From NCBI RefSeq assembly GCF_003966655.1, contig NZ_AP018795.1, forward strand, positions 620,001-684,000: a DNA stretch of 64,000 nucleotides. The letters run 5' to 3'. Source of the DNA: Acidithiobacillus ferridurans (GTDB lineage Bacteria; Pseudomonadota; Gammaproteobacteria; Acidithiobacillales; Acidithiobacillaceae). The notes under the pieces are model-generated. The model was not told the DNA's origin. It was given only the letters and a program-made list of their open reading frames with translations, and did not search any database. A program made the position numbers and the translations under genes. Shown in pieces: positions 1 to 64,000 of this stretch (position 1 is its first letter; every line of letters starts with the position of its first letter).

Positions 1-751
1 GCTCGGCATGCAAACGCGTAGCCACTGCGCTGGCAAAATCCGGGTGGCAGTTGAGTCCGGTACCGACCGCCGTGCCGCCCAGTGCCAGGGCATAAAGACC
101 GGGCAGAGTCTGCTCCAGGCTGCGAACACCCTGCTGCAATTGCGCCAGGTAACCGGAGAACTCCTGCCCCAGAGTCAGTGGCACCGCATCCATCAGATGG
201 GTACGCCCGACCTTGATGAGGTGGGCAAAATCCTCCGTCTTGCGCTGCAGTGTCCCTTCCAGGTGCGCCAAGGCGGGCAAAAGTCCCTGATGCACCGCCA
301 AAGCCGCAGCAATATGCATGGCCGACGGAAACACATCGTTGGAAGACTGGCCCAGATTGACGTGATCGTTGGGATGTATCGGCATCTTGCTGCCCCGGGG
401 CTGCCCCGCCATTTCATTGGCCCGGTTGGCGATGACCTCATTGACGTTCATGTTGCTCTGGGTGCCACTGCCCGTCTGCCAGACCCGCAGGGGAAACTGC
501 GTATCCCAGCGCCCCGCGACGACTTCCGCCGCAGCATCGCTGATCTTTTCGGCCAGCGTCGCATCCAGCAGACCCAGCCCGGCGTTCACTGAGGCGGCCG
601 CGCGCTTGATCCGCGCCAGGGCGTGGATCACCGGCAGGGGCATCTGCTCCATACCAATGGCGAAATAACGCAGGGAGCGCTGGGTCTGGGCGCCCCAGAG
701 GGCGTCGTCTTCCACCTCCATAACCCCCATGCTGTCCGTTTCCTGACGCAT
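1..751 (-). CDS. fumC: Fumarate hydratase class II, partial (N-terminal ~250 residues)
   Basis: Reading the minus strand from an ATG at 751 gives an uninterrupted frame to the window edge, so the C-terminal part is outside. The frame has the class II fumarase pattern: a [16 protein letters not shown] block around residue 100, an HPNDHVN segment and a [13 protein letters not shown] segment shortly after. The enzyme interconverts fumarate and malate in the TCA cycle as a soluble homotetramer. The GSS-MPxKVNP signature of the superfamily would lie beyond the edge and cannot be checked. The start lies 2 bases after the pepF stop, so the two are probably cotranscribed. Aspartase and argininosuccinate lyase are relatives, but the motif spelling favours FumC. 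Confidence 0.88.
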
Positions 752-752
752 A

Positions 753-2573
753 TCAGCGTACCCCCGCCAGTCTCTCGGCTTCATCCACCATCCCGGACAT
801 ATAATCCAGCGCCCGCGACCAGATGTCCGGATCTTCCAGATCGATGCCCGTTGTCGCCACCACCTCGGCGGGCGCTTTGCTGCCGCCGAGTTTCAGCATG
901 GCGGTATAACCGGGCACGAACTCCGCCGGGGCAGCCCGCTGGCGCTGAATCAGCGCCAGCGTCAGCAGTTCCCCAAAGGCATAGGCATACACATAGCCCG
1001 GCGAGCCGATGAAGTGGGGAATATAGCTCCACCACCAGCGATAACCGGGGCTGAACTGGATACTGTCGGCAAACTGCTCCGTCTGGGTTTGCATCCACAG
1101 CTCCGCCAGGCGATCTTTGCTCAGCTCGCCCTCGGCGCGGCGAGCGCCATGCATCACCACCTCAAAGCGGTGCATGGCCATCTGCCGGAACACCGTGGCA
1201 AAGGTGTCCTCGATTTTGCCGCAGAGCAGGCCGAGACGCCGCCGGGGATCCTGCTCCTCGCGCATCAGCCGCTCGAAGGTCAGCATTTCACCAAAAACGG
1301 AGGCCGTTTCCGCGGTGGTCAGGGGGGTGTCGGCGTTCAGGTAACCCTGCCCGCGGGCGAGATACTGGTGGATACCGTGCCCCAATTCATGGGCCACCGT
1401 CATCACATCCCGCACCGTGCCGGTATAGTTGACCATGAGGTAGGGATGCACGTCGGGAGTCACCGGATGGGCGAAGGCCCCGCCCCGCTTGCCCGGCGCC
1501 AATGCTGCATCGATCCAGCCCTCGTCGAAGAAGCGCTGGCCGATGGCCCCCAGTTCCGGCGAAAAATCCGTCACCGCCGCCAGCACGATGCGTCGGCACT
1601 CCGCCCAGTCGTAGCGCCGGTCACTGCCGGGCAACGGCGCATAGCGGTCATAATCCATCAAGGGCGAGAGGTTCAGCAATTTGGCCTTGAGCCGGTAATA
1701 GCGGGCCACCAGTCCGTAGCGTCCGACCACGGCCCGTTCCAGCGCCTCAACCATGCCGTCGGAGATTTCATTGCTCAGATTGCGTTCACTCAGCCAGTGG
1801 GGATAGCGGCGCAGACGGTCATCCAGGGCCTTGTCGGCGAGGATGGCGTTGAAACAGGTGGTAAGGGTATGCAAACGCCCTTCCAGCCCGTTGCTGAGGG
1901 ATTCCGCCGCATCCCGGCGCAACTCCCGATCGGGATTGGACAACAGTGTCAACACCTCCTGCTCGCTCATCTGCTTGCCGCGCAGAGGAAAACGCATTTC
2001 CGTCAACGTCTCGTCAAAAAGCCGTTCCCAGAGCCCCCGTCCGGTCACCCGTTTTTCCGACAAGATCTGCTCTTCACTTTCACTGCGCAGGTGATCACGG
2101 TACTTGCGCCAGTTGCGCAGCAGGTGCGTCCAGTGTGCCAGCGCGGGATCGGCCAGCAGGGCACCGGCCCTGGCGTCGTCCACGGCGTTCCAGGCGATAT
2201 CGAAGAAGATCAGTTGATTCTGAATGGCCGTAGCCGCCTCCTCGTAGGCCTGCAGAGCGGCGCCATATGCCGGCTGATCGGCATGAGTCACATAGCTGAG
2301 GTAACGAAAGGTACCCACCCGGCCGATGCGTTGGCGGATGGCTTCCAACTGCTCCAGGGCCGCCGCCAGTTGCGCCGCGTTCAGCCCCCCCAGGCCGGGA
2401 CGATAGACCTCGGCGAAACGCGTCGCTGCGCGGTCCGCCCAATGGAGGTCCTCCGCCAGCCGTGGGTCGTCCACCCCGGCATAGAGATCTTCCAGACGCC
2501 AATGTACCTGCTCCGCGCCCGTCGCCGTCTGATTTCCGCTCTCCATCATGCTGTTGTTCTCCATCCGAGTCAT
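753..2573 (-). CDS. pepF: Oligoendopeptidase F family (M3) metallopeptidase
   Basis: A 606-residue protein, the usual size for M3B oligopeptidases. The zinc-binding HExxH motif is present as HELGHG around residue 394, followed about 25 residues later by the downstream Glu region ([12 protein letters not shown]) that supplies the third ligand in this family. It is a cytoplasmic endopeptidase that trims short peptides. Several in-frame ATGs cluster at the 5' end. The one at 2549 has the better-spaced GGAG, so the true protein may be 8 residues shorter. It sits between a DUF1841 gene (20 bases upstream) and fumC (next base downstream). This looks like a small operon. Confidence 0.9.
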
Positions 2574-2592
2574 GTTCGATTGGTGTCGCCGC

Positions 2593-3039
2593 TCAGCCCA
2601 CCCTTTCCGGCAAACCCAGCCCGCGGCGCACGCAAGGCAATAGTGCCGCGGGTTCAGGGGCCCGCCTGGTCCTCTGAGCCTGCCACATCATTTCTCCCAG
2701 ACAGTCCACGAAAAGATGTTCGGCGCCGGCTTCACCCAGCTTGCGGCGCGCGCTGTCGAAGAGGTCCACGATACCCGCAGGCTGTCCCAATGCCAACATC
2801 TCCTCCAGCCCGACATGCAGGGACATGTGCATATAAGGGTTGGTCCGTCCCTGCTCGGGCGGGAAATCCTGTTCCAACCCCTGCTGTGCATCGTCGAGCA
2901 GGGCATGATATTCCGGATGGCGGAGAATGACGGCGACAATCCGCGTCTGCACCCCTTCCAGCGGCCGGCCCTCCTGGTAGGCCCGCCAACTGTCCAGAAA
3001 GACCTGTCGATATGTTTCTCGTTTAGTGCCATAAAGCAT
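2593..3039 (-). CDS. DUF1841 family protein
   Basis: A 148-residue protein starting MLYGTKRETYRQVF. It resembles the DUF1841 family, short cytoplasmic proteins of beta- and gammaproteobacteria with no assigned function. Visible features are a conserved acidic/aromatic N-terminus, an HPEYH segment and the middle stretch NPYMHMSLHVGLEE. An upstream in-frame ATG at 3081 is possible, but the family start fits 3039. It is first in a minus-strand run with pepF and fumC and faces away from the repeat protein at 3203, so the gap 3040-3202 should hold divergent promoters. I saw no strong consensus there. Confidence 0.75.
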   Translation of the reverse strand: MLYGTKRETYRQVFLDSWRAYQEGRPLEGVQTRIVAVILRHPEYHALLDDAQQGLEQDFPPEQGRTNPYMHMSLHVGLEEMLALGQPAGIVDLFDSARRKLGEAGAEHLFVDCLGEMMWQAQRTRRAPEPAALLPCVRRGLGLPERVG

Positions 3040-3202
3040 AATGATTAGCCTGTCAGAACATACCGGAAGATCATAGGGCACACCGGCACGGGTGGGAAAG
3101 AGGGGTCTTTTGTGGTAAACAGGTCAGATTCCGGAGGCCTGACCAGGCTTGACCAAAAGCATTTATCGCGACATTCATTTTCGGCGGGAGAGCAGCGCAG
3201 AC

Positions 3203-4906
3203 ATGGCTAATGCAAATGCAGTATCGACAGCAGCAGTAATCAACCTCAATGAGCGCCAGTGGGAGGGGCTCGGCAAAGTCGGCGACGCCGCCCTGCAGGT
3301 GCAGAACCTGCTACAGATGCTGCGCGACATCCTCAATGAACTGCCCCAGGCCATCGATACCGACAAGCTCATGGAGACCATGAAGCCCTATCTGGAACAA
3401 CTGCAGCGCGTTTCGGAGTCGCTGCAGGCCTTTATCAAAGGGGATTCCGATGAAGAGCCGCTGGATCGCCTGCGCACCATGCTGACCGAGGTCCAGAACG
3501 CCGAACTCGACAAAACCCTGAAAGAAGTTCTGCAACTGCTCGGCAACCTGCAGCGCGCCGGTTTCTTCAGCTCCGTCACCGCCCTCAGTGCGGAACTGAA
3601 ATGCCCCATCATCGGCGAAAGCCCCGAAGACATGGTGCAGAAAATTCACGCCGCCACCGCCAGCCTGCAATACTGGATGGAGAGCGCACGGCAAGGTGCC
3701 GGGGTCATCGGCAACATGGTCGGTCAACTCGACCTGCCCGATCGCCTCGACGAAATTCAGGAAATGGCTGACCAGTGGATGCAGATGGCCCGGCGGGCGC
3801 AGCGCCTGGTGCAGGGCGACGCGCCCAGCCTGCAGGCCCGCCTGAGCGCCATGCTCGATATGGCGGAGATCCTTGGCGGGCAGATGAACATCGCCATTGG
3901 CACCCTGCGCGACACCATGCCGGAAGTGCTGGAAAGCGCTGACATGAGCGGCGCGTTCGCCACGATCGGTGCCGGTGGCAGCCGCTGGATGCACATCGCA
4001 TTGCGGGTCAAGGCCCTGGCACAGGGTAACTCCGAAAACCTCGCCCAGCGGGTGGAAGGTCTGCTGGATCAGATCGACCACCTCGCGGGCTATGCCGCGA
4101 GCGCGGGCTTCTTCATTCAGGCGGGCAAGGATGGCGTGGGTGCGGTCCGCAATATGCTCACGGATATCGACCTCCCGGAAAAGCTGGATGACCTCGCGGA
4201 AGAAGCGGAAAAGTGGCTGAAAATCGCGAAGCGTGCCAAGCTGCTGGCGCAAGGTGATGCCGGAAGTCTGGCCGACCGGGTCGGCAGCCTGCTGGGCATG
4301 GCGGAAACCGTCAGCGGTTCATTACAGGCCGCGGCCAGGGCCTTGGAAGACAGGGGCATCCATCTTCAGGAACTGATCACTCCGCACGGCGACCTCAGTG
4401 TCGCGTTGGGTACGGTTGCGGATATGGTGGGCGAATTCTGGCAGGATGGCACCATCCGCCACATCATCATCACCGTCAGCCAGGGCGCCATGGCGTGGCT
4501 GGAAATCGCGAAAATTGCGACCGCCACCGTAAAAGGCGACGCGGAAAGCATCAACGCCCGGATCAAGGAAATCGTCCAGGGCCTGCAGGATGCCCACCTC
4601 ATGGAGATGCTGCCCGACGTCTTCGCACTGCTCGGCAACCTGCAAAAGGCCGGCCTGATCAGCAAGGTGAACATGGTGATGACCAAGGTCGTCCCCATGA
4701 TCCCCTCCGACGAGGTCTTTGCCAGCGGCGTGAACAAGGCCATGCAGGCGCTGGAGCAGACCCGCGCCGGAATGAAGGACGAGAACAACAAGGGTGGAGG
4801 CCTCTTCGGCCTGATGAAGATTTTCTTCGCCAAGGACACCCAGTTCGTGCTGAAGTTTGCCGTGCGCTTCGCCTCCATCTTCCTGAAGGCGCTGAAACAG
4901 GGCTGA
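3203..4906 (+). CDS. Repeat-containing helical protein, DUF1641-like C-terminus
   Basis: A 567-residue protein with no signal peptide, almost entirely predicted amphipathic helix. It contains four to five diverged copies of a ~65-residue unit whose core reads W-[ML]-x-I-A-x-R-x-K-x-L-x-Q-G-[DN]-x-x-S-L-x-x-R-[VL]. Copies are centred near residues 200, 260, 350 and 440. N- and C-terminal segments contain a shared LLGNLQ-[RK]-AG pattern. The last ~100 residues (GGGLFGLMKIF, FAVRFASIFLKAL) resemble DUF1641 domains found near Hdr and formate dehydrogenase genes. That is resemblance by eye only. A TTG at 3149 with a distant GGAGG is an alternative start. The function is unknown. It is followed by a strong hairpin. 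Confidence 0.7.
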   Translation: MANANAVSTAAVINLNERQWEGLGKVGDAALQVQNLLQMLRDILNELPQAIDTDKLMETMKPYLEQLQRVSESLQAFIKGDSDEEPLDRLRTMLTEVQNAELDKTLKEVLQLLGNLQRAGFFSSVTALSAELKCPIIGESPEDMVQKIHAATASLQYWMESARQGAGVIGNMVGQLDLPDRLDEIQEMADQWMQMARRAQRLVQGDAPSLQARLSAMLDMAEILGGQMNIAIGTLRDTMPEVLESADMSGAFATIGAGGSRWMHIALRVKALAQGNSENLAQRVEGLLDQIDHLAGYAASAGFFIQAGKDGVGAVRNMLTDIDLPEKLDDLAEEAEKWLKIAKRAKLLAQGDAGSLADRVGSLLGMAETVSGSLQAAARALEDRGIHLQELITPHGDLSVALGTVADMVGEFWQDGTIRHIIITVSQGAMAWLEIAKIATATVKGDAESINARIKEIVQGLQDAHLMEMLPDVFALLGNLQKAGLISKVNMVMTKVVPMIPSDEVFASGVNKAMQALEQTRAGMKDENNKGGGLFGLMKIFFAKDTQFVLKFAVRFASIFLKALKQG

Positions 4907-4923
4907 TTTTCCAGCACCCGCAA

Positions 4924-4955
4924 AAAGGCCCCGGTCCTTGTGGTCCGGGGCCTTT
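4924..4955. terminator. Bidirectional rho-independent terminator
   Basis: An 11-bp perfect inverted repeat (AAAGGCCCCGG / CCGGGGCCTTT) with a 10-base loop lies between two convergent genes. There is an A-run on the left and a short T-run on the right, so it can serve both strands. Confidence 0.85.
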
Positions 4956-4972
4956 GCGTCGTAGGAAAGGTA

Positions 4973-5542
4973 CTAAGCCCCGCGCTGTCCCCACCATGTC
5001 TTCGCCTTCTCCGCCGCTGCCCTGGCCGCTGCCGGTTCGTTCAGCCAGGCCTTCGCCAGATCGATGATCTCCGCATTATCCTTTGCCCATACCGCGGCGC
5101 CAGCGGCCAACAAGCCCTGACGTACCGCGTCATCCGGCATTTTCGGACCGAGGATGAGGGGACAGCCGTCGGCGATGGATTTGGCAAGATCCACCGTACC
5201 ACCCGTCAGGGTGCCGCCGGGCACACAAAAATCCGCGCATCGGTAGAAGGCATCGCGCTGCGCCACCGTCTCCACAAAGTAAACACGCGTCTTGATGGGC
5301 ACGAAGCTGGTGAACAGCCGGCTGTGGCGGATGGTCTGCAGGTGGTATTTCAGCGCATCCCGATAAACGGGTTCATAGCGCTCTTCCCGATCCGGCGCCA
5401 GCACCATGATCCCCATCCTCACCCGCATCAGGGAGAGAAAAATCCCATAGGCCTCCGCATCTTCGCCCTCGTGCAGGTTGGGGAAGTACACTATGCAACG
5501 GTTCCGGTCCCGGAACTCCTTAAAACGTTCGCACCAATCCAT
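4973..5542 (-). CDS. Short glycosyltransferase-like protein (resembles Kdo-transferase C-domain)
   Basis: A 189-residue protein starting at MDWCERFKEF, preceded by GGAG with good spacing. From about residue 60 it resembles the C-terminal GT-B half of 3-deoxy-manno-octulosonate transferase (WaaA/KdtA). Shared features are a PGGTLTGGTVDLAKSIADG-P-ILGP stretch, where the family has a glycine-rich nucleotide-sugar site, and then an L-x-x-x-GAAVW segment and an Ala-rich helical end. The N-terminal acceptor domain and its membrane anchor are absent, so it is either a stand-alone half-domain or a divergent family. The only neighbour on this strand is none within 1.9 kb. It is convergent with the repeat protein and divergent from glgA. 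Confidence 0.55.
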   Translation of the reverse strand: MDWCERFKEFRDRNRCIVYFPNLHEGEDAEAYGIFLSLMRVRMGIMVLAPDREERYEPVYRDALKYHLQTIRHSRLFTSFVPIKTRVYFVETVAQRDAFYRCADFCVPGGTLTGGTVDLAKSIADGCPLILGPKMPDDAVRQGLLAAGAAVWAKDNAEIIDLAKAWLNEPAAARAAAEKAKTWWGQRGA

Positions 5543-5635
5543 GCGTCTCACTCCGTAGCGGTAGTCGTGGGTTTTTCCATCCGCCGATGATAGGCGACGC
5601 CGGGACATCATTCAAAATTTGCATGGCATCGGCGC

Positions 5636-5667
5636 TTGTAAAGCATACCGCGCTGATGTGTTATATT
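5636..5667 (+). promoter_or_regulatory. Putative sigma-70 promoter of glgA (extended -10)
   Basis: TGTTATATT at 5659-5667 fits an extended -10 element 33 bases before the glgA ATG. A TTGTAA at 5636 is too far for an ideal -35, consistent with extended -10 use. Confidence 0.4.
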
Positions 5668-5699
5668 AGCAACATCGTTTTACCCAAGAAGAATACACC

Positions 5700-7166
5700 A
5701 TGTTGCGAACACTTTTCGTATTTTCGGAGATGGCACCCTATTCCAAGACGGGCGGCCTCGCGGATGTCGGCGGTGCCCTACCCGTGGCGTTGGGGCAGTT
5801 GGGCGTCGACACCCGCGTGCTGGTGCCCTACTACGGGTGTCCCGCCGTGGGCGAGATGGACTGGCGTTGCGCGGTCAGCGTGCCCTATACCGATGAAACG
5901 GCCGAGTTATGGTCGCTGGCGGAGCGGCCGCAGATTCTTTTCCTGCGCTACCCCCCTTACTATGAACGCGACGGCGGCCCTTACCAGGATGCGCAGGGCG
6001 AAGACTGGCCGGACAACGACCGGCGCTTTGCCCTGCTCAACCGGGTAGCCGTGGAAATTGCCCAGGGACGCGTGTCGGGGCTCGACTGGCGTCCGGACAT
6101 TGTTCATGCCAACGACTGGCAGACCGGGCTGATACCTTACCTCCTCGACCTGGAAGCGCGCATCGGCGCCGCGCGGCCGCCGGTCCTTTTCACCATTCAC
6201 AATCTGGCCTATCAGGGCCGCTTCCCGCCCCGCGCCATGGCGCCGCTGCACTTACCTGCGGCGGATTTTCACTGGCTCGGGACCGAACATTACGGAGCCT
6301 TTTCCTTCATGAAGGCGGGCCTGGCGTTCTGCGACCAGATCACCACCGTCAGCCCCACCTATGCCGCAGAGATTCAGACCAGCGCCTTCGGCATGGGACT
6401 GGATGGTCTGCTCCGGTCCCGGTCTGAGCATCTATCGGGCATTCTCAACGGGATCGATACCATCCACTGGAACCCTGGGGCGGACCCCTATCTGGCCGCT
6501 CATTATTCGCCGCAGGACCGGCAGCCGGGCAAGGCCCAGTGCAAATCGCACCTGCAGAGCAGTCTTGGCCTCTATCCCGAACCCGGCGTCTTCCTCCTCG
6601 GCATGATCAGCCGTCTGGTGGAGCAGAAGGGGACGGATATGGTGCTCGACATTCTCCCGGATCTGTTGCGTCGCGGCATGCAGGTGGTGGTGCTGGGCAG
6701 CGGCGACAAGTCTTTCGAGCGGCAACTGCTGGAGATGGCAGCGGCGCACCCCGCGCAAATGGCGACGCGCATCGCCTTCGACGAGGGACTGTCCCATCGT
6801 ATAGAGGCAGGCGCAGATGCCTTTCTCATGCCTTCCCGTTTCGAACCCTGCGGCCTGAACCAGATGTATAGCCTGCGTTACGGTACCATTCCTATCGTCC
6901 ACCGCACGGGCGGGCTGGCCGACACGGTCACCGATGCCGACGACTTCCGCCACCCGTTGCAACGCAACGGCTTTGTGTTCGACAGCCCGCAAGGCGACGC
7001 CCTGCACCATGCCGTGCTGCGCGCGGAGGCGTTGTTCCGCCAGCCTGCGCTCTGGTCGCACCTACAGGACCAGGCCATGGCGGGCGACTATAGCTGGCAG
7101 CACTCCGCACGCGCCTATCTCCAGCTCTATTACGAGGTGCTGGCGCGGCACAGAGGCGGCCACTGA
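5700..7166 (+). CDS. glgA: Glycogen synthase (ADP-glucose type)
   Basis: A 488-residue GT5 enzyme of normal length. It transfers glucose from ADP-glucose to the non-reducing end of an alpha-1,4-glucan. The N-terminal ADP-glucose motif KTGGLADVGG is at residues 16-25, HANDWQT near residue 134, the second-domain start GMISRLVEQKG near 301 and the C-terminal FEPCGLNQMYSLRYGT block near 380. The last contains the conserved catalytic Glu. Other glycogen genes are not beside it. The next gene, a metallo-beta-lactamase, follows after 43 bases and may be cotranscribed. Confidence 0.95.
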   Translation: MLRTLFVFSEMAPYSKTGGLADVGGALPVALGQLGVDTRVLVPYYGCPAVGEMDWRCAVSVPYTDETAELWSLAERPQILFLRYPPYYERDGGPYQDAQGEDWPDNDRRFALLNRVAVEIAQGRVSGLDWRPDIVHANDWQTGLIPYLLDLEARIGAARPPVLFTIHNLAYQGRFPPRAMAPLHLPAADFHWLGTEHYGAFSFMKAGLAFCDQITTVSPTYAAEIQTSAFGMGLDGLLRSRSEHLSGILNGIDTIHWNPGADPYLAAHYSPQDRQPGKAQCKSHLQSSLGLYPEPGVFLLGMISRLVEQKGTDMVLDILPDLLRRGMQVVVLGSGDKSFERQLLEMAAAHPAQMATRIAFDEGLSHRIEAGADAFLMPSRFEPCGLNQMYSLRYGTIPIVHRTGGLADTVTDADDFRHPLQRNGFVFDSPQGDALHHAVLRAEALFRQPALWSHLQDQAMAGDYSWQHSARAYLQLYYEVLARHRGGH

Positions 7167-7209
7167 GTTTCCCACCATCGATTCGCTCTACGAAAAAAAG
7201 GAGAACCAC

Positions 7210-8598
7210 ATGGAAATGCAATTTTATGGTGCGGCGGGAGGGGTTACCGGGTCCTGTCATTTTCTCCGCGTGGGCGACAAAAAGCTGCTCATCGACTGCG
7301 GGATGTTTCAGGGCGGGCATGACCTGGAAGAAGAAAATCGCACCGAGTTCGGCTTTGACGCCAAGGATATCGACTATCTGCTGCTGACCCATGCCCATCT
7401 CGATCACTGCGGGCGCATTCCCCTGCTGGTCAAACGCGGCTTTCGCGGCGAGATCATCACCACATCAGCCACCCGCGAACTGGCGCGACTGGTGCTCATG
7501 GATGCGGCGGGGCTGGCGGCGGAAGAGGCGCGACGCTCCAACCGACGTCACCAGCGTCAGGGCGGGGCCGAAACCACGCCCATCTATGACATCACCGACG
7601 TCCTCGATACCATGGATCGCTTCGGACGCAGCGCGGATTACGGACAAAAAATAGAGGTCTGCCCCGGCGTCAGCGCGACTTTCGGAGACGCCGGGCATAT
7701 CCTTGGCTCCGCCTGGATACTGGTGGAAGCCAGCGAAGCGGGCAGGCAGCAGCGCATCGTCTACTCCGGCGATCTGGGCAACCGCGGCAAGCCGATCCTC
7801 AACCCGCCCACCCCCGCCCCCCAAGCGGACGTCATCGTCATGGAAACCACCTACGGCGACCGCCTGCACAAGGCCATCGGACCTTCGGTGGACGAGTTGC
7901 GCGATGCCATCCTCGACACCCTGAAACGTGGCGGCAACACCATCATCCCCACCTTCGCCCTGGAGCGCGCGCAGGATTTGCTGTATTACCTGCGGGAAAT
8001 GATGAACGACAACCAGATCCCCACCAACCTGCCGGTCTTTCTCGATTCGCCCATGGCCATTTCGGCCACGGAGATTTTTCGTCGCCACCCGGAGTGTTTC
8101 AACCCCGCTACCCGCGAAAACCTGCAGCACGGCGCCGACCCCTTCGCCCTGCGCAACCTCCATTTCACCCGCGAAACCAGCGAATCCATGGGCATCAACC
8201 TGATCAAGGGCGGTGCCCTGATCATGGCGGGATCGGGCATGGCGACGGGAGGGCGGGTTACCCACCATCTCCGGCATAACATCTGGCGTGAGGACAGCAG
8301 CGTGGTCTTCGTCGGTTATGCCGCCCAGGGGACGCTGGCGCGGCGCATCATCGACGGGGCCAAAACGGTGCGGATATTTGGTGAAGAAGTGCATGTCGCC
8401 GCCAGCATTTTCACCATCGGCGGTTTCTCGGCCCATGCCGACCACGATGAACTTCTCGCCTGGTATGGTGACCAACGCCCGCCGCGCACCGTTCTCGTCC
8501 ATGGTGAGGACAACGGCCGGGAAGGCATCGCCAAGGTGCTGCGGGCGCGGGGTTTGCAGGTGGATTGTCCGGTCATTGGCGATCGTTATTCCCTCTAA
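7210..8598 (+). CDS. Beta-CASP metallo-beta-lactamase fold ribonuclease-like protein
   Basis: A 462-residue protein starting after AAAGGAG. The metal site THAHLDHCGR is at residues 60-69, followed by GDAGHILGS near 160, SGDLG near 187 and the beta-CASP and C-terminal RMMBL signatures (SGMATGGR near 340, GGFSAHADHDEL near 405). This is the layout of CPSF-like/YsiF-type RNA-processing MBL proteins (MBL, beta-CASP, RMMBL). The likely role is a zinc-dependent RNA exo- or endonuclease in the cytoplasm. The specific substrate is unknown. It lies 43 bases after glgA. Confidence 0.88.
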   Translation: MEMQFYGAAGGVTGSCHFLRVGDKKLLIDCGMFQGGHDLEEENRTEFGFDAKDIDYLLLTHAHLDHCGRIPLLVKRGFRGEIITTSATRELARLVLMDAAGLAAEEARRSNRRHQRQGGAETTPIYDITDVLDTMDRFGRSADYGQKIEVCPGVSATFGDAGHILGSAWILVEASEAGRQQRIVYSGDLGNRGKPILNPPTPAPQADVIVMETTYGDRLHKAIGPSVDELRDAILDTLKRGGNTIIPTFALERAQDLLYYLREMMNDNQIPTNLPVFLDSPMAISATEIFRRHPECFNPATRENLQHGADPFALRNLHFTRETSESMGINLIKGGALIMAGSGMATGGRVTHHLRHNIWREDSSVVFVGYAAQGTLARRIIDGAKTVRIFGEEVHVAASIFTIGGFSAHADHDELLAWYGDQRPPRTVLVHGEDNGREGIAKVLRARGLQVDCPVIGDRYSL

Positions 8599-8681
8599 AA
8601 AAGCTTTTGCGTTGCGCCGGGACCATAAACGGCTACAATGCCCCGAAGGCTTTTACACCCGCATGCAGGAGGAGTCGTACG

Positions 8682-9098
8682 ATGTCAGGTCACTTTCCTT
8701 TTTCCGGCAAGGCCAACCGCGTTTCGGTCTACGCCTTTTTTGAGGCCCACGACTGGAGCCTTGAAGCGCAAGAGAAATATTTTCAGGCGTGGTACCAGTG
8801 GACGAAAGACTACGTCATGAATGACGCCGATCTGAAAGCCGCCAAGGGCGTGCTCTTCAGCGGCGACCATTTTGGAACGCACGCCGACCACGATTTCCAT
8901 CTGCACGGTTACGCGGTCGCCACGCGCATGCTGGAGCTCGGGGAACTCATCAAGGGCAGCATCCTGCCGCGGCTGGACCACGACATGCTCCACGCCCTCG
9001 AACATGACCATGAAGAGTGGATTGCGGCGGCCAACGCCGTTGCCACGGAACATCCCCGCCCTCAGGCGCCGGAGATCGGCCGTTATCGTCACGTCTGA
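8682..9098 (+). CDS. Conserved-looking hypothetical protein
   Basis: A 138-residue soluble protein starting ATG at 8682 after a strong AGGAGGAG. I do not recognise a family. It is rich in His, Asp and Trp: the segment HFGTHADHDFHLHGYA near residue 65 and LDHDMLHALEHDHEEW near 100 could bind metal or simply reflect surface helices. Codon use matches its neighbours and the start is clear, so I take it as real. It has its own 83-base upstream gap after the metallo-beta-lactamase gene. Confidence 0.6.
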   Translation: MSGHFPFSGKANRVSVYAFFEAHDWSLEAQEKYFQAWYQWTKDYVMNDADLKAAKGVLFSGDHFGTHADHDFHLHGYAVATRMLELGELIKGSILPRLDHDMLHALEHDHEEWIAAANAVATEHPRPQAPEIGRYRHV

Positions 9099-9195
9099 AT
9101 GTCCGGCAACGGTGCCGGGGCGGGTCGCATACCCGATCTCCGACACCGCGGCCCTGCATCCCGACAGCCCGCAACATCGCCGTGGATGACGCAGC

Positions 9196-9858
9196 GTGGA
9201 CCCACAGCACGTTCATCGCTGTTTTGCCGCCCTGCGCGTCGCCATTCCCGAACCCAAAACCGAGCTGAACTATCACTCCCCCTTTCAGCTTCTGGTCGCC
9301 GTAGTGCTTTCCGCGCAAAGTACGGACAAAGCCGTCAACGCCTGCACCCGGATGCTCTTTGCGGTGGCACCGACTCCCGAGGCGATGGTGACCCTCGGTG
9401 AAGACGGCATCAAGGCCCACATCCATCGTCTGGGACTGTTCAACGCCAAGGCCCGGCATGTGCATGCCCTGGCCCGGCAACTGCTGGCCCTGCATGATGG
9501 CGAGGTACCCGCCGACCGGAAGGCGCTGGAAGCGCTCCCCGGCGTCGGCCGTAAAACCGCCAATGTCGTCCTCAATACCGCGTTCGGGCAACCCACCATT
9601 GCGGTGGATACCCACATCTTCCGGGTCGGCAACCGGACCGGCATCGCCCCCGGCAAGACACCCCTGGCCGTGGAACAGGCCCTGCTCGCGGCGGTGCCCG
9701 CCGAATACCGGCAGGACGCCCACCATCTCCTGATTCTCCATGGCCGCTATACCTGCACAGCCAGGCGGCCGCACTGCGGCCACTGCCCGATTTTTCAGTG
9801 CTGCGAATGGCCGGACAAGCATCGGTGGGCAGCGAAGTCACCTCCTGGCGGCGCTTAA
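9196..9858 (+). CDS. nth: Endonuclease III
   Basis: A 220-residue DNA glycosylase/AP lyase for oxidised pyrimidines. The helix-hairpin-helix LPGVGRKTANVV (residues ~114-125) carries the catalytic Lys, VDTHIFRV carries the catalytic Asp, and the C-terminal CxxxxxxCxxCxxxxxC cluster loop (CTARRPHCGHCPIFQC) holds the 4Fe-4S cluster. GTG start. The last ~15 residues beyond the cluster are slightly longer than in E. coli Nth. Its 3' end overlaps the tail of a minus-strand remnant. Confidence 0.93.
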   Translation: MDPQHVHRCFAALRVAIPEPKTELNYHSPFQLLVAVVLSAQSTDKAVNACTRMLFAVAPTPEAMVTLGEDGIKAHIHRLGLFNAKARHVHALARQLLALHDGEVPADRKALEALPGVGRKTANVVLNTAFGQPTIAVDTHIFRVGNRTGIAPGKTPLAVEQALLAAVPAEYRQDAHHLLILHGRYTCTARRPHCGHCPIFQCCEWPDKHRWAAKSPPGGA

Positions 9859-10128
9859 AGACCGGACAGACTCCGCCACCGAGGCGAGCACATCATCCCA
9901 TACACCCGCCCTGGCCTGCCGGAACAGACGCATGCCCGGATACCAGGGGGTGTCGTCCCGGTCCAGCAACCAGCGCCAGCATTGTGGCGCCACCTGTGGC
10001 CGCGACGAAAATGCGGCTTTGGTGCTATTGCGGTGGCTGGAAACGAGATTAACCGGTGGTTCCGGCTCCCGGCGGAAACCGTCCGAGATGTGGAGCGTTG
10101 GAAGTTTCGCCGCGATGAAGCACGAAAC
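9838..10128 (-). pseudogene. Remnant: C-terminal end of a TPR/glycosyltransferase-type protein
   Basis: The minus strand holds a 96-codon open stretch without a plausible start, ending TGA at 9838. Its end reads WRWLLDRDDTPWYPGMRLFR, then a GVWDDVLASVAE segment. This resembles the C-terminus of bacterial TPR/SPINDLY-type glycosyltransferases (W-x-W-x-x-D-R-x-D-S-P-W-Y-P-x-x-R-L-F-R-Q...G-D-W). Upstream of 10128 the frame is stopped and no further homology is visible, so the rest has been lost. The identification rests on pattern memory. Confidence 0.4.
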
Positions 10129-10325
10129 TCACGCCATAGCCGTATAGGCTTGGCGGGAGCAGTTCATGAATATCCCGGTGTCCAGCATCGCCCGCAAGAC
10201 GCTTTGTCCGCAGCGTATCGACCCCCGGCCAACGATGTTACTCACTCCGTTACGCAACAACACCGGATACGTATCACTTTTTATTACGTGATGCCCATAA
10301 ACAGACACTTATCTTCTTAATTTTC

Positions 10326-10341
10326 TGGCATGGATATTGCG
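10326..10341 (+). promoter_or_regulatory. Sigma-54 promoter (-24/-12) for the first glycine-rich pair
   Basis: TGGCAT-N5-TTGCG. The invariant GG (10327-10328) and GC (10339-10340) are separated by exactly 10 bases, matching the RpoN consensus TGGCAC-N5-TTGCA at nearly all informative positions. Transcription would begin near 10352, giving a ~83-base leader before the ATG at 10435. A matching sigma-54 activator is encoded at 18696-20084. Confidence 0.7.
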
Positions 10342-10434
10342 TCTACCAAGCGCCGACGGACAACCGTCCTTTTTGGACCATACCGTCTTGGCAAGGATAC
10401 CAATTTTCAACCATCTAATTTAGGAGTGATTATT

Positions 10435-11019
10435 ATGGGACTTAACGTTGGCGGTCTTCTTAGCACGGTAACGGGTTTGGTGGGCGGCATCCTGGGTGGC
10501 TCAGCCCCCGCTGGCCTTTCCATCAGCGATGTCAACACCCTGATGACGAATGGCGTTACTGCTGCCACCAATCTGGACAAAGCGGTTACCACCGATGCTT
10601 CCACCCTCGCAGCCAATATGACCAACGACATCACCACCGCCGCGCAGGGCACTCTGTCCATGGCCGTAAATGGTGCCGCAGCACTCAGCAAGAGCTTTTT
10701 GTCTGACTCTGCAAAGACCATTACCTCCTTGAACACGGCCGTAGGTGGTACCCTTGCCGGTGCGTACACCGCAGATGTGGCTGGTCCTCTGGCCGCAGGT
10801 GTGGGCGGTGGTATCAGTGGCATGCTGAGCGGCGTAGGCACGGGCGTGGGCAACGCCATGGCGAACATGGCCACCAGCATCCCGGCAGCCACCGCCTCCA
10901 TCGTCGGCTCCCTGGGTGCGTCCACCCTGACCGCAACGGGCCTGAGCGCCGTATTGGGCAGCGCCACGGTGGTGGGCAGCAGTGCTGCCCCCACCGGCTT
11001 GCTGAGCGGCTTGCTCTAA
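10435..11019 (+). CDS. Small Gly/Ala/Ser/Thr-rich protein with glycine zipper (pair 1, first)
   Basis: A 194-residue low-complexity protein starting ATG after TAGGAG. It lacks Cys, Trp and a classical Sec signal. The N-terminus has VGGLLS...GLVGGILGG. Gly at residues 125, 129, 133 and 137 form a perfect GxxxGxxxGxxxG zipper, and the C-terminus ends TGLLSGLL. The gene at 32194 ends with the same TGLLSGLL plus GSL. No database family comes to mind. Neighbourhood (type I exporter on the facing strand 0.6 kb away, sigma-54 promoter upstream) suggests a protein exported by that system: either a glycine-zipper toxin of the Cdz kind or a surface/matrix protein. Both are inference. Confidence 0.75.
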   Translation: MGLNVGGLLSTVTGLVGGILGGSAPAGLSISDVNTLMTNGVTAATNLDKAVTTDASTLAANMTNDITTAAQGTLSMAVNGAAALSKSFLSDSAKTITSLNTAVGGTLAGAYTADVAGPLAAGVGGGISGMLSGVGTGVGNAMANMATSIPAATASIVGSLGASTLTATGLSAVLGSATVVGSSAAPTGLLSGLL

Positions 11020-11054
11020 TAATCGGCGTACAAAGCAAAGCCGGTTAAGTAACG

Positions 11055-11082
11055 CGACAGCGCGGGGAGACTCGCGCTGTTG
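11055..11082 (+). terminator. Intergenic stem-loop between pair-1 genes
   Basis: CGACAGCGCG pairs with CGCGCTGTTG (one G-U) across an 8-base loop, followed by a weak TCTTATC. It may be an attenuator or mRNA stabiliser that lowers expression of the second gene relative to the first. Confidence 0.5.
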
Positions 11083-11125
11083 TCTTATCATCATATCAGG
11101 TCTATCGATTACAAGGAGTCCACAG

Positions 11126-11593
11126 ATGGGCGTATTGAGCAGCCTCCTTTCGGGAGTATTGGCCACACTGGGCTTAGGCGGTTCGGGTGGGAGCAGTCAA
11201 CCCGTTGCGACGGTGGAGACGGTGGCCAGCACCACCGCGGCAATGAATCAGGCGGTAGCGGCATCCATCAACCAGGCGGCCGGACTGACCAGCGGCGGCA
11301 TCGGTTATGCCAACGGCGAACTGACCACCACCTTGACGCAGGCAACATCGAAGCTGATGAACGGCATTTTGACCACGCAAACGGCGATCCCGGCCATGCT
11401 GCAGGGCACCAGTGCCCTCAGTCCCACAGGTATACTCAACACCCTCAGCGCCGACGGCGCACAGGCCGGGATGATGGTGGCCGGTTATGCCAGCCAGATG
11501 CCGGCGAACGTCGCCAAAAGTATCGCCGACGCGGTCGGTAATTATCCGACTGTGGTCATGCCGACCGGTATTTCCGGCCAACTCTTTTACTGA
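11126..11593 (+). CDS. Small Gly/Ala/Thr-rich protein (pair 1, second)
   Basis: A 155-residue low-complexity protein starting ATG after AAGGAG. The N-terminus MGVLSSLLSGVLATLGLGG matches in style the N-termini of the proteins at 10435 and 32194 (LLSxL...GGS). The centre is Ala/Thr/Gln-rich amphipathic sequence and the end is ISGQLFY. It has no Cys or Trp and no Sec signal. It lies 106 bases after its partner with a hairpin between, and its stop is 3 bases from the convergent TonB-like gene. I infer that it is the second member of a two-protein unit. The function is not established. Confidence 0.7.
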   Translation: MGVLSSLLSGVLATLGLGGSGGSSQPVATVETVASTTAAMNQAVAASINQAAGLTSGGIGYANGELTTTLTQATSKLMNGILTTQTAIPAMLQGTSALSPTGILNTLSADGAQAGMMVAGYASQMPANVAKSIADAVGNYPTVVMPTGISGQLFY

Positions 11594-11596
11594 ATT

Positions 11597-12427
11597 TCAG
11601 GAATCGGAACCCAACAGGGCCTGGGACAGGCTTCCTGACAACCCTTGGGTAGGCATGATGCCTGCGCCGCCCGATGCAGAGGGCTGGGATTGGGCTCCGA
11701 CATCACCGTTCAGGAAGTTCATCGTACAACGGATTACCAGTTTATTGGCCTGCCGGGCCAGATCCTCGGGGAAAGGGGCGAACGGAGAAGCCGTGCGGAT
11801 CATGCGAACCGCCTTATCGGCTGCGCTGGTCGGCAGGGTCGACCGGACGACGGACAACTGCGCCAGATTGCCGTTGCGGAACACGGTAACCCGCACCTGT
11901 ATCTCGCCCCCTCTTTCTATGGGCCCCTCGCGCGCGCCCCTGCTCTCCACCTGCCGTATCCAGTACGTCACATAACGGCTGATGAGACTCGCCTTATGGG
12001 GCGTGGAAACCGTCCATGCCGGCGGCGGATAGGCCGCATGGGTCATGGCCGGCGGCGCTGCTGGCTGGGAGGGCGGGGGCTTTGGGAGGCCATGCTTTGC
12101 CGGAAGCGTCCCGGTCTGGCGGGCGGAGGGACTACTGGACGCCAGCCGGGATGCCTTTCCGTGCAGGTCGACAGGGGCCATTTTTGCCGGAGGCACCGGC
12201 GCGGCGGGAGCCGGAGGCGATGGCGGCACCCTGACCATACGGAAGGCCGAGGGCGCCGCAACGGTTCTGGTGACCTCATGACGGATGGTGCGATAGATTA
12301 AAAAGGTGAGCGAGGCGACGCAGACCGCCGCGCCGATCAACCACAAGGTCAACCGGTCCCTGGAAAAAACCACCCTGAGCCGTTCACGCGTGTTCAGCGC
12401 CCGCTCCCGAAGACGACGGCGCGGCAT
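11597..12427 (-). CDS. TonB-family C-terminal domain protein
   Basis: A 276-residue protein whose start at 12427 follows GGAGAAG. Order: basic cytoplasmic head, a single membrane segment near residues 26-45 (LTLWLIGAAVCVASLTFLIY), a Pro/Ala-rich spacer (~65-130) and a TonB_2-like C-domain (EIQVRVTVFRNGNLAQLSVV, then AVRMI-TASPFAPFPEDL). This is the shape of an energy-transducing TonB or of TolA-type periplasmic spanning proteins. No ExbB/ExbD genes are near. It overlaps the end of the TolC-like gene by 44 bases and closes the exporter operon, so it may couple inner-membrane energy or cell-wall spanning to that channel. The coupling role is inference. Confidence 0.7.
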   Translation of the reverse strand: MPRRRLRERALNTRERLRVVFSRDRLTLWLIGAAVCVASLTFLIYRTIRHEVTRTVAAPSAFRMVRVPPSPPAPAAPVPPAKMAPVDLHGKASRLASSSPSARQTGTLPAKHGLPKPPPSQPAAPPAMTHAAYPPPAWTVSTPHKASLISRYVTYWIRQVESRGAREGPIERGGEIQVRVTVFRNGNLAQLSVVRSTLPTSAADKAVRMIRTASPFAPFPEDLARQANKLVIRCTMNFLNGDVGAQSQPSASGGAGIMPTQGLSGSLSQALLGSDS

Positions 12428-14252
12428 TGTCGGCTTCTCCAGCCTGTGTTTTCTGGAGCAGGCTGTCGGCGACATGCCGCGGATCCACCATGGCGTACAA
12501 CATCCAGCGGGCCACTTGCAGTTGCGCACGGGCGTCCCGACACGCATCCTCAGCATTCATGGTTTTGATTTGCGCGGCGTGCCGATCGGTTTTGCTGATG
12601 CGCCCGTGTGCATAAAGCTCTTCCATCAGTTTCTGATTTTGCCGGGCACGGGCATAGATGCTCTCCAGCGCGGCCAGGCGGGCGGTGCCGGCACGCACTT
12701 CCTCCTGGTTCACTCGCAGTTCCTGACGCCCTTCCTGCAGCGCCCGCTGATAGCGGATCAGCGCCGCTTCCGACCGCGCCTCCGCGGTATCCAGCTTGGC
12801 CATATGGCCGGTGAACGGTGCGAGAGTCTGGGTAATGGAAATGCCCACCGTATAATTACTGGGCGACGTGGAGCCGATCGCCCGGCCAAACCCCTGACTG
12901 GACGTGCCGATCCAGTTGTACCCCGTCTGCAGATTCACATTCGGGAGAAAGGAACCGCGCACCGCATCCACCCGATCCCGGGCCTTGCGCAGTGCGGCAC
13001 GGGCGACCTGCACGCTCGGCAGGTTTTCCACGGCGGCCCCCTCCACGGTCGCAACATCGAATTCCGGCGGGGTGGGTATGCTGTCATGCACGCCGGACTG
13101 GAGCAGATCGAAAGCGCCGGTTTTGCCCGTGAGCAGAGCGAGGTTCGTTTGCGCCTTGACCAGTCGCTTTTTCGTATCCTGGCGCTGTGCTTCCAGATTC
13201 GCGACCTGACTCCGCATCTGGTTCAAATCGATTCGACTTTCGTTTCCCTGCCGCATCCGCTGCTCGGCCAGGGCGAGGTCCTGACGCATGAACACCAGAG
13301 ACCGCTGGATCGCCCGCAACTGCCACTGCAGACTTTGCAACTCTTCATAGCCAGCCAGCACATTCAGAGCGGTGCGCCTGCGCCGCTCAGACACCTGCTC
13401 GTGACCGGCATGGACACCCTGACGGGAAGCCGCCAGATTGGCGATCCCCTGTCCGCCTTCGAACAGATTCAGGCTGGCCATCACACTGAGATAATTGGAA
13501 TAGTTATTGCCTTGGGTCACCACGATGGTGGAGCCGATCAAGGACACCGCTGGATGGTTGGTCTGATTACCGTATAACTGGGTTTGCGCCTGAAAATTCA
13601 GATGCGGTAAAAACTGCCCGAAGGCGTCCAGTGACTCGGCCTGCGCCTCGCGCAGCGACTGATCGGCGAGCCGGATATCGGAATTATTGGCCAGGGCGGT
13701 AGCCAGCAACTCGTGCAGCTTGCTACCGCCGCCCGCCGCCACGGCTCCCACCGGCGCCGCCGACGAATGGGCCGTGGCATGGAGGTCCGGCAGAGCAGGT
13801 GCGGATGCGCGCGGCGCCATAATGGTTACGGCGGCCGCATGATCCGCCGGATGGGTGCCCGCGTCCGCAGCGGAGTTGCGGACTTTGGTTACCCCATGCC
13901 CGGAGGACAGCGCCAGCGCAACAGTAGTCGAGGGGACCACATGGGACAACGCCGCTGGTGTCCGGATCGGCGCCGGAGGCGTTGGCGTGGATCCGACCGG
14001 CGAACGCTTTTTCACCGCCCGCCGAGCCTGTGCCTGTGCTGGTGGGAGCAGGCCTGGGGCGACGGTTTCCGGTGATGCCGGCAATGCGTTCATCAACGCC
14101 GAACCCAGTCCGGCGCCATCCGCATCATTCTGCGTCAGCGATCCCGCGCAGGCCCCCGGCAGGATACCGATCATCATCCAGCAGGCCAGTACCCAACGGG
14201 TACTTCCCGGATGCCGCGCAGGAATCCGCCAAGGTAAAGTCCGCTTCCTCAT
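12384..14252 (-). CDS. TolC-like outer membrane efflux protein with long N-terminal extension
   Basis: A 622-residue protein, longer than TolC (~490). Residues ~20-36 form a hydrophobic export signal ending PGACAG, with a possible but non-canonical lipid-attachment Cys. Residues ~40-170 are Ala/Pro/Thr-rich and unlike TolC. The two outer-membrane-efflux repeats begin near residue 175 (KLHELLATALANNSDIRLAD, then LPHLNFQAQTQ) and again near 385 with LPNVNLQTGYNW. It is the outer-membrane duct of the type I secretion system. It overlaps the HlyD-like gene as ATGA, so the order is ABC - adaptor - channel in one operon. Confidence 0.85.
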   Translation of the reverse strand: MRKRTLPWRIPARHPGSTRWVLACWMMIGILPGACAGSLTQNDADGAGLGSALMNALPASPETVAPGLLPPAQAQARRAVKKRSPVGSTPTPPAPIRTPAALSHVVPSTTVALALSSGHGVTKVRNSAADAGTHPADHAAAVTIMAPRASAPALPDLHATAHSSAAPVGAVAAGGGSKLHELLATALANNSDIRLADQSLREAQAESLDAFGQFLPHLNFQAQTQLYGNQTNHPAVSLIGSTIVVTQGNNYSNYLSVMASLNLFEGGQGIANLAASRQGVHAGHEQVSERRRRTALNVLAGYEELQSLQWQLRAIQRSLVFMRQDLALAEQRMRQGNESRIDLNQMRSQVANLEAQRQDTKKRLVKAQTNLALLTGKTGAFDLLQSGVHDSIPTPPEFDVATVEGAAVENLPSVQVARAALRKARDRVDAVRGSFLPNVNLQTGYNWIGTSSQGFGRAIGSTSPSNYTVGISITQTLAPFTGHMAKLDTAEARSEAALIRYQRALQEGRQELRVNQEEVRAGTARLAALESIYARARQNQKLMEELYAHGRISKTDRHAAQIKTMNAEDACRDARAQLQVARWMLYAMVDPRHVADSLLQKTQAGEADNAAPSSSGAGAEHA

Positions 14253-15646
14253 CGAACCGACAGCCCTTCATCCCAGTCGCGGAACAAGGGGCCCAGGAAA
14301 AACTGGATGATCCGACGCCTGCCGGTGTTGATGTTGGCGGATACGGTCATGCCCGGACGCATTTTCACGGACACCCCGTGTACCATCAGATAAGGGTGAG
14401 GGACGGTGATGTGCACCCGGTAGGATAATCCCGCACCAGCCAGGGCCTTACCGGACCCGTTCGGAGAAACGGCATCGGGGCTGATTTTCTGGACAACCCC
14501 TTGCAGGGCGCCGTACTGCTCGAAGGGATAGGCGGAGACTTTTACCCGCGCTGTCTGACCGACATGCACGAAAGCCATGTGGGCATCCGGCAGATACGCC
14601 TCCACCACCAGCGGTGTACCGCTGGGGACGATACTGACCACCGGTTGTGCGGCGGTCACCACCTCGCCCACGTTGCGCACCGCGAGGTCCTGCACGATGC
14701 CGTCCACCGGCGAACGTAATTCGTGCAGGGATAGATCGTGGCTGGCGTGGGTTTGTTGCGCCTGCAACGAAATCAGCGACTGGGCGTTTTCTCCGAGGCT
14801 ATGCAGCAGGGTGGCGTGATAACTCGCCTTGATGCCCTCAATATCTTGGCGGTATTCCACCTGCCTTTGCAGATAACGGGCGATATCTCCCTGGTTCTGG
14901 GCGATCTGGCTTTGCAGGCCGAGTTCCTTTTGCCGCGCATTTTCGTATTCCATGCGGGGGATGGCGCCGCTTTGCGCAAGGGATGCATCGGCGACGACCT
15001 GGGGGTGCAACAGCGCCTCCTGATTTTGCAGACTCTGAGCCAACGCCCGTGCTGAGTTCAGTGCCGTGGCGTTCTGCTCGGCACGCGACTGCGCCGCCTG
15101 CAGACGGCTTTGATAGTCGGCCTCCTGGGCGGCCTGCAACGCCTTCTCCATCCGTATGTATTCAGGGTTGGTGCCCGATGCGGGTGCAATGGCGCTTCGC
15201 CCGCTCAGTTGCGCGTGGATACGCGCCTGCTGCAGATTCCGGAAGGCCAGCTCCTGCTGGGTGGCCTGCAGATTCGCCCGGGTGATCGCCGGATTGAGCG
15301 ATACCAGAAGTTGTCCCTTGCGCACCGTCTCGCCGTCATGCACATAGATGCGTTCGACGGTGGCCGTGGACAGGGGCTGTACCACCTTGACCCGCCCGTC
15401 GGGGATGAACTGCCCGGTCGCCGTTGCCACGATATTGATTTTGCCCAGATAAGACCACAGCAGCGCGGCGAAGAGCAGCGCCAGCAGTGTCCAGAGTATC
15501 CAGTGCTGCCAAGGCGCCGGCGGCCGCTCCTGAATTTCCAGCAATGGCGGCAGAAACTCGTTTTCGAGCTTTTTCAGGGCCGCCTGGCGGTTCCGTTCCC
15601 GGGCCTCCGCCAAGCTGCCGCGCAGGTTGTTGCCGATCTGCCCCAT
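14249..15646 (-). CDS. HlyD-type membrane fusion protein (type I secretion adaptor)
   Basis: A 465-residue protein: cytoplasmic head, one membrane helix near residues 46-66, a lipoyl-like hairpin half (LGKINIVATATGQFIPDGRVK), a long Gln/Ala-rich coiled coil (~130-310), the second lipoyl half (LRSPVDGIVQDLAVRNVGEVV) and a beta-barrel domain ending in MRPGMTVSANI, the usual HlyD C-terminal signature (MxPGMxVxAxI). It bridges the ABC transporter and the TolC-like channel through the periplasm. The start at 15646 overlaps the ABC stop region by one base. In HlyD the extreme C-terminus helps recruit TolC. Confidence 0.9.
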   Translation of the reverse strand: MGQIGNNLRGSLAEARERNRQAALKKLENEFLPPLLEIQERPPAPWQHWILWTLLALLFAALLWSYLGKINIVATATGQFIPDGRVKVVQPLSTATVERIYVHDGETVRKGQLLVSLNPAITRANLQATQQELAFRNLQQARIHAQLSGRSAIAPASGTNPEYIRMEKALQAAQEADYQSRLQAAQSRAEQNATALNSARALAQSLQNQEALLHPQVVADASLAQSGAIPRMEYENARQKELGLQSQIAQNQGDIARYLQRQVEYRQDIEGIKASYHATLLHSLGENAQSLISLQAQQTHASHDLSLHELRSPVDGIVQDLAVRNVGEVVTAAQPVVSIVPSGTPLVVEAYLPDAHMAFVHVGQTARVKVSAYPFEQYGALQGVVQKISPDAVSPNGSGKALAGAGLSYRVHITVPHPYLMVHGVSVKMRPGMTVSANINTGRRRIIQFFLGPLFRDWDEGLSVR

Positions 15647-15647
15647 A

Positions 15648-17816
15648 TCAGGCCTCCTCTTCGTCGCGGGCCAACAGGGCATAGATCCCTTTCTGGGCCA
15701 TCAACGCCTGATGCGCGCCATATTCCGCCAATCGGCCATCATCCAGGACGAGGACGATATCCGCCGAGCGAATGGACGCCAGGCGGTGCGCCGCCATGAA
15801 CACCGTCCGCCCCTGGCAGATTTTGGAGAGGTTTTTCCAGATGATGCGCTCCGATTCATAATCCAGCGCACTGGTGGCTTCATCAAAAATCAATATCCGC
15901 GGATCGCCCAGCAGCGCGCGGGCGATGGCGATGCGCTGCCTCTGGCCTCCCGACAGCGAATCGCCCCGTTCGCCTACCTTGGTGTCGTAGGCGTCGGGGA
16001 GCTTGCTGATGAACTCGTGGGCGCCAGCGAGTTCCGCCGCCGCGATGATCCTGTCCAGCGGCGCCTCGGGATAAACCATCGCAATATTTTCCCGGATGGT
16101 CCCCGAAAACAGAAAGTTATCCTGAAGCACCACGCCGATCTGGCGGCGCAGCCAATTGGGCTCCACATGGCGCAGATCGACGCCGTCGATCAGCACATTG
16201 CCGGAATCCGGCAGATACAAACGCTGCAACATCTTCGCCAGGGTGCTCTTGCCGGAACCGCTGCGCCCGACGATGCCGACAAAGGAGCCCGCGGGAATAT
16301 CAAAGCTGATGCCCTTGAGCACCTCGTCACCGTCCGCCGTATAACGAAAGTGCACATTTTCCAGGGTGACCCGGCCATGCAGCGCACCCGGCGAGGCCTT
16401 GCCGATATCGATGACCGGCTCCGCCGGCGTATTCATCAAATCGCCCATACGGCTCACGGAAACCCCGACCTGCTGAAAATGCTGCCACAACTGCGCCAGA
16501 CGGAGGATGGGGCCGGTCACCTGGCCGGAGATCATCTGAAAGGCGATCAGTTCGCCGACACTGATGTCTCCGGACAAGGTAAGTTTGACCCCCACCCAGA
16601 GAATCGTCAGCGTCCCCATCCGTTGAATCATTTGGGTCAGGGAGCCGGTGATTCCGGCCAGACGGTCGACGCGGTAGGAAGCCATCACATAGCGCGACAG
16701 ACTCTGCTCCCAGCGCTGGTAGATGCGGGACTCCACAGCCAGCGCCTTGACCGTCTGAATACCGGTGATGGTCTCGACCAGAAAAGACTGGTTTTCGGCG
16801 CCCCGGTCGAAGCGCTCTTGCAACAACTGCCGCAGCATGGGAAACACCAGGAGGGATATGCCGACCATGAAGGGAATGGTAGCCAGCACCACCAGGGTCA
16901 GGCGCACACTGTAAAAGAACAGTACGACGAGGAAAATGCCGACGAACCATACGTCGATGAACGCCATGAGGGTGGGTCCGGTCAGAAACTGCCGTACCAC
17001 CTCCAGTTCCCGCACCCGCGCCACGGTCGAGCCGACGGTCCGGGATTCAAAATAGCGCATGGGGATACGCAGCACATGGGCGAACAGACGCGCGCCGAGA
17101 GTGACGTCGATACGATTGGTCGTATGGGTCATCATCAGCGTTTTGAGCACGTTCAGGGTGGTTTCGAAGGCGATCACCACCAGCATCCCCACCGCCAGAA
17201 TGTCCAGGGTGGGCAGGCTGTGATAGACCAGCACCCGGTCGATCACCAACTGGATGAACAACGGCATGGCCAGACCGAACATCTGCACCACGAAGGCCGC
17301 CACCAGAACTTCGATGACGGGCTGCCGGTATTTGAGAATGATGGGAATGAACCAGCGCAACCCGAAGCGCTGCCCCGCCGCATTCCACTCGAAGCGCGGC
17401 TTGATGAGCAACACCCGTCCGGTCCAGACCTGGTGGAGGGTGGCTTCATCCAGTATCAGTTGACCGCGCTGCGGATCCACCGCGACCAGGCGGTTATTCT
17501 CGAAACGGGCCAGCACGAGGTAATTGCCATCCCGCAACTCGGCCATCACCGGATACGTCTGGCGGGCCAGATCCGTCCATTTCAACTGAACCGCCTTCGC
17601 CACCAGACGCACTTCGCGAGCCGCCAGAATGATTTTGCCCAGCGGCAGAATGGGTTCGGACATACCCAAGGCGCGCGCCAACTGCTCGGCGTTACACGGC
17701 CGCTGGTAATATCCGGCGATCAGCGCGAGGCATTGCAGCCCGCTGGAGGCAATGCCACCGGCCTTGCCTTGAGCGGCGGGCCCGGTGGCACCGCCATGGT
17801 TTTCCTCCGCCGTCAT
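15648..17816 (-). CDS. Type I secretion ABC transporter with degenerate C39 domain
   Basis: A 722-residue HlyB-like transporter. Residues 1-150 form a C39-peptidase fold. The catalytic Cys position, expected in a D-C-G-x-x-C-L-A pattern, reads S-S-G-L-Q-C-L-A, so the nucleophile is lost and this is a C39-like docking domain as in HlyB. Six membrane helices follow (~160-430). The nucleotide-binding domain has Walker A GRSGSGKST (~513-521), the signature LSGGQRQRIA (~620) and Walker B ILIFDEATSALD. It should export unprocessed proteins with a C-terminal signal rather than double-glycine leader peptides. ATGA overlap with the DUF2968 gene upstream. Confidence 0.92.
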   Translation of the reverse strand: MTAEENHGGATGPAAQGKAGGIASSGLQCLALIAGYYQRPCNAEQLARALGMSEPILPLGKIILAAREVRLVAKAVQLKWTDLARQTYPVMAELRDGNYLVLARFENNRLVAVDPQRGQLILDEATLHQVWTGRVLLIKPRFEWNAAGQRFGLRWFIPIILKYRQPVIEVLVAAFVVQMFGLAMPLFIQLVIDRVLVYHSLPTLDILAVGMLVVIAFETTLNVLKTLMMTHTTNRIDVTLGARLFAHVLRIPMRYFESRTVGSTVARVRELEVVRQFLTGPTLMAFIDVWFVGIFLVVLFFYSVRLTLVVLATIPFMVGISLLVFPMLRQLLQERFDRGAENQSFLVETITGIQTVKALAVESRIYQRWEQSLSRYVMASYRVDRLAGITGSLTQMIQRMGTLTILWVGVKLTLSGDISVGELIAFQMISGQVTGPILRLAQLWQHFQQVGVSVSRMGDLMNTPAEPVIDIGKASPGALHGRVTLENVHFRYTADGDEVLKGISFDIPAGSFVGIVGRSGSGKSTLAKMLQRLYLPDSGNVLIDGVDLRHVEPNWLRRQIGVVLQDNFLFSGTIRENIAMVYPEAPLDRIIAAAELAGAHEFISKLPDAYDTKVGERGDSLSGGQRQRIAIARALLGDPRILIFDEATSALDYESERIIWKNLSKICQGRTVFMAAHRLASIRSADIVLVLDDGRLAEYGAHQALMAQKGIYALLARDEEEA

Positions 17817-18589
17817 GGATGCGCAGTAGCCCGCACCTGAATCTTCGGCTTCTGGTGGGGGGTGACCCCGACCGGAGCAGACGCTGAGGGAAGCGTTTGC
17901 AGATCACCCAGAGACGGGCCTTCCTGCGCCTTGCTCTGCAATCCGGCAATCGCGGCATTGGTTTGGTCCAGTTGGCGTTGCAGTTCCTGGCGCCGGGAAT
18001 TCAGCGCCTGGGCTTCGGAGAGAAGCTGGCTCTGGGCCGCGGTTCCCGCCTGCATGACCTTTTGCTGGGCGGATATCTGCTGCTCCAGTTCCGCTTCGCG
18101 CTTTTGTTGTGCCCGCAGGCTGCTGCGTGCCACCGCGATACGCGCATCCAACTGAATTTTGGCGATGTCCGGGGCAGATAAGCGTATGGTTTGCGTCGCC
18201 AGTTTGGTGTACAGCATTTCCGCCTTGTGACCGTCGGCGGTTTGTCCAACCCACCAGAAATCGTGGTTCTTGAGCAGGACGACCGTATAGTTGAGCGTAC
18301 TCGGATTAAAGAACATGGCCGCCGCGAAAGGGCCGTTATAGATGGTCCGCAGCTCCACCAACCGGTGTTCCTTGATCGACTGCAACACATGCTGGGTCAG
18401 TACCGGGGCCTCTGCCGGCGCGGTAGACGGCACGGCCTGCCGGGCACTCACGGGTGCGGACGGCGCAGCGTTGCTGCTGCTGTCAGTGCCCGCCCGGGCC
18501 ACGCCGGTGACGGGCAAGGCGCCCATGACGACGGCGAATACCGCCATCCGGATACTCTGTTTTCCGTTTTGCTTTTCCATATCTCGCAT
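17813..18589 (-). CDS. DUF2968-like periplasmic coiled-coil protein
   Basis: A 258-residue protein starting MRDMEK with GGGAG correctly spaced (an ATG at 18580 is the alternative). Signal peptide residues ~12-32. A globular part from ~65-140 (ELRTIYNGPFAAAMFF, then YTVVLLKNHDFWWVGQT) resembles DUF2968, and a coiled coil runs ~145-220 (Gln/Glu/Ala heptads). The family has no assigned function. It is the first gene of the exporter cluster, 107 bases after the sigma-54 activator, and overlaps the ABC gene by ATGA, so it is probably an accessory periplasmic component of this secretion system. Confidence 0.6.
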   Translation of the reverse strand: MRDMEKQNGKQSIRMAVFAVVMGALPVTGVARAGTDSSSNAAPSAPVSARQAVPSTAPAEAPVLTQHVLQSIKEHRLVELRTIYNGPFAAAMFFNPSTLNYTVVLLKNHDFWWVGQTADGHKAEMLYTKLATQTIRLSAPDIAKIQLDARIAVARSSLRAQQKREAELEQQISAQQKVMQAGTAAQSQLLSEAQALNSRRQELQRQLDQTNAAIAGLQSKAQEGPSLGDLQTLPSASAPVGVTPHQKPKIQVRATAHP

Positions 18590-18695
18590 CCTGTTTCTCC
18601 CTGTAAAAACGCGTAATGGCCTTGCGGCCGCAAACCGGTCGTTCGACGGATCCTTGTCGCTGCTGCTGATATGCCGACTGTGCGTCGGCTCGGTG

Positions 18696-20084
18696 TTACC
18701 CAGATAGCCCGTATTTTTTCATTTTGAGCCACAACGTCTTGCGGCTCCAGCCCAGCGCCTCTGCCGTTTCCAGTCGGCGCCACTGGTTTTTTTCCAGCGC
18801 GTCCAGGACTTGGCTGCGCTCCTCTGCCCTGGTGGAAAAATCCGGCGGAGTGCAGACCCCGGTGGTTTCGCAGTCGATTTCTCCGGCGCGCAAAAGATGC
18901 ATGCATTCGGCCTGCTCCAAAGCCCCGTGGCCGAGGTAAAAGGCGGCAAGCCGCGCCGCCCGGTTGAATAATTCACGCACGTTACCCGGAAACTGGGAAG
19001 TATAAACCCAGTCCTTGAGCCAGCTCGGCAGTTCCGGAAAGGGGACATCGTCGTCGGAAAACTTTTTCAGGGCCAACCGGAAAGCGTGGGTGAATAGCAG
19101 CCACTTTTCGTCCCCGCCACGTTCCTGCAGAGTGGGTATATAGAGTTCGACCACACTGATGCGATGATAGAGGTCCAATCGGAAAGTCCCGTCCCGGATC
19201 ATGTTGATGAGCGGCCGATTGGTGGCGGTGACCAGGCGGAAATTGATCCGCATCGTCTCGTTGCTGCCCACCGGGTGGATCACCCCGTCCTCCAGCGCGC
19301 GCAACAATTTCACCTGCTGATAAAAAGGCAGGTCACCGATTTCGTCCAGATACAGGGTGCCGTTATTGGCCTCGCGCAAAAAACCCGGATGATCGCGTAC
19401 GGCGCCCGTAAATGCGCCCCGGACATGCCCGAAAAAAAGCGACTCGAACAGCGCATCGGGAATGGCCGCGCAGTTCACCGGCACAAAGGGCCCGGAGCGG
19501 TACTCGGGGTGGGAATCCGCCACCAGACGGGCGACATATTCTTTTCCGGTACCGCTGGCACCGCGGATCAGCACATTCACCGACAATGCGCCATAAAGAC
19601 GGGCATTTCCCACCAGGCGGTGCATGCAGGGCGACTGATAGACGAAATCCCCGTCTTTAGCCATGGGCAACTCGGAGAGCGGGATGGCGTCATCCGCCGG
19701 TAGTTGCCGGGCTGTTGCGCCCTGCGTCACCACATGCAGGGTGTGTTTCAGTACCGCAGACAGACTCGCGCAATTGAAATAGGCGGGCAACACGACCCGT
19801 TCGGATAGCGGCGTCGTCGCATAGATGCTCTGTTCTCCGCTGCCCACCCAGATCACCGGTACGCCTTCTATCCGTTTCCAGGCGAGGTGGTTTTTTTCAT
19901 AACGCCGCAGCGCGGTGGTGCTGATGAAAACGATATCCACGTCCATGGCTTCCGTGCTGGACGGATGATCCACCTCGTCATCGTAGCGGATGACCTCGGC
20001 GTCGGCATGCTGACTCAGACAGCGTTCCAGACGCTTGGCGAAATCATGCTGTCCTTCCCAGACTAAAACACGAATCATGTTCAT
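18696..20084 (-). CDS. Sigma-54-dependent transcriptional activator
   Basis: A 462-residue bacterial enhancer-binding protein. The N-terminal ~120 residues look like a receiver fold without the phospho-acceptor Asp (VDIVFIS where LLD is expected). The AAA+ core (~145-370) has Walker A GASGTGKE near residue 175, an intact GAFTGA loop near 221 that contacts sigma-54, Walker B LYLDEIGDL and an arginine-finger region. A Fis-type helix-turn-helix closes the protein (RRLETAEALGWSRKTLWLKM). Its ATG overlaps the tadG stop by one base, so it is expressed with the Tad genes. The three RpoN-type promoters in this locus are its obvious candidate targets. The activating signal is unknown. Confidence 0.9.
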   Translation of the reverse strand: MNMIRVLVWEGQHDFAKRLERCLSQHADAEVIRYDDEVDHPSSTEAMDVDIVFISTTALRRYEKNHLAWKRIEGVPVIWVGSGEQSIYATTPLSERVVLPAYFNCASLSAVLKHTLHVVTQGATARQLPADDAIPLSELPMAKDGDFVYQSPCMHRLVGNARLYGALSVNVLIRGASGTGKEYVARLVADSHPEYRSGPFVPVNCAAIPDALFESLFFGHVRGAFTGAVRDHPGFLREANNGTLYLDEIGDLPFYQQVKLLRALEDGVIHPVGSNETMRINFRLVTATNRPLINMIRDGTFRLDLYHRISVVELYIPTLQERGGDEKWLLFTHAFRLALKKFSDDDVPFPELPSWLKDWVYTSQFPGNVRELFNRAARLAAFYLGHGALEQAECMHLLRAGEIDCETTGVCTPPDFSTRAEERSQVLDALEKNQWRRLETAEALGWSRKTLWLKMKKYGLSG

Positions 20085-21640
20085 CAGTACACCAGAACCG
20101 GGGGGATGGTGCCGCAACTGAGGGTCGTGTACGTCACCTTGGCATTACCGAGCGAGATACCGAGAACCTTTAATACCGGGGCAAGGAGGTCGTCCACTAT
20201 TGGATTAAGCAGACCGTTCAGTAAAGAACCCAAATTTAATCCTAGCAAGTTGAGATTAAGGTTTAGCGGTGCCTGCCCAGCGCTTGTCGACCCGATGTCC
20301 CAAGGCTGATTGCCTGAGTTTGACGCAGTTTGGGGGATCGGCAGGCCGGTGAATGTATGATTCGAGAAATTCTGGGGAAGCACTACCGGCGTATTGGTTT
20401 GCGGGGCGAGAACGCCAATGGACGCGGTCAACAAACCGGTCCCCGCCCGAACGCCTACCTGACTCTGGCCTTGCGGCATCGTGCAGACAACGTTCGTGAG
20501 ATCGGCGATCGCGGGGCTTGCCTGCAAATCGACCTTGACCAGGGAACCCAAAACCTGTAGCTGTAGGGCCACCTGTGCGGTCTGCGCCTGGGTTTTCCAG
20601 GTGCCGTCCGGGTTTTGACCGGGCTCGCCGTAGGCCAGCTTGGGTGGTGAGATGATGAACAGTTTTAAGCTGGCCAAGCCCAGCACGTTGACGCCGGGAA
20701 CATCGACAAAGTGCTGCTGATTGGCCAGTTGCGCCGATGCAGTGATCAAACCCAGGAGATTGACCTGCGCATTGGCGGCGGCGTTTTTATCGGCCAGCCC
20801 CAGATTCAGAATTTTTCCTAACTGAATATTGGTACTGTTGGTGGTCGAGCCGATGATCTGCTGCAACGCACCCGTTGCGTTCTGACTATTGAGCAGGCCA
20901 CCGTTGGCTTGATTGCCCAGAACCGTCAGTGCCCCCTGATAAAGTCCGGGCAGATTCAGGTTGGTGGAAAGCAGATGGTTCACGGTTCCCACATTCAGGG
21001 TTTGCGCGAGTTGCCCCAGCGAAACCGTCGTACCCAGCAGCGCATTATAGCCTGCTACACTTAAATTCAACGACGTGCCCAGCAATCCGCCGAGGATACC
21101 ATTAAGCAGAGCCGACTGCTGGGTATTCAGATTCAGCACCTGGCTGGAGATCGAAAACCCCGCCGCCGGATTGGGCACCCAGGCGATGGCCTGGGCTTGC
21201 ACGGTTTTCTTGGGACCGAAAAAGAAGAAATAGGGCACGCTCTCGGACAATTGCACCTGTACGGCATTGGCCTGATGGCCATAGGGCACGGCGGTGGAAA
21301 AATAAGTGGGACCCGTCTCGATCTGCGGATTCCAGTTGCCTTGAGTGGCCGTTATGTGCGTGGACGACGACGTCTGCAGCCCGTTTTTGACGGCGTTTTC
21401 CTGCGCCAAGGACTGGGCGTTGGGAATATCTTCCGCGCCCGCGATGGCCGCCATATCGGCAATCTTCTGCAGATTGCGCTGTACGTAGGTCATATGACCG
21501 ATGTCGATGCCGAAGGCCAGCGCCAGGATCATGATAGGCATGACGATGGCGGCGATGATGGCGATATCGCCCCGCTCGCCCCTTCCGGCACGCCACCGGC
21601 GCGGATCAATACCCTGAAGCATTACCACCAGACTGGCCAT
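20084..21640 (-). CDS. tadG: TadG-like pilus-assembly protein
   Basis: A 518-residue protein with an N-terminal TadE/TadG-type segment: GDIAIIAAIVMPIMILALAF as the membrane helix (~24-43), followed by the conserved IDIGHMTYVQRNLQKIADMAAIAGA. The rest is periplasmic or surface-exposed. It contains unusual Leu/Gly/Asn-rich stretches (LLNGILGGLLG near 180, and LGLNLGSLLNGLL near 465) that recall the small glycine-rich proteins of this locus. AAGGA precedes the start, which overlaps the DUF3613-like gene by 35 bases. It is a minor pilin-like or anchoring part of the Tad pilus. Confidence 0.8.
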   Translation of the reverse strand: MASLVVMLQGIDPRRWRAGRGERGDIAIIAAIVMPIMILALAFGIDIGHMTYVQRNLQKIADMAAIAGAEDIPNAQSLAQENAVKNGLQTSSSTHITATQGNWNPQIETGPTYFSTAVPYGHQANAVQVQLSESVPYFFFFGPKKTVQAQAIAWVPNPAAGFSISSQVLNLNTQQSALLNGILGGLLGTSLNLSVAGYNALLGTTVSLGQLAQTLNVGTVNHLLSTNLNLPGLYQGALTVLGNQANGGLLNSQNATGALQQIIGSTTNSTNIQLGKILNLGLADKNAAANAQVNLLGLITASAQLANQQHFVDVPGVNVLGLASLKLFIISPPKLAYGEPGQNPDGTWKTQAQTAQVALQLQVLGSLVKVDLQASPAIADLTNVVCTMPQGQSQVGVRAGTGLLTASIGVLAPQTNTPVVLPQNFSNHTFTGLPIPQTASNSGNQPWDIGSTSAGQAPLNLNLNLLGLNLGSLLNGLLNPIVDDLLAPVLKVLGISLGNAKVTYTTLSCGTIPPVLVY

Positions 21641-22211
21641 TGCTCATTCCTTGCAGGGCGACGTTGCTCCCCGCGTTTTTCGTTGCAGACGACGATGTGG
21701 AACCGGAACTGCCCGTAAAGGATTTCAGGTAGTTCTTGAAACTCTGCCGAGCCTCGGCGCCAAGAATCGGCTGAAAGGTCCCGGGGTCCTCGCCTTCGCT
21801 CTGGAAAGCCAGCAACCTTTGCACGGAACTCTGGCGTTGCGCCGCCGGGGGCGCGGGCGGGGGCGGCGGGCTGGTGTTCGCCACCGGCGCGCTATGGATC
21901 ACCGGCGGAACGACCGCTTCCACGGCCGGAGGCGGCAGTGCGGGTGCGGGTGGCTGCGGCGCCGGTGGCGCGGGGGTACGCACGGGAAGGGCGGCGGCTG
22001 GCGCGGCTGGCGTTGCGACCACCGAGGCCACCGACGCTGTCGGCGCAACCGCGGCCGGTGCCACCGCCTTCGGCAATTCATGCCAGCCGAGGATCGGGGG
22101 CTGCAGGTAATCCGAAGCACCATCAGCGGCGGCGAGGGGCATTACCCCAAAGGCGCAAAAGGCCAGCAGCATCTGCGGCAGGCGGTGGGAAAGGTGGGGG
22201 TTGCGGTTCAT
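21606..22211 (-). CDS. Pro/Ala-rich secreted protein with DUF3613-like end
   Basis: A 201-residue protein with a signal peptide (~1-30), a Pro/Ala/Val-rich linker (~50-125) and a conserved-looking C-terminal part: VQRLLAFQSEG...PILGAEARQSFKNYLKSF. That spacing matches DUF3613 (L-L-A-L-Q-x-x-G ... P-x-x-G-x-E-A-x-x-x-Y-x-x-Y-L-x-S-F), a family often found inside Tad loci of beta- and gammaproteobacteria. ATGA overlap with tadD. It is probably a periplasmic accessory of the pilus. The match is by eye. Confidence 0.6.
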   Translation of the reverse strand: MNRNPHLSHRLPQMLLAFCAFGVMPLAAADGASDYLQPPILGWHELPKAVAPAAVAPTASVASVVATPAAPAAALPVRTPAPPAPQPPAPALPPPAVEAVVPPVIHSAPVANTSPPPPPAPPAAQRQSSVQRLLAFQSEGEDPGTFQPILGAEARQSFKNYLKSFTGSSGSTSSSATKNAGSNVALQGMSNGQSGGNASGY

Positions 22212-23052
22212 GGCACGCTCCTGGGTTCAGTGGCTGGCCCGGCATTACCGGAAGAAAACAATTGCGTCAACGGCGGATTGGGGAATGCGGGCATCACCGC
22301 TCCCGAGGGCGCGGTCGCCGCTGCGGGAGGATGGTCGCCGGCGGAAGTGGGCACGCCCGTCATCTGATTGGCTTCGCGGCGGATGCGCTGCGAGACGGCC
22401 CAACTGAAATGGTGCGCACCCATGATCTGCTGCGCCCGGAAGCCATCGCCGCGCAGCAGGTAGTACAGGGCAATATTGCTCCACACCCGCTCGTCCTGCG
22501 GGGCAAGCTCTCCGGCGCGGAACAGGGCATTGCGCGCGACATCCCAGTTCTTGCCCTGCAGGGCGGCGTAACCCAGATCATTCAGTATCCCGGCGTTCGT
22601 GGGATCCTCCCGTGTGGCGCGCTGGAACAGCCGGATGGCGCGGGTGACGTCGCCGCCGCGCGCGGCGATGAGGCCCAGACCCTGGTACCCCTGCGCGGCG
22701 AGGGGCGTATGCAATACCCGCTGAAAATAGCGCTCGGCCTGAGCCGGCTCACCCGTGGCCGCAAGGGCGCGGGCGCGCAACAGATCGGTCTGATCCGAGG
22801 CCGGCCATTCCTTCAGGTAGCGGTCCAGATAGGAAATTGCCGCATACCACTTCTGCTCGGCCTCCATTTTCTGGATCAGCTGCAGACTCAACCCCCGCAG
22901 ATTGGAGGAGGAAACCTTCGGCTCCGGCGCGTTGGTGACGACCGGCGCCGACGGATGGGTGGCGCACCCCCCGGCGGCCAGGACGCAGAATGCGGCCACC
23001 CCCCGCTCAAGTGCCGGATTCCACGGACACGGTTCCAGGCGGTCATCTTCAT
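22208..23052 (-). CDS. tadD: TadD-like TPR lipoprotein, 5' frameshift
   Basis: TPR protein of the Tad system (TPR helices ~45-200, e.g. AERYFQRVL, GYQGLGLIAARGGD, AGILNDLGYAALQG). The open frame as it stands begins only at a GTG (22999) and lacks the basic head of a lipoprotein signal. An ATG at 23052 overlaps the tadC stop as ATGA and encodes a basic n-region (MKMTAWNRVRGIRHLS). This joins the hydrophobic part and lipobox LAAGGC only if the G6 run (22999-23004) had one more G. I annotate the whole gene and flag the lesion. TadD is thought to help assemble the outer-membrane secretin. Confidence 0.75.
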
Positions 23053-23987
23053 CCCATCTTGTCGAAGAAACGCAGCAACGCGAGCACCGCAGGACCGGCC
23101 GTGATCAGCAACAGCGCCGGCAGCATGGTCAGGGTCATCACCGCCGTCATTTTGACGTTGAGTTTTCCGACCCTTTCGCGCAGGGCCATCTGCCGTTTTT
23201 CCTGAAGGCGGCCGGCGAAATCCCGCAGGGGCTGGGCCACGTCGCCGCCAAAACGTTCGATCTGACGGAGCATGTTCACCAGTTCCGCGAAATCCGCGTC
23301 GCCCAGTTGTTCCGCCAGCTTCTGCATCGCCTCCACGCGGGGGCGGCCAATGGCGATATGCTTGCTCATTTCGCGCATCTCGCCGGCGAGCAGCGGGATT
23401 CCCGCCTCGCTGGTCTGCGCCAGGGAGGCGAGACTTTGCTCCAGGCTCAGGCCGACGCCCTGCAGAAGGGCCAGCATGTCCACGAAAAACGGGATTTCCG
23501 CGTTCACCGCGTCCCCGCGACTTTTGGCCTTGCTCTCCAGGATGAATTTGGGGAGCAGGTAGCCAAAAATGGCCGCCGCCAGAAGGCTCATCCAGAAGGT
23601 GAGATGGAGCAGGTGCGGCGCCAGCAGATGTTCGGTCAGTCCGGTCACCACGACAAGTACGGCGGCCAGCAGAAAGCGTATCGTGTTGAAAATACTGGGG
23701 GCGGCAGGCCTCCGGTAGCCGGCTCTCAGGAGCAGGCGGGCATCCTCGCTGCTCCGCCAGCGATCCAGCAGATCCCAGCGCACGCTGGCCTGCTGCCCCC
23801 GCTCCATCTGCGCGGCGACTTCCGACGGTTCACTGCCGGCTTCCAGCTTCGGGGCGACGCGATCCATGGCCGAGCGGGCGCGGGCGACCATCACCAGACG
23901 GTACGCCCAGAAGAAGACGCCCAGCAGTACCGCCAGGGCGAGGCTCGCGACGGCCAGAGCGGTCAATAACGCATGCAGGTTCAGCAT
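23049..23987 (-). CDS. tadC: Tad pilus inner-membrane platform protein TadC
   Basis: A 312-residue GspF-type protein. Membrane helices lie near 10-30, at ~100-145 (paired), and at the C-terminus (~275-305). The GspF cytoplasmic domain (FFVDMLALLQGVGLSLEQSL, then the E-M-x-x-G pattern LLAGEMREMSKHI) is intact. It forms the inner-membrane platform with TadB. It starts 8 bases past the tadB stop and overlaps tadD as ATGA. Confidence 0.9.
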   Translation of the reverse strand: MLNLHALLTALAVASLALAVLLGVFFWAYRLVMVARARSAMDRVAPKLEAGSEPSEVAAQMERGQQASVRWDLLDRWRSSEDARLLLRAGYRRPAAPSIFNTIRFLLAAVLVVVTGLTEHLLAPHLLHLTFWMSLLAAAIFGYLLPKFILESKAKSRGDAVNAEIPFFVDMLALLQGVGLSLEQSLASLAQTSEAGIPLLAGEMREMSKHIAIGRPRVEAMQKLAEQLGDADFAELVNMLRQIERFGGDVAQPLRDFAGRLQEKRQMALRERVGKLNVKMTAVMTLTMLPALLLITAGPAVLALLRFFDKMG

Positions 23988-23994
23988 GATGGCG

Positions 23995-24945
23995 TCACCT
24001 CAACCTGGCCATACGATTGAGCAGGACCACTCCGGTCACCAGCAGGGTTCCACCGGCGATCAGGAGCATGCGCCCGGTCGACACCACCCACATACCCTGC
24101 AGGTAGCTGTGGTTCATCAGCACAATATAGAGGGCGAGCCCAGGAATCATCAGACTGAGAATGAGCGCCCCCAACCGGGTTTCGGCGGACAGGGCGTTAA
24201 ACTCCGCCTGGGCCATCACCCTCCCCCGCAACCAGTCGGCGATGCGCTCGAGCACGACGTCGGTACGCCCGCCGTAGCGCATGTTCAGGCGCAGCACCGT
24301 GGCGATGATCGCCAGTTCCTGCATCTGGTAGCGTTTGCCGACCGTCAGCATGGCCTGGTCGATGGGGGTACCGGATTGCTGGCGGCGCATGATCTGGTTG
24401 AACACCTCCCGCACCGGCCCATGGGCATCCTTGGTGGCGCTCAGGAGAGCGGCGGGCAGGCTGGCGCCCACCCGCGAGGCGCGCACCACCGCATCCAAAA
24501 AACCCGGCAGGGCGAGAATCGCGGCGCTACGTCGCAAACCGATCCAGTAGCGAACCTGCCCCCACAGGGCCAGGGGATAAAAGACGAGGAGGAACGCCAG
24601 CGCCAGCCAGCCGCTGACCAGAAACGCCAGCAGCAGGGTGATCAGCAGGCCGACGATGGCGGCCTTGGGAAGATAGGTTTTCGGTCGCAACCCCGCCTGC
24701 CACAGCCATTCCTTCGCCTGGAGCAGGAAGGATTCCTTTTTGTAGCGGGCGGCATGGTCCAGCAGATCGTCCTGGGCAGACTCTGCATGCCCCGCTTCGC
24801 CCTGCTGCGCGTCGAAGGCCCGCAGGCGCTCGCGCAGGGCGTCCGGAAACGGCTGCCGCTGCCGGAAGGAGAGCCAGACGCCCGCCGCGATGCCGAGAAG
24901 CAACAGGGCGAAAACGATCAGACCCAGGGCCATCATTGCTGCCAC
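23995..24945 (-). CDS. tadB: Tad pilus inner-membrane platform protein TadB
   Basis: A 316-residue GspF-type protein: one N-terminal helix (~5-25), two helices (~95-135), the GspF domain ([22 protein letters not shown], then [15 protein letters not shown]) and C-terminal helices (~250-310). It partners TadC and the TadA ATPase. The start overlaps the tadA end by 13 bases. Confidence 0.9.
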
Positions 24946-26266
24946 CCGAACTGATCCTTCTCGGAGGATTCTGGACGATACTTAGCGAGTTTCGGACTGC
25001 GCGGATTGATGCCCGTGGATGTCCAGCGGTCGACCGTCTTGTTTTCCCGGTTCACCTGGGGTTCGTAACGGAAATGCTCCTGGGTGGCGATGATGTTGTC
25101 GCCGACGCCGGTCACCTCGGTGACGGAGGTGATGCGGCGCCGCCCGTCGGGAAAACGCTCGATCTGGACGATGAGGTCGATGGCCGAAGCGATCTGCCGC
25201 CGCATGCTGGATTCATTGCCCGGAAAACCGCCGAAGCTGAGCAGGATTTCCAGGCGCTGCAACGCCTCCCGGGGGAGTTGGCGTGGATCGTGCCCAGTGA
25301 ACCGTCATGGCCGGTGGTCATGGCCTGCATCATCTCCAGGGCCTCGCCGCCGCGCACCTCACCGACGACGATCCGGTCGGGGCGCATGCGCAGGGTGTTG
25401 CGCAGCAGATCGCGCACGTTGACGGTACCCGCCCCGTCATGCCCGCCGGGACGGCTTTCCAGACGCACCACGTGCCTGCTCTGCAGTTGCAGTTCCGCCG
25501 TGTCTTCGATGGTCACCACCCGCTCCTCATCGGAGATATAGCTGGCGATGACGTTGAGGAAAGTGGTCTTGCCGCTGCTGGTGCCGCCGGATACCAGGAT
25601 GTTGCAGCGCGCGCGCACCGCGAACTCCAGAAACTGGAGGATGGGCGCATTGAGCGTGGCCGTCTCGATCAGGTCCTCGGCGCGCAGCGGATGCGCCGGG
25701 AAGCGCCGGATGGAAATGACCGGCCCGTTCAGGGCCAGGGGCGGAATCACCACGTTGATGCGCCCCACGTTGCTCAGACGCGCGTCCACGGTCGGCGACG
25801 ACTCGTCCACCCGTCTGCCGGTGGCTCCCAACAGACGATAGATGATACGCATCAGATGGGCTTCATCCTGAAACACCAGGTCGCTGTGCTCCAGCGTGCC
25901 TTTCCGTCCCAGATAGATTTCACGAGGTCCATTCACCAGAATATCTTCGATCTCAGGATCCTTGAGGGCCGTTTCCAGCGGGCCGTAGCCGGTCAGTTCA
26001 TCGGTGAGTTGGTTGATGAGCACCTCGGTTTCTTTTTCGTTCAGCGGATAGGGGCGCTCCGCCATCAGGCGGTCCAGTTCCAGCGAGACGAAACGATAGA
26101 CGGCACCACGGCTCAGCTCCGCGAAATCGGCGCCGATCTCTTCGACCCGGTCGATGAGCCGCAGATGCAGATAACCTTTGAACTGCTGGTAGGCATCCTG
26201 CTGGTTCAACGCCTTCGCGGTGGCCATGTCGAAAGGCTGCGCGCCAAAGGGACTGTCGTCGGTCAT
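24933..26266 (-). CDS. tadA: Tad pilus secretion ATPase TadA/CpaF, frameshifted
   Basis: GspE/VirB11-type ATPase that powers Flp pilus assembly. ATG at 26266 overlaps the tadZ stop as ATGA. Frame one carries the N-terminal domain, Walker [10 protein letters not shown] (~225), the Asp box IEDTAELQL and [17 protein letters not shown], up to GTIHANSP. The sequence then shifts at a five-base G run on the plus strand (25271-25275). The other frame continues exactly as expected ([14 protein letters not shown]...[23 protein letters not shown]) to a stop at 24933. One additional base in the run would restore a ~444-residue protein. A dead tadA would abolish piliation, so either the strain is non-piliated or the base is a sequencing miss. 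Confidence 0.85.
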
Positions 26267-27063
26267 GCCATCGTCCTCCACCGGCGCAACCAGCCGGCCG
26301 CTCCACGGGTTCCCTCCGGGTTGCTGTCCGGCCAGATACGGCCCGCCAGCAACCCGGCACATTGTTGCACCGCACGACTGTAGGCGTCCTTCGGGAGGGC
26401 ATCGACCGCCAGTGCGCCGCCGTTCATCGCCTGAATCAGGGGCAGGCGCCGTTCGGGGATGATGCCCTGGCCCAGCAGGGGCAACCCCAGCGCCTCCCCG
26501 ACATGCGCCGCGTCGACACCCAGCGCAGGCTCGTAATGATTCACCGCCACACCCGCCTGCAGGCGAGTGCCGATTTTTTCCCGCAGATTGGCGGCGATTT
26601 TTTTCCCTTCGAGAATGCCTGCCACCGACTGGTCGCAAACCACGACGATCTCGTCCGCCGTCTGCAGCAGATACTGGCCGACCTCGCTGAACACCGCCCC
26701 ACCGATATCGGCCACCACCAGATGATATATCGACAGGATGATTGCCAGCATCTGAAAGACTTCGCTGAGATTCAGTCCGCGCAGGTCCCGGGCCGCGGCG
26801 AACAGCGGCAACACCCCGAGACCACGGGTATTTTGGGCAATGGCCGTGTCCAGATACGTCTTGTCGCAACGCTCCAGATTGCGCACCGCCTCGGCAAAGG
26901 CGACGCGCGGCGCTATGCCCATATAGGTGGCGGCGGTCCCGACCGGGGTGCCGAAATCCAGCAGCAGCTCCGCGCTCTGCGGGTGGAGTGCGGAGAGGGA
27001 CGCCGCCAGATTGCACGCCAGGGTGGTGCAGCCGCTGCCGACACTGCCCGCCACCACCACCAA
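26263..27063 (-). CDS. tadZ: TadZ/CpaE ATPase-like domain (separated from its N-terminal domain)
   Basis: MinD/ParA-fold domain of TadZ, 266 residues from a TTG without a ribosome-binding site. The deviant Walker A, normally K-G-G-x-G-K-T-T, reads GSVGSGCTT. Both signature Lys are gone, so ATP hydrolysis is unlikely. Pseudo-ATPase TadZ proteins are known. The A' and later motifs are recognisable (VVADIGGAVF, VCDQSVAGILEGKK). TadZ localises the pilus machinery to the pole. The upstream reading in this frame (R-A-R-A-G-K-L-V-V-V-A-G) matches the usual linker into the domain, so this and the 27065-27490 segment were probably one gene. Confidence 0.75.
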   Translation of the reverse strand: MVVVAGSVGSGCTTLACNLAASLSALHPQSAELLLDFGTPVGTAATYMGIAPRVAFAEAVRNLERCDKTYLDTAIAQNTRGLGVLPLFAAARDLRGLNLSEVFQMLAIILSIYHLVVADIGGAVFSEVGQYLLQTADEIVVVCDQSVAGILEGKKIAANLREKIGTRLQAGVAVNHYEPALGVDAAHVGEALGLPLLGQGIIPERRLPLIQAMNGGALAVDALPKDAYSRAVQQCAGLLAGRIWPDSNPEGTRGAAGWLRRWRTMA

Positions 27064-27064
27064 T

Positions 27065-27490
27065 TTACCGGCGCGCGCGCCGTTGCCGGGTCTGGGACAG
27101 GATGCGCCCCACCGCCATGCGCAGGGGTTCCGGCGCGCCGCCGCTTTGCACGAAGTCCACCGACTGGGCGCGCATGGCCGCCAGCAGCACCCGCTGATCG
27201 GCCACCGGCGCTATGCCGATCAGCCGGAGATCCGGGAACGCCTGATGCAGGCCGTCGAATACGAGGCCGAAATCGTCATTCTCCGCGCCGAAGTCCACGA
27301 TCAGCAGCGCGGCGCCGCTCTGCCCGATGGCGGCGGAGATTTCATTCTGCCGGGCATGGACCGGCAGCACCGTGGCCAGACCATCGAGTGCGTGCCGTAT
27401 CCACGTCAGGCATTCCGGGCGCCGGGACAGAGCCAGCACGACCACCGGGCCGGTGGCCTGTTCAAAGCGGGCGGCGGGTTCTACGCTCAT
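27065..27490 (-). CDS. tadZ: TadZ/CpaE N-terminal receiver-like domain
   Basis: A 141-residue receiver-like domain (VVVLALSRRPECLTWIRHAL, then LLIVDFGAENDDF), as normally fused to the ParA-like domain in CpaE/TadZ. ATG overlaps the secretin stop as ATGA. The frame ends RQRRARR-stop inside an alternating GC tract (27070-27081), immediately before the ATPase-like domain in another frame. A two-base contraction or a one-base expansion of this tract explains the split. Two separate genes are possible but less likely, since the second lacks a proper start. Confidence 0.7.
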   Translation of the reverse strand: MSVEPAARFEQATGPVVVLALSRRPECLTWIRHALDGLATVLPVHARQNEISAAIGQSGAALLIVDFGAENDDFGLVFDGLHQAFPDLRLIGIAPVADQRVLLAAMRAQSVDFVQSGGAPEPLRMAVGRILSQTRQRRARR

Positions 27491-28923
27491 TGACTGTATC
27501 CGGGACCGTTGTCGGGCTGATCATATTCCGAGCCCGGCAGCAATACCGCCTTGCCCAGATTGAAGCGGGAATGGGCAAAGGCCGCTCCCGGCAGTGGCGG
27601 GAGTTTGGCTCCGGCGGCGATGGGGCGCACCAGACGCGGGGTGACGATGATGGCGAGCTCCATGTCCTGCTTGGAATACTGGATGGAGCGGAAGAAGGCG
27701 CCCAGTATGGGCAGATCCCCCAGGATCGGCACTTTGCTGATGTTCTGCTGCATCTGGCGGTCCACCAGACCGCCGATAACCAGACTCTCGCCATTGCCGA
27801 GGGTGACGGTGGTGTCGGCCTGACGGACCAGCAGGGCGGGCACCGAATAGCCGTTGAGGGTGATGGCGTTGGTATAGTCGAGAGAACTGACCGACGGCGC
27901 CACGTGCAGGGCGATCCGGTGGGCGCTGAGGATGGTGGGGGTCAGATCGAGCTGCACGCCGTATTTTTTGTACTGGATGGTGATGGTGGGGGTGCCGACC
28001 CCGCTGCTCTGGGGTACGGGGATCGGGATTTCGCCACCGGCGAGGAAGCTCGCCTGCTGGCCGTTCATCGCCACCAGCGTCGGTTCCGCCAGCACCCGGA
28101 GGATATTATTGCCCTCCAGCAGGCTGAGGTAGCTGCTCAGGCCGCTGTTGCCGACCCCGCCCACCAGATTGAAGGCCTGGGTGAAGGGCGCCACGCCGGT
28201 GAGCGCCAGCGCCCCTGGTCCGCCGCTCGCGAGGGATACCGGATAATTGGCCGAGGTCAGGGTGGAGGGGCCGAAGGTGCCCAGGCTGAACCCGCCGGTG
28301 CTGGAGAAAATGTTGATGCCGACATTCTTCAACTGCGCCTTGCTGAACTCCACCACCTTGACGCCGACCTGCACCTCGTCATCCACCGGGATCACCGACT
28401 GGTCGATGACCTTGCCGGTTTTGCCGGCGGCCAGCGCCGCCGCTTCCAGGGCCGCTTCATGTTTCACCTGGTCCGCCACCGCGCCGGACAGGGTGACGGC
28501 GTCGCCCTGGGCGCGCACTGTCGGCATGCCCGGCGCCGGGGCCGCCAGCGGCGCCGCGGGCACCGGCACGCTGACCTGAAGCTGCCAGACCTTCGGCGTC
28601 TTGTGGCCGAGGTTCCAGACCAGCAGGCTGGTGGTGCCGGTACTGAGGCCGGTGATCAGAAACTGGCGGCCGCCGGAGCGCGGCAGCGGCGCCACCGATG
28701 CCGTTTTCGGGTTGCCGACGGCCACCCGGTAGGCCGGCTCGGTGAAACTCAGGGTCTGCTGGGTGCCCACCGGGATATTCAGCGCGCGATACCCGCCGCT
28801 CTGGTGCGCCGCCCAGGATGGATGGGCGCCGCCCTCCGTCGCCGGCCCTTCCGCCCAGGCGCCCTGGGAGCCCAGCGCCGCCAGGGTCACCACCGCCAAA
28901 CTGCTCATCATCCATTTGCGCAT
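27487..28923 (-). CDS. rcpA: Tad outer-membrane secretin RcpA/CpaC
   Basis: A 478-residue protein with a signal peptide (~1-24), a pilus-assembly N-domain (IPVGTQQTLSF...VAVGNPKTASV), a BON-like segment (GDAVTLSGAVADQVKHEAAL) and the secretin core (ILRVLAEPTLVAMNGQQASFLAGGEIPIPVPQ, and VPILGDLPILGAFF near the end). It forms the outer-membrane pore of the Tad pilus. It lies 13 bases after rcpC and overlaps tadZ by ATGA. Confidence 0.93.
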   Translation of the reverse strand: MRKWMMSSLAVVTLAALGSQGAWAEGPATEGGAHPSWAAHQSGGYRALNIPVGTQQTLSFTEPAYRVAVGNPKTASVAPLPRSGGRQFLITGLSTGTTSLLVWNLGHKTPKVWQLQVSVPVPAAPLAAPAPGMPTVRAQGDAVTLSGAVADQVKHEAALEAAALAAGKTGKVIDQSVIPVDDEVQVGVKVVEFSKAQLKNVGINIFSSTGGFSLGTFGPSTLTSANYPVSLASGGPGALALTGVAPFTQAFNLVGGVGNSGLSSYLSLLEGNNILRVLAEPTLVAMNGQQASFLAGGEIPIPVPQSSGVGTPTITIQYKKYGVQLDLTPTILSAHRIALHVAPSVSSLDYTNAITLNGYSVPALLVRQADTTVTLGNGESLVIGGLVDRQMQQNISKVPILGDLPILGAFFRSIQYSKQDMELAIIVTPRLVRPIAAGAKLPPLPGAAFAHSRFNLGKAVLLPGSEYDQPDNGPGYSQ

Positions 28924-28936
28924 CGTTCAGGCCTCT

Positions 28937-29908
28937 TCAGTAGGGTACCGCTGTTTTTTGTCCACCCTGATAGATCTCCATCATGGGCGGCGGAGGCAAC
29001 GGATGCATCGCGCGCTCGGCCGCCTTGCTCTTGCCCGCCAGACCCGGCAGGGTCAGACCGGCATAGGCCCGGTTCTCCGGCTTTACCAGTGCCGCCTTGC
29101 GTTGCGCGACGGGTAGTTCCGCGGGCGGCAACGCCGGCGACGGGGTCGGGAAGGCCCCGGTATCGGGCAAGGCATGGTCTTTGGGATTGCGCAGCGCGAG
29201 CAGGAGATGGCCCTGACCGCTGGCCAGCGCCAGCGTCGCGGCAGAGGCGACGGGCACTTGCAGCACCACGGTGCTGGGCGGCTCGCGGGGCGGCTGGTTG
29301 CTGGAGCCCGCCGAACCGGCCGCTGGACCGAAGGCCGACGGCTCGCCCTCGGCGACATGGCGCAGCACCGTCTGCGGCCCCACCGCCAGCACCCGCAGAT
29401 CGGCCAGCAGCAGGCGGCTCTGGGTCGGCCAGCCGCCGTGCATAGTCATCTGGTCACCGGCCAGGGTGGTGAAGACATCGACGAAATCGCCGGGCTGCAG
29501 ATGGTCGCCCACGGCGATGGCCTTGTTGACGTCGATGGCCATAGCCACATCTCCTTCGGGCACCTGGGTAGCCAGACCGGACAACAGGTTGCTGGACATC
29601 ACCGGGGCGCCCATGCCGATGTTCACCTGCGGCACCTTGCCGACGACGTGCACGGCCTCATGGAAGGCGCCGGCGGGAAATTCGGGGTAATGCAGGACCT
29701 TGACCCCGTCCGGCGGGATGGGGAACCCCGCCGACAGGGTTTTGGCCGCCACCACCACGGCCACCCCCGCCGCCGGCTGCTGTGGCGCTGCGGCGCTGGT
29801 TTTGCTCTGCACCACCGGACTGGGTTGGCTGACCATGTAGGCGGACACCCCCAAGGCGATGGCCAGCAAGACCAGTATCGCGATCACGATCTTCGCGGTA
29901 TTTCCCAT
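28937..29908 (-). CDS. rcpC: Tad pilus assembly protein RcpC/CpaB
   Basis: A 323-residue protein with an N-terminal membrane anchor (~6-26), a SAF domain (VAVVVAAKTLSAGFPI...VLHYPEFPAGAF) and a C-terminal CpaB/RcpC domain (DVAMAIDVNKAIAVGDHLQPGDFVDVFTT). This periplasmic protein assists the secretin. The Pro-rich tail (~240-323) is longer than usual. It follows tadE with a ~108-base gap. Confidence 0.88.
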   Translation of the reverse strand: MGNTAKIVIAILVLLAIALGVSAYMVSQPSPVVQSKTSAAAPQQPAAGVAVVVAAKTLSAGFPIPPDGVKVLHYPEFPAGAFHEAVHVVGKVPQVNIGMGAPVMSSNLLSGLATQVPEGDVAMAIDVNKAIAVGDHLQPGDFVDVFTTLAGDQMTMHGGWPTQSRLLLADLRVLAVGPQTVLRHVAEGEPSAFGPAAGSAGSSNQPPREPPSTVVLQVPVASAATLALASGQGHLLLALRNPKDHALPDTGAFPTPSPALPPAELPVAQRKAALVKPENRAYAGLTLPGLAGKSKAAERAMHPLPPPPMMEIYQGGQKTAVPY

Positions 29909-30016
29909 GCTACGTTTCCTCCCCGTGGTAGCCTCGCCTGGGCGGGCACCCGTCTGTGTTCTGAATGGCCTGATGGCCGACGTGATGAATCATTGCTGGA
30001 CCGAAATCCGACCGCC

Positions 30017-30526
30017 TCAACCCCCCGGCAACAAATTGCCCGGATCCACCTGCATGGTCGCTTTGCCCACCAGTTGCGTGGGCGCGAACAGGCCGAAGCC
30101 CGGAAAAGGCGGAATCAGCGGATGCTGCGCGTAGGGATAACTGATCTGCACATGAAAGCAGATCAGGTTGGCGTTATAGGTGCAGGGCGCGGAAGTCGCC
30201 GTGAGATAAGCCGCCGGATCGTAGGCAGGGGTGAAGTTCTGCAACCACTGTACGGTCTGGGTCGCCATGGTCGTCGCCGCCGTGATTCGCGCAGCCGTGG
30301 CGCCTGCTGCGGTGGTGGCGGGCTGGTAACGCAGGGCCGCCCGCGCGCCGTTTTCAGCCGCCAGGGTCAGGGTGTTCTGGGCGGCGAAAATGAAGCCGAA
30401 GGTAAGGATGCCCCAGAGCATGGCGAAAAAGAGCAGGAAGACGATGGCGAACTCGATGGCCGCCTGACCCCGCTCCGCCGACTGGTCACGGGTCCGTGTC
30501 ATGACGCAGGTCATGGCCGCCGTCAT
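30017..30526 (-). CDS. tadE: TadE-like pseudopilin
   Basis: A 169-residue protein with a type IV prepilin-like N-terminus: AERGQAAIEFAIVFLLFFAMLW (residues ~18-39), containing the E-F-A motif of the TadE family that is processed by TadV. One disulfide may form in the C-domain (CTYNANLIC). ATG at 30526 overlaps the tadV stop as ATGA, which fixes the start. Confidence 0.85.
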   Translation of the reverse strand: MTAAMTCVMTRTRDQSAERGQAAIEFAIVFLLFFAMLWGILTFGFIFAAQNTLTLAAENGARAALRYQPATTAAGATAARITAATTMATQTVQWLQNFTPAYDPAAYLTATSAPCTYNANLICFHVQISYPYAQHPLIPPFPGFGLFAPTQLVGKATMQVDPGNLLPGG

Positions 30527-30981
30527 GACAGGGGCCAATGCAGGGCCAGCCGCCAGTGACCGAGCACCACCAGCGCGCAGCCCAGACCCAGACCCACGCC
30601 ATAGGGGTACTGCCGCTGCACCCTGCCCGTGAACAGGCGGTCGCGGGCCACCAGCGCCAGGGTGATGACCCCCGCCGCGAGATAGACCGGGAACAGCACA
30701 TCCACCCCGCCGAGGGCGCCCATAGCCATGAAAAACTTGACGTCGCCCGCCGCCACCAGGCGCCAGACATAGGCGGGCAGCAGGGCGAGAAAAGCGGCTG
30801 CGACCCCCAGCAGGGCGGCGCTCCACGGCGCGCCCAGGAGGCAGCGCCCCGTCAGCGGCAGCACCGCCAGCCCCAGCGCCAGGGCGCTCAAAGTCAGGCC
30901 GTTGGGCAGGCGCCGGCGACGATAGTCGCCCTGCGCCCCCCACACCGCCCACAGGGCCACCCCGATTTCCTCCCATCCCAC
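30523..30981 (-). CDS. tadV: Prepilin peptidase TadV/CpaA
   Basis: A 152-residue A24-family aspartyl peptidase, starting after GGAGGAG. The first catalytic Asp lies in GDYRRRRLPN (~19-28), the second in AAGDVKFFMAMG (~78-89), where the family has G-x-G-D. It is hydrophobic throughout with about five membrane helices. It cleaves the leaders of Flp and TadE/TadG-type pilins. It follows flp across a strong terminator-like hairpin. Confidence 0.87.
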   Translation of the reverse strand: MGWEEIGVALWAVWGAQGDYRRRRLPNGLTLSALALGLAVLPLTGRCLLGAPWSAALLGVAAAFLALLPAYVWRLVAAGDVKFFMAMGALGGVDVLFPVYLAAGVITLALVARDRLFTGRVQRQYPYGVGLGLGCALVVLGHWRLALHWPLS

Positions 30982-31006
30982 ATCTCCTCCTGTTTGTTCT
31001 TATTCT

Positions 31007-31055
31007 GAAAAATCCCCTGCGGACTACCGCCCCCATGCGGGGGAAGGGATTTTTC
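31007..31055 (-). terminator. Terminator/attenuator after flp
   Basis: A perfect 10-bp repeat GAAAAATCCC / GGGATTTTTC encloses a second GC-rich hairpin (CCCC-ATGC-GGGG type). Read on the minus strand it ends in a T-run. It lies between flp and tadV and would let the abundant pilin be made in excess of the assembly genes. Confidence 0.75.
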
Positions 31056-31103
31056 ACAATGCCGCTGAACGGTGAGGCGCTCTCGCGCCTCACTAACAAC
31101 TAC

Positions 31104-31277
31104 TTACGGTAATTTAGAAGCAATTAAGTTAAAGACCGCATTTAATTTCGTACCCAGGGTCGTTACCGCTCCAATAATCACCACTGCAATCAAACCGGCA
31201 ATCAGGCCGTACTCGATGGCGGTGACCCCTTCTTCCTCCCGCACGAAGCGGGCTACAGCGTGCTGCAACATCTTCAT
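31104..31277 (-). CDS. flp: Flp/Fap major pilin
   Basis: A 57-residue pilin starting MKMLQHAVARFVREEEG, with AAGGAGAA 8 bases before the ATG. The cleavage region EEEG/VTAIEYGLIAGLIAVV has the Flp signature (Gly at -1, Glu at +5, Tyr at +6) and a single long hydrophobic helix. It is processed by TadV and polymerised into the Tad pilus. It is the first gene of the locus and directly follows the best sigma-54 promoter in the window. Confidence 0.93.
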   Translation of the reverse strand: MKMLQHAVARFVREEEGVTAIEYGLIAGLIAVVIIGAVTTLGTKLNAVFNLIASKLP

Positions 31278-31361
31278 CGCTCGTTCTCCTTCATAATCCA
31301 CCCAAGAAAATATCCGTTCCCAACGGCAGAGTCCCATCCGCCCGACCGGCAGCCGACAACT

Positions 31362-31377
31362 TGCAAACTGCGTGCCA
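31362..31377 (-). promoter_or_regulatory. Sigma-54 promoter (-24/-12) of flp and the Tad operon
   Basis: On the minus strand TGGCAC-GCAGT-TTGCA is a perfect match to the RpoN consensus TGGCAC-N5-TTGCA. The start would be near 31350, about 73 bases before the flp ATG. Confidence 0.85.
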
Positions 31378-32106
31378 AACCCATTCCTACCGACCGGCCT
31401 TTACTTGATGGGGGCATCAAGGAAACCTTGCCATCGGGTACACGCACCTTAACATGATAATATTATGAGAGGAAGTGTATTTGTATATAAACATATGCTT
31501 CTATTATGAAGTGTCCAATTCCATATCTGGTCCAGAAACAGCGTGGAATATTTTGCGACGCCCGTTACACGCTGTTACAGACAACGAAACCAACCATACT
31601 AGCCTGCCGCAAGGCGCGGGGCCGGGAGTTGTGCCGGATGGCGGCCTCGGGAATCGCCCGAGGCCGCCATCCGGCCAAGCAGCCACGATATCCAACCTGC
31701 CTGAAAGCAGGCGGCAACATTGCGGTGATACCGCATTGCGTTTCCTGGGTGGACGACGCACCCAGAGCTACGCACGAGTCGTGCCACCCCGGAATCACCA
31801 GAATAGGCGCATACAAAACAAAGCGATGGGCATATCCAAAGATGCTGAAGGTTACCAACGCCGTATCCATCAACCCCAATGGGTAACCAACATTGACCCG
31901 TTGCCCGCCTTACCGCCGGGATATTCCGCCGGCGCGGGGGATGCGCTCCTCCGGGCGCGGGAAGAACTGCGTAACGCCATTTCCCGTGATGTCACCAAAG
32001 TCATCTTCATATAACAGATTATTCTCATGTACCAAACTTGGTCGCGACCCGCTTATCCGGACATTATCAACACGATAGAAAGGAATGATGAATCCCCAAA
32101 AAGAAC
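31378..32106. other. 730-base gap with no convincing gene; strong hairpin inside
   Basis: The left part (31455-31515) is AT-rich. Short frames exist on both strands but none has a ribosome-binding site, a recognisable motif or codon use like its neighbours. The region holds a perfect 19-bp inverted repeat at 31633-31675 (separate entry) and an imperfect GGTTACC/GGTAACC pair near 31851-31890. It may be decayed mobile DNA or regulatory DNA upstream of the two divergent sigma-54 promoters. Confidence 0.5.
31633..31675. repeat. Perfect 19-bp inverted repeat
   Basis: Left arm GCCGGATGGCGGCCTCGGG, 5-base loop AATCG, then the exact reverse complement. There is no T-run on either side, so it is not a standard terminator. 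It could be an operator, a structured RNA or a transposon end. Confidence 0.8.
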
Positions 32107-32122
32107 TGGCATGCAATATGCT
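32107..32122 (+). promoter_or_regulatory. Sigma-54 promoter (-24/-12) for the second glycine-rich pair
   Basis: TGGCAT-GCAAT-ATGCT has GG (32108-32109) and GC (32120-32121) at the required 10-base separation. It differs from the consensus at two weaker positions. The start would be near 32133, ~60 bases before the ATG at 32194. Its similarity to the site at 10326, including the TGGCAT half, supports it. Confidence 0.65.
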
Positions 32123-32193
32123 GCCCGCTGCTGTCCCTGCGCGGCAGGGGCGCGAGCAGGACACGTAACCTACTGACTATGGAGAAATGATCA

Positions 32194-32703
32194 ATGTCAA
32201 TTTTGAACCTTGGTAGCCTGTTGAGTGGTTTGTTGGGCGGCGGCAGCGCGGCGGCCTCCGGTACCGGCGGCCTGTTGTCCGGACTCCTGGGCGACGTGGG
32301 CGGAGCGGCTTCCAGCGTCAGCGGCATTCTGTCCGGCGTCGCCTCCACGGCGACCTCCACCCTGGGCGCGGTGGAAGGCGTGGCGGGCGGTCTGGTGAGC
32401 ACCCTGGGCAGCGCCGTCAGCGGCGTCACCACCGATGCGGAAAGCCTCCTAAACAATGTGACGGCCAATGTGGGCAGCACCGTGGCCACCGCCACCTTTG
32501 CCGCCGGCGCGCTGATGGGCGGCACCGAAGGCCTGCTCAGCAACGTGGTGGGCAACGCCGGCAACGCCTTGGCGGCGGTCAGCTCCACGGTGCCCAGCCT
32601 GCTTTCCGGCACGGTGGGCGCCCTGGCACCGGTCACCGGCGCGGTCACCGGTCTGGCGGGCGGCAGCACCGGGCTGCTGAGTGGCCTGTTGGGCAGTCTG
32701 TAA
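32194..32703 (+). CDS. Small Gly/Ala/Ser-rich protein with glycine zippers (pair 2, first)
   Basis: A 169-residue low-complexity protein without Cys, Trp or a Sec signal. It repeats the LLSGLLG motif at residues ~9-15, ~27-33 and ~160-166. GxxxG pairs occur at 26/30 and 44/48, and a zipper at 58/62/66. The C-terminus TGLLSGLLGSL shares TGLLSGLL with the protein at 10435. It has the same promoter type and pairing as the 10.4 kb genes. Candidate exported glycine-zipper protein; bactericidal or structural role unproven. Confidence 0.75.
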   Translation: MSILNLGSLLSGLLGGGSAAASGTGGLLSGLLGDVGGAASSVSGILSGVASTATSTLGAVEGVAGGLVSTLGSAVSGVTTDAESLLNNVTANVGSTVATATFAAGALMGGTEGLLSNVVGNAGNALAAVSSTVPSLLSGTVGALAPVTGAVTGLAGGSTGLLSGLLGSL

Positions 32704-32712
32704 GCAGGAAGA

Positions 32713-32745
32713 CGGCACGGGGGGCCATGCCGGCCCCTCGTGCCG
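32713..32745 (+). terminator. Intergenic stem-loop between pair-2 genes
   Basis: CGGCACGGGGGGCC pairs with GGCCCCTCGTGCCG (one G-U) around a 5-base loop, without a T-run. It parallels the hairpin between the pair-1 genes and probably tunes the ratio of the two products. Confidence 0.5.
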
Positions 32746-32793
32746 GGCCGTTTCCGGGTGTAAGCAAAGGAAAACCATCTCGAGGAGAATGAC

Positions 32794-33237
32794 ATGAGTG
32801 GATCAACAGGGATATTCGCCAATGTTCAGGGCACCGTCGGCGGCTTGCTGGCGGATCTGGTCAACACGGTGGGCAGCCTGCTGGGCGGGGTTACCGGCCA
32901 GGGCAACGGCGCGCAGGTCCAGGTAGACAACTTGGCTTCCGTCTCCATCAATACGCCGGGAGGCAGCGCCAGCATCGCCCAGGTGAGCGCCACCACGAGC
33001 AACGGCAGTGCCGGCGGGGCCCTGGCCGCGGACGTGCAGGGCCTGCTCGGCAGTCTCGCCGGCGGGGTGGTGAATGACCTCGGCAGCCTCCTGGGCGGAC
33101 TGGGCGGCGGTCAGGGTTCGGGCTTCGCCCTGTCGCTGGGCGGTCTTATGTCCATCGGCATCAACCAGACACCGGCACAGGCATCCTTGCTGTCCCTCGG
33201 CATCAACACCTCGTCCACTGGCGCAGGCGGCCTGTAG
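32794..33237 (+). CDS. Small Gly/Ala/Leu-rich protein (pair 2, second)
   Basis: A 147-residue protein starting ATG after a CGAGGAGAA stretch. It is Gly-rich with motifs VGSLLGGVTG (~26-35), LLGSLAGGVVNDLGSLLGGLGGG (~88-110 region) and C-terminus STGAGGL. It has no Cys or Trp and no Sec signal. It follows its partner by 90 bases with a hairpin between. I read this as the second member of a paired unit like 11126-11593. The function is unknown. Confidence 0.7.
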   Translation: MSGSTGIFANVQGTVGGLLADLVNTVGSLLGGVTGQGNGAQVQVDNLASVSINTPGGSASIAQVSATTSNGSAGGALAADVQGLLGSLAGGVVNDLGSLLGGLGGGQGSGFALSLGGLMSIGINQTPAQASLLSLGINTSSTGAGGL

Positions 33238-33360
33238 ACCCTCCGCGGGCGCTCACGGCCCGCAGAGACCACTTTCGGCAGACCAGTGGCGGCGCGCCGG
33301 TTGCCGTGATCGGCCCCCTTTTGCGCCCGTTGGGCCAGCAACCTTCGTTCCACCGCCTTC

Positions 33361-33681
33361 TCAGTGCCCCATCAGCACCAGCGCCATCGCCAGCAAGGCA
33401 CCACTCACGGCAAGGGCGATCCTCCCCGGGCGCAACGACGGGTGTTCGTCTCCGCAAACGTAGTTCTGCGCCGATTTCCCGACAAATATCATGGGGCTGG
33501 ACCAGCGTGCCTGTTTCCAGACCTGCCACCAGAACACTCCCGTCCATCCCAGCAATCCATTTAGTAACAGAAGCCTGCGCCAATACGCATGACGGCAGCC
33601 GTTTTTCCAGGCGCGGACGGACGGGAGGAAATACATCAGGGTGACCACGCAGATGAATGCCATGGGAATACCCCGGTACAT
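33361..33681 (-). CDS. Small membrane protein resembling superinfection-immunity family
   Basis: A 106-residue protein with two or three membrane segments (~5-20, ~36-50, ~88-105). YFLPSVRAW...LLLLNGLLGWTGVFWWQVWKQ resembles the Imm_superinfect pattern Y-F-L-P ... L-N-x-x-x-G-W-T-x-x-x-W-x-x-x-x-x-W, a family first noted in phage T4 immunity protein but widespread in bacteria. It lies 16 bases after the 33697-34011 gene and faces the second glycine-rich pair. As a small membrane protein beside candidate secreted toxins it is an immunity candidate, by inference only. Confidence 0.6.
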   Translation of the reverse strand: MYRGIPMAFICVVTLMYFLPSVRAWKNGCRHAYWRRLLLLNGLLGWTGVFWWQVWKQARWSSPMIFVGKSAQNYVCGDEHPSLRPGRIALAVSGALLAMALVLMGH

Positions 33682-33696
33682 GCGCCCGCCTTGCGC

Positions 33697-34011
33697 TTAT
33701 GAGAGAGCGCCGAGCGTGGAACGTGGCCATTCCGGGAACGGGATGCCGGGCCGGGCGGCCTCTGGTCCGGTGAGATCCTGTGCCAGCTTGCTCAAGCGCG
33801 CTTCCAGAAAAATCAGCGAGAATATCCACTCGTCCAGTTCGGCGGGTTCGCCGCTGGCCTGATGAAAGCGCAACTCCGCGGCCAGATGCCCCAGCTCCCT
33901 CTGTACCAGACGAAGCTCCTTGAGCAGGGGCGGTGAATCCGGCGCGGCGCCGACTGGCGCGGCACTCCGGCGATTCGAGCTTTCTGCCAACTGGTCCGGC
34001 GCTGTATGCAC
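33697..34011 (-). CDS. Hypothetical helical protein
   Basis: A 104-residue protein from a GTG preceded by GGGAG. The centre (~28-80: LLKELRLVQRELGHLAAELRF, then EWIFSLIFLEARLSKLAQDL) is amphipathic helix, possibly a two-helix coiled coil. No family recognised. It appears to form a two-gene unit with the small membrane protein at 33361-33681. Confidence 0.5.
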   Translation of the reverse strand: MHTAPDQLAESSNRRSAAPVGAAPDSPPLLKELRLVQRELGHLAAELRFHQASGEPAELDEWIFSLIFLEARLSKLAQDLTGPEAARPGIPFPEWPRSTLGALS

Positions 34012-34308
34012 GACGATGCTCTCCCGAATGTACGCGATACGCTGTACCGGCCATATGCAATTTTTGCGCTAAACCGGGCGGGTGGCCAACTGCCGGTATT
34101 TACTGGATTACCCGCGGGTCCGATTTTCGCAACGGGGAAAAGGATGTTACGGAACGCAACAAAACGTTACCGCATGGCATTGATATACTGAGGTTCCCTG
34201 CAGTTCACCGGGTTTGACAGATCGCCCAGCCTGCCCCAGAGTAACCGCCGCTTACGGAACCGTCCGGGCGTTCGTCGGCCCCCTTGGGGAGGACGGTGCA
34301 AGGATCTT

Positions 34309-34812
34309 TTGAACAGACCATGGGGGTATTGGATCGTGCCGGCAATCCGTCCTGCAGAAGCAAACTATGTGAACATGCCGCCCGCGTACCGCCCCCGATT
34401 CTTTGCGGGGCTGGTGGCCTACCAGACGACGCAGTTGCAGCAGGCGATGGGATATTCCCAGGATGTGGCGCACGATCTGGCTTACCGTCAAATTCAGGGC
34501 ATCCAGCAGGACGACGCGGGCCTGCCCCACCGCCATCTGGTCGCGGCGAAGTGGAAAAAGAACATCATCGGCGGCGCGTGGTATGTGGCGGTGCCCGAGC
34601 GGGCATCCTCCCTGCTGTGGATCATGATCGAGGACGCGCACCAGGGGCAGGGCCACGGCCGCAGACTGCTGGCGCACGTGGCGGAGCAGGCGCGGGCGGC
34701 GGGGGCCACCGGCCTAGTGCTGCACGTATTCACCGCGAACACCGTGGCCGTCACCCTGTACCAGAAGCTGGGGTTTTCCGACATCGGGAAGGAAATGTTC
34801 CTCCCCTGGTGA
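34309..34812 (+). CDS. GNAT-family N-acetyltransferase
   Basis: A 167-residue protein. The GNAT acetyl-CoA loop appears as Q-G-Q-G-H-G-R-R-L-L (~113-122), followed by the typical end LVLHVFTANTVAVTLYQKLGF. The substrate is unknown. The start is uncertain: TTG at 34309 has AAGGA nearby, while ATG at 34375 (MPPAYRPRFF) is a cleaner codon with a weak site. The 248 bases upstream (34061-34308) show no gene. Confidence 0.8.
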   Translation: MNRPWGYWIVPAIRPAEANYVNMPPAYRPRFFAGLVAYQTTQLQQAMGYSQDVAHDLAYRQIQGIQQDDAGLPHRHLVAAKWKKNIIGGAWYVAVPERASSLLWIMIEDAHQGQGHGRRLLAHVAEQARAAGATGLVLHVFTANTVAVTLYQKLGFSDIGKEMFLPW

Positions 34813-34841
34813 GAAAGGCCGGGCTTGCAAATCCGGCTTTC
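34813..34841. terminator. Imperfect convergent terminator hairpin
   Basis: GAAAGGCCGG and CCGGCTTTC form an imperfect stem at the junction of the convergent acetyltransferase and sulfotransferase genes. Confidence 0.4.
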
Positions 34842-37128
34842 AGTCCCCCTGCCCGAGCGCGATCAGCAGCGGCGCGAGCTGCTCTGCGTACGCTTCCCAT
34901 TTGCCGATAGCCGAACGGTAGATGGGCTCCTTGACCTGCAGGCGGCTGGCCGTCTGCAGCGTCCGGGTGTTTTCGGCAAAATCCAGGCAGCGCGGGTCGT
35001 ATTCCAACTGCATGAATCGCAATATTTCCCGGATGCCGCTTTCGGGGTCGGCAACGAGGTCTTCATAGCCTACGGTAAGGACGTCCTCGGCCATGCGGGA
35101 TTGCCATTGCACGAGGGTTTTCCGGTGCGCGCCATAGTATTTCCCCAGGCTGTCGAGGTCGTGGCTGTAGGCATGGTCCCCGATCATGTGCTGCTGAAAC
35201 AGGGAAAGGCAGTTGTCGCGCGCATCGCGTTGGCAGTAAACGATTTTTGCTTCCGGGAACAGGAGTTTTGCGCTGCCCAGAAACAGAAAGTTGCTGGGCA
35301 GCTTGTCGATAAAATATCGGCCTCCGGTCCATCGGTGCCGGATCCGGTCCAGGTACCATTGGCGGATTGCGCCGATCTGATCCGCCAGGTTTTCGGAATC
35401 GAGGGGCAGGCTCCGCAGCTTGGCGGCGGCCTGGGGAAGATGCCGGAGTTCCCCAAGGCCGTCGATGTCGGCGTGCATGTCCAGCATCTGATGCAGCAGG
35501 CTGGTTCCGGACCGGGGCATGCCGACGATGAACAGGGGGACCGGACTGTCGGGCGTCGCCACCGCCACGTTGCCCTTCCAGCGATCATACCGGTCCAGGT
35601 CGTTCCGCAGGGTATCGGCCATGGCCTGGGAATCGAAGGACTCGATCTTTTGCAGCAGCCGATGTCCCTGACGGTAACAGGCGAAGGCCTGGGCGTATTG
35701 GCGTTGGCTGTGGTGGTGGTTTCCGGCGATGAACCAGGCGTTGACGGCGCAATTTTCCCGATCTTCGCCGCTTTCCCAGGACAACAGCGGTTCTATCAGC
35801 GCGAAAGATTCCGCGTGATTTTTCTGCCGTTGGAGTATCTCGGCGAGGGCGACCCGCACCCGAAGGTCGCTGGGCGCCAGATTCCCGGCCTTCCGCAGAG
35901 TCGTTTCGGCAGCCTCGACCTCGCCCAGTTTCTCCAGGCAGACCGCCAGGTTGACCAGCGCCGCGCTGTTGTCCGGCTGTTTTTCGAGCAGCTTGCGGAT
36001 CATGCCCTCCGCCGTCCGGCATTCTCCCAGGTGGATCAGGGCCACGCTCAGATGAAACTGCGCCTCCGCAGACTCCGGCAGAAGTTCCAGCGCTCTGTGG
36101 AAGGTCTCCACCGCTTCATCCACATACTTCAACTGAAACAGTGTCCGCCCTGACAAGACGAGGGCATCGACATGGTCAGGTTTCAGGTTCAGCGTTGTCA
36201 GCAGCACTTCCAGGGTTTCGGGATAACGACCCTGCTGGAACAGCAGGGTACCCAGAGGATAGTGGAGAGCGTGGCTCTGGGGATGGTCGGCGATGGCGGA
36301 GCGAATGTACGCTTCGGCTTCCCGTTCGCGTCGCTGTGCGACGAGGTTCCGGAAAATATAATGTCCGACGTCCGCATGCGCGGAATAGGTATCGGCGGTT
36401 CTTCTGAATATTTCTTCCGCTTCGGTCAACCGGCCCTGTTCCTGCATGGCGATTCCCAGACCGATCAGCAGCGACGGATTTTCGCCGTACAGATGAATCC
36501 GCCGTCGGAACAGGGCTTCGGCGCCGCCATGGTCGCCGCTGGCCAACGCGAGCATATTCCGGTGATGCAGGGCGACGGCGTGGTTGGGATCCATATCCAG
36601 CGCCTTGTCCAATAACACCCGCGCGTCTTCCTGCCGGCCTTGCTGCGCCAGGGTGACGCCCAACTGGACGAGGCAATCCAGACATTCCGGGCAGTGCGCC
36701 AGTGCCGCGCGAAAGGCGCGTTCCGCTTCCGGGATACGCTGGCCGGCGAGGAGCAGGAGTCCGTAATTATATAATGCGGGCACGAAATCGGGCTTGGACG
36801 CGATGGCGGCGAGGTAAAGCTCTTCGGCGGCCACCGGTTTGTTCTGATGAAACAATATGAGGGCGAGATTACTGAGGGTATCCGTGTGGTGACCATCCAC
36901 GGCAAGCGCCGCCCTGAATGCGCGTTCGGCCAGGTCCAGTTTGCCACTTCCGGCCGTGGTCTGCCCTATCGTGGTGAGGAGGTTTATTTTTTCCGCCGCA
37001 GGAATGGCCGTCGCCTGTTCGATCAGCGTGATCGCGGCGTCGTATTTTTGTTGGGAATAGTGGTTTTTAATGGCTTCCAGGGCGATAGGAGCGGCGTCTT
37101 TTCCCGAGGGATCGCGTTTTTTGAACAT
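34840..37128 (-). CDS. TPR-repeat protein with C-terminal sulfotransferase domain
   Basis: A 762-residue protein. Residues ~20-470 are about a dozen TPR helix pairs (e.g. YNYGLLLLAGQRIPEAERAF). From ~510 there is a sulfotransferase-3/PAPS domain: 5'-phosphosulfate loop IVGMPRSGTSLLHQML (~518-533), later IVYCQRDARDNCLSLFQQHM (3'-phosphate contact). The likely role is transfer of sulfate from PAPS to a protein or glycan. The TPR part would present the acceptor. The acceptor is unknown. It has its own transcription unit. Confidence 0.87.
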   Translation of the reverse strand: MFKKRDPSGKDAAPIALEAIKNHYSQQKYDAAITLIEQATAIPAAEKINLLTTIGQTTAGSGKLDLAERAFRAALAVDGHHTDTLSNLALILFHQNKPVAAEELYLAAIASKPDFVPALYNYGLLLLAGQRIPEAERAFRAALAHCPECLDCLVQLGVTLAQQGRQEDARVLLDKALDMDPNHAVALHHRNMLALASGDHGGAEALFRRRIHLYGENPSLLIGLGIAMQEQGRLTEAEEIFRRTADTYSAHADVGHYIFRNLVAQRREREAEAYIRSAIADHPQSHALHYPLGTLLFQQGRYPETLEVLLTTLNLKPDHVDALVLSGRTLFQLKYVDEAVETFHRALELLPESAEAQFHLSVALIHLGECRTAEGMIRKLLEKQPDNSAALVNLAVCLEKLGEVEAAETTLRKAGNLAPSDLRVRVALAEILQRQKNHAESFALIEPLLSWESGEDRENCAVNAWFIAGNHHHSQRQYAQAFACYRQGHRLLQKIESFDSQAMADTLRNDLDRYDRWKGNVAVATPDSPVPLFIVGMPRSGTSLLHQMLDMHADIDGLGELRHLPQAAAKLRSLPLDSENLADQIGAIRQWYLDRIRHRWTGGRYFIDKLPSNFLFLGSAKLLFPEAKIVYCQRDARDNCLSLFQQHMIGDHAYSHDLDSLGKYYGAHRKTLVQWQSRMAEDVLTVGYEDLVADPESGIREILRFMQLEYDPRCLDFAENTRTLQTASRLQVKEPIYRSAIGKWEAYAEQLAPLLIALGQGD

Positions 37129-37226
37129 CTTACATTCCTGTCCTGGCAGTCGTTGGCGTCTGATGCGAATGGGGCATCATACCTTATCCGGCACAGGAGG
37201 CGTCAGATTCATTCCGGGCCCGTTCT

Positions 37227-37628
37227 TTACGGCCTGCGCCAGGGCAGAACGGGCGGCACCTTCCACCATAGCAGCAGCACGCCGATCCAGATCAGGACAT
37301 AGATCGAGGTGAAAAAGGACATGGGCAGGCGCCAGAACAGCAGATGATCGACCCAGGTCTGGATCAGGGGCAGACGGTAGCCCTGCCGCCCTGCCGCTTC
37401 CTGCAGTTCGCTCTGCCAGATGGTCAGAAAGCAGGCCCTGCCCAGCAACGCCTGTACCGCCACCACCAGGAGCGCCGCGAGGTGGAGGGCCCGCCACCAG
37501 AAGATGCGCACCCACCGCCAACCCCGCCAGGCACCCAGCGGGATGGCGATCAGGCCAAAGACGTTGAAGGCGATGATCAGGATATGAACCACCAGAATCA
37601 CCTGAGCCAGCCAGAGTTCATTTTGCAT
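37227..37628 (-). CDS. DUF2784 family membrane protein
   Basis: A 133-residue protein starting MQNELWLAQVIL, with four predicted membrane helices (~5-30, ~45-65, ~85-100, ~105-125) and the family's conserved pattern (HILIIAFNVFGLIAIPLG, CFLTIWQ, RLPMSFFTSIYVLIW). Function unknown. It is divergent from nrdD. Confidence 0.75.
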   Translation of the reverse strand: MQNELWLAQVILVVHILIIAFNVFGLIAIPLGAWRGWRWVRIFWWRALHLAALLVVAVQALLGRACFLTIWQSELQEAAGRQGYRLPLIQTWVDHLLFWRLPMSFFTSIYVLIWIGVLLLWWKVPPVLPWRRP

Positions 37629-37732
37629 GTCCGGTCTCCGTTGCGGAACCATTGTACACCCCGACTGGCGGTGACCTGCCAGTACGGGCTGACCCTGCCG
37701 ACCCTGGGGATGATCTCAGTTCCACTTTGCTG

Positions 37733-37787
37733 TTGACGAACCCAATATATGTGCTAAATTATCTATTGAGATGTCTATATATTGTGG
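37733..37787 (+). promoter_or_regulatory. nrdD promoter with two NrdR-like boxes
   Basis: A -35 TTGACG (37733) and -10 TAAATT (37755) are 16 bases apart. Two palindromic A/T cores resemble the NrdR box (ACAC-WATATATW-GTGT): CCAATATATGTG at 37740-37755 and CTATATATTGTGG at 37772-37787, the latter with a near-perfect right half. Their centres are 32 bp apart, the three-turn spacing typical of tandem NrdR sites. NrdR would repress when dATP is high. No FNR box was seen. Confidence 0.55.
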
Positions 37788-37843
37788 TCTACCGTCCCGA
37801 GACGCGACAGCGTCGGTTCGGTGCCGGTCGGGAGAAGATGGCG

Positions 37844-39841
37844 ATGAACGATCTTTCGATGTTGAAGCGAAACGGCGCAAGGGTGCCTTTTGATCCAGGT
37901 CGGATCTGCTCGGCTATCACCCGGGCGGGACGTGCGAGCGGCGAATTTGACGACGGCGTTGCGGAAAGAATCACCGACGTGGTTCTGGGCGCCCTGGCAC
38001 CTGATGCAGCCCATCGCGAACCCACGATTGAGCAGATTCAGGATCTGGTCGAACTGGCGCTGATGGACGAGGGCTTTTATCGCACCGCTCGCGCCTATAT
38101 TGCCTACCGCGAACAGCACCAGCGATTGCGCGGGGATCGCCAGGCGATGATAGACGCCATCACTTCCGTCAATGAATACCTGGATCGGGAGGATTGGCGG
38201 GTCAACGCCAATGCCAACCAGGGTTATTCCCTCGGCGGCCTGATCCTGAACATTGCCGGAAAAGTCACCGCGAATTACTGGCTGAGCCATGTCTATCCCG
38301 AAAAAATCGGTGCCGCCCACCGCGAGGCGGACCTGCATATCCACGATCTCGACATGTTGGCCGGTTATTGCGCCGGATGGTCCCTCCGCACCCTTTTGCA
38401 GGAGGGGTTCAACGGCGTACCGGGGAAGGTAGAGGCGGCACCGCCGCGTCACCTGTCGAGCGCCGTCGGGCAGATGGTCAACTTCCTCGGCACCCTGCAG
38501 AACGAATGGGCAGGCGCACAGGCCTTCAGTTCCTTTGATACCTATCTGGCGCCGTTCGTCCGCAAAGATGGCTTGTCCTACCGGGAGATACGCCAAAACA
38601 TCCAGGAATTCATCTATAACCTGAACGTCCCTTCGCGCTGGGGTGGCCAGACGCCGTTCACGAATGTCACCTTCGATTGGGTTTGCCCCGACGATCTGAA
38701 GGAACAGGTTCCCGTGATCGGCGGAGAGGAGATGCCTTTCCGCTATGGCGATCTGCAGGCAGAAATGGAACTGATCAATCAGGCTTATATCGAGGTGATG
38801 AGCGAAGGCGACGCCAGGGGACGGGTTTTTACTTTTCCTATACCCACCTACAACATAACGCCTGATTTTCCGTGGGATTCGGCGAATGCCGAAAGACTGT
38901 TCGCCATGACGGCCAAATACGGCCTACCCTACTTTCAGAATTTTATCAATTCCGAACTGCAGCCCAACATGGTGCGCTCCATGTGTTGTCGCCTGCAACT
39001 CGACCTGCGTGAACTGCTCAAACGCGGAAATGGTCTTTTCGGGTCCTCGGAACAGACCGGTTCCATCGGCGTGGTGACCATCAATTGTGCCAGACTGGGC
39101 TATCTCCATAAAAACGATTCGGAAGGTCTTTTCCGTCGCCTGGACGCGCTCACGGAAATGGCAAAAGAAAGTCTGGAGATCAAACGCAAAATCATCCAGA
39201 GACAAATGGACACCGGCCTTTTCCCGTACTCCAAGCGTTATCTGGGTACCTTACGCAATCATTTCTCCACCATTGGCGTGAACGGTATCCATGAAATGAT
39301 CCGCAACTTCACCGATGATCGCGAAAACATCACCACCCCTGCCGGATATGCCCTCGCCATTCGTTTTCTCGACCATGTCAGAGAACGCATGGTGGCTTTT
39401 CAGGAAGAAACCGGACACATGTATAACCTCGAGGCGACCCCTGCGGAAGGCACCACCTATCGTTTCGCCAAAGAGGATCGGAAGCGCTTTCCCGATATCT
39501 TACAGGCAGGTCTCCCGGATAAGCCGTACTACACCAACTCCTCACAATTGCCCGTAGGCTTTACGGACGACCCTTTTGAGGCCATGGAACGCCAGGAGGC
39601 GTTACAGGCGAAATACACCGGCGGAACCGTTCTTCACCTGTATATGGGGGATCGCGTCTCCAGCACGGAAGCCTGCAAGCGCCTGGTGCGCCGCGCACTG
39701 GAACGTTTTCGCCTGCCCTACATTACGGTTACGCCCACGTTTTCCATCTGCCCGGTGCATGGATATCTATCGGGGGAACATCCGTTCTGTCCGATCTGTG
39801 ATGAAGAACGACTTGCTGAAAAACGGCGGCATTCCGCCTGA
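37844..39841 (+). CDS. nrdD: Anaerobic ribonucleoside-triphosphate reductase, catalytic subunit lacking its glycyl-radical tail
   Basis: A 665-residue class III reductase. An N-terminal ATP-cone (LKRNGARVPFDPGRICSAI...) runs ~5-95, followed by the ten-stranded barrel. Conserved Cys sites include MCCRLQLDL (~380) and the barrel Cys in VVTINCARLGY (~410). The Zn-binding C-terminus has CPVHGY...CPICDEE. In ordinary NrdD the glycyl-radical loop follows this Zn site, but here the frame stops, and the loop is supplied by the next gene. ATG at 37844 has GGAG 9 bases upstream; the open frame extends farther 5' without an RBS. Makes dNTPs without oxygen. Confidence 0.9.
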   Translation: MNDLSMLKRNGARVPFDPGRICSAITRAGRASGEFDDGVAERITDVVLGALAPDAAHREPTIEQIQDLVELALMDEGFYRTARAYIAYREQHQRLRGDRQAMIDAITSVNEYLDREDWRVNANANQGYSLGGLILNIAGKVTANYWLSHVYPEKIGAAHREADLHIHDLDMLAGYCAGWSLRTLLQEGFNGVPGKVEAAPPRHLSSAVGQMVNFLGTLQNEWAGAQAFSSFDTYLAPFVRKDGLSYREIRQNIQEFIYNLNVPSRWGGQTPFTNVTFDWVCPDDLKEQVPVIGGEEMPFRYGDLQAEMELINQAYIEVMSEGDARGRVFTFPIPTYNITPDFPWDSANAERLFAMTAKYGLPYFQNFINSELQPNMVRSMCCRLQLDLRELLKRGNGLFGSSEQTGSIGVVTINCARLGYLHKNDSEGLFRRLDALTEMAKESLEIKRKIIQRQMDTGLFPYSKRYLGTLRNHFSTIGVNGIHEMIRNFTDDRENITTPAGYALAIRFLDHVRERMVAFQEETGHMYNLEATPAEGTTYRFAKEDRKRFPDILQAGLPDKPYYTNSSQLPVGFTDDPFEAMERQEALQAKYTGGTVLHLYMGDRVSSTEACKRLVRRALERFRLPYITVTPTFSICPVHGYLSGEHPFCPICDEERLAEKRRHSA

Positions 39842-39860
39842 ACCGAGAAAGGAGAATATC

Positions 39861-40067
39861 ATGTATCCTGAAATAATGAACCAAAATCCTCTTGAAATAA
39901 AACTGGCGGATGACGAAAGGCAACCCTGCGAGGTTTGGACGCGGGTCATGGGTTACCACCGACCGACTTCTTCTTTCAATATCGGCAAGCAAAGCGAGCA
40001 TTCCGAGCGCAAATACTTTGTGGAGACCGGGACGCCGGATACGGGCGTGTCGCGGCCGGTGCATTGA
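39861..40067 (+). CDS. Separately encoded glycyl-radical domain of NrdD
   Basis: A 68-residue protein starting ATG after AGAAAGGAG, 19 bases behind nrdD. Residues 20-52 (RQPCEVWTRVMGYHRP, then FNIGKQSEHSERKYF) match the C-terminal radical loop of NrdD: R-V-x-G-Y-x-x-P...F-N-x-G-K-Q-x-E...R-x-x-F. Gly31 corresponds to the Gly oxidised by the NrdG activase. The domain must associate with the barrel protein in trans, as GrcA/YfiD can for pyruvate formate-lyase. The frame shift relative to nrdD, the own RBS and the clean stop argue for a real split, not a sequencing error. Confidence 0.85.
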   Translation: MYPEIMNQNPLEIKLADDERQPCEVWTRVMGYHRPTSSFNIGKQSEHSERKYFVETGTPDTGVSRPVH

Positions 40068-40074
40068 CGCGGCG

Positions 40075-40797
40075 ATGAGCGAAGCAGCCAGCACGGTGGA
40101 TATCGGGTTACAACCCCTACCCCCATTGGGCGGTTTCGCGCGGTTCAGTACGGTGGATTATCCCGGACATTTATGCGCCGTGATATACACGCAGGGCTGC
40201 CCATGCCGCTGCCGCTACTGCCATAATCCGCATCTGCAGCAGGGGCGCGGCCAGTCCGGCATATCATGGCCGGCCATCATGGCCTGGCTGGCCACCCGAG
40301 CGGGATTACTGGATGCGGTGGCGTTTTGTGGTGGCGAACCCACCGCTCATAAATCGTTACGGGCGGCGCTTCAGCAGGTGCGGGAACTGGGATTTGGCAC
40401 CGCCCTGCACACATCCGGAATCTATCCCTACCAATTTTCGCAAATGTTGCCCTATATCGATTGGGTAGGCTTTGACATCAAGGCGCCCCCCGCCCGTTAT
40501 GCCGCCGTCACCGGCGTGCCGGGAAGCGGCGCCCGGGTGCAGGACTCCGTAGAATGGTTGTTATCCGGCAAGGTGGCTTATGAAATCAGAACCACGGTAC
40601 ACCCGGCCATACTCGATACCGCGGACCTGATCGCGATAGCGCGCTGGCTGAAGCTTCTGGGAGTTTCCCGCTGGGTACTGCAATCTTTCAACCCGGCAGG
40701 ATGCGTGAATGGGGATCTGGTCACTAGCTACGCGCCGATCGACCATGAACTGCTCGATGAGTTGCGTGGATACGTGCCCGATATCTCGGTGAGATAG
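40075..40797 (+). CDS. nrdG: Anaerobic ribonucleotide reductase activating protein (radical SAM)
   Basis: A 240-residue radical-SAM protein. The cluster motif C-x3-C-x2-C is CPCRCRYC (~43-50), followed by the SAM-binding FCGGEPT (~83-89). It generates the glycyl radical on the 68-residue subunit encoded 7 bases upstream. It is longer than E. coli NrdG (154) and of the NrdG2/PflA-like subtype. Convergent with the lipoate-ligase fusion gene, 7 bases apart. Confidence 0.9.
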   Translation: MSEAASTVDIGLQPLPPLGGFARFSTVDYPGHLCAVIYTQGCPCRCRYCHNPHLQQGRGQSGISWPAIMAWLATRAGLLDAVAFCGGEPTAHKSLRAALQQVRELGFGTALHTSGIYPYQFSQMLPYIDWVGFDIKAPPARYAAVTGVPGSGARVQDSVEWLLSGKVAYEIRTTVHPAILDTADLIAIARWLKLLGVSRWVLQSFNPAGCVNGDLVTSYAPIDHELLDELRGYVPDISVR

Positions 40798-40804
40798 TCC
40801 AAGG

Positions 40805-42337
40805 CTAATGACAGGCGTTGCTCTGATGCGCGATATGGATCACCTTTGTCGCCACTTCCAGATCTATTGCGGATTCGGCCACGAATTTACCAGAATATGC
40901 CGCCTGCTCCTGCAGGAGCTCATAACAGTTGGCACCCGCTATATCCAACAACAATGCCGGAATACCTGCCGCCCTGAACGCGTCTTCATGCTTGATATAA
41001 AAATTATTGCAGCACATTCCGATATAGCATCGGGCATCTTGCACCTTGAGCGTTTTCAGTGTCCGTTCCAGATGCTCAAAGTTTTTTACGGTGGTGACCT
41101 TTAATCCCTGCCTTCCGGCCAGGTCGTATATTTCACCGACGTCACATTTTCCGCAGCGGGAGCATCCATCCCTATGCCGCCATTTGCACCATGCCGGCTT
41201 GGCACAGTATGGCACCAGCACCGCCTCCGCCTGCGCGGCGATTTCCATGGCGTCCATATCTCCGTCAGGATCATGGACCATGAACGAATTGGCTGCAGAC
41301 GCAGTTATGGCAAGTTGCTGCGCTATCCGGCTGCGCTCGAACAGTCTGTGAAATAATTGTAGGACCTGTCCGGGGGTAAATCCGGACATCTCCCACCGTA
41401 GATCATAAAGGAGGCTTTCCATGCGCTGTGATATTTCACCTTCCGACGCGCCGTACCATACAGACTGAATTTTTTTAAAGAGGTGGTGTGGCATGACGTA
41501 GACATTGCCAGCGATTTTTGCGGAAGATATCCTGAGTTCGTCGTCCAGAGTGATGCTGCCGTGGAGAACGCCACCGGATGTCGCCAGAAAGCCGCTATAG
41601 GTGCGGCCGTGGTCTGGTTCAGGAAATTGCTCCTGAGCGCCGCGCGGGCTGTGGGATACGCTGTCTATCCACGGCGTAGGTACGAGGGTTTCCAGGTTGC
41701 ACATTTGTGCCATGAACCGCGCCAGGGATTCCTTTAGATTGTCCAGATCCGCTGCGCTCCGGTTTTGTAGCGTAGTGAAGTGGAGACCGGCGGCATGTAT
41801 GCCGTCCACTGTCAGCTTCTCTTTGGGCACGCGCAACGCGCGAAGCATCGTACTGATGTCCAAGGATCTGTATAGCGTGCCATTCGCGACGATGACATCA
41901 TCCTGCATTCCGACGTAGACGCTGCCCAGCTTCCGGTTGTTTGCGTAGATATCGTTTGGTTTATGGAAATAGACATTTTCGTATCCGCTATTGCTCAGGC
42001 CGTTGCAAACCGCCATACAAAGCCTTTCCAACCATTGTGCCATACTGAACTCCTGCGCCTGTATGGTCAGGCTCCAGGCAACCTGGTCAGGATACAGATA
42101 TGCCGTTCCGCCCCCTGTTATGCGGCGGATAACCGGTATGGACCTGGCCCGACAATAAGCCATTCGCACGGCAAAGTCCTGGTCCTCGAAGGCGCCCAGG
42201 GCCACCGCGTGGCGATTTTCATAAAAACGCAATAATGGTAGCGATTCCATGCGCGTAACGATCATCTGATGCGAGTCGAGAATGATATTATCTGCGGCAT
42301 CACGAAGCCCGCTATCTCCCCATAACAGCTTATCCAT
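40805..42337 (-). CDS. Lipoate-protein ligase A-like protein fused to DUF116
   Basis: A 510-residue protein with a perfect GGAAGGAGGT before the ATG at 42337. Residues ~1-235 are an LplA-type ligase: RRITGGGTAY (lipoyl-adenylate loop) and NDIYANNRKLGSVYVG with the adenylate-contacting Lys. Residues ~260-340 resemble the LplA accessory domain (GSITLDDELRISSAKIAG). Residues ~380-500 are DUF116-like, Cys-rich (CSRCGKCDVGEIYDL, CYIGMCCNNF), probably metal or Fe-S binding. It follows ubiV by 13 bases in the same operon. It probably attaches lipoate or a related cofactor to a protein; the target and the link with ubiquinone synthesis are unknown. Confidence 0.8.
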   Translation of the reverse strand: MDKLLWGDSGLRDAADNIILDSHQMIVTRMESLPLLRFYENRHAVALGAFEDQDFAVRMAYCRARSIPVIRRITGGGTAYLYPDQVAWSLTIQAQEFSMAQWLERLCMAVCNGLSNSGYENVYFHKPNDIYANNRKLGSVYVGMQDDVIVANGTLYRSLDISTMLRALRVPKEKLTVDGIHAAGLHFTTLQNRSAADLDNLKESLARFMAQMCNLETLVPTPWIDSVSHSPRGAQEQFPEPDHGRTYSGFLATSGGVLHGSITLDDELRISSAKIAGNVYVMPHHLFKKIQSVWYGASEGEISQRMESLLYDLRWEMSGFTPGQVLQLFHRLFERSRIAQQLAITASAANSFMVHDPDGDMDAMEIAAQAEAVLVPYCAKPAWCKWRHRDGCSRCGKCDVGEIYDLAGRQGLKVTTVKNFEHLERTLKTLKVQDARCYIGMCCNNFYIKHEDAFRAAGIPALLLDIAGANCYELLQEQAAYSGKFVAESAIDLEVATKVIHIAHQSNACH

Positions 42338-42350
42338 AACACCTCCTTCC

Positions 42351-43238
42351 TCAATGTCCCGGCACAGGACCGACAGGACTGAACTGCATGCCGGGTTTGC
42401 CGTACCAATAGCCGTTACAGGCTGGCGAGCCATATTCAACCGGGGGGCTGATTTCTCCATTCAACACGGCATGGAATGCCCGTATGACGGACTCCGTGTC
42501 GGCAAGTTGCGGGGATATGCGGACGATATCTATGCCCATTTCCGACATGGCCACCGTCTCATTCAAGAGGTTGCACGGAATACCGGACTGCAGCTGAATG
42601 CCGTTGATGGTAAACAGGCGTTCCTGCTCCTGGGTGAACAGCGCCCGCCCCTCCGGATCACTGATGCAGCGCAGTTCACAGGCATCCTTACCGACGTTAT
42701 CCGCGCGGGCGGTGAAACAGCGGGCTGAAAATGACAGCGGCAGATAACCGTAGGCAAACACCTCGGTTTCCAAGGTCTCAGGCCGCGTGTCTTGTAACAT
42801 GGCAATGGTCGTGGCCGACAACTCCACCGGAGGAACCCATCGCCTGGCTCCCAGATCGGCCAGGAGCGACAATGTTTCGGCGTTATAACCATTGATATGG
42901 GGTCCGATGACGAAGGGACCCCGCCCCGCCAGCAGATGGACCGCCGCCATGTCGTTGGCTTCCACTAGGTAATGGACGTTCGCACAAATCCTTTCCAATT
43001 GCAGAAGGTCTGAATGGGCTTCCAGAAGGGCCAGTGTGGACAGCACGACCTCCTTGCCCGCGTCGGTCAGACGCGCCGCGATGTCGAGCCAGTCGGCGCT
43101 GCGCAGGGCGCGTCGTTTGGCGCACACGGTCTCACCCAGATAGACGATGTCCACCGGCCAGTGTTCCGCGCGCCGGTAAAACTGCTCTATGTTTTCCTTG
43201 GACCAGTAATAGTGGATCGGGCCTAGCGAGATCTTCAT
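42351..43238 (-). CDS. ubiV: O2-independent ubiquinone biosynthesis protein UbiV (U32 family)
   Basis: A 295-residue U32-family protein starting MKISLGPIHYYW after AAGGAGA. With UbiU it hydroxylates ubiquinone precursors without oxygen. The four cluster Cys expected from E. coli UbiV are present: one in YLGETVCAKRRALRSADW (~41) and three in RCFTARADNVGKDACELRC (~175-195). It is between ubiU and the ligase/DUF116 gene on one operon. Confidence 0.9.
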   Translation of the reverse strand: MKISLGPIHYYWSKENIEQFYRRAEHWPVDIVYLGETVCAKRRALRSADWLDIAARLTDAGKEVVLSTLALLEAHSDLLQLERICANVHYLVEANDMAAVHLLAGRGPFVIGPHINGYNAETLSLLADLGARRWVPPVELSATTIAMLQDTRPETLETEVFAYGYLPLSFSARCFTARADNVGKDACELRCISDPEGRALFTQEQERLFTINGIQLQSGIPCNLLNETVAMSEMGIDIVRISPQLADTESVIRAFHAVLNGEISPPVEYGSPACNGYWYGKPGMQFSPVGPVPGH

Positions 43239-43287
43239 TCTCCACATCTCCTTATTGAAGGGCGCTGTCTTGTTGGGTAAAAATCCA

Positions 43288-44298
43288 TCAATGCCAGGGC
43301 CGGTGATAGGCCCCGAGCGTATGCGTCTGCCCTTCGGAAAGACGATCAAGCACCGCGGTCCAGTGGTTTCTGACCAGATATCGTGCCGGATCGGCGGCGC
43401 AGGTATCTATGGCTTCGCGCAGAACGCGGGCGACGGACGCCACGTAGGCCGGACTTCGCTGGCGGCCTTCCACCTTGATGGCGGCTATGCCGTGGTGCAA
43501 TAAATCCGGCAATATATCCAGAATATTCAGGCTGGTAGGCTCTTCTATGGCGTAATAGGCCTGGGCGTCCGTGTAGTAACGCCCCTTGCACAAAGTGGGG
43601 TAACCGGCCGCCTCGTTCAGGCCGTGACGGTCGATCAATACGCCGTTGAGGCGAGACTCGCGACCCAGGGCGGTCTCCTCCCAGCGTACAGACTCGGCTG
43701 GCGAACAAACGCCACTGGCATTCGGGGAGCGTCCCGTAATGTACGATGACAAGGCGCAACGGCCTTCCACCATGACGCACAGACTTCCATAGCCGAATAC
43801 TTCGATCTCCACCGGGCTGTTGGCTATGGTGTGCCAAAGCTGTTGCAAGGACAGGACCCTGGGCAGAACGGCGCGCTGAATGCCAAATCGCTGGTGGTAG
43901 AACTCCAGGGCCTTGTACGTGGTGGCGGATGCCTGCACGGAAAGATGCAAACGGAGATCGGGGTGGTGGGTTGCGGTATAACGCAACAGTCCCGGGTCCG
44001 CCATGATCACGGCGTCTATCCCCAGTTCCGCGGCGCGATTCACCGCAGTGGTCCAGACCGCCCAGTTATGTGCCTGTGGGTAGGTATTGATGGCGAGAAG
44101 CACCTTTTTGCCGGCGCGATGCGCGTATTCCAAGCCGCGCGCGGCCTCTTCCGGACCGAAGTTCAACCCCGGAAAATTGCGGGCGTTGGTATCGTCGCGA
44201 AAGCCGATATATATGGCGTCTGCACCATTATCGACCGCAGCTTTCAGGGCAGGCAGTCCGCCAGCGGGGCAGACCAATTCGGGTTTGCGGTGGTTCAT
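43288..44298 (-). CDS. ubiU: O2-independent ubiquinone biosynthesis protein UbiU (U32 family)
   Basis: A 336-residue U32 protein starting MNHRKPELVCPAGGLPALKAAVDNGADAIY, the family's characteristic N-terminus. Cluster Cys are visible in VEGRCALSSY (~175), NASGVCSPAE (~192) and YPTLCKGRYY (~232), plus one nearby, as in E. coli UbiU (4Fe-4S). It forms a heterodimer with UbiV. It starts 30 bases after ubiT. Confidence 0.92.
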   Translation of the reverse strand: MNHRKPELVCPAGGLPALKAAVDNGADAIYIGFRDDTNARNFPGLNFGPEEAARGLEYAHRAGKKVLLAINTYPQAHNWAVWTTAVNRAAELGIDAVIMADPGLLRYTATHHPDLRLHLSVQASATTYKALEFYHQRFGIQRAVLPRVLSLQQLWHTIANSPVEIEVFGYGSLCVMVEGRCALSSYITGRSPNASGVCSPAESVRWEETALGRESRLNGVLIDRHGLNEAAGYPTLCKGRYYTDAQAYYAIEEPTSLNILDILPDLLHHGIAAIKVEGRQRSPAYVASVARVLREAIDTCAADPARYLVRNHWTAVLDRLSEGQTHTLGAYHRPWH

Positions 44299-44328
44299 GT
44301 GAAATCCTTTCCGGTGTCGGGCCGATAG

Positions 44329-44865
44329 TCAGGGTTGCAGCGCACGGTCCAGCATGTCGTGCAGGTGTCTGTCGGCATGGGTCTTGCGGATGGCGTGGTC
44401 GATGGCCTGTCTGATTCGGGGGCCGAGCGGGGCAGGCAGGTAGCCGACCGGAGCCAGCCAGTCCAGGTCTATGGAATCCAGAATATTCTTGAGTTGGAGT
44501 CCAACGGAGGTTTCTCCTTCCAGGACCAGACGGCGCGCGAAGAACAGGGTATCCGGATCTTCGAGACGTAGCGCGAGGCGGCAAAGATCTTTCGCATTTC
44601 CGGCGATGCGCAAATCGACCGGACCGGCACGGGTCGGGGCGATTCTTCCTTGCCTTATCACCAAATGTAGTGATTTCCCAAGGTCGGACACCTCGACCAC
44701 GATACGCCGCCCTTCTATCGGCAAGAAATCCGCTGGATACCTCGCCAGAACCCGGTTAGCCAAGCCCATGAAAATGGTCATGATTACCGGGTCCATAAGA
44801 ATAGTTGTTGCGGCGATAAATGGACGTGTTAGGGTGCGTCCGTGTTCCATGAAGGTTTTCATCAT
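44329..44865 (-). CDS. ubiT: O2-independent ubiquinone biosynthesis accessory factor UbiT (SCP2 domain)
   Basis: A 178-residue lipid-binding SCP2-fold protein (VVEVSDLGKSLHLVIRQGRI, then the AGNAKDLCRLALRLEDPDTLFFARRLVLEGETSVGL signature near 95-130). It carries ubiquinone intermediates in the anaerobic pathway. The start is uncertain: ATG at 44865 and TTG at 44886 both lack a good ribosome-binding site. First gene of ubiT-ubiU-ubiV-ligase, divergent from the flavoprotein at 45099. Confidence 0.87.
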   Translation of the reverse strand: MMKTFMEHGRTLTRPFIAATTILMDPVIMTIFMGLANRVLARYPADFLPIEGRRIVVEVSDLGKSLHLVIRQGRIAPTRAGPVDLRIAGNAKDLCRLALRLEDPDTLFFARRLVLEGETSVGLQLKNILDSIDLDWLAPVGYLPAPLGPRIRQAIDHAIRKTHADRHLHDMLDRALQP

Positions 44866-44991
44866 AATGTTTTGGGGGGAAACCAAGCATTATTGCCAGG
44901 GGGGAATAGCGCTGCGAGCGTAAGACTGCCCTCCCCTTCCCCATTTCTCCTTTATCGGTTGCTGCGCGCTATCGGTAGCTTAATTGCGCTG

Positions 44992-45020
44992 TTGACATTC
45001 GTGCAAGAAAGCGGTACAAA
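44992..45020 (+). promoter_or_regulatory. Sigma-70 promoter of the flavoprotein gene
   Basis: TTGACA (44992) and TACAAA (45015) are 17 bases apart, about 80 bases before the ATG at 45099. No FNR palindrome was seen in the divergent gap. Confidence 0.65.
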
Positions 45021-45098
45021 AGCATCGTACCAAACAATAAACAGATGTGGAAGTATTTTGTAACATGGTCGCTCACGGGCGCAGATGAGGTGGTTGAG

Positions 45099-46280
45099 AT
45101 GGACTTGCCATACCTGAAGATCAAAGGACGGTCCCTACTCCCGGTGATACAGGGGGGTATGGGTATTGGCGTTTCTGCACACAGCCTGGCTGGGGCGGTG
45201 GCGGCGGAAGGGGCGGTCGGAACGATTGCCAGCGTCGAGTTGCGGCGTTTGCACGAGGACCTGATGCAACACCTGCGACGCCTGAGAGACCCTGCAGCCT
45301 CGGCCCAGGCGAACCTGATCGCACTGGATCGGGAGATTCAGGAAGCGCGGCGAATTGCCGGCAAAGAGGGGTTCATCGCCGTCAATGTCATGCATGCCAT
45401 TTCCGGCTATCGGGAGCACGTGCTTCAAGCCATCAGGAGTGGGGTGAACGCGGTGATCGTGGGCGCGGGCCTGCCCCTGGACCTGCCCACGCTGGCGGCG
45501 GAATTTCCCAACGTCGCACTGATCCCGATCCTTTCGGAAGAGCGCGGCGTGCAGGTGGTGCTGCGCCGCTGGATGCGCCAAAAGCGCCTTCCGGACGCCA
45601 TCGTCATCGAGAACCCGCAGTTCGCGGGCGGGCATCTGGGCGCCACCCGTCTGGAGGACGTTTCAGATTCCCGGTATGGTTTTGCCCATGTTTTGCCCGC
45701 GATTCGCAAACTGTTTGAAGAATTGGGCCTGAAGGCCGACCAGATTCCGCTCATCGCCGCCGGAGGGATCTCTTCCTTTCAGAAAATGCGGGAGATATTT
45801 TCTCTCGGCGGCAGCGGCGCCCAGTTGGGCACCCCCTTCGCCGTAACCACCGAAGGTGACGCACACATCAACTTCAAACGTGTCCTGGCGGACGCGATGC
45901 CTAAAGATCTCGTGACATTCATGAGTTCGGCGGGTTTACCCGCGCGCGCGGTGCTTACCCCCTGGTTGCGCCGCTACCTGGGACGCGAGCGGAGGCTGCG
46001 CGCCTGCGCGAGTCCCGATCACTCGCAGTGCCCCAGCCAGACGGAGTGCCTGGTTCATTGTGGTTTCAAGGATGGTCATTCCTCTTCCGGGCAATTCTGC
46101 ATCGAGGCGCAGCTCGCTGCCGCGCAACGCGGTGACGTAGAGCATGGGCTGTTTTTTCGCGGCGCCGGACAGTTACCCTTCGGGCAACAGATCAAAAGCG
46201 TTCGGGAGCTTTTTGCCACGCTGCTGGGTGAAACTGCGCAGACCTCCGTGGATGAGTGCATATCCAGGGTGGCTGTATGA
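45099..46280 (+). CDS. Nitronate monooxygenase-like FMN oxidoreductase
   Basis: A 393-residue TIM-barrel flavoprotein of the NPD/nitronate monooxygenase family: IQGGMGIGVSAHSLAGAVAAEGAVGTI (~14-40), FMN-phosphate region IPLIAAGGISS (~225) and GGSGAQLGTPFAVTTE (~243-258). The C-terminal Cys-rich tail (CASPDHSQCPSQTEC...CGF) and the end GLFFRGAG occur in bacterial members. Start at 45099, GAGG upstream. The substrate is unknown. It is divergent from ubiT and may use or respond to quinone or nitro compounds; no direct evidence. Confidence 0.8.
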   Translation: MDLPYLKIKGRSLLPVIQGGMGIGVSAHSLAGAVAAEGAVGTIASVELRRLHEDLMQHLRRLRDPAASAQANLIALDREIQEARRIAGKEGFIAVNVMHAISGYREHVLQAIRSGVNAVIVGAGLPLDLPTLAAEFPNVALIPILSEERGVQVVLRRWMRQKRLPDAIVIENPQFAGGHLGATRLEDVSDSRYGFAHVLPAIRKLFEELGLKADQIPLIAAGGISSFQKMREIFSLGGSGAQLGTPFAVTTEGDAHINFKRVLADAMPKDLVTFMSSAGLPARAVLTPWLRRYLGRERRLRACASPDHSQCPSQTECLVHCGFKDGHSSSGQFCIEAQLAAAQRGDVEHGLFFRGAGQLPFGQQIKSVRELFATLLGETAQTSVDECISRVAV

Positions 46281-46749
46281 CCCCACCCTTCCGGCAAAAA
46301 CAGGTCGGCGCCACCGGTGCGGTTTTTTTGGGCAATGTCCATCAGTTAATCACCAGGTTGGTGCATGCTAACACGCTAAAAAATAGCCACCCAACGTCTG
46401 GAGCCGTTTCTATGTCGATGATTCATCTTTTAACGGCGCGGGGCAGATGGAAAAACCCTTGCGTTTCAGCGTTGCACCATAATAATTCATGCACCGTGTT
46501 GCGTGCCGGGTTAATCAGCAATCCGTTGCAGGATACCGACGCCGTTGCGCATTTGAAAAATCATTTGTTGCGTCATGGCGTTATGGTCCCACAAAGCGCG
46601 ACTATGGGCCCACAAGGAATATGAATGGCGCACTGGCAAACATCATCTATATAATGTTCTTAGAGAGGTCCTTCCTGTGAATATGTAATCAGGGTTTTTG
46701 TTTATAACCGGCCCATAACTATCAACAAGCGGTAAAAGGAGATTGATAG
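46281..46749 (+). promoter_or_regulatory. 470-base leader region of the petII-like operon
   Basis: No gene recognised. A TATAAT at 46650-46655 is a candidate -10 without a clear -35, and a second possible -35/-10 pair (TTGTTT near 46699) is close to the first gene. The strong AAAAGGAGA at 46734-46742 is the ribosome site for the first gene. Upstream frames look non-coding. Confidence 0.4.
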
Positions 46750-47493
46750 TTGCCAGCCCTAACAACCAAGGTGCCACATATGCTACAAAAAAAACCGCTT
46801 TTATCCGTTATCCCACTATTCTCTATGGCAATGGTCATGGCTTCGGCGGCCTATGGCTCCCCTCTCGCCAAGACGGTCTCCGGCGCCCCCACAGCGGCTA
46901 CGGCCAGCGCTGTCAGTAGTGTTACCGCGACGACGGCGTCCGTCACCGCAAGCGGTATCCCCACGGTGGTGCAGTCCACCTGCATGGCCTGTCATGGCAT
47001 GCAGGGCATAGCGGCTGACGGGGGCATGTTCCCGAACCTGGCGGGGCAATGGAAGCCCTACCTTTTGCGTCAGCTCGATCATTTCAAAACTCATGTCCGC
47101 GCGGACCCGCAATCACCCATCATGTGGGGAATGGCGGCTCCGCTGACGGCCGCGCAGATGCAGCAGGTCGCCGACTACTTCTCCTCTCAGAAACCCGCGT
47201 CTGGACACGTTTACGATCCCAAGCTTGTGGCCGAAGGGAAAAAACTGTACTTCGGTGGTCTGCCCGACAAGCACATGCCGGCCTGCATGGCCTGCCATGG
47301 CGCCACGCTGGCCGGGCTGCCCCCTTATTTCCCCAGACTGGCCGGGCAAAAACGCACCTATGTGATCAATCAACTCACCTATTTCAAATCCGGGCAGCGG
47401 GTCGCCACCCACAAGGGCATCATGCAATACGTGGCCTCCAGACTGAACCCGAAGCAAATCACGGCACTGGCCGCTTACATACGGTCCCGGTGA
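46750..47493 (+). CDS. cycA2: Diheme cytochrome c4 (CycA-type)
   Basis: A 247-residue periplasmic cytochrome with two C-M-A-C-H haem sites (~77-81 and ~178-182), each followed by Met ligand segments. This is the two-domain c4 architecture. TTG at 46750 has a near-ideal AGGAG 8 bases upstream, while ATG at 46780 (MLQKKPLLSV) gives a more usual signal peptide. A Thr/Ala/Ser-rich linker separates signal and haem domain. In the A. ferrooxidans petII model it exchanges electrons between the bc1 complex and oxidases. The symbol follows that model and was not checked against a database. Confidence 0.88.
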   Translation: MPALTTKVPHMLQKKPLLSVIPLFSMAMVMASAAYGSPLAKTVSGAPTAATASAVSSVTATTASVTASGIPTVVQSTCMACHGMQGIAADGGMFPNLAGQWKPYLLRQLDHFKTHVRADPQSPIMWGMAAPLTAAQMQQVADYFSSQKPASGHVYDPKLVAEGKKLYFGGLPDKHMPACMACHGATLAGLPPYFPRLAGQKRTYVINQLTYFKSGQRVATHKGIMQYVASRLNPKQITALAAYIRSR

Positions 47494-47498
47494 GCGCC

Positions 47499-48308
47499 AT
47501 GACGGAAAATGATTATACCCGGGCGAAAGGCGACGGCACCCTGGACGGAAAAACGATACTCGTGACGGGTGCGGGAGATGGTATCGGCAGGGCGGTGGCC
47601 ATCGAGTATGCCCATCAAGGCGCTACGGTCATTCTGTTGGGCAAAACGAAGCGCAATCTGGAAGGGGTCTACGATGAAATCACCGACTATGGCTATGCCG
47701 AACCGGCCATCCTCGTGGTGGACCTGGCCGACCCGGCAAGCGACGCATTCAAAACCATAGGCGCCGCCATTTCCAGCGAGTTCACCCAATTGAATGGCAT
47801 CGTGCACAACGCCGCCGAACTCGGGATGCTGACCCCTCTGGAGAACTATGAAGGGGCATTATGGGACCATGTATTTCAGGTCAACGTAAAGTCTCCCTTG
47901 CTGGTGACGCAGCAGTGCCTCCCGTTACTGAAAGAGGCGCCATACGCATCCATTATTTTTACCACCGATGAGTCCGGCGTTAAGCCCAAGGGCTATTGGG
48001 GCGCCTACGGCGTGAGCAAAGCGGCCATATTGCACATGGCCCGCATGTGGGCGATAGAGTATGCCAACACGCATATTCGGGTAAATATCGTAGACCCGGG
48101 TCCGTGCCGAACGGGACTACGCCTGCTCACGCATCCCGGCATGCCGATGAAGCGATATACGCCGCCTGAAGCCATCACCAGTATCTATACACAATTAATG
48201 GATTGTGACGTTCTGGGTCATAACGGCGAGCTGTTTTATGCCCAAAATTTCATCAATCCCGATCTGGACGACAGAACGGAAAAGGATTTGGCAACTTCTA
48301 CGGTGTAG
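47499..48308 (+). CDS. sdrA2: Short-chain dehydrogenase (SdrA-type)
   Basis: A 269-residue SDR. The NAD(P) loop is TGAGDGIG (~24-31), N-x-A as HNAAEL (~107) and the catalytic Tyr-x-x-x-Lys as YGVSK (~168-172). The usual catalytic Ser position reads T-T-D-E-S, so a Ser/Thr is still nearby. ATG 5 bases after the cytochrome stop. An SDR gene sits at this place in both pet operons of A. ferrooxidans. Its role there is unresolved. Confidence 0.85.
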   Translation: MTENDYTRAKGDGTLDGKTILVTGAGDGIGRAVAIEYAHQGATVILLGKTKRNLEGVYDEITDYGYAEPAILVVDLADPASDAFKTIGAAISSEFTQLNGIVHNAAELGMLTPLENYEGALWDHVFQVNVKSPLLVTQQCLPLLKEAPYASIIFTTDESGVKPKGYWGAYGVSKAAILHMARMWAIEYANTHIRVNIVDPGPCRTGLRLLTHPGMPMKRYTPPEAITSIYTQLMDCDVLGHNGELFYAQNFINPDLDDRTEKDLATSTV

Positions 48309-48338
48309 TCCATCAAACAACAGACAGGAATCAATATC

Positions 48339-48959
48339 ATGTCAGACGAAACGCAAGACAGCAAACATGCTCCCAATGTAACCCGCCGGCGCTTTCTCAC
48401 GGCCCTGGTCACGGTATCCGGCGCCGCCGTGGCGGGCACCATCGCAATACCCATGGTGAAATCACTGGACCCGACCGCCGCAGCCGCGGCATTGGCCACC
48501 ACCACCATCGATCTGGGCCCCATCGAGCCCGGTATGCAAATGGTGGCGTTATGGCAGGAGAAGCCGGTCATCGTAGTAAACAGAACACCGGAAATGCTGG
48601 CCACCCTGGATGAGGCAGAGCAGAAGGGCATATTGAAAGATCCCAACTGCAATGTTCCGCAACAACCCCCTTATTGCAAGAATAAGTATCGGTCACGCGT
48701 ACCGGAATGGTATGTGGGTATAAAAATTTGCAACCATCTGTGTTGCATACCGCATTACCGGCCGAAAAAAGCCAGTGTCGCTCCGTGGTGGCTCGGCGGA
48801 TTTCATTGCCCCTGCCATGGCTCCATGTACGATCTTTCGGCACGCGTAATCAAAGGATCACCTGCTCCCCATAATATGGCGGTTCCCGAATATGACATCG
48901 ATGTGGCCAAGAAAACCGTCGTTGTCACCAAAATGTATCCGCTCGCCCATTTGTGCTGA
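48339..48959 (+). CDS. petA2: Ubiquinol-cytochrome c reductase iron-sulfur (Rieske) subunit
   Basis: A 206-residue Rieske protein. A twin-arginine motif is near residue 13 (T-R-R-R-F-L-T) with a membrane helix. The cluster box is variant: the first half reads C-N-H-L-C-C (expected C-T-H-L-G-C) and the second C-P-C-H-G-S (~165), so both His and Cys pairs are present. Two extra Cys between (NCNVPQQPPYC) may form a structural disulfide. It belongs to the bc1 complex encoded with the next two genes. Confidence 0.92.
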   Translation: MSDETQDSKHAPNVTRRRFLTALVTVSGAAVAGTIAIPMVKSLDPTAAAAALATTTIDLGPIEPGMQMVALWQEKPVIVVNRTPEMLATLDEAEQKGILKDPNCNVPQQPPYCKNKYRSRVPEWYVGIKICNHLCCIPHYRPKKASVAPWWLGGFHCPCHGSMYDLSARVIKGSPAPHNMAVPEYDIDVAKKTVVVTKMYPLAHLC

Positions 48960-48986
48960 GCGAGGTAGCCGATAAAGGAGGCTGAT

Positions 48987-50201
48987 ATGAGTTTCAAAGA
49001 ATGGTTTGTCAAACGTTCGCCGCTGCCCGAAATGTGGCGCGAGCACATGGCTGAATACTACGCGCCAAAGAACTTCAATATTTTCTACTACGCCGGATCG
49101 TTACTCTTGCTGATGGTCGTGCTGCAGTTCCTGTCGGGATTCCTGGTGCTGGCACATTACATACCTACCGCCAAAGGTGCCTACGACTCTGTTTATGGCA
49201 TCATGTACGACGTGCATTACGGTTGGCTGATGCAGTACATGCATGTGGATGGGGTATCGCTGATATTCGTGCTGCTGTATGTGCATATGGCGCGGGGCAT
49301 GCTGTACGGTTCCCACCGATCACCACGGGAACTCGTCTGGATCATCGGCTATACGACCTATCTGGCTTTCATGGGGGAGGCATTCTTCGGATATGTGTTG
49401 CCTTATTCAAACCTCTCCTACTGGGCCGGTACGGTAATCACTTCTTTATTGAAGTCCATTCCGTTTATCGGTGGCTGGGTTACCACCCTGGTGCGCGGTG
49501 GGCCCGGCATGAGCGGCGACACGCTGGACCGGTTCATGGCGCTGCACGTTACATTGGTGTTTCTGGTCATCGTCGGGCTGATCGTTTTTCACATCCTTTA
49601 TCTCCATAAAGTCGGCTCCAACAATCCCGATGGCATCGAAATCAAGGCTAATAAAAGGCCTGATGGCCATCCCGTGGACGGTATTCCGTTTCACCCCTAC
49701 TACTCTGTAAAAGATTTGTTTGGATTCGGCGTATGGCTGATCATTTTTGGCGCGATCATCTTCTACGCGCCGACGTTTCATCATATTTTCCTGGAACGTA
49801 CCATGTCTACGCCGGCCAATCCGCTCAAAAGTCTGCCGGATGTCACGCCGCCGTGGTATCTTTCACCTTTTTACGCGATGCTGAGATCCATACCCAACAA
49901 GACTGGCGGCATCCTATTAATGGTGTTCGCGGTGCTGGTCCCATTCGTACTCCCATGGCTGGACAGAAACCCGGTGAAATCGACACGATATCGTCCGGTC
50001 ACCCGTGTCCTGCTGATCATATTTTTCATCAACTTCTTCGTGCTTGCCTATCTTGGAGAGCAGCCTCCGCTGCCGAAATATTTTTTCATGGAAAGATTGG
50101 GGGCGTTCATCTATGTGGCGTTCTTCCTTTTGCTGCCGTTCGTGAGCAAATTTGAACCGACCAGGACACCGCCGGCGCGCGTCCGTTTCCATGCCCACTG
50201 A
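48987..50201 (+). CDS. petB2: Ubiquinol-cytochrome c reductase cytochrome b subunit
   Basis: A 404-residue protein with eight membrane helices. The haem His pairs fall in helix B (MHVDGVSLIFVLLYVHMARG) and helix D (LHVTLVFLVIVGLIVFHILYLH), each pair 13-14 residues apart. The Qo-site motif appears as SPFYA-style P-E-W-Y variant (TPPWYLSPFYAML) near 290. It is the quinol-oxidising core of the bc1 complex. Confidence 0.94.
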   Translation: MSFKEWFVKRSPLPEMWREHMAEYYAPKNFNIFYYAGSLLLLMVVLQFLSGFLVLAHYIPTAKGAYDSVYGIMYDVHYGWLMQYMHVDGVSLIFVLLYVHMARGMLYGSHRSPRELVWIIGYTTYLAFMGEAFFGYVLPYSNLSYWAGTVITSLLKSIPFIGGWVTTLVRGGPGMSGDTLDRFMALHVTLVFLVIVGLIVFHILYLHKVGSNNPDGIEIKANKRPDGHPVDGIPFHPYYSVKDLFGFGVWLIIFGAIIFYAPTFHHIFLERTMSTPANPLKSLPDVTPPWYLSPFYAMLRSIPNKTGGILLMVFAVLVPFVLPWLDRNPVKSTRYRPVTRVLLIIFFINFFVLAYLGEQPPLPKYFFMERLGAFIYVAFFLLLPFVSKFEPTRTPPARVRFHAH

Positions 50202-50223
50202 GTTCGGGCAGAGAGGAGGAGTT

Positions 50224-50925
50224 ATGAAAAAGTATGTTGTGTGGGCAGGAATGGCTCTGGGACTGTTTGCTGGCAGCGCATCTGGTGCATTCGCGGACGG
50301 CGAGCCACAATTATTGACACCGCATTATACCTATAATGCAAAAACCATCATTAGTGGCGCAAGGTTGTTTGCCACCAACTGTATGGCATGTCACTCCATA
50401 AAATTCATGCGTTATGAGTTTTTGACCCATGACCTGGGCATGTCCAGAGCCGATGTGCAAAAACAGATCATGTTACCGACAGGATCGACATTCAAGGATA
50501 ACATGATCTCCGCCATGCCGACCCAGATGGCGCATAAATGGTTCGGGCTCCCCCCGCCGGATCTCAGTCAGATGGTTCGGTACAAGGGTCAGGACTGGAT
50601 CTACACTTATCTGCTCTCTTTTTACCAGGATCCCAAGCGCCCGTCGGGGTGGAATAACCATGTATTTCCCAATGTAGCCATGCCGGACGTGCTTGCCCCG
50701 TATGGCGGGATCGTCAATGAACAGGGGAAGCTGCTTCGGGCAGGGGACGAATCTCCCCAGAAATTCAAGGAACAGGTCACGGATATCGTCGCATTCTTAA
50801 GATTCGTGTCCGATCCATCCGTTGTGCAACGACACGACGACGGGCCCTGGGTGCTCGGGTTGCTGGCGTTTTTTACCATAGTGGCCTATTTCCTCAAGAA
50901 GGAATACTGGAAGGAGGTAAAGTGA
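50224..50925 (+). CDS. petC2: Ubiquinol-cytochrome c reductase cytochrome c1 subunit
   Basis: A 233-residue protein starting MKKYVVWAGM after GGAGGAG. Signal peptide ~1-25, single haem site CMACHS (~52-57), Met ligand region NVAMPDVLAPY and a C-terminal membrane anchor (VLGLLAFFTIVAYFLKKEYW). It passes electrons from the Rieske protein to the soluble carriers made by this operon. Confidence 0.93.
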   Translation: MKKYVVWAGMALGLFAGSASGAFADGEPQLLTPHYTYNAKTIISGARLFATNCMACHSIKFMRYEFLTHDLGMSRADVQKQIMLPTGSTFKDNMISAMPTQMAHKWFGLPPPDLSQMVRYKGQDWIYTYLLSFYQDPKRPSGWNNHVFPNVAMPDVLAPYGGIVNEQGKLLRAGDESPQKFKEQVTDIVAFLRFVSDPSVVQRHDDGPWVLGLLAFFTIVAYFLKKEYWKEVK

Positions 50926-51011
50926 TGGAAGGTTATTTGGATCTATGAAGTAGTATTCCGCTGATCGTAGTGAGGCAGGCTGTAAAACTGTTCATCTGAA
51001 GGAGCGATATC

Positions 51012-51332
51012 ATGAGTGAGAAACTGAAGGAAACCGGAAATGCCAAGGCTGGGAACATAAGCCGTCGTGACATGTTGAAAGGTATCGCCATTACGGCCGG
51101 CGTCGTGGCTGCGGGGACGGTGGTCGGAGTAAATCCCATCGGTGCCGCCCATGCAGCGGGTAATTGCCCGGGGACCACGCCCAAGGCGGAAGTACAATAT
51201 CAGCCACACCCCAAGGGGAAGGATCAGTGCTCTGTCTGCGCCAATTTTATTGCCCCGAAGTGCTGTAAGGTGGTAGCCGGACCCGTCGCACCCGACGGGT
51301 ATTGTATCGCGTTCACGCCGATGCCCGCATAA
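51012..51332 (+). CDS. hip: High-potential iron-sulfur protein (HiPIP)
   Basis: A 106-residue protein with a Tat signal (SRRDMLKGIAITAGVVAAG) and four cluster Cys in the HiPIP/Iro spacing: CSVC..., PKCC and GYC. It is a periplasmic one-electron carrier. Presence as the last gene after petC is characteristic of the petII cluster. It follows petC by 86 bases and ends at a strong terminator. Confidence 0.92.
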   Translation: MSEKLKETGNAKAGNISRRDMLKGIAITAGVVAAGTVVGVNPIGAAHAAGNCPGTTPKAEVQYQPHPKGKDQCSVCANFIAPKCCKVVAGPVAPDGYCIAFTPMPA

Positions 51333-51358
51333 TCACATTTTGCCTGGAGTTCCTCCTG

Positions 51359-51392
51359 CTTCTCCCCTTCTCTGAAGGGGAGCTTTTATTTT
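51359..51392 (+). terminator. Rho-independent terminator of the petII-like operon
   Basis: CTCCCCTTC (51362-51370) and GAAGGGGAG (51374-51382) form a perfect 9-bp stem with a 3-base loop, extendable by AGC/GCT, followed by TTTTATTTTTT. Confidence 0.92.
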
Positions 51393-51506
51393 TTCACGTA
51401 CCATGTATGCTGCGGCTTCGTTGCCCACCGGAATCCGGAAAATCGTTAGATTGCTGCAGATGTTGGTGGTACCCTGTGATCATACTACTGGATACGGGAG
51501 TCAAGC

Positions 51507-51959
51507 ATGCCTGGGCAGCAATATGACCTGAAATCAAACCCTGCCATGGTGTTGGCGGATGTTACCGTCGCCCAGTCGGCATATTGGGGTTCGCTGATCA
51601 TATTTATCTGCAGCTTTCCATTTTTATTCCTCGGCACCGGATTTTTCATCGTCATTGGTGCAGTATTCATCGTTTTGGCATTTATTGATGCCGCCAACAT
51701 AGCCACGCTCACCTTTACTACAAGCTGTGCTGCAGACAATGGCCAATTGATTGTCAGATACGGACTGATCCGTCCGATAAGGGCGATCATTCCCGCTTCG
51801 GCCATTCGCCATATAAACGTTGATCAGAGCTGGATCGGGTCAAAACTCAAATATGGCTCGATCATCATTCTCGGAGATGACCTTGGTATTCGCTTGCAGT
51901 ATATAAAGGACCCGCAGAACGCACTGAGCGCGATGAAAAATTCGATTGGACTATCATGA
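51507..51959 (+). CDS. Bacterial PH-domain (DUF304-like) membrane protein
   Basis: A 150-residue protein with two adjacent membrane helices (~30-63) and a soluble bacterial PH-like domain (~70-140: RYGLIRPIRAIIPASAIRHINVDQSWIGSKLKYGSIII), whose I-x-x-x-I-x-V-x-Q-x-x-x-x-x-x-L-x-Y-G pattern is typical of YdbT/DUF304 proteins. Function unknown. It is separated from hip by a terminator and from the next gene by 100 bases. Confidence 0.72.
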   Translation: MPGQQYDLKSNPAMVLADVTVAQSAYWGSLIIFICSFPFLFLGTGFFIVIGAVFIVLAFIDAANIATLTFTTSCAADNGQLIVRYGLIRPIRAIIPASAIRHINVDQSWIGSKLKYGSIIILGDDLGIRLQYIKDPQNALSAMKNSIGLS

Positions 51960-52059
51960 GTTATAAGGAATATTGAGATAGACCCGTATACGGCAGGAGC
52001 GGCTTCCTGGAAACTCGTATCTGTTACCTTGATTTTATCGACAGCGAGGAGCAGCAAGA

Positions 52060-52668
52060 ATGGCGCTTAACGACCACAGCGTTGCAAGCGAAAGCGGCGC
52101 ACACGATTTTGACAACACTACCAAGATCATCCATCTGGCCATGGCCATCGTCCTGACGCTGCAGATGGGTATTGGCCTGCTGGTCCATGATCCGCAGACC
52201 AGGTTCTTTTTATACCTGCATGAGTATGTCGGCATACTGTCGGCGCTGGTCATTTTCGTCGAGTGGTTATGGATCTATACCGCATCGCAGTTTTCCGTTT
52301 TATTTCCATGGAACCGTGCCGGTATATCACTTGTTGTGAAGGATATCAGAAACCTGGGGAGACATAGGCTTCCGGAAGGTGGCGATACCGTGGGACTGTC
52401 CGGATTTTGGCATGGCATTGGTATATTGTCGTTTACGTTTATGGCATTGACCGGAACCATCCTGCTTTTTGTTTTGCCCGGCGGACATTCCATACTCGGA
52501 CTGCACTCGACGGATTTTGTATTATACACCCGCATTTCCCTATATCACCGGCTGGTGTCCTATCTTGCATGGGTATATCTGCTTGGACACGTTCTTTTCG
52601 CCATTTTTCATCAATTGACCGGGAACGATATATTCGGGAGAATTTTTCTTTTCCGTCGGGATGGATAA
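52060..52668 (+). CDS. Cytochrome b561-type membrane protein
   Basis: A 202-residue protein with four membrane helices and conserved His in each pair (IIHLAMAIVL, LHEYVGILSAL, FWHGIGILSF, YHRLVSYLAWVYLLGHVLFAIFHQL). This is the layout of a b-type dihaem cytochrome of the Ni-Fe hydrogenase/b561 superfamily. It is a probable quinone-linked electron carrier in the inner membrane; the partner is unknown. It is near but not within the petII-like operon. Confidence 0.8.
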   Translation: MALNDHSVASESGAHDFDNTTKIIHLAMAIVLTLQMGIGLLVHDPQTRFFLYLHEYVGILSALVIFVEWLWIYTASQFSVLFPWNRAGISLVVKDIRNLGRHRLPEGGDTVGLSGFWHGIGILSFTFMALTGTILLFVLPGGHSILGLHSTDFVLYTRISLYHRLVSYLAWVYLLGHVLFAIFHQLTGNDIFGRIFLFRRDG

Positions 52669-52735
52669 TCTGGTATCCGCACCACGGCGGGAAAGAGAAA
52701 AGGCCAGGAATACGATCCCAGACCTTTGCGGGAGT

Positions 52736-52812
52736 TGGTGCGCAGTACTGGAGTCGAACCAGTGACCTTCGGCTTCGGAGGCCGACGCTCTATCCATCTG
52801 AGCTAACTGCGC
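52736..52812 (-). tRNA. tRNA-Arg (CCG)
   Basis: A complete cloverleaf on the minus strand: acceptor GCGCAGT / ACTGCGC, D arm, anticodon loop CTCCGAA (anticodon CCG, codon CGG), T arm with GTTCGA, discriminator A and an encoded CCA. Confidence 0.95.
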
Positions 52813-52822
52813 GTGGGCCAGA

Positions 52823-53482
52823 TTATAGGGAACTCGCCCCACCGTTGTCCAACCTTTCCTGCGCAACTCCCTGAAAGTCCAGCGCCAGCCAGTACTGCTC
52901 CGTGGAGCGCGCACGGGAGGCCTCCGGCTTGCGCACCACGATCTTCTTGAAGTCCCGGCGCAGCGCCCGGCGCAACTCCTCCGCGCCGGACCCCATAAAT
53001 ACCTTGATCAGCAGCGCTCCGCCCGGCACCAGCCAGCGATGGGCCATGTCCAGAGCCAGCTCTGCGAGATCAATGGCGCGGGCCTGATCGACACTGGCAA
53101 TACCGGACATGTTGGGCGCCATGTCACTCATGATCAGGTCGGCGCCGCCCGGTAGGGCTTCCTGGCAGGCAGCCAGTATGGCGTCGTCGTAGACGTCGCC
53201 ACAGATTACCGTGGCATCCGCCACCGGGTCCATTGCCAGACGATCCACCGCCACCAGCCGCCCCTTCCTGCCGATCAACGGCGCCGCCACCTGCGTCCAG
53301 CCCCCCGGCGCCGCGCCCACATCCAGCACCCGCATGCCCGGCCGGATCAGGTGATCCTTCTGCTGAATCTCCAGCAATTTGTAGCTCGCCCGCGAGCGAT
53401 ACCCCTCTTTCATGGCGCGCTGCACAAATGGGTCTTTGAAATGTTCCTTCAGCCACTTCTCACTGGATTTACTTCTTGCCAA
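52823..53482 (-). CDS. rlmE: 23S rRNA (uridine-2'-O-)-methyltransferase RlmE
   Basis: A 219-residue FtsJ/RrmJ-type enzyme methylating the 23S rRNA A-loop uridine (U2552 in E. coli). SAM loop VLDVGAAPGGWTQVAA (~53-68), and the K-D-K-E catalytic set can be placed (K in SRASYKL, D in MSDMAPN ~128, K in LLIKVF ~168, E in the C-terminus). A TTG start at 53482 follows GGAGGTG; no ATG fits the family N-terminus. Divergent from yhbY, as in many gammaproteobacteria. Confidence 0.93.
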   Translation of the reverse strand: MARSKSSEKWLKEHFKDPFVQRAMKEGYRSRASYKLLEIQQKDHLIRPGMRVLDVGAAPGGWTQVAAPLIGRKGRLVAVDRLAMDPVADATVICGDVYDDAILAACQEALPGGADLIMSDMAPNMSGIASVDQARAIDLAELALDMAHRWLVPGGALLIKVFMGSGAEELRRALRRDFKKIVVRKPEASRARSTEQYWLALDFQGVAQERLDNGGASSL

Positions 53483-53577
53483 AACGCACCTCCGGGCCAG
53501 GCTTTGACCCCCGCCCTCTGCAAACGTACACTCTGCCGCTACACCCATAGCGGCCCAACCAGACTGACGAGGATACC

Positions 53578-53862
53578 ATGCTGGACGCGAAACATAGACA
53601 AGCCCTGCGTGGACAGGCACACGCCCTCAAACCCGTCGTCATCATCGGTGCCCACGGCATCACCGACGCCGTTCTCGCCGAACTGGAGGTCGCCATCCAC
53701 GCCCACGAACTCGTAAAGGTACGTCTACCCCAGGTATCCCATGACGAACGCGATGACATGATAAGGACCTTGTCTACCACCAGCCATGCCGACATTGTCG
53801 GCCACATCGGGCGCGTGCTCATTCTCTACCGCCCCCGCCCGGCTGCGGCGCCCAAACGCTGA
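53578..53862 (+). CDS. yhbY: CRS1/YhbY-domain RNA-binding protein
   Basis: A 94-residue CRM-domain protein: LRGQAHALKPVVIIGAHGIT with the G-x-x-G loop near 26-29, then AVLAELEVAIHAHELVKVRL. It binds pre-50S ribosomal particles in E. coli. It is divergent from rlmE, supporting a ribosome-assembly role. Confidence 0.92.
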   Translation: MLDAKHRQALRGQAHALKPVVIIGAHGITDAVLAELEVAIHAHELVKVRLPQVSHDERDDMIRTLSTTSHADIVGHIGRVLILYRPRPAAAPKR

Positions 53863-53951
53863 TCGGTCCGCCGGTATAGCTTGGCAGCCCACCTCAAGAC
53901 CGTTAGACTGTTTCTGAATCGCAACACCGACCAGCGGACCGGAGCAGACCC

Positions 53952-54335
53952 ATGGAAGACCAGCCCCCCACAGAAATCCAGATCAGCGTCGAGACTCGCT
54001 ATCTGCCGGAGCAATCCAGCCCGGAGCAGGAGCACTTCGCCTTCGCCTATCAGATCACGATGCTGAATAACGGCCCGCAGACGGCGCAGCTCCTCAGCCG
54101 TCACTGGATCATTACCGATGCGGAAGGTCATATCCAGGAAGTCAAAGGGCCCGGCGTGGTTGGAGAACAGCCCACGCTGCAGCCTGGACAACGCTTCCGT
54201 TATACCAGCGGGTCCGTCCTGTCCACGCCCGTAGGCAGCATGCACGGCACTTTCGAGTGGGTCAGCGATACCGGCGAAAGTTTCGTGGTTCCCATCCCCG
54301 CCTTTCGCCTGGCGGTGGCGACCGTCTTCCATTGA
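53952..54335 (+). CDS. apaG: ApaG/DUF525 protein
   Basis: A 127-residue protein covering the whole ApaG fold (FAFAYQITMLNNGPQTAQLLSRHWIITDAEG, then GPGVVGEQPTLQPGQRFRYTSG, G-x-M-x-G-x-F). Fibronectin-III-like; the molecular role is unknown. Its stop overlaps the TTG start of the methyltransferase. Confidence 0.93.
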   Translation: MEDQPPTEIQISVETRYLPEQSSPEQEHFAFAYQITMLNNGPQTAQLLSRHWIITDAEGHIQEVKGPGVVGEQPTLQPGQRFRYTSGSVLSTPVGSMHGTFEWVSDTGESFVVPIPAFRLAVATVFH

Positions 54336-54937
54336 GCCGCCAGAGCCTGCAGCGCGCCTATGCGCTCTGGGCGCCCATATACGATTCGGCGGTGCGCAGC
54401 TTCTCTGCCCCCCTGCGGCAAAGCAGCCTCAGCCATATTCCGCAAGGACCCTGCCGCGTCCTGGTCGATGGCATCGGCACCGGGCTGGACATTCCTTATC
54501 TGCCCGCCCACTGCGAAGCCATCGGCATCGACCTCACCCACAGCATGCTCCGCCGCGCCCGCAGATCATCGCCTCATTTTTCGCTGGTCCAGGCAGATGC
54601 CGAGGCTTTGCCCTTCCCGGACGGTTGCTTCGACGTTATCGTCATGCATCTCATACTGGCCGTCGTACCCCATGCCGGCCTGGCATTAGCGGAGGCCAGC
54701 CGCGTCCTCCAACCCGGCGGCCGGATACTGGTCCTCGACAAGTTCCTGCGCCCCGGTGAACGCGCCTTCTGGCGACGCCTGCTTGCTCCCCTGTCCGGCC
54801 CCGTTGCCACCCACACCGACCTGGTGTTTGAAGACCTTCTGACCCAGCGCCCGGAACTGCACCGCTGCAGCGATACACCGGCCGCTGTCGGCGGCTGGTT
54901 CCGTCTGATCGTTCTGGAAAAATCTGACACCATGTGA
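54332..54937 (+). CDS. Class I SAM-dependent methyltransferase (UbiE/Methyltransf_11 type)
   Basis: A 201-residue protein from a TTG at 54332 that overlaps the apaG stop. SAM motif I is weakened (VLVDGIGTGLDIPYL), with motif II VQADAEALPFPDGCFDVIVMHLILAVVP and post-motif VLQPGGRILVLDKFLRPGERAF. The YALWAPIYDS start is usual for UbiE/COQ5 relatives. The substrate is unknown. Confidence 0.82.
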   Translation: MSRQSLQRAYALWAPIYDSAVRSFSAPLRQSSLSHIPQGPCRVLVDGIGTGLDIPYLPAHCEAIGIDLTHSMLRRARRSSPHFSLVQADAEALPFPDGCFDVIVMHLILAVVPHAGLALAEASRVLQPGGRILVLDKFLRPGERAFWRRLLAPLSGPVATHTDLVFEDLLTQRPELHRCSDTPAAVGGWFRLIVLEKSDTM

Positions 54938-54940
54938 CAT

Positions 54941-54981
54941 GGAAATGGCCCGAAGCCTTCTATCGGCTCCGGGCCATTTCC
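54941..54981. terminator. Bidirectional terminator hairpin
   Basis: GGAAATGGCCCG and CGGGCCATTTCC form a perfect 12-bp stem enclosing an inner GCC/GGC pair, between the convergent methyltransferase and typA genes. Confidence 0.85.
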
Positions 54982-55004
54982 GCTCATTCCTCTACGGCGA
55001 CGTT

Positions 55005-56822
55005 CTATCCGCCGCCACGCGACGCCTTCTTGCGCTCGTTCTCCGTCAGATAACGCTTGCGAATACGAATGGACTGCGGCGTCGCCTCTACCAATTCATC
55101 GTCCGCAATGAACTCCACCGCCGCCTCCAGCGTCAGCTTGATCGGCGGCGTCAGCATGATGTTTTCGTCTGAGCCCGATGCCCGCATATTGGTCAGCTTC
55201 TTTTCCTTGAGCGGATTGACCACCAGATCGTTGTCGCGGGTATGGATACCAATGACCATGCCCTCGTAGACCTTGTCGCCGGGGCTCACAAACATCCGGC
55301 CGCGTTCCTGCAGGTTAAACAGGGCGAATCCAACCACTTCGCCCTCTTCCGCCGAGATCAGCACGCCGTTGTTACGGGAAGGGATGCTGCCCTTTACCGG
55401 ACCGTAGTTATCAAAAATATGGCTGATGACTCCGGTGCCGGACGTGGCCGTCAAAAATTCGGTGTGGAAACCGATGAGACCCCGTGCGGGAATCCGGTAC
55501 TCCAGCCGCACGCGGCCCCGGCCATCGGGAATCATGTCCTGCAATTCGCCGCGCCGGATACCCAGGCGTTCCATAATGGTGCCCTGATGCTGTTCTTCCA
55601 GGTCGATGGTCAGCGCTTCATAGGGCTCTTCCCAGACGCCGTCCACCTGGCGCTGAATCACCCGGGGCCGTGATACCGCCAGCTCGTAGCCCTCGCGGCG
55701 CATGTTTTCTACCAGAATGGTCAGGTGCAGCTCGCCGCGCCCGGAGACCATGAACACATCGGCGTTGTCGGTATCTTCCACCCGCAGGGCGACATTGGTC
55801 AGCAACTCGCGATAAAGACGCTCGCGCAACTGGCGACTGGTGACAAACTTGCCTTCCCGGCCCGCGAAGGGGCTGGTATTGACCTGAAACGTCATGTTCA
55901 GGGTGGGCTCATCGATGGGTTTCCACGGTAGGGCATCCGGCGCTTCGGGCGCCGCGATGGTGGCCCCGATGGAGGGCTCTTCAATGCCGGTTACGGCGAC
56001 AATGTCGCCCACCGTAGCACTTTCCCACGGCACCCGCTTGAGGCCGTCGAAGCCGAGGAGCTGAAGGATGCGCGCCTTGGTCTGGGTCTTGTCGACACCG
56101 TGAATCAACACGATATCCTGACCGGGACGCATGCTGCCGCGACGGATGCGTCCTACCGCAATACGCCCCACATAATTGGAGTAATCGAGGTCGGCAATCT
56201 GCATCTGCAGAGGGCCATCGGGATCTCCTTGCGGGGCCGCCACCTTATCGAGGATCATCTCAAAGAGGGGCTTCATGTCACCGGAGCGGACTTCGGGATC
56301 TTCCCCCGCGTAGCCCTGCAGACCGGAGGCATAGATCACCGGAAAATCCAGTTGGTCTTCCGTCGCACCCAGCTTGTCGAAGAGGTCAAAGGTGGCACTG
56401 ATGACATAGTCGGCGCGGGCGCCGGGGCGATCCACCTTATTGATGACCACGATCGGCTTGAGGCCCAGTTCCAGCGCCTTGCGGGTGACGAAACGGGTCT
56501 GCGGCATGGGGCCTTCGACGGCATCCACCAGCAGCAACACGCCGTCCACCATACCCAGCACCCGTTCCACCTCGGCGCCGAAATCGGCATGGCCGGGGGT
56601 GTCGACGATGTTGATGTGGGTGTCGCCCCACTGCACCGCCGTATTCTTGGCCATGATGGTGATGCCGCGCTCCTTTTCCAGGTCGTTGCTGTCCATCACC
56701 CGCTCTTCCAGTTGCTGGTGGGCGGCAAAGGTACCGGACTGGCGCAGGAGCTGATCCACCAGCGTGGTCTTGCCGTGATCCACGTGGGCGATGATGGCGA
56801 TGTTACGGATTTGACGAGCCAC
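55005..56822 (-). CDS. typA: Ribosome-associated GTPase TypA/BipA
   Basis: A 605-residue translational GTPase starting at a GTG (56822) after GGGGAA. G1 AHVDHGKT (~11-18), G2 in ERGITI, G3 DTPGHADFG (~75-83), G4 NKVD. Domain order matches EF-G-like G domain, beta-barrel, EF-G III/V folds and the TypA C-domain. It supports 50S assembly and stress or low-temperature growth. The upstream extension of the frame is not conserved. Confidence 0.95.
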
Positions 56823-56922
56823 TGATATTCCCCAAAAAACGGTCATAAGAAAAAACGCCGGGGCCACAAGCCCCGCAGCGGGCTTTCTTATAACGGTATA
56901 CATCCCAAAAAGCAAATAAAAA

Positions 56923-56940
56923 CCGCCCCCGAAGGGGCGG
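56923..56940 (-). terminator. Terminator of the porin gene
   Basis: Read on the minus strand, CCGCCCC-TTC-GGGGCGG type stem-loop followed by TTTTTATTT, 40 bases beyond the porin stop. Confidence 0.85.
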
Positions 56941-56979
56941 CAATGGGGCCACCGAAGCGGCCCGAAGGCTTATTTGAAC

Positions 56980-58197
56980 TTAGAAGCCGGCCTGGAACTG
57001 CAGCATCAGGGTGTTATAGGCAACACCGTTGATGGGGGCAATGCCGTTGCTGGAGGTACCATAAACATTATTGATGGAACCGCCACGGGTCGCCAGAATG
57101 TAGTTCAACTGCACTTCGGCGGCGTGGGGATTGTTTGGGTTGACGTAGTAGTTCAAGCCCACGGTGGCATTACCCAGGGTGCCCTGACCATGGACCGCAT
57201 ACTGGTCATAGCGCGCGGCAGCCTCGACGTCCAGCCAGTCGGGGGTCAGCGTCATCTCGTACAGGTTGGCGGCGAGTTCCGCATGCCAATCGGTAGCGGA
57301 ATAAGTGACCGGGGCATACGACGGGTTGGTATTCAGGTAAGACCATGCGGGCACGCCGGAAGCCTTGGTGAATCCCGCACCGTAGTGGATGCCCATCATC
57401 CCGCCCTGGACGCCAACGTTCCAACTGGTCAGGTTGTCGGTACCACGCCCGGTCGCTGTACCCATACTGCCGCTCAGTTCCGCGGTCAGCAGCGGGCCCA
57501 TGCTGTACTTCAACATGCCGGAAACGATGTACTTGCCGTTGCCGTTGAGGAGTCCGCTCTGACCACCGCCAAAGGTGTTGCCGTTACTGAAGACGGTATA
57601 ATTGTCCAATGAGGTATTATCAAACATACCCACGGCATAGCCGATGCCTGTACCCATCACGTCGTCGGCATGGAGCATGGCGCCAGCGGAGCGTCCGGGC
57701 AGCAGGGACTGGTTCATATTGCGGTAGATGAACATCAGTTCATTGCCCGCGGTGCCGGTGTATTCCAAACCTTCCGGGGTCTTGAACTTGCCGACCTCCA
57801 ACTGGGCGAAGGGCACCGGCGCAAAGTTGATCCAAGCATCCATCAACTGTGCCTGAGCGCCGCCTATGACATTGCCGCCGAGGCCGTTGTTGAGCAAGCC
57901 ACCGGAATGCGGGAACAGAGCGTTTGCGTTGCCGAGGCCCGCCTCGTCATAAGCGCCCTGGATGTAATAGGTCACGCCGGGAACCGCTTCGCCCTTGAAA
58001 CCCAGACGGACGCGGTTGCCACCAAAAATGAGGCCATTGGAACTGCCGGGGCCGGTGCCAAACTGCTGGGCGCCGGTGATCTGGGCATAACCGAACACCA
58101 CAGGGCCGGTGTCCGCGTTGGAAGTGTCTGCGGCGAAAGCGACGCCGGGGACCACAAAAGCCGCTGCTACGGCCAAAGCTACGAGATTCTTCTTCAT
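56980..58197 (-). CDS. Outer membrane porin
   Basis: A 405-residue protein with signal peptide (MKKNLVALAVAAAFVVPGVAFA) and a beta-barrel of alternating residues ending in F (LMLQFQAGF), the outer-membrane C-terminal signature. FGGNRVRLGFKGEAVPGVTYYIQGAYDEA and LEVGKFKTPEGLEYT resemble phosphate/anion-selective (OprO/P-like) porins. GAGGAGGAG precedes the start. Transported solute unknown. Single-gene unit with its own terminator. Confidence 0.85.
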   Translation of the reverse strand: MKKNLVALAVAAAFVVPGVAFAADTSNADTGPVVFGYAQITGAQQFGTGPGSSNGLIFGGNRVRLGFKGEAVPGVTYYIQGAYDEAGLGNANALFPHSGGLLNNGLGGNVIGGAQAQLMDAWINFAPVPFAQLEVGKFKTPEGLEYTGTAGNELMFIYRNMNQSLLPGRSAGAMLHADDVMGTGIGYAVGMFDNTSLDNYTVFSNGNTFGGGQSGLLNGNGKYIVSGMLKYSMGPLLTAELSGSMGTATGRGTDNLTSWNVGVQGGMMGIHYGAGFTKASGVPAWSYLNTNPSYAPVTYSATDWHAELAANLYEMTLTPDWLDVEAAARYDQYAVHGQGTLGNATVGLNYYVNPNNPHAAEVQLNYILATRGGSINNVYGTSSNGIAPINGVAYNTLMLQFQAGF

Positions 58198-58384
58198 GAC
58201 TAGGCTCCTCCTCGAGAGCAGTGTTTCAAATACTACAGTGCAAGTTATAGCACCGGTGCGAACACGTTGCAACATTTCCACAACACCTTTTTTGCAACGC
58301 GCCGTCAATTTTATACACCGATATGCTTATCGAGGTCCACGTTTGACACAGATAGTCGGCCACGGCTATTATTCGCCCCTGTTT

Positions 58385-58458
58385 TGGGGGATCGTCTAGC
58401 GGTAGGACCGCGGACTCTGACTCCGCTAACCGTGGTTCGAATCCACGTCCCCCAGCCA
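58385..58458 (+). tRNA. tRNA-Gln (CTG)
   Basis: A complete cloverleaf: acceptor TGGGGGA / TCCCCCA, anticodon loop CTCTGAC (anticodon CTG, codon CAG), T arm GGTTCGAATCC, discriminator G and an encoded CCA. Confidence 0.96.
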
Positions 58459-58514
58459 AATAAAAACGCTGACGCGTACTGTCCTCCCTGGACAGACATT
58501 GCTAAACTCATGGC

Positions 58515-59408
58515 ATGAACCATTCCCATACGGATTCCGCGTTGCCCGCCCTGCGTTTTACCAAAATGCAGGGCTTGGGTAACGACTTCGTCGTTTTTGA
58601 TGGCATCCGTCAGCGCGTCGATCTACCCCCAGAGAGGATCCGCGCCATCGCCGACCGCCACTTCGGCATCGGCTGCGATCAGATCCTGCTGGTGGAGGCC
58701 GCCGCATCCCCCGATTGCGACTTCCGTTACCGCATCTTCAATGCCGATGGCGGCGAGGTGGCGCAGTGCGGCAATGGCGCCCGCTGCTTTGCCGTCTTCG
58801 TGCGCCGCGCCGGGCTCACCGGCAAGGACATCATCACCGTCGAGACTCGGGCGGGGCGGCTGATCCTGCATCACCGGGGGAACGGGGATATCACCGTCAA
58901 TATGGGTGTTCCACAACTCGTCCCCGCCGATGTCCCCTTCCGCGCCGATGAAGAATCTCCCGAATACCTGCTGTCCGCGGGGAAGCACACCCTGCGCATC
59001 GCCGCCGTTGGCATGGGCAACCCCCACGCAGTGCTGCGTGTCGCGAGCGCGGCGGAGGCCCAGGTAGCCACTCTGGGTCCGCAGATCGAAACACACCCGG
59101 CCTTTCCCGAGCGCTGCAACGTGGGCTTCATGGAAATCCGCGACCGCAACCATATTCAACTGCGGGTCTGGGAACGCGGCGCGGGTGAAACCCTGGCCTG
59201 CGGCAGCAATGCCTGTGCGGCCGTGGTGGCGGGCATCCGCTGGGATGAACTGGATCATGCGGTGGCGGTGGCCCTGCCCGGCGGCACTCTGGAGATCGAA
59301 TGGGCGGGTCCTGGACATTCCGTGATGATGACCGGTCCGGCGCAGGTGGTTTTCGACGGCGTCTGGCCGCTACCGGCAAAGATCCAACACATTGAAGAGG
59401 GATCATGA
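58515..59408 (+). CDS. dapF: Diaminopimelate epimerase
   Basis: A 297-residue enzyme interconverting LL- and meso-DAP for lysine and peptidoglycan. The two catalytic Cys are in QCGNGARCF (~84) and ACGSNACAA (~235). The N-terminal signature KMQGLGNDFVV is intact. It heads a compact run dapF - small gene - DUF484 - xerC - hslVU. Confidence 0.95.
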   Translation: MNHSHTDSALPALRFTKMQGLGNDFVVFDGIRQRVDLPPERIRAIADRHFGIGCDQILLVEAAASPDCDFRYRIFNADGGEVAQCGNGARCFAVFVRRAGLTGKDIITVETRAGRLILHHRGNGDITVNMGVPQLVPADVPFRADEESPEYLLSAGKHTLRIAAVGMGNPHAVLRVASAAEAQVATLGPQIETHPAFPERCNVGFMEIRDRNHIQLRVWERGAGETLACGSNACAAVVAGIRWDELDHAVAVALPGGTLEIEWAGPGHSVMMTGPAQVVFDGVWPLPAKIQHIEEGS

Positions 59409-59409
59409 C

Positions 59410-59586
59410 ATGCGGGATACGACATTGGAGGCGGTTGCCAAGGGTTTGAACAGTGATACGGCGGCGTTGGCCTTTCTGCACAAACTCGATGATGAGGAAG
59501 GTGAAACGCTGGCGCGCCTGATCGCTGCGCTGGAGGTTCACGGTGCCTCGGAACGCTACAGCGATACCCACTGGGAGGATGACTGA
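59410..59586 (+). CDS. Small acidic hypothetical protein
   Basis: A 58-residue acidic protein starting at an ATG one base after the dapF stop, with GAAGAGGGA upstream, and ending directly before the DUF484 GTG. No family recognised. The helical centre (AALAFLHKLDDEEGETLARLIAALEV) and tight operon position make it a likely real gene. Confidence 0.6.
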   Translation: MRDTTLEAVAKGLNSDTAALAFLHKLDDEEGETLARLIAALEVHGASERYSDTHWEDD

Positions 59587-60270
59587 GTGGCTACGGAGCC
59601 TGAACTGGAAACACAGGCGGATCAGGTCCTGGCCTATCTCCGTCGGCATCCGCAATTTTTGTGGGACCAGGAAGACCTGCTCCTCACCCTGACCCTGCCC
59701 CATGTCGGACGTGGTTCCGCTTCGTCCCTGCTGGAACGGCAGGCGCAGGTGCTGCGCGAAGAAAACCTCCGGCTGCAGCAGCGTATCAGCGCACTGCTGG
59801 GTGCCGCCCAACAGAATGCCGCACTCGGCCTGCACCTCTCCGACCTGGCTACCGAACTGTTGCAGACACCCGACTGTACCACGACCGTCAATACCGTCAT
59901 CACCCGTCTGCGGGAGGGTTTTCAGGTGGAGGAAATGGCCCTGATCGCCCGCGCACCCGTGGCCGGATTGCCCCAGTTTCTACCGTTGGAGCAGGCTGAT
60001 TTTCAGGAGATTCTGAACGGCCTGCCGTTGTTGCGCGCCGCGACCGGGCTGACCCTGAGCCCGACCCTGCGCAGCACCCTCTTCGGCGCGGCGGGGGCGG
60101 GACTGGCATCTTTTGCCCTGATCCCGCTTGCCGGTCAGCATCTGCAAGGAGGGATTCTGCTCGGCAGCCAGCACCCCGACCGCTATGCCGAGGACGCCGG
60201 GGCCGACCTGCTCGACCAGATTGCCCGTCTGGTCACGGCGGCACTGGATCGCTGCCTAGCCCCATGCTGA
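59587..60270 (+). CDS. DUF484 family protein
   Basis: A 227-residue protein from a GTG immediately after the preceding stop. The pattern VLAYLRRHPQFLWDQEDLLLTL, then SLLERQAQVLREENLRLQQRI (coiled coil) and a GAF-like C-domain is that of DUF484. This family precedes xerC in many proteobacteria (yigA-xerC). Function unknown. Confidence 0.88.
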   Translation: MATEPELETQADQVLAYLRRHPQFLWDQEDLLLTLTLPHVGRGSASSLLERQAQVLREENLRLQQRISALLGAAQQNAALGLHLSDLATELLQTPDCTTTVNTVITRLREGFQVEEMALIARAPVAGLPQFLPLEQADFQEILNGLPLLRAATGLTLSPTLRSTLFGAAGAGLASFALIPLAGQHLQGGILLGSQHPDRYAEDAGADLLDQIARLVTAALDRCLAPC

Positions 60271-61211
60271 TCGAAACCGCCGTTGCCCAATTCATCGAAA
60301 CGCTCCGGCAGGGCGGCGGGGCCAGTCCGGCCACGATCAGCGCCTATGGCCGCGACCTACATGCCTGGGCGCGGTTTTCGCTACAGCGCGGGCAGACGGA
60401 GATCGCCCAGATCGATCGCGGCAGCGTGCGCGCCTACCTCCTGGCGGAGCGCAGCCGCGGAGTGTCCATCCGCAGCCTGCGCCGACATTTCGCGGCGTTG
60501 CGCGCCCTCTATCGCCATCTGCAGCAGGATGCGCCCGAACTGCGCAATCCGGTGTCGGGGCTCGCCATGCCCAAAGCGGAGCAGCGCCTGCCCGACTGGC
60601 TGACGGTAGATCAGGCCCGCCTGCTGATGCAACCTGCCGCCTTATCCGACGTGGAAGCGGCGCCGCAGGATTTCACCGGGCTGCGGGATCAACTGATCCT
60701 GGAGCTGCTGTACTCCAGCGCCCTGCGCGTCAGCGAACTGGCGGGACTGAATCTGGGCGATCTGGACCGTCACGCGGGCACGGTACGGGTGCTGGGCAAG
60801 GGGCACAAGGAACGTATCGTGCCGGTAGGACAGCCCGCCTGGGCAGCGCTTCGCGCCTACCTTGCGGCGCGACCGGCCGTGGCGGCCAGCGGCGAGCCAG
60901 CCCTCTTCGTCAACCGGCGCGGCCAGCGGCTCACGGTGCGCAGCATTCAGGTGCGGGTCAAAAAACTCGGCGATGCGCGGCTCGGGCAGCCGCTGCATCC
61001 CCATACCCTGCGCCACAGCGCTGCCAGCCATCTGCTGCAGTCGTCCGGCGACTTGCGCGCGGTGCAGGAATATTTAGGCCATGCGGGTATTGGCACGACT
61101 GCTATCTACACCCATATGGATTATCAGCAACTGGCGCAGGTCTACGACCACGCGCACCCGCGGTCGCGACGTGGTGACCAGGACATGAAGCACTTTGAGG
61201 GAAAAACATGA
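60264..61211 (+). CDS. xerC: Site-specific tyrosine recombinase XerC
   Basis: A 315-residue recombinase. N-terminal SAM-like core-binding domain ~5-90. Catalytic residues: Arg in [11 protein letters not shown], Lys in [12 protein letters not shown]-x-x-R in [12 protein letters not shown], His in LGHAGI and Tyr in TTAIYTHMD. With XerD it resolves chromosome dimers at dif. It overlaps DUF484 and hslV. It is not mobile-element-associated here. Confidence 0.93.
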
Positions 61212-61747
61212 CGGATTCGCAACAAATGCACGGCACCACCATCCTCTGTGTGCGGCGGGGCGCCAACGTGGTCATGGCCGGAGATGGCCAGGTGACCTTC
61301 GGCAATACGGTCATGAAGGGCAATGCCCGCAAGGTGCGCCGTATAGATCCGGGGGTGCTGACCGGTTTCGCCGGCGCCACCGCCGACGCCTTTACCCTGC
61401 TGGAGCGTTTCGAGGCCAAACTCAAGGCCCACCCCGGCCAGTTGGCCAAGGCCGCCGTGGAACTCGCCAAGGAGTGGCGCACCGACCGGGTACTGCGCCG
61501 TCTGGAGGCCATGCTCGCCGTCGCGGACGATAAACAAAGTCTGATCATCAGCGGGCAGGGCGACGTACTGGATCCCGAATACGGCATCATCGCCATCGGT
61601 TCCGGGGGGCCTTACGCCCTGGCGGCGGCGCGTGCCCTGCTGGAAAACAGCGATCTGCCCGCCCGTGAAGTCGCCGAACGCGCACTCGGCATCGCTGGCG
61701 ATATCTGCATCTATACCAACCACCAACATACGATCGAAGAGCTATGA
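61208..61747 (+). CDS. hslV: ATP-dependent protease subunit HslV
   Basis: A 179-residue peptidase subunit. The catalytic Thr is exposed after removal of a short propeptide ending MHG (T-T-I-L-C-V follows). [14 protein letters not shown] and [11 protein letters not shown] match the family. ATG overlaps xerC as ATGA. It assembles as a double hexamer with HslU. The following gene, hslU, is broken at its 5' end. Confidence 0.95.
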
Positions 61748-63071
61748 GCATGTCTGAAATGACCCCCGCGAGATCGTCCAGGAGCTGGACAAGTACATCA
61801 TCGGCCAGTCCGAGGCCAAGCGCGCAGTGGCCATCGCCCTGCGCAACCGCTGGCGGCGCGGGCAGGTGCCGCCGCCGCTGCATCAGGAAATCACCCCCAA
61901 AAATATCCTCATGATCGGGCCGACGGGGGTAGGCAAGACGGAAATCGCCCGGCGTCTGGCACAACTCGCCAATGCCCCCTTCATCAAAGTGGAAGCCACC
62001 AAATTCACCGAGGTGGGCTATGTGGGCAAGGATGTGGAATCCATCATCCGCGATCTAACCGAAACCGCCGTCGACATGATCCGCAGCGAACGGCAGGTCG
62101 CGCTGCGCCAGCGCGCCGAGGAATTGGCCGAGGAGCGGATTCTCGACATCCTCATTCCCGGTCCGCGCGACAGCAGCGTACCGCGCAGCGACGAGGGTAC
62201 GCGCCAGAAGTTCCGCAAAATGCTGCGCGAAGGCAAGCTGGATGCGCAGGAAATCGAGATCGAGGTGAGCGCCCCCAAGGGCGGGGTGGAGATCATGGCC
62301 CCGGCCGGCATGGAGGAGATGACCAACCAGCTCCGCGAGATGTTCTCCAACATGGCGCCAGGGAAGACCAGCACACGACGCGTCGCCGTGAGCGAAGCGC
62401 AGCGTCTGTTGACGGACGATGAAGCCGCCAAGCTGGTCAATGAAGAGGAAGTTCGCGCCCTGGCACTGGAACGGGTACAGTCCGGCGGCATCGTCTTCAT
62501 CGACGAAATCGACAAGGTGGCGGTGCGCTCCGGCACTCAGCAGGGCTCGGATGTCTCCCGGGAAGGGGTACAGCGCGATCTTCTGCCACTGGTGGAGGGC
62601 TCCAATGTGAGTACCCGTTACGGCGTGGTGAAGACCGATCATATCCTCTTCATCGCCTCCGGCGCCTTCCACCTCAGCAAACCCTCCGATCTGATCCCGG
62701 AACTGCAGGGCCGCCTGCCTATCCGCGTGGAGCTGGAGGCCCTGAGTGCGGCGGATCTGGTGCGGATACTGCAGGAGCCGGAGAATGCGCTGGTCCGGCA
62801 ATACGGTGCGTTGCTGGCCAGCGACGGGCTGGCTTTACACTTTACCCAGGATGGCGTGCAGCGTATCGCCGAAATTGCCCAGCAGGTGAATGAACGGGTG
62901 GAGAACATCGGCGCCCGGCGCCTGCATACGGTCATGGAGCGGCTGCTGGAAGAGGTGGCTTTTGTCGCACCGGACGGCAGCACTACGGCCCTGGAGGTCA
63001 ACGCCGCCTATGTGGACAGCCGTCTGAAAGACCTGGCGCAGGACGAGGATTTGTCTCGTTATATTTTGTGA
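61744..63071 (+). CDS. hslU: ATP-dependent protease ATPase subunit HslU, 5' frameshift
   Basis: Clp-family unfoldase of HslUV. The ATG at 61744 overlaps the hslV stop and encodes M-S-M-S-E-M-T-P, the family N-terminus, but the C5 run at 61763-61767 puts the next conserved segment ([24 protein letters not shown]) into another frame. One more C restores the complete ~442-residue protein. Walker [10 protein letters not shown] and Walker [10 protein letters not shown] are intact downstream. Without the base, translation could begin only at the GTG 61827, losing the N-terminal helix. Sequencing error is the simplest reading. Confidence 0.9.
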
Positions 63072-63095
63072 CGGGGGTAACTGTGTACAGCGTGG

Positions 63096-63428
63096 TCAGG
63101 GCTTGATGTAGAGGGCGCCGGCCTCCTGGGCATCCGCAATGGCGATGATGCCGGCGGCGACCAATTGGCTGCCCGCAGGCCGGTCGTCAGGGTTCAACCC
63201 CATGTTACGCAAGCTATTTTCACAAAAATCGACCTGCACTCCGGCACTGATGCGCTCTTCGATCTCGCGCCGCCAGTGGCCCTTCGCCCAGAGGGACACG
63301 GGTGCCTGACCATTCGCGATGACCCGCAGGCTTTGCGCCGGCGCCGCTGTCTGGGCATTACGCAGATTGGCCAGCAGATTGGGCCAACGCCCGGCATCGT
63401 CCACGTGAAAAAGCAATACGGCGCTCAA
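63096..63428 (-). CDS. DsrE/F-like family protein
   Basis: A 110-residue protein with the small Rossmann-like DsrE/DsrF fold pattern: a beta-strand start (AVLLFHVDD), NLLANLRNAQ, LRVIANGQAPVSLW and C-terminal CENSLRNMGL...VAAGIIAIADAQEAGALYI. The single Cys in VDFCENSL is at the position of the reactive DsrE/TusD-like Cys. Such proteins carry persulfide in sulfur oxidation or tRNA thiolation. TTG start overlaps the rpoH stop. Confidence 0.7.
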   Translation of the reverse strand: MSAVLLFHVDDAGRWPNLLANLRNAQTAAPAQSLRVIANGQAPVSLWAKGHWRREIEERISAGVQVDFCENSLRNMGLNPDDRPAGSQLVAAGIIAIADAQEAGALYIKP

Positions 63429-64000
63429 GCTACTGCCGCCGTCGTCAGCATTTGTTGACGCAACTTGCCCATACTGCTTTTTTCCAGTTGCCGCACCCGT
63501 TCCGCCGAAACACCCAGTTCATCGCCCAACACCTGTAAGGTCTTGGGGTCGTCGCTCAGCCAGCGGTTTTCAATGATGTAGCGATCCCTCTGGGGCAGGG
63601 CCGACAGCGCCGTATGCAAGGCCTTGTGCTGCTGCTGATCCCAGTCCCGCTCCACCAGTTGCTCGATGGGCGACCCGGTGGGATCCGCCAGATCCAGGAC
63701 ACGTCCGCCCTCCCGTTCCTCATCCGGTTCGAGGTTGAGCGAGTAATCGTAACCGGACATCCGCCCTTCCATCTCCAGCACCTGGGCCTGGGTGACACCC
63801 AGATCGTCCGCCATGGCGGCACTCTCCTCACCGCTCATCCAGCCGGTATGGCTGCGGCTGGAACGGAGGTTGAAGAACAGCTTGCGTTGCGCCTTGGTAG
63901 TGGCCACCTTGACAATACGCCAGTTGCGCAGGATGAATTCGTGAATCTCCGCCTTGACCCAATGCACTGCAAAGGAGACCAGACGTACGCCATGATCCGG
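63425..64000 (-). CDS. rpoH: RNA polymerase sigma-32 factor RpoH, partial
   Basis: The minus-strand frame is open to the window edge, so the N-terminus is outside. The visible part covers the RpoH box region 2.4 (VSFAVHWVKAEIHEFILRNWRIVKVATTKAQRKLFFNLRS), the C-terminal part (LSALPQRDRYIIENRW) and the region 4.2 helix-turn-helix (LQVLGDELGVSAERVRQLEKSSMGKLR). It directs heat-shock transcription, whose usual targets include hslVU encoded just upstream on the other strand. Confidence 0.93.
   Translation of the reverse strand, partial: PDHGVRLVSFAVHWVKAEIHEFILRNWRIVKVATTKAQRKLFFNLRSSRSHTGWMSGEESAAMADDLGVTQAQVLEMEGRMSGYDYSLNLEPDEEREGGRVLDLADPTGSPIEQLVERDWDQQQHKALHTALSALPQRDRYIIENRWLSDDPKTLQVLGDELGVSAERVRQLEKSSMGKLRQQMLTTAAVA

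Follow-up and report, generated by a model that had tools for sequence, protein, structure and literature searches.

A probable two-chain class III ribonucleotide reductase with a detachable radical subunit that phages may supply to the host enzyme

The class III ribonucleotide reductase (RNR) of Acidithiobacillus ferridurans is very probably a two-chain enzyme with a detachable radical subunit, and phages may supply such subunits to the enzyme of their host. In the window (the whole stretch of 64,000 nucleotides analysed here), the glycyl-radical domain (GRD) is encoded by a gene of its own, next to a catalytic chain, NrdD, that lacks it. This division is no artefact; it is old and conserved, is maintained by purifying selection, and is independent of linkage to nrdD. 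The evidence strongly indicates docking of the small chain in trans, with this chain as the sole source of the radical.

The nrdD operon and the separate radical-domain gene

The operon and its parts are as follows.

37838–39841, forward strand: nrdD, 667 aa, with an ATP cone and a class III catalytic barrel and without a GRD (profile matches)
38984–38989, forward strand: the two cysteines Cys383-Cys384 within the MCCR finger-loop motif (double-cysteine type); C383 and C384 are each present in 54/54 dereplicated split NrdDs
39749–39799, forward strand: zinc hook C638-x2-H641 ... C651-x2-C654, complete in the large chain; each of the four residues is present in 54/54 dereplicated split NrdDs, and zinc binding is assigned from the family
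39849–39854, forward strand: Shine-Dalgarno (SD) sequence AAGGAG of the radical-subunit gene, ending 6 nt ahead of the ATG
39861–40067, forward strand: GRD gene (separate glycyl-radical subunit), 68 aa, ATG start, supported by the open reading frame (ORF), profile, conservation, and dN/dS
39927–39929, forward strand: Cys23, 8 residues ahead of the radical Gly and typical of split GRDs
39951–39953, forward strand: Gly31, the predicted radical glycine, from the sequence and from the same Gly in the model of a relative (L023)
40075–40797, forward strand: nrdG, NrdG2-type radical-SAM activase, 240 aa, start chosen in this analysis (TIGR02495, 189.5 bits, cut-off 131)

The GRD protein reads MYPEIMNQNPLEIKLADDERQPCEVWTRVMGYHRPTSSFNIGKQSEHSERKYFVETGTPDTGVSRPVH, with Gly31 within R-V-M-G-Y and the residues F-N-I-G-K-Q C-terminal to the loop. 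An earlier note on this DNA had claimed that nrdD ends after its zinc-binding cysteine and that the next gene encodes only the radical loop, behind its own ribosome-binding site. Both observations were borne out: the nrdD stop codon (39839–39841) lies 13 residues past the last zinc Cys, the GRD gene follows after a 19-nt gap in a different frame with the SD sequence given above, and the two halves of the family profiles abut. Pfam NRDD (562 positions) is matched over positions 2–531 on NrdD and 530–562 on the 68-aa ORF, and PRK08270 (684 positions) over 4–650 and 649–682, respectively. NrdD scores 1126 bits against PRK08270 (cut-off 548), its barrel 586 bits against Pfam NRDD (curated cut-off 26.2), and the 68-mer 32.7 bits against PF13597 (cut-off 26.2); the ATP cone is a Pfam match as well. 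Among the features by which a class III RNR is recognized, the finger-loop cysteine, the zinc hook, and an adjacent radical-SAM activase (NrdG) are all present. The glycyl-radical loop is present too, but on a second chain, and barrel and loop do not share one polypeptide.

The surroundings of the operon fit anaerobic life, as it is adjoined by UbiV, UbiU, and UbiT (O2-independent ubiquinone synthesis; window 42351–44886, reverse strand). By eye, the genes upstream of an orphan GRD locus elsewhere (L034) also resemble UbiV/UbiU/UbiT. Downstream of nrdG (window 40805–42460, reverse strand) lies a gene for a 551-aa protein whose N-terminal half is lipoate-ligase-like, below the cut-off. Upstream of nrdD, a search with the NrdR-box consensus at up to three mismatches gave 0 matches. 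Two AT-rich half palindromes that resemble NrdR boxes, spaced by about 33 bp (window 37740–37788), do not match this consensus; they are identical in A. ferruginosus except for one end base.

One objection would be that an ordinary nrdD has been broken by a single indel, through sequencing error or as a pseudogene; the different frames of two genes only 19 nt apart and the existence of fused relatives are what one would then expect. The earlier note had asked for short GRD genes beside GRD-less nrdD in other genomes, and these exist as 114 distinct split GRD proteins. Within the genus, a separate GRD occurs in 10/17 genomes, the present one included (scored by GRD match alone, the remaining seven being without one), and the GRD of A. 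ferruginosus, the nearest named relative, is 94% identical to the 68-mer. Over the 114 cases the gap between the nrdD stop and the GRD gene ranges from −41 to +298 nt (median 33, with 13 overlaps), and the GRD is spread over the three frames relative to nrdD (52/32/30). Such a spread of gaps and frames refutes the indel, which we reject and to which we assign next to no probability. The 40-codon core of the GRD is under purifying selection, with a dN/dS of 0.041 (45 pairs, 10 genomes of the genus), which likewise argues against a pseudogene. The two circumstances named in advance as fatal to the proposal thus did not materialize: relatives are not joined by one indel, even though fused relatives do exist, and no fused copy sits elsewhere in the genome (2.92 Mb, one contig), where no other NrdD was found and the sole further NRDD match has an E value of 0.4. 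A hidden full-length nrdD is therefore rejected for this genome, which also encodes one class I/II RNR large subunit. The note's proposal of a separate protein for the radical domain is strongly supported.

Alternatively, a programmed frameshift or stop read-through could yield a fused NrdD-GRD chain, the separate ORF being merely apparent. The GRD does lie in frame past the stop in 30/114 cases, and 13 of the gaps are overlaps, yet a mechanism of this kind would have to cope with all three frames, with gaps of up to 298 nt, with several stops between the genes at some in-frame loci, and with GRD genes that stand 9.5 kb from nrdD in one genome (G604) or apart from it in cells and phages. We regard it as very improbable.

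All 114 split GRD genes begin with ATG and 113/114 have an SD sequence of at least 4 nt, with the proviso that the starts were picked for ATG and SD; nrdG lies within 400 nt downstream in 110/114. The median anti-SD pairing energy is −8.2 kcal/mol for the GRD gene, as against −6.05 for nrdD and −5.65 for nrdG (Wilcoxon p 1.8e-4 and 8e-6, respectively); the best start was taken for each gene, and the 62 of 114 loci used are those left after dropping loci without a found NrdD start or NrdG. These values are suggestive of stronger translation of the GRD than of nrdD and nrdG, and hence perhaps of its synthesis in excess.

Distribution, annotation, and history of the split

A GRD match was obtained in 16/57 genomes (the own genome included), in 15 of them as a separate gene and in one fused, and a scan of named species gave at least 540 relatives, of which 80 were kept. 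As the peptide patterns used to scan genomes and viruses include the Cys typical of split GRDs, these scans are biased toward the split form; the ratios of split to fused forms are taken only from Pfam-profile surveys, which are independent of the GRD sequence. In the class survey, 31 of 274 genomes had any match (20 split, 6 fused, and 5 weak or partial), and in the phylum survey 57 of 398 (12 split, 44 fused, and 1 weak). The excess of fused over split forms in the phylum, 44 to 12, counts against our preferred reading. It is mainly made up of the E. coli type, and the 27 of the 44 fused tails that were read are of that type (RRVCGYLG or near). The existence of fused relatives also implies that separateness is not needed for catalysis, which weighs against our preferred reading of a detachable subunit. 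Two 0.9-Mb genomes in the phylum survey hold NrdD matches with an in-frame TAA (G504:C4:123722-125521 and G473:C23:2165-3811).

Neither the class (274 genomes) nor the phylum (398 genomes) profile survey contains a genome with a GRD and no NrdD. This constant company is what would be expected if the small protein were a permanent second subunit, never exchanged, which arose by neutral gene fission and for which O2 damage is irrelevant. We come back to this alternative with the orphan copies below.

The split form is also found in Campylobacterota (on a Sulfuricurvum plasmid) and in metagenome-assembled genomes (MAGs) named Deltaproteobacteria, Opitutaceae, and Actinobacteria. In RefSeq the GRD ORF is labelled "nrdD, anaerobic ribonucleoside-triphosphate reductase" in Cupriavidus necator H16, Bradyrhizobium japonicum, Thiothrix fructosivorans, and Sulfuricurvum kujiense, and it is labelled hypothetical in a Paracoccus record. 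Some loci show further interruptions: on the Thiothrix plasmid NrdD itself is divided over two frames, and on the Bradyrhizobium plasmid an IS element interrupts it. At profile position 157, another split-type NrdD (L135:1326-3863, in G163) is interrupted in frame by about 300 aa containing a LAGLIDADG domain; this insert is probably an intein.

To follow the history of the split, we used a quickly built NrdD tree of 66 rows (54 split, 6 fused relatives, and 6 of the E. coli type), many of whose forks are weak. Dropped beforehand were rows with fewer than 420 aligned profile positions, near-copies (85% identity), the two odd rows L186 and L189, and the E. coli-type rows beyond the six. The fused L104 and L019 are outermost; next to branch off are the phage pair (L264) and the Sulfuricurvum pair, both split, and the fused L105 and L267 lie low in the clade. 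The remaining fused forms, L056 and L101 (from an A. ferrooxidans plasmid, with L266 of Acidiphilium alike), are nested within split groups and, for that reason, look re-fused. The split label requires at least five changes on this tree, three of them forced by starred branches, and the branching order points to an old split. The nested fused forms also suit a permanent subunit, in that a tether does no obvious harm.

The cysteine 8 residues ahead of the radical Gly (Cys23) occurs in 112/112 split cores, many of which were retrieved by a pattern containing that Cys, and in 59/63 phage cores from a scan without a Cys requirement. Among fused forms, the position is Cys in L056, L101, and L267, Thr in L104, L105, and L019, and Ile in L128. 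A zinc ion shared between the chains via Cys23 was considered and set aside, as all four zinc ligands are on NrdD and the Cys is absent from 4/63 phage cores.

Orphan and phage-borne radical domains

In cells the GRD gene usually stands between nrdD and nrdG, but the order is not invariable: in G604, as mentioned, GRD and nrdG together lie away from nrdD, and one MAG (G303) has GRD and nrdG, with no NrdD found in that genome. Three genomes (G302, G304, and G305) have a second, orphan GRD copy, which in G302 and G304 stands apart from nrdD. In the third, BMS3Bbin13 (G305, the same assembly as G295), a GRD (L051/L133 on contig C3) lies in a phage-like setting, next to a fragment of a class I/II reductase barrel and to RecT and a YqaJ recombinase; this genome also has a split nrdD operon.

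GRD genes are also carried by viruses. In IMG/VR, two scans detected a GRD on at least 109 different contigs (65 from the first scan and 44 new from the second, where 80 of 98 relatives were kept). Among the contigs searched whole with PF13597, 49/50 and 44/44 (93/94 in total) have a GRD but no NrdD; the remaining 15/109 were judged from their flanks alone. On the sole exception (G735/L264), a split NrdD precedes the GRD by 2 kb. The searched contigs are fragments of 4–212 kb. For 11 contigs, 20 neighbour proteins include portal, terminase, major head, tape-measure, and endolysin proteins and DNA polymerase, and these genes identify the 11 contigs as phage. Cultured phages barely show the GRD, as judged from INPHARED, with one match to query P0001 and three weak ones to a phage GRD. 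As a control, an E. coli-type GRD query found two phage relatives, both full-length NrdD.

Are these phage proteins radical subunits? They might instead serve something other than NrdD, either as inhibitors (dead-end decoys of the host NrdD or NrdG) or in another enzyme or the virion. The sampled neighbours, largely structural or lysis genes (portal, terminase, head, tail, endolysin) with some DNA metabolism, are indeed odd for a gene of dNTP supply and count against the supply reading; the NrdG2 activase was found on 0/50 phage contigs searched (of 109), and the nearest PHROGs family, phrog_4132, is of unknown function. On the other side, the radical loop and its Gly are intact in 64 phage GRDs, and this Gly is not among the residues that the scan patterns asked for. 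Beyond the loop, N and G-K are kept in 98–100% of 56 distinct phage cores. Phage cores are also close to those of cells, with a median identity of 0.82 to the nearest cell GRD core. Moreover, a class I/II RNR large subunit was found on 0/50 phage contigs searched (of 109), for which reason a partnership with a phage class I/II RNR was rejected. We therefore judge a decoy or an unrelated role unlikely. As for whether the phage GRDs form one lineage, for 57/89 cores the nearest other core is viral rather than cellular, and for 32/89 it is not.

Some phage GRDs have further peculiarities. At least three Cys precede the GRD in 9/64 of them, in a C...C...C..C pattern in eight of these. A Cys-rich stretch of this kind stands before the GRD of L218, L227, L228, L245, L246, L250, L259, and L260, in several of them as PCAHL...C.LGR...C..CAAY, and may form a separate zinc knob. 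An in-frame TGA lies inside the GRD of one of the 93 GRD-only contigs (G736/L265), as it does in a phage GRD piece on another contig (G728:C1:3893-3991), reflecting either decay or a recoded TGA.

For the permanent second subunit, the orphan copies of the three genomes and the GRD-only phages are hard to explain unless the subunit is exchangeable in trans, and the SD strength hints at excess synthesis of the GRD. This alternative consequently seems doubtful to us, albeit with a real minority chance of being right. Returning to an exchangeable subunit, we consider it somewhat probable that the GRD can be swapped in trans, that a wide range of phages carry it to keep up or restart anaerobic dNTP synthesis in the host, and that it represents, among glycyl-radical enzymes, the first spare-part protein outside pyruvate formate-lyase (PFL).

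Proposed mechanism and comparison with known systems

How the two chains would fit together was approached with models of relatives. The read-through chain of an in-frame split locus (L023) was modelled from a 28-row alignment (mean pLDDT 85.2, pTM 0.80), with a pLDDT of 87–92 for GRD residues 691–730 and 57–62 for the linker (671–690); the naturally fused L056 gave a similar pLDDT profile. Both models are tethered single chains of relatives rather than two-chain complexes, and AlphaFold has seen fused NrdDs. In VIA-align, the L023 model matches P. copri 8p2s with Z 35.1, T4 1h78 with an rmsd of 2.4 (Z 33.6), and T. maritima 4u3e with an rmsd of 2.7 (Z 32.6; model 102..735 on 5..647). The range-end offsets are 128 for 1h78, 1h7b, 1h79, and 1hk8 (129 for 1h7a) and 87 for 4col, 4com, 4coi, and 4coj (88 for 4u3e). 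Read from these offsets and not from coordinates, Gly708 of the model falls on T4 G580 and T. maritima G621, which are the radical glycines according to the accessible part of PMC4493059; with the 8p2s offset it lands on 712, one residue away from Gly711 of P. copri. The tethered model thus suggests that the GRD is placed as in solved class III enzymes.

On this basis, the enzyme would work as follows. The large chain would provide the ATP cone, barrel, MCCR finger loop, and zinc hook, and the 68-aa chain, seated by the zinc hook of NrdD, would occupy the place in the barrel that the C-terminal domain takes in fused enzymes. NrdG (SAM, 4Fe-4S) would abstract a hydrogen from Gly31, an activation assigned by family. 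It would probably do so with the GRD bound to NrdD, because activation of the analogous YfiD was undetectable without cleaved PFL (PMC8683613, accessible part). The Gly31 radical would then pass to Cys383/384 of the finger loop. When O2 strikes, it would cut the 68-mer instead of the 75-kDa chain, and the 68-mer would be swapped; a cut GRD could be replaced without remaking NrdD, being separate, cheap, and perhaps better translated. A phage with the GRD only would rely on NrdD and NrdG of its host, and by analogy with T4 Y06I for PFL, its gene product may act as a fresh radical subunit for the host's split NrdD.

One older result has to be weighed against a radical on the small chain. In C. 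necator, nrdD and nrdG are reportedly essential for anaerobic growth, and NrdD (76.2 kDa) is said to undergo oxygenolytic cleavage at G650 (both attributed to Siedow et al. 1999). In strain H16 the split locus is on pHG1, and its GRD gene encodes 66 aa. The NrdD chain of H16 without a GRD has 676 aa and 76,191 Da and lacks the radical motif. Position 650 of this chain falls on the zinc-hook Gly (C-P-T-H-G), and the matching Gly642 is invariant in a 31-row alignment that includes E. coli-type NrdDs, whose radical Gly comes later in the chain. Two possibilities follow: the radical site may have been placed on the wrong chain on the strength of a motif, or the cleavage may be a real finding, which, if truly measured, speaks against a radical on the small chain. 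According to PMC2864759, H16 nrdDG is essential for complete denitrification, and B12 relieves the defect of a plasmid-free strain. The same paper numbers the CH34 genes Rmet_5137 and Rmet_5139, which leaves room for one intervening gene.

Class III RNR and the spare-part idea are already known. Apparently new are phages with the radical domain alone and a clade of class III RNRs that usually have a gene of its own for this domain: a search of the open literature, in the partial texts it offers and with print not excluded, gave no description of a separate NrdD radical domain, nor, in the same texts, of phages carrying it alone. In the accessible part of a 2021 paper (PMC8683613), YfiD and T4 Y06I are the only validated spare parts, both for PFL, and others might exist for other glycyl-radical enzymes. 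The GRD is a concrete and widespread candidate for a second such enzyme. It makes testable the delivery of a glycyl radical in trans and the repair of an O2-killed class III RNR by a small protein. It would also explain the motif-less NrdD chain of C. necator H16, correct the annotation of small ORFs now called hypothetical or given the name of the whole enzyme, and give a function to phage genes labelled unknown (phrog_4132).

Three known systems invite comparison. With class III NrdD/NrdG (PRK08270/TIGR02487), the enzyme has in common the barrel with its ATP cone, the zinc hook, the MCCR finger loop, the R-V-x-G-Y motif, and NrdG2; the radical loop is here a separate gene product, whereas solved members have a single chain. 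The NrdD of N. bacilliformis is presumably a relative in mechanism. Finger-loop motif classes, the MCCR double-cysteine type included, are treated in the accessible text of PMC9669993. In the split class II RNR NrdJa/NrdJb of Pseudomonas, a C-terminal functional piece is likewise encoded by a separate gene, but NrdJb is an accessory Cys-rich domain, unlike the radical-carrying GRD (PMC5704485 and PMC9669993, as far as their text is accessible).

The analogy with GrcA (YfiD) drawn in the earlier note holds in part. PFL-type glycyl-radical domains have a Pfam family of their own, and the only Pfam family matched by the 68-mer at E ≤1 is NRDD, so that the GRD is NrdD-type and not PFL-type. What does not carry over is the role of a backup: GrcA stands in for PFL, which has its own radical domain and is restored after O2 cleavage, whereas NrdD here has none and the small protein is the only radical domain. 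What stands is the mechanism, which fits, and the mobility of the module, since orphan and phage copies show that it travels alone. Like GrcA/YfiD and T4 Y06I (PMC8683613, accessible part), the GRD is a small autonomous glycyl-radical domain that would act in trans and is encoded alone by hosts and phages alike.
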